Program-made: the position numbers and the translations under genes | In this document: piece by piece, positions 1-9,354 of the stretch | How the letters are laid out: each line of letters begins with the position of its first letter | Numbering within the stretch: position 1 is the first letter of the stretch | Notes under the pieces: model-generated | The model's database searches: none | Told to the model about the DNA's origin: nothing | Seen by the model: the letters and a program-made list of their open reading frames with translations, nothing else | Assembly: GCA_029560815.1 (NCBI GenBank) | Contig: JAKQKF010000323.1 | Coordinates: 1 to 9,354, forward strand | DNA: 9,354 bases | Direction of reading: 5' to 3' | Origin: a bacterium | GTDB lineage: Bacteria; KSB1; UBA2214

Positions 1-2295
1 AACCCTGGCGTCCTTGCCGAAATCCATGACCAGGGCGCGCATGAGAGTATAGTCCTCAAAGGTCACCTTTGCTGCAAGGGAGTAAAGATAGGGCAGCAAA
101 CGGTAGCGGAGTTTGTCATAGGCCAGCATGGCCTGATAGGCGGGATGGTCCGCCGGGGCGATGTTGAACATCTCCCGGTAAGGAAACTCGCCGTGCACGC
201 GGAGCAGGGGAACGAAGGTGCCGAACTGGAACCAGCGCGCGTTGAATTCCCGCCATTCCTCAAGATCGTCGGGTTTGACATTGCGCTCCCAGCGCGGCTC
301 GACCGAAAAACCGCCGATATCCATGGTCCACCAGGGCACACCGGAGAGATTGAAGTTGAGGCCGGCCGAAATCTGCGCTTTCAGGTCGTACCAGCGCGTG
401 ACAATATCGCCGCTCCAGGTTGCCGCAGCATAGCGCTGCTGTCCGGCGAAAACCGAACGAGTCAGGATGAAAACCCGCTGATCCGGTTTGGCCTTGCGCT
501 GGTTCTCATAAATGCCGCCCGAATGGACCAGGGTATAACTGTTCAGATAACGGGAAGAGGAGCCGAGCCCGGTCGGGCCGATGCGACGCCGCGTCTCCTC
601 GAGCGAGAGGTTGGAGTGGATATCCGGCTCGGTGGCATCGAGCCACCATGCGTCAAATCCCATGCTGAAGAGATGTTCGTTGATCTGATCCCAGTAGAGC
701 TGGCGCGCCTCGGCGCGATAGGGATCGTAAAAAGAGCAGGTATAACCCGGGCCGACCCAATCGCGTTCCTTGACCTCCACGTTGCGCATATAAAGCCAGC
801 CGGGATGGGCGGCGAACTCGTTATAATGCTCGGTACCGACGTAAAACTTGGGCCAGACCGAAATCATGATCCGGGCGTGCAGATCGTTGTGGAGCTGCTC
901 GACCATACCCCTTGGATCGGGGAACCGGCTGGCGTCAAAGACATGGCTTCCCCATTGGTCCTCGTTCCAGTAGAACCAGTCCAGTACAATATTATCGAAG
1001 GGGATCTCACGCTGGCGGAACTCCTTGACCACCGAGAGAAGTTCTTCCTGGCTGGTGTAGCGCTGGCGGCTCTGCCAGAGGCCGAGGGCCCATTTGGGCA
1101 TGAGCGGAGCCTGGCCAGTGAGCGTGCGATAGCCGTGGATAATCTCATCGAAATTCTCGCCATGCACGAAGTAATAGTCAATCTGGTCGCCGATCTGGGA
1201 CCAGAGTGAAAGGCTGTTAGGAGGGGTGGCATGATCGGGAGGCAGATATTTGAGTCCGAGATAGCCGCCCATATGGATCCATTCGATCTTGAGATCGTAG
1301 CGCTTGCCGGCGACCATCTGCAGGCGGGGGAGGGTCGTCCAGGGCAGCCAGTTCTGCCGGTAGTTGTCGGCCACAAGCACCCCGTCCAGCCACATCTTGA
1401 TGTAGCCGGAGGCATAAAGCCGGAACTTGAACTCCCCGCTCTCCGGAGCCTCGATCTGGCCGGTGTAGCGCACGCTGGCTACATTCTCCTTGAAACCGTC
1501 AGGAAAGGGGTCGTTGACATCGATGAATTCATGCTCGATGCGCGGTTCGGTGCGTGAGGCGAATAGTTCCTTAAAATCGGCACTGCGGAAATACTCTGCG
1601 GTGAGGCCTCCCGCAGCCCCGCTCCGGTCAAAGAGTTTGAGATCGGCGAGAGACCGAAAATCGCGGATATCCCCGAACCGGGTCTGGGAGGTATTGTCCC
1701 AAAGGATGCCATAATTCCTGCTCGATACCAGAAAGGGATTTACATCAACAATATTGAGCTGAAAGAGATCGACATCATGGCCCTTGTAATTCATCACATC
1801 ATTCTGGTGCTCTCCCAAACCGTAAAAAGCTTCGTCCGCGGGGGAATGAAAAAGCTGCCTGATGTTCTGGGTCTTTTCCTCCATTACTGTGGCCGGCGTA
1901 TAATAACGACCGTCCGCCCGTTCTGCGAGGATGAGTTTGCCCCGGGAGTCATGGAAGGAGACAGCTCCGTTCCGTTTTTGCACACGGACCCTGAGTTTGG
2001 CCGTCCTGATTTCGATCAAGGCTCCTTTGTCACGCACGGTCCAGGACGGGGCAGGGCCGGAGAGAGGAACCCGCATCAGGCTCGGGCGGGCCGAAAAGCT
2101 ATCGGCAGGTGAAGCGACCACTCGGATGAGTTCATCGCCGCAGACCTCGATTTTGAGCAGGGCAGTACCGGCCGCCGATTTCCTGTCCAGATGGAGGAGG
2201 ATACCATCCGCCAGTTTTTCATAGCCGAGACCTGTAGCGGCCAGGGAGAAGGTCATTCCGGCCAGGAACAGCAGATGCAAATGCAAACGATTCAT
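1..2295 (-). CDS. GH31 family alpha-xylosidase-like glycoside hydrolase with PA14 insert, C-terminus cut off by window edge
   Basis: This 765-residue reading frame has no stop and runs off the left edge. It starts with ATG at 2295, preceded by AAAGGAAAGAG, and an export signal (MNRLHLHLLFLAGMTFSLA). Domains in order: N-terminal galactose-mutarotase-like beta-sandwich (about 25-225, with FYGLGEH); a PA14-type insert (about 229-353, from LTAEYF to LKYLPP); then the (beta/alpha)8 catalytic barrel from about 395 (PKWALGLWQSRQRY). The nucleophile motif WWLDATEPD places the nucleophile at D553. TWSGDI places the likely acid/base at D630. From family knowledge, a PA14 insert with LDATEP is typical of xyloglucan-active alpha-xylosidases such as Cellvibrio CjXyl31A, which release non-reducing-end alpha-1,6-xylose from xyloglucan oligosaccharides. 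The exact substrate is inferred, and alpha-glucosidase activity is possible. The expected C-terminal beta-sandwich domains lie outside the window. The export signal suggests a periplasmic or surface location. Confidence 0.93.
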   Translation of the reverse strand, partial: MNRLHLHLLFLAGMTFSLAATGLGYEKLADGILLHLDRKSAAGTALLKIEVCGDELIRVVASPADSFSARPSLMRVPLSGPAPSWTVRDKGALIEIRTAKLRVRVQKRNGAVSFHDSRGKLILAERADGRYYTPATVMEEKTQNIRQLFHSPADEAFYGLGEHQNDVMNYKGHDVDLFQLNIVDVNPFLVSSRNYGILWDNTSQTRFGDIRDFRSLADLKLFDRSGAAGGLTAEYFRSADFKELFASRTEPRIEHEFIDVNDPFPDGFKENVASVRYTGQIEAPESGEFKFRLYASGYIKMWLDGVLVADNYRQNWLPWTTLPRLQMVAGKRYDLKIEWIHMGGYLGLKYLPPDHATPPNSLSLWSQIGDQIDYYFVHGENFDEIIHGYRTLTGQAPLMPKWALGLWQSRQRYTSQEELLSVVKEFRQREIPFDNIVLDWFYWNEDQWGSHVFDASRFPDPRGMVEQLHNDLHARIMISVWPKFYVGTEHYNEFAAHPGWLYMRNVEVKERDWVGPGYTCSFYDPYRAEARQLYWDQINEHLFSMGFDAWWLDATEPDIHSNLSLEETRRRIGPTGLGSSSRYLNSYTLVHSGGIYENQRKAKPDQRVFILTRSVFAGQQRYAAATWSGDIVTRWYDLKAQISAGLNFNLSGVPWWTMDIGGFSVEPRWERNVKPDDLEEWREFNARWFQFGTFVPLLRVHGEFPYREMFNIAPADHPAYQAMLAYDKLRYRLLPYLYSLAAKVTFEDYTLMRALVMDFGKDARV

Positions 2296-2338
2296 GGCTC
2301 TTTCCTTTCATCGTGGAATGCATTACTGCAGTTGACCA

Positions 2339-2368
2339 ATTATCCTCTGTTTTAAAATATACTAACAA
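2339..2368 (-). promoter_or_regulatory. Possible sigma70-type promoter for the GH31 gene
   Basis: Read on the minus strand, TTGTTA (2363-2368) is followed after 18 bases by GATAAT (2339-2344). The match to consensus is 4 of 6 and 5 of 6. The stretch is AT-rich, unlike the surrounding genes, and lies between the hairpin at 2458-2481 and the GH31 start at 2295. That would give a leader of roughly 35-40 bases. Position and composition fit a promoter. However, FCB bacteria often use a diverged primary sigma factor with different motifs, so this is only a candidate. Confidence 0.35.
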
Positions 2369-2457
2369 GAAATGATAAAACCACCAGAATTAATGAAACT
2401 ATGGTTATTCGATCAGGAAGAAACAGTCCGGTTAGGGGATAATCGACGGAGAGAGAC

Positions 2458-2481
2458 CCGGGCGGGAGAGCTCCCGCCCGG
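2458..2481 (-). terminator. GC-rich hairpin after the operon, candidate terminator
   Basis: The arms CCGGGCGGGAG (2458-2468) and CTCCCGCCCGG (2471-2481) are perfectly complementary over 11 bp. Allowing a 4-base loop, about 10 bp would form. The hairpin begins 12 bases after the stop codon of the second DUF5683-like gene (2494) and before the GH31 leader. On the minus strand the bases after the stem are GGTCTCTCTCC, pyrimidine-rich but without a real U-tract. It may therefore be a Rho-assisted terminator or an RNA 3'-end stabiliser rather than a textbook intrinsic terminator. Confidence 0.6.
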
Positions 2482-2493
2482 AAAATGGGGAGG

Positions 2494-3225
2494 CTAGAAG
2501 TGCCTTTGCATAGAGAGGAGCAGATGGGGTTGGATCCTGCCGTCCCCGAACTGGAGGTTCCACTCCACCCGGCTGGCCTGACTGTCGTTGTAGCGGTTGA
2601 CGCTCCAGACGGCATCAATGGCGCTGATGAGATGGTTCGCCAGGATAGCGCCGAGCACAAAGGTGCCGCGGTTGCGCGCCTTATCCGAGGAGATACGCAG
2701 CTGATCAAAGCGCTCCCGGTTCGCTGCGGAATCCCACTCCCAGTGCCATGCATCCAGGTCCCGATAATAGTCGTTGAGATTGCGCTGGCGCAGCTTGGCC
2801 TCGTTGTACTGCTGGATGGTATCATAATTGCCGATGTTGGCATAATAGGTATCGCTCTTGCCAGCGGGATTCACTCCGGCGTGCCGGGCGGCGTAACTCT
2901 CCATCTCATCGTGGCGCCAGTCCGACCAGGTCAAAAATCCGGCATAGCCGAGCCAGAGACTGATTTCCGTGCCCAAAAAGATCTTCGCCTTGGTCCCGGC
3001 GCCGGCATAGTGCTCCCCGAGACCGGGCAGAAGGAAGGAGAGCATCAGGGCCTTGCCGCGCGATTTTTCATCGAGTCCGGAGGCGGCCTGCGGAGCGGCT
3101 TCGTCGGCCGCAATCAGCGGCAGCGGCGCGGGGAAAAAACGGGCGGGTTCCAGCCGCGGTTCGGCTGCAGCGGCAGCGCTGCACAATCCCGCAGCGAGAA
3201 ACAGCGTGAAAAAAGATCTCTTCAT
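2494..3225 (-). CDS. DUF5683-like exported membrane protein, second of a tandem pair
   Basis: The protein has 243 residues if it starts at the ATG at 3225. An in-frame GTG at 3243 would add six residues before the signal peptide and overlap the upstream gene. ATG is preferred because it gives a clean signal (MKRSFFTLFLAAGLCSAAAA) and lies 4 bases after the upstream stop, suggesting translational coupling. No strong ribosome site precedes it. Visible elements: a KALMLSFLLPGLGEHYAG hydrophobic segment at 58-75, a YYANIGNY motif at 127-134, and a second hydrophobic segment with NHLISAIDAVWSV at 197-209. The protein ends in Phe. The LPG.G..YAG motif is characteristic of DUF5683-type proteins, whose function is unknown. 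The same three motifs occur in the neighbouring gene, so the two are paralogues. Envelope location is inferred from the signal peptide and hydrophobic segments. Confidence 0.85.
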   Translation of the reverse strand: MKRSFFTLFLAAGLCSAAAAAEPRLEPARFFPAPLPLIAADEAAPQAASGLDEKSRGKALMLSFLLPGLGEHYAGAGTKAKIFLGTEISLWLGYAGFLTWSDWRHDEMESYAARHAGVNPAGKSDTYYANIGNYDTIQQYNEAKLRQRNLNDYYRDLDAWHWEWDSAANRERFDQLRISSDKARNRGTFVLGAILANHLISAIDAVWSVNRYNDSQASRVEWNLQFGDGRIQPHLLLSMQRHF

Positions 3226-3229
3226 TTTT

Positions 3230-4045
3230 CTACCAATCCACACGAAGGGTTAGGGCCGAGTAGGGGTGCTGATCCAAATGGCGCGGCTCGAAGAGGAGAC
3301 GGGCTTCGGCGATGCTGCGGTTGTGCCGGCTGACCGTCCAGACGGCATCGAGGGCGCTGGCGAGATGGTTGATCATGACCAGGGTGAGGCTGCCTGTGGC
3401 GCGCTTGAAGGCGGTGTTGCTGGCGTTGCGGCGGCCCTCGTAGTAGAGCCTTTTGGCCGAACGTTCTTGCTCCTTGAGATAGATGATCTTGTCCGTGGGA
3501 CGCGGAGTGGTGTTGTAGACGTCGTTCCAGCCGTAATTGAACTGGTTGTATTTGCCGATCATCTCGTAATACTGCTGGTCTTTTTCGAGGTGCAGTCCGT
3601 GACTGAAATTGGCGTGTTCCCATTCGCGCAGGGCCTCGCGATTGTCCACGGAGAGGCCCGCCAGCGATGCGATGGCGTTCCAGTATTGCTCCTCGCTCCA
3701 GTTCTGATTGGCATAGGCCTCGAACTCATCCTCGATGCGGTTGCCCTCACCAGAAAAATCGGAATAGAGGTACCAGCCCGCCGCCTCGACAGCGATGAAG
3801 CCAAGGGCCTTGAGGTAGCTGCCGGCGTAGAGCTGGCCGGCGCCGGGGAGCACGGCGGAGAAGATCAGCGCCTTGCCCCCGTTTTTAGCGTCGATCGCGT
3901 ACCCGCTGCTCTCGACGGCCTCATCGGCCGTATCCTGCAGGGCGAACTGCATGCGCGGAGCAGCGATCATGAACTCCCGCCAGTCCGTCGCACCGGCGGC
4001 CGCGGTCAAAGCGAGCGAAACCATCAATACCGTCTCTCTAATCAT
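3230..4045 (-). CDS. DUF5683-like exported membrane protein, first of a tandem pair
   Basis: The protein has 271 residues. The ATG at 4045 is preceded by GGGAGAAGGGT, with GGAG six bases upstream, a good ribosome site. The N-terminus (MIRETVLMVSLALTAAAGA) resembles a short signal peptide. The motif KALIFSAVLPGAGQLYAG at 58-75 sits at exactly the same residue number as in the downstream paralogue. It is followed by YYEMIGKY at 159-166 and NHLASALDAVWTV at 226-238. The central part between the hydrophobic segments is rich in Tyr, Trp, Asn and acidic residues, and is longer than in the paralogue. The last residues (ALTLRVDW) look like a beta-strand ending in an aromatic residue, as outer-membrane proteins often do, though two hydrophobic helices are equally visible. 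No biochemical function is known to me for this family. The gene lies 64 bases after the peptidase-barrel gene. Confidence 0.85.
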   Translation of the reverse strand: MIRETVLMVSLALTAAAGATDWREFMIAAPRMQFALQDTADEAVESSGYAIDAKNGGKALIFSAVLPGAGQLYAGSYLKALGFIAVEAAGWYLYSDFSGEGNRIEDEFEAYANQNWSEEQYWNAIASLAGLSVDNREALREWEHANFSHGLHLEKDQQYYEMIGKYNQFNYGWNDVYNTTPRPTDKIIYLKEQERSAKRLYYEGRRNASNTAFKRATGSLTLVMINHLASALDAVWTVSRHNRSIAEARLLFEPRHLDQHPYSALTLRVDW

Positions 4046-4068
4046 ACCCTTCTCCCGTGGTAAATCAT

Positions 4069-4098
4069 CCGGTCAGGCCGGACAGAGGCTGCTGCCTC
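4069..4098 (-). other. Two short hairpins in the 64-base gap between the peptidase-barrel gene and the DUF5683 pair
   Basis: Two adjacent small inverted repeats fill much of this gap. CCGG at 4069-4072 pairs with CCGG at 4078-4081 (loop 5). GAGGC at 4085-4089 pairs with GCCTC at 4094-4098 (loop 4). Neither is followed by a T-run on the minus strand, so a full terminator is unlikely. They could slow 3' decay or alter expression between the upstream and downstream genes. In GC-rich DNA such short stems also occur by chance. Confidence 0.25.
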
Positions 4099-4109
4099 CC
4101 CGGCCTCGA

Positions 4110-7100
4110 TCAATCCATAAAATCGAAGAGCGCCATCAGATAATAACGCCACTCCCGGCCATAGCTTTGACCGCCGTTTTCCACCATGTCAAGGCCGTAG
4201 GCCGCCTCGAACGAAAGCGCGGTCGGAAAACCGTAAAAGGAAAAGCCGTTCAGGCGCAGCGAGGCGCCGGCCGCTTTCTTGAAGGCGCTCAAATCGATCT
4301 TGTCCTCGTTGAATGCGTTGCCGTAATCGAAAAAAGCGCCCAGGTAGAGATTGCCGCCGTTGAGGTGCAGGAACTGCTTCTGCACTCCCGTTATCAGGGG
4401 CAGGCGATAGGCGAAGCGGCCGAGGAGCATTTTGCGGCCTTCAATGCTGTAGTAGGGATAGCCGCGCAAACCGGGCAGGCCGCCGGCGAAGAAATTGAAA
4501 AAACTGTCCACCGGGCGGTCAATCCATCCCGCATGGATGTTGGCCGAGAGGCCGTGGCGGCGCGCCCAGGGAGCGGCCAGATACTCATGCCAGTTCAACT
4601 CCAGGCGATGGTAGTTATAGCGGGCGTAGACTTCCTGCAAGGTGCCATAGCTGTTGTCGGTGGCGAAATCCTCGAAGAAGCGGTTGCGTTCATAGGAGTA
4701 GCGCAGCTCGGCTTTGCGCCCGGCGCGCGGATTGATGTCGGAGGTGACGCCGGGGGCCACCGCGTTGAGATTCCAGGTGGCGATGAACTGGTTGCCGACA
4801 TAATAGGTGTTGGCTGGCGAAACCCAGTCGATCCCCTTGAAGAAAAAGTCCCCGATCTTGCTGGTATAGCGGCTGTGGACAAAGGCACCGCGCATGGTCA
4901 GCCCCTCGGCGAGGTTGATGCGCGCGCCAAGGTCCGCTTCAAGGATGTTGAAACGGATGTCGGCGTTGACCTTCTCCGGATAGTCCTCAATCACATCGAT
5001 CTCGCGCTCGATATGGCGGGAAAAGGAGTAGAGTTCGAGAAAGAGGGTCGGTTTGAAGCGGCGCATTTCGACGATGGCGAAGGCGTCGAGATCCATCTGC
5101 GGATTGAGAGTAGCGCCGCCGAAAAGGGAGTAGCGCTCAAGAATATCGCTGGCGTAAAAATAACTGCCGAGCTTGAGGGTCTTGTAGTCGATCATGGCCC
5201 GGGGCAGGAAGGTGATCTGGCCGTAGGTCATCTCGTAGGGCTCGGTTTTGATTTCGGGCAGTCGGGTGTCGTCATGATCGCGCAGGGCGATGAGCTCCGG
5301 CGGGGTCACGGGCTCGGTCAGCCCCAGCCGTTCGGCGTTGTCGGCCGGCAGATAGCGGGCGGATTCCTGCGGTACCATCCGGGGAGCGCGCAGCAGGGCG
5401 ATTTTGTAGCCGTCATACTGGAATTGCGACCACGCCAGTTCGCCGTTGATCGAGAGCGAGGGCATGAAAGCCCCGCCGCTGGTGTTGGTCCAAAGCCTGA
5501 GATCGCCTCCATCCGGCTGCATGCTGTAGATGTTAAAAATCCCGCTCCTGTCCCAGGCGAAATAGAGGCGGCTGCCGTCAGGAGTGAACCAGGGATCGCG
5601 GGCATCGCCATTACCGGCGATGAGGGCGGTGCGCTCGCCGCTGCCGGTGTCGAGCAGGATCAGATCGCGGCCGTGGCGGCGCGCCTGTGAAAAGACCACA
5701 TGACGGCCGTCAGGCGACCAGCGCGGCCCCGTGATCCCCTCGCCATTGCTGAATTCAGTGAGAGCGCGAAGCAGGTTGCCCTCGCCATCCAGAAGCACCA
5801 GATTGTCGGTGCCGTCCTTCTGCACGGCGCAGAGTATCGAGCTGCCGTCGGGCGAAAGGTCCGGACTGAAGGCGCGCATCCGGCGGGTGAGCTGTTTTTC
5901 CTTGCCGCTATCGAGATCATAGCGGAAGAGATCACTGAGGCGGGAGCCGTACCGGCCCCGCTCAATGCGGGCGTAGTAGAGCACGCTGCTGTCGCGGTTC
6001 CAGGAGATCTGGCTGCTGACGTTGCGCTTGAGCAGCTTTTTCTTGCCGGTGGCGGTGTCATAGAGCCAGAGGTGGGTCATGCTGAGATAGTCACTGGACT
6101 CGCTGCCGCAGTAGGCCAGTTTCCGGCCGTCCGGCGACCAGGCCGCAAAGGTATTGCCGATGCCCCTGGGAGTGAGGATCTCCCCCTCGACGCGATGCGA
6201 ATCGATCACCGCCAGGCGCTGGCTGTAATAGCGCCCCATCTCCTCCTGCCACTCTTTATAGAGCGCTTCACCGCCCCTGCCCGTGGCCGCCTTGAGGGCG
6301 CCCTCGGCCGTGAAGGCCAGCGGCCGGGAGAGGCCGTCCGCAAGCTTTTGCAGCGCCTCCTGACCGTGCCGGCGGACGATGTAGCGGATCAGGGCATAGC
6401 CCATGTTATAGGTGCGCTCGTTGCCAAGGCTGTTTTTGCCAAACACTCCCATCTCATCGTAGGAGAGCTGCTCTCCGGCCACGACCGCCGTGCGGATGAG
6501 CATGTCGCGGTGGCTGTCCCAGAGGTCATACTGCAGCCCGGGAGTCTGGATCTGCGCCATCCCCTCCGCCATCCACATCGGCACCACAGTCATGGCGAGG
6601 GGATAGGAGGCGATGACGTTGGGGTATCCGTAGAGGACATCATCGCGCTTTTCCGGTTCATAGCCGAAAGCCTGCAGATAAAAAGCCGGGATCTTGCGCG
6701 GCAGTTTACGCGCCGCCCCGAGCGAGATCATGTGGGAAAACTCATGGGTCACCACATTGCGCAGCCAGTCGTGGGTGCCGCGCAGGATAAAGGTCATCTG
6801 CGGGGCCCAGATCTCCACCTTGTTATCGTAATAAAAAGCGGCGCCGTTGGAGTTGTCGTCATGATCCTTGATGATAAAGTGGATGGGGCCGTCAGGACGG
6901 TAGTTGTAAAGGCCGGTGACCGGCGCGTAGATCTCCTCGGCCACTTTGGCAACCACCCGGGCGGTGCGCTCGGCGCCTTCGTGAAAATGGACCTCAAAAT
7001 GGCCGGTCTTGAGGGTGTACCACTCCAGTTCGGGATGATTGATCGGCTCTTCCTGGGCAAAAAGCAGGGAGGCGAGGAGCAGGATCAGTAGAACGGGCTG

Positions 7101-7133
7101 TGCAGGGAAATTTGCATTCCTGATATATTTCAT
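4110..7133 (-). CDS. Fusion protein: HEXXH metallopeptidase-like domain, TolB/PD40-type beta-propeller, Omp85-like outer-membrane barrel
   Basis: The protein has 1007 residues and starts with ATG at 7133, with AGGA 11 bases upstream. The signal peptide covers about residues 1-26 (hydrophobic LLILLLASLLFA, then QEEP). Residues 30-310 form a gluzincin-like peptidase domain: H130-E131-F-S-H134 is a zinc motif, and WMAEG at 187-191 supplies a candidate third ligand, E190, as in the peptidase MA-like group. Residues 325-580 hold propeller repeats with PD40 motifs: WSPDGRKLAY at 332, LSPDG at 427, WSPDGRHVVF at 472, FTPDGSRLYF at 516. Residues from about 640 to 1007 alternate aromatic and polar residues as in a beta-barrel, and GGLPGLRGYPYYSIEG (884-899) matches the LRGY signature of Omp85/surface-antigen barrels. 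No POTRA repeats are obvious. Inferred role: an outer-membrane-anchored peptidase or scaffold whose propeller may bind partners. The substrate is unknown. All three catalytic-type residues are present, so activity is plausible. Confidence 0.9.
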   Translation of the reverse strand: MKYIRNANFPAQPVLLILLLASLLFAQEEPINHPELEWYTLKTGHFEVHFHEGAERTARVVAKVAEEIYAPVTGLYNYRPDGPIHFIIKDHDDNSNGAAFYYDNKVEIWAPQMTFILRGTHDWLRNVVTHEFSHMISLGAARKLPRKIPAFYLQAFGYEPEKRDDVLYGYPNVIASYPLAMTVVPMWMAEGMAQIQTPGLQYDLWDSHRDMLIRTAVVAGEQLSYDEMGVFGKNSLGNERTYNMGYALIRYIVRRHGQEALQKLADGLSRPLAFTAEGALKAATGRGGEALYKEWQEEMGRYYSQRLAVIDSHRVEGEILTPRGIGNTFAAWSPDGRKLAYCGSESSDYLSMTHLWLYDTATGKKKLLKRNVSSQISWNRDSSVLYYARIERGRYGSRLSDLFRYDLDSGKEKQLTRRMRAFSPDLSPDGSSILCAVQKDGTDNLVLLDGEGNLLRALTEFSNGEGITGPRWSPDGRHVVFSQARRHGRDLILLDTGSGERTALIAGNGDARDPWFTPDGSRLYFAWDRSGIFNIYSMQPDGGDLRLWTNTSGGAFMPSLSINGELAWSQFQYDGYKIALLRAPRMVPQESARYLPADNAERLGLTEPVTPPELIALRDHDDTRLPEIKTEPYEMTYGQITFLPRAMIDYKTLKLGSYFYASDILERYSLFGGATLNPQMDLDAFAIVEMRRFKPTLFLELYSFSRHIEREIDVIEDYPEKVNADIRFNILEADLGARINLAEGLTMRGAFVHSRYTSKIGDFFFKGIDWVSPANTYYVGNQFIATWNLNAVAPGVTSDINPRAGRKAELRYSYERNRFFEDFATDNSYGTLQEVYARYNYHRLELNWHEYLAAPWARRHGLSANIHAGWIDRPVDSFFNFFAGGLPGLRGYPYYSIEGRKMLLGRFAYRLPLITGVQKQFLHLNGGNLYLGAFFDYGNAFNEDKIDLSAFKKAAGASLRLNGFSFYGFPTALSFEAAYGLDMVENGGQSYGREWRYYLMALFDFMD

Positions 7134-7169
7134 ATTCGGAAAAATCCTGTGGTCGTGTCCGTATGCATT

Positions 7170-8435
7170 CTAATTAAGGATTGGAAAACCGCTCAGCCGG
7201 AAGATGTAGCTGTCATACTCTGTAATGGTGAATGGATACTGGTCATCCATTTCAGATTCCGCATGGTGCTTTTCAAAGGAAATACGGCTCAGAATGCGCC
7301 CCCACCAGGTCCGGTCCAGGTCGAGAAAGACAGCGGCAATGCGCAAGGGCTGTAAAAAGTTGATGCCATAGCCAGAAGTCCCGGCACTGGTTTTTCCTTC
7401 GATATCCTCATATGTACCCGAGCGCAGGAAATAGATATCCCCGAAATTAAACTCATGGCCGCGTCTTCTGATGGTCCCGGGATTGGCTTTGCCCAGCACC
7501 ACGTTATCGTAAAACCGGAGATCCGGCGCACCAGACAGATACCTGGATGTGCCATCGGGGTAACGTTCGATCAGCATATCATCGACCTCCCGGCTCCAGC
7601 TAAAGCCGGCGAGAGTCAAACCTCGATAGCGCACGCCCGCCTGAAGATTGAGCCCGATACTGAGAGATCGCGGGATAGGGTCAGCCTGCGCCGCCTCGAT
7701 ATAGCTGATTTTGCCGCCGATATTGGTCTTGCTGTAATAAAAGCCGGGATCAATCCAAAAGTTAAAAGGCGACACGGGTTCGCGTGCGAGCAGACCGCTT
7801 GCACGTCCGATCTCGATCAGGGGCAGCTGCAGCATCAGCCCCCAATCTTTGGCATCGATGCTCGCCCGTCCGTCGCTCGGCTCGATTCCTGCCCCGAAAG
7901 GCGCGAGATGCGAGTCGATATGTTTCCAGGTGATGCCGAAACTGGCACGAATGTAATAATCGACTGCCAGGGCCAGGGTTGTGCCCTCGCAGTTCTCATA
8001 ACTCGAAAACGAGCCCTGAGGCTCAGGGCTTGATTCGCTGGTCTGATATACCGTACCCAGATCCAAAGCTACTTTACTGCGGGCAATACCAATCGAGACC
8101 GGAATCCTGCTGAATTGCCTCAGGTTGATCCCAACAGCGGTTGTCTGGGCATCATAGGTCAGGTCATCTGTGAGAAATGGCAGCCAGACTATGGCCTCCG
8201 GGTAATACTCCTGGCCGATAAAATTCTTCTGGGCAAAGAATCCCAGGGCAGCGGGATTCATGATCGCAGCCATCGGTGAAGCAGCCGACGCAGCGCCATA
8301 GCTTTGGCCCATACCATTAGCCTGAGGAGACGGCGAGATCAGTAAAAAGAGCACAGCGGCTTCAGACACCGCAAAAGCCTGGCCGATTCCAATCAGCGAG
8401 AGGAAAATCAGTATTCCTGCTATTCTTTTTTTCAT
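7170..8435 (-). CDS. PorV/PorQ-family outer-membrane beta-barrel protein
   Basis: The protein has 421 residues. The ATG at 8435 is preceded by GGGAGAAGCAG, with GGAG six bases upstream. The signal peptide is MKKRIAGILIFLSLIGIGQAFA. Right after it comes the family signature: FLLISPSPQANGMGQ (30-44), then AAIMNPAALGF (56-66). This corresponds to the SPD.R..GMG...A.......NPA.LA pattern of the PorV/PorQ (UPF0164, FadL-like) group. The rest alternates hydrophobic and polar residues with many aromatics, as expected for a barrel. In T9SS organisms PorV carries cargo from the SprA translocon to the cell-surface attachment complex. Related proteins in other FCB lineages are uncharacterised. Its position 43 bases downstream of a gene encoding a sorting-domain protein suggests handling of that cargo, which is an inference. 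The gene looks less GC-rich by eye than its neighbours. Confidence 0.85.
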   Translation of the reverse strand: MKKRIAGILIFLSLIGIGQAFAVSEAAVLFLLISPSPQANGMGQSYGAASAASPMAAIMNPAALGFFAQKNFIGQEYYPEAIVWLPFLTDDLTYDAQTTAVGINLRQFSRIPVSIGIARSKVALDLGTVYQTSESSPEPQGSFSSYENCEGTTLALAVDYYIRASFGITWKHIDSHLAPFGAGIEPSDGRASIDAKDWGLMLQLPLIEIGRASGLLAREPVSPFNFWIDPGFYYSKTNIGGKISYIEAAQADPIPRSLSIGLNLQAGVRYRGLTLAGFSWSREVDDMLIERYPDGTSRYLSGAPDLRFYDNVVLGKANPGTIRRRGHEFNFGDIYFLRSGTYEDIEGKTSAGTSGYGINFLQPLRIAAVFLDLDRTWWGRILSRISFEKHHAESEMDDQYPFTITEYDSYIFRLSGFPILN

Positions 8436-8453
8436 CTGCTTCTCCCGATATGA

Positions 8454-8478
8454 TCACAGCCTGTTCACATCGATGTGA
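8454..8478. promoter_or_regulatory. Perfect 14-bp palindrome plus repeated TGTGA half-site before the PorV-like gene
   Basis: TCACATCGATGTGA at 8465-8478 is a perfect palindrome abutting the stop codon of the upstream gene (8479). A further TCACA copy lies at 8454-8458. Read on the minus strand, two TGTGA copies start 11 bases apart, about one helical turn. TGTGA is the half-site recognised by Crp/Fnr-type regulators, but here the palindromic arms are in the reverse order (TCACA then TGTGA) with only 4 bases between, so it is not a standard Crp box. It could be an operator for the PorV-like gene, or a small RNA hairpin (5-bp stem, TCGA loop). Confidence 0.35.
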
Positions 8479-9354
8479 CTAATGGGTTACAGCAATTTTG
8501 ATGATCTCAAAGCGGCTTTCACCGCCGGACTGAGCTAGCACCTTCGCCAGATAAACCCCGCTCTGCACTCCGCTCGCTTCCCAGGCGATTTCGTGGTCAC
8601 CTGGCAAGAGGCCTTCCCGGGAGAGCTCACCGACGAAATTGCCGGCGAGGTCAAAAATCCGGATGATAACCCGTTCGGCAGGACGGGCGAGGGTGAAGCG
8701 GATATTGGCGGCGCCTTCGGTCACCGGGTTGGGATACGAAAAGACTTTTTTCGCCGGCATGAGATCAGCGGACTGAACAACGCCCTGGGTGTCGCCCGGC
8801 AGGCAGAAACTCCGCCGTTCGCCGGAGCCTCCCCTGGCCCAGATCTGCTCGTACTCATCCACACGGATCCCGAGATTATACATATTGAGGCTTCCATCCG
8901 CACCGGCAGCGATGAGCTGCAGTTCGGACGTTATACCCATGTGATCGATGATCAAGGCGGCGTCAGCTGCTGCCCCGGCATCGAGAGGGAATCCAGCCGC
9001 CTCCTCACCGCTCTGATTGACGGCGTGGATAAAGCCATCGCTGCCGATAAAAGCCATCCACGCCCCGCCCTGGCCGCTCTTCTTGTAGAAAACCGGGCTG
9101 CCCGGCGCGGTTTCGGTGGGCGCAGCGGGTGTTACCGGGAAGTTGAACACAAGCGCACCGGTGAATTCAAAGGCCGCCGCGCCTTCGCGCGCCGCGCAGA
9201 GAATCTCCGGCAGACCGTCGAGATCGATATCGCCGATGGCCGGCGCCTGAATACCGCTGAATCCCACCGGCGGCTGATAGCTGCCGAGGGCAGTACCGTC
9301 AGAAGTGAATTTGTCGAACGAGCCGTCCCGGCCGATCAGAACGATCTCGTATCC
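8479..9354 (-). CDS. Secreted FG-GAP/VCBS-type protein with C-terminal T9SS-like sorting domain (N-terminus outside window)
   Basis: The visible part has 291 residues. The frame is open to the right edge, so the gene starts outside the window; an in-frame GTG at 9267 is an internal Val codon, because the coding pattern continues upstream of it. Visible residues 39-55 contain AIGDIDLDGLPEILCA, a D-x-D-x-D-G-x-x-E calcium-loop motif typical of FG-GAP/VCBS propeller blades. Further blade-like pieces follow (FIGSDGFIHAVNQSGE at 102-117, AAGADGSLNMYN at 149-160). From about 205 (FSYPNPVTEGAANIRFTL) to the end, the pattern YPNP, IRIFDLAGNFVGEL, PGDHEIAWE and SGVYLAKVLA matches the T9SS type A sorting domain (FlgD-Ig-like fold). 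In T9SS bacteria this domain directs secretion across the outer membrane and is removed on surface attachment. The protein is therefore probably a surface or extracellular propeller protein. Its ligand cannot be told. Confidence 0.88.
   Translation of the reverse strand, partial: GYEIVLIGRDGSFDKFTSDGTALGSYQPPVGFSGIQAPAIGDIDLDGLPEILCAAREGAAAFEFTGALVFNFPVTPAAPTETAPGSPVFYKKSGQGGAWMAFIGSDGFIHAVNQSGEEAAGFPLDAGAAADAALIIDHMGITSELQLIAAGADGSLNMYNLGIRVDEYEQIWARGGSGERRSFCLPGDTQGVVQSADLMPAKKVFSYPNPVTEGAANIRFTLARPAERVIIRIFDLAGNFVGELSREGLLPGDHEIAWEASGVQSGVYLAKVLAQSGGESRFEIIKIAVTH

What the first reader, a model, noticed from the sequence alone, without database searches (positions are those of the whole stretch)
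4110..7133. Peptidase, beta-propeller and Omp85-like barrel in one polypeptide
Seen: HEFSH at 130-134 with WMAEG at 187-191, four or five PD40-type repeats between 325 and 580, and an LRGY barrel signature near 889 in one uninterrupted frame. Known: Omp85 proteins normally carry POTRA domains before the barrel, and TolB-type propellers are normally separate periplasmic proteins. Inferred: the peptidase and propeller replace POTRA as the periplasmic (or surface-exposed) part, giving an outer-membrane-tethered protease that could process or sort envelope proteins. Similar architectures may be annotated as hypothetical in other FCB genomes, but I know of no characterised member.
Basis: partly seen in the sequence, partly recalled or inferred. 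Interest (0 to 1): 0.72.

Follow-up and report, generated by a model that had tools for sequence, protein, structure and literature searches.

The report
Outer-membrane peptidase linked to protein export

Summary
ORF 7133-4110 (minus strand, 1007 aa) carries HEFSH 130-134, WMAEG 187-191, PD40 repeats and LRGY 889-892. AlphaFold (pLDDT 84.7) gives a peptidase domain of gluzincin fold, a TolB-like propeller and 16 long barrel strands of Omp85 type; no POTRA was found. H130, E131, H134 and E190 are identical in 91 of 91 sequences.

POTRA-less "WD40-Omp85" proteins were described in 2014 (PMC4104836). New here is the context: a PorV-M6i-[this gene]-DUF5683 cluster across several phyla, with PorU upstream in some lineages. 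M6i is a T9SS-tailed M6 metalloprotease homologue lacking HExxH in 66 of 66 sequences. In 247 Bacteroidota genomes the two occur in exactly the same 95, even in some where the genes are unlinked; 95 other genomes with the SprA translocon lack both. So it is not core T9SS machinery but an M6i partner.

Best reading: a periplasm-facing outer-membrane peptidase that handles M6i during T9SS export or assembly. The association is well supported; the mechanism is inferred.

The parts
4110..7133 (-). Focal gene: hydrophobic N-terminus that looks like a Sec signal peptide (about 1-26), gluzincin-type peptidase domain (about 30-312), TolB-like propeller (about 313-588), linker (589-640), Omp85-type barrel strands (641-1003)
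   Evidence: ORF; Pfam; hydropathy (no signal-peptide predictor was available); model; fold matches
6732..6746 (-). HEFSH zinc-binding motif, residues 130-134
   Evidence: translation; H130, E131 and H134 identical in 91 of 91 sequences
6561..6575 (-). WMAEG, residues 187-191, with the predicted third zinc ligand E190
   Evidence: W187, E190, G191 identical in 91 of 91; spacing the same in 87 of 91
4458..4469 (-). LRGY, residues 889-892, in the loop between barrel strands 11 and 12
   Evidence: loop position; Y892 identical in 91 of 91, G891 in 84 of 91
8479..9354 (-). C-terminal 291 residues of the upstream partner M6i (T9SS-dependent M6-like inactivated metalloprotease) with T9SS type A sorting tail; its start lies outside the window
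   Evidence: NF052323 E 2.4e-35, 121.8 bits, matching profile 784-1043 only; Por_Secre_tail 28.2 bits, cut-off 27
7170..8435 (-). PorV/PorQ-like protein between M6i and the focal gene; a second PorV-like copy also stands here in L002 but not in L001
   Evidence: NF033709 57.5 bits, cut-off 90; PF19572 24.8 bits, cut-off 27; order
3230..4045 (-). DUF5683-like protein (first copy), conserved downstream neighbour
   Evidence: PF18935 27.3 bits, cut-off 26.7; DUF5683-like frame downstream in 56 of 61 testable loci
2494..3243 (-). DUF5683-like protein (second copy), seen in many of the 80 loci
   Evidence: PF18935 18.6 bits, below cut-off

Best explanation
The protein is an outer-membrane, POTRA-less Omp85-type barrel that carries a TolB-like propeller and an apparently active gluzincin metallopeptidase on its periplasmic side. 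It works as the partner of M6i, a large T9SS-exported, catalytically dead M6 metalloprotease homologue whose gene stays near PorV and often PorU. Proposed mechanism: M6i (or an assembly containing it) passes through the periplasm on its way to SprA and PorV; the propeller acts as a docking platform, the peptidase trims or clears clients, and the barrel, whose seam strands are its best conserved wall, anchors the machine and may help place a membrane partner. Shown: architecture (by prediction), conserved zinc-site residues, gene cluster, co-inheritance with M6i beyond linkage, presence alongside SprA, PorU and BamA in the genomes checked. Inferred: periplasmic orientation, catalysis, contact with M6i, and the handling role.
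For: Cluster: an M6i-like frame within 5 kb upstream in 60 of 65 testable loci and a DUF5683-like frame downstream in 56 of 61 (80 loci held). PorU, PorV, M6i and SprA pass their curated cut-offs around it in L035. Co-inheritance: focal and M6i in the same 95 of 247 Bacteroidota genomes, neither in the other 152; 10 of 95 pairs not adjacent, at least G103 and G235 truly unlinked. Seven loci that lacked one of the usual neighbours lie in genomes that all hold M6i (7 of 7). On a SprA tree of 80 of those genomes the shared state changes at least 9 times, 5 after dropping 7 negatives from fragmented genomes. Genomes chosen from the loci also have SprA 30 of 30, PorU 30 of 30 with 28 over cut-off, and BamA over cut-off 30 of 30. 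Zinc-site residues invariant, 91 of 91, while M6i lacks HExxH in 66 of 66. Mean conservation is 0.64 in the peptidase, 0.69 in L6 and 0.55-0.69 in strands 1-4 and 13-16, against 0.39-0.47 in strands 5-11 and 0.25-0.46 in the other extracellular loops.
Against: No experiment and no predicted complex with M6i; co-occurrence does not prove contact. In KSB1 and Marinimicrobia the match is imperfect: 8 of 82 and 9 of 100 genomes have only one of the pair, perhaps from broken assemblies. There M6i is scored below its curated cut-off in most or all genomes (over it in 26 of 82, and in 0 of 100), so those counts rest on E<=1e-40. Two KSB1 genomes with a focal hit, G042 and G058, show no SprA. Without the fragmented negatives the supported independent pairs are only 4 (p 0.125), and since the two presence lists are identical the same list was entered for both traits, so that test only counts events. 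Periplasmic turns of the barrel are not uniformly conserved (0.18-0.64). If M6i acts outside the cell, a periplasmic partner is not the obvious expectation.
Confidence: 0.42

Rival explanations
1. A dedicated outer-membrane insertase with built-in quality control, in effect BamA, a BamB-like propeller and a BepA-like protease in one chain, serving large T9SS barrels such as SprA or PorV.
Against: 95 of 190 SprA-bearing Bacteroidota genomes lack it, so SprA does not need it; BamA is present over cut-off in 30 of 30 genomes checked; presence follows M6i rather than SprA.
Confidence: 0.24
2. Focal protein and M6i act in one T9SS-dependent downstream task, such as capture and processing of a surface or imported polymer, without direct contact or any role in secretion.
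For: Co-inheritance persists when genes are unlinked, which asks only for a shared pathway; organisms with SprA can do without the pair.
Against: Ordered linkage to PorV, and in some lineages PorU, across phyla suggests a tie to the secretion system itself (inference). No polymer-specific family stood out among the largest frame clusters, most of which were not annotated.
Confidence: 0.2
3. A surface-exposed, barrel-anchored protease: the peptidase and propeller are delivered outside through the barrel or by another route.
For: The older PlpD model proposed this for an Omp85 enzyme fusion (described in PMC4104836); M6i, PorU and PorV are surface or outer-membrane proteins (recalled).
Against: PlpD's enzyme domain was later placed in the periplasm (PMC11116518, passages); no T9SS tail family hit the focal protein; an even-stranded barrel should leave the N-terminus in the periplasm (16 strands; topology rule recalled).
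Confidence: 0.08

Closest known systems
WD40-Omp85 subfamily (Heinz and Lithgow 2014, PMC4104836; abstract, section 10 and passages seen)
   Same: POTRA-less Omp85 barrel with an N-terminal WD40/TolB-like propeller; TolB named there as the nearest structure.
   Different: The word peptidase does not occur in that paper's main text; an N-terminal zinc peptidase, a T9SS cluster or M6i are not described in the parts read. Its supplementary tables could not be opened, so identity of the two sets is likely but not verified.
Omp85 'Metallo' subfamily (same paper)
   Same: Described there as Omp85-metalloproteases, so the idea of a protease fused to an Omp85 barrel was in print.
   Different: Defined by PF00149 (a metallophosphoesterase family, recalled), a domain that did not hit the focal protein at E<=1; no propeller mentioned for it in section 10.
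PlpD / FplA, patatin-type Omp85 proteins (PMC11116518, passages)
   Same: Enzyme domain N-terminal to a 16-strand Omp85 barrel, located in the periplasm in PlpD.
   Different: Lipase, not peptidase; one POTRA instead of a propeller.
BamA (F. johnsoniae, 9n2f; BAM complex in PMC12611786, passages)
   Different: BamA carries POTRA domains (recalled) and is a separate protein in the same genomes. The six-subunit F. johnsoniae complex has a metal-containing BamM, but WD40 and propeller do not occur in that text.
TolB
   Different: Far below the TolB cut-off (104.2 of 343.15 bits); no TolB N-terminal domain among the Pfam hits.
T9SS attachment proteins PorU, PorV, PorZ
   Same: Shares a gene cluster with PorV and, in some lineages, PorU.
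   Different: No T9SS sorting tail hit; no known Por protein has this architecture (recalled).

Membership tests
Omp85 superfamily (barrel definition of Heinz and Lithgow) | 16-strand Omp85-type barrel | tested here: met
Omp85 superfamily (barrel definition of Heinz and Lithgow) | RGF/Y motif in loop L6 (recalled) | tested here: met
   LRGY 889-892 between strands 11 and 12; R or K at 890 in 90 of 91, G891 in 84 of 91, Y892 in 91 of 91
Omp85 superfamily (barrel definition of Heinz and Lithgow) | Pfam PF01103 gathering score | tested here: not met
   19.7 of 24 bits for the window protein; PF01103 is precomputed for several homologues, e.g. P0007, P0008
BamA/TamA family | Periplasmic POTRA domain(s) | tested here: not met
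   No POTRA family at E<=1; only a 52-residue linker between propeller and barrel
WD40-Omp85 subfamily | TolB-like propeller directly before a POTRA-less Omp85 barrel | tested here: met
WD40-Omp85 subfamily | Membership of the published sequence cluster | not testable with these tools
Gluzincin peptidases (clan MA(E)) | HExxH plus downstream Glu on a gluzincin fold | tested here: met
Gluzincin peptidases (clan MA(E)) | Pfam Peptidase_MA_2 gathering score | tested here: not met
   25.2 of 32.4 bits for the window protein; PF13485 precomputed for many homologues
Gluzincin peptidases (clan MA(E)) | Zinc binding and peptide hydrolysis | not testable with these tools
   No experiment; ligand distances not measurable
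TolB | TolB equivalog score (TIGR02800) | tested here: not met
   104.2 of 343.15 bits
Core T9SS component | Present wherever the SprA translocon is present | tested here: not met
   95 of 190 SprA-bearing Bacteroidota genomes lack it
T9SS-associated accessory component | Gene neighbours are T9SS genes | tested here: met
   PorV, M6i with T9SS tail, in some lineages PorU and SprA
T9SS-associated accessory component | Never found without SprA | tested here: inconclusive
   95 of 95 focal-positive Bacteroidota genomes have SprA, but G042 and G058 of 82 KSB1 genomes show the focal gene and no SprA, possibly from incomplete assemblies

The most novel reading that the evidence does not exclude
The protein and M6i form an unrecognised two-part T9SS module, an active outer-membrane peptidase paired with a secreted pseudoprotease, that spans the outer membrane, was present early in the FCB group and has been lost (or gained) several times as a unit.
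Probability: 0.3. Interest if true: 0.82.

Novelty: new variant of a known kind. Interest (0 to 1): 0.62.

Why it matters
T9SS has been worked out in a few Bacteroidia (recalled). Here is a protein pair, not met in the listings of searches, that accompanies T9SS genes in records labelled KSB1, Marinimicrobia, Ignavibacteria and in Balneola, and is absent from half of the sampled SprA-bearing Bacteroidota. It makes a function for the 2014 WD40-Omp85 orphan subfamily directly testable, and named Balneola, Gracilimonas and Halalkalibaculum proteins of this family exist.

Tried and rejected
Viral origin: the viral-contig scan confirmed no relative (it used six short peptide patterns) and PHROGs gave none. 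The window's own genome is not held, so context rests on relatives, above all L001 (89% identity) and L002.

"It is simply T9SS core machinery": rejected, because half of SprA-bearing Bacteroidota lack it. "It is this lineage's BamA": rejected, because BamA is present over cut-off in 30 of 30 genomes checked. "Linkage alone explains co-occurrence with M6i": weakened by unlinked pairs.

First SprA trees gave 10 changes, but two rows (G128, G277) had been taken from the wrong frame; corrected, giving 9. One search ended in an error because the tree was unfinished, and the tree was collected. The independent-pairs test was given the same presence list for both traits, because the two lists are identical; it therefore counts events and cannot disagree. 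Fisher p-values ignore shared ancestry and are not used as evidence. Near relatives with opposite state (G249 and G179, SprA 93.3% identical) may reflect missing contigs, since a gap would remove both adjacent genes; hence the stricter count without 7 negatives (G337, G249, G325, G266, G329, G116, G297), picked by eye from listed contig lengths and genome sizes. Fragmented negatives inside the large all-negative clade were kept.

Discordant genomes in KSB1 (focal only G035, G036, G058, G068, G077; M6i only G053, G059, G088) and Marinimicrobia (focal only G391, G410, G425, G439, G440; M6i only G346, G401, G408, G428): many of these hits lie near a contig's first base or in shortened frames, but contig lengths were not checked. 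In KSB1, focal presence is my reading at ortholog score, 77 of 82; at the bare threshold one search counts 81 of 82, paralogues included. Thresholds differ by group (focal 1e-60, M6i 1e-40 in Marinimicrobia; both 1e-60 in Bacteroidota).

Names of PF26549 and PF26550, precomputed on nearly all listed homologues, were not found; one search did not list them.

Full report
What is in the sequence. The reading frame 7133-4110 on the minus strand is open for 1007 codons from ATG. Its N-terminus is hydrophobic, like a Sec signal peptide (no predictor available). Pfam PD40 is strong; Peptidase_MA_2 and Omp85 are below their curated cut-offs in this protein. A homologue search scored 7997 candidates and found 1326 at E<=1e-3; the best 120 were listed, and those with an organism name come mainly from candidate division KSB1 and Calditrichota. 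I aligned the window protein with 31 of those 120 (A1).

Conservation. In an alignment of 91 sequences (window, 78 frames over 900 aa from the loci and 12; two are paralogues), H130, E131, H134, W187, E190 and G191 are identical in all 91. With the two paralogues dropped (89 rows), mean conservation is 0.64 for the peptidase, 0.50 for the propeller and 0.48 for the barrel; within the barrel, loop L6 (0.69) and strands 1-4 and 13-16 (0.55-0.69) exceed strands 5-11 (0.39-0.47), the other extracellular loops score 0.25-0.46, and the periplasmic turns vary from 0.18 to 0.64. That pattern favours function at the peptidase and the seam; this is inference.

Neighbourhood. A scan of genome contigs found 190 relatives and kept 80 loci, from records labelled KSB1, Calditrichota, Ignavibacteria, Neomarinimicrobiota, LCP-89, Latescibacterota, Bacteroidota and others. 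Clustering of their frames shows the order PorV, M6i, focal gene, DUF5683: M6i cluster in 67 of 80 loci, PorV in 51, DUF5683 in 65, counted without regard to how much flank each locus has. Where the flank allows a test, an M6i-like frame lies within 5 kb upstream in 60 of 65 loci and a DUF5683-like frame downstream in 56 of 61. A cluster containing PorU is in 15 of 80 loci and one containing SprA in 12; I annotated these only for L035 and L042. In L035 the flanking genes pass curated cut-offs for PorU (970.7 of 420 bits), PorV (272.1 of 250), M6i (909.1 of 600) and SprA (1032.3 of 200), with an LptG-like permease (233.2 of 240) between. In KSB1 and Marinimicrobia loci viewed gene by gene (L007, L009, L045) PorU is not in the cluster. 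The order PorU-PorV-M6i-focal-DUF5683 recurs in several Bacteroidota genomes fetched by handle, for example L081, L090, L093; the L090 protein is identical to a Balneola sp. MJW-20 protein. In the window, a PorV-like gene stands between M6i and the focal gene, as in L002 but not in L001.

The partner. NF052323 names M6i "T9SS-dependent M6-like inactivated metalloprotease". Among 66 sequences none has HExxH; of nine C-termini printed, seven end in KIAV(V/I)K and two in a close variant. So an apparently active membrane peptidase is paired with a dead secreted one.

Co-inheritance. In 247 Bacteroidota genomes drawn by the tool, the focal profile (E<=1e-60) hits 95, M6i (E<=1e-60) hits 95, of which 90 pass its cut-off, and the two sets are the same. 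SprA is in 190, containing all 95. In 85 of 95 the genes are on one strand within 8 kb, M6i always upstream; in 10 they are not. In G103 they lie 0.86 Mb apart on one contig, and in G235 deep inside two contigs of nearly 1 Mb. In G103 and G185 M6i stays by PorU and PorV while the focal gene stands elsewhere, in G185 with DUF5683; in G235 M6i stands without PorU or PorV in the 15 kb read. Seven genomes whose focal locus lacked M6i and/or DUF5683, two of them too close to the contig edge to test upstream, all hold M6i at E<=1e-30, three over cut-off. In Marinimicrobia the pair is together in 81 of 100, one alone in 9, neither in 10; in KSB1, 72, 8 and 2 of 82; M6i passes its curated cut-off in 26 of 82 KSB1 and 0 of 100 Marinimicrobia genomes. 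On a SprA tree of 80 genomes that I chose from the 190 (47 with, 33 without the pair), the shared state changes at least 9 times, with 8 supported independent pairs (p 0.0078); without 7 negatives from fragmented genomes, 5 changes and 4 pairs (p 0.125). The same list was entered for both genes, so the test counts events only. A missing contig would remove both adjacent genes, so the stricter figures are the safer ones.

Is it T9SS machinery? It occurs with T9SS: SprA in 30 of 30 genomes chosen from the 80 loci, PorU in 30 of 30 with 28 over cut-off, SprA in 80 of 82 KSB1 genomes; G042 and G058 have the focal gene but no SprA hit. Yet 95 SprA-bearing Bacteroidota lack it, so it is an accessory tied to M6i rather than core. 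BamA is present over cut-off in 30 of 30, so it does not replace BamA.

How it may work. An even-stranded barrel puts the N-terminal domains in the periplasm (recalled topology rule). PlpD, a studied Omp85 enzyme fusion, supports this (PMC11116518, passages). I propose that the protein handles M6i or an M6i-containing assembly during export: docking by the propeller, trimming or clearing by the peptidase, anchoring and perhaps client placement by the barrel. BepA, a periplasmic metallopeptidase acting on LptD, is the nearest functional analogy (PMC8423444, start of abstract in the search listing). None of these steps has been tested.

What is known. Heinz and Lithgow (PMC4104836; abstract, section 10 and passages) defined WD40-Omp85 proteins without POTRA and suggested a BamA-BamB fusion; they also named a separate Omp85 "Metallo" group as metalloproteases, based on PF00149, which is not the domain found here. 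The PlpD paper (introduction passage) lists WD40-like and metalloprotease Omp85 proteins among those not well characterised. The F. johnsoniae BAM paper (passages) notes T9SS genes at the bamA locus but has no mention of a propeller. The listings of searches (25 of 43 papers shown; 8 of 55 shown) showed no title or abstract start on a peptidase-propeller-barrel protein with T9SS or M6i; I did not read the other listed papers, and most subscription papers are not in that library.

Verdict. Real and well conserved; the architecture is a variant of a named but unstudied subfamily. The new result is its strict association, in the Bacteroidota sample, with a T9SS-exported pseudoprotease.

Noticed in passing
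L019:20086-22962, L024:19977-22994 and many KSB1 genomes (matches to model positions about 175-600): A larger family of mostly 950-1100-aa frames shares the end of the peptidase domain and the propeller with the focal protein, often beside the focal copy in the same genome; function unknown.
   Followed up: no
window 7170-8435: A PorV-like gene is inserted between M6i and the focal gene here and in L002; in L001 the PorV hit lies upstream of M6i.
   Followed up: partly
L006 (record titled Actinomycetota bacterium): This contig encodes a 61% identical focal protein with M6i and DUF5683 hits; possibly a misbinned contig.
   Followed up: no
L034:6665-7609 and L065:4756-6663: A further focal-like frame lies just after the DUF5683 pair, suggesting local duplication.
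   Followed up: no
window 1-2295: GH31 glycosidase with a PA14 domain; among the 80 loci only L001 showed a hit to it.
   Followed up: no
M6i C-termini: Seven of nine M6i tails printed end in KIAV(V/I)K, a strikingly uniform C-terminus for this T9SS cargo.
   Followed up: no
L035:13774-16235, L066:13950-16420: Two adjacent frames on the other strand, one of them LptF/LptG-like by HMM in L035, sit between the DUF5683 gene and the SprA-cluster gene, an LPS-export link at the T9SS locus.
   Followed up: no
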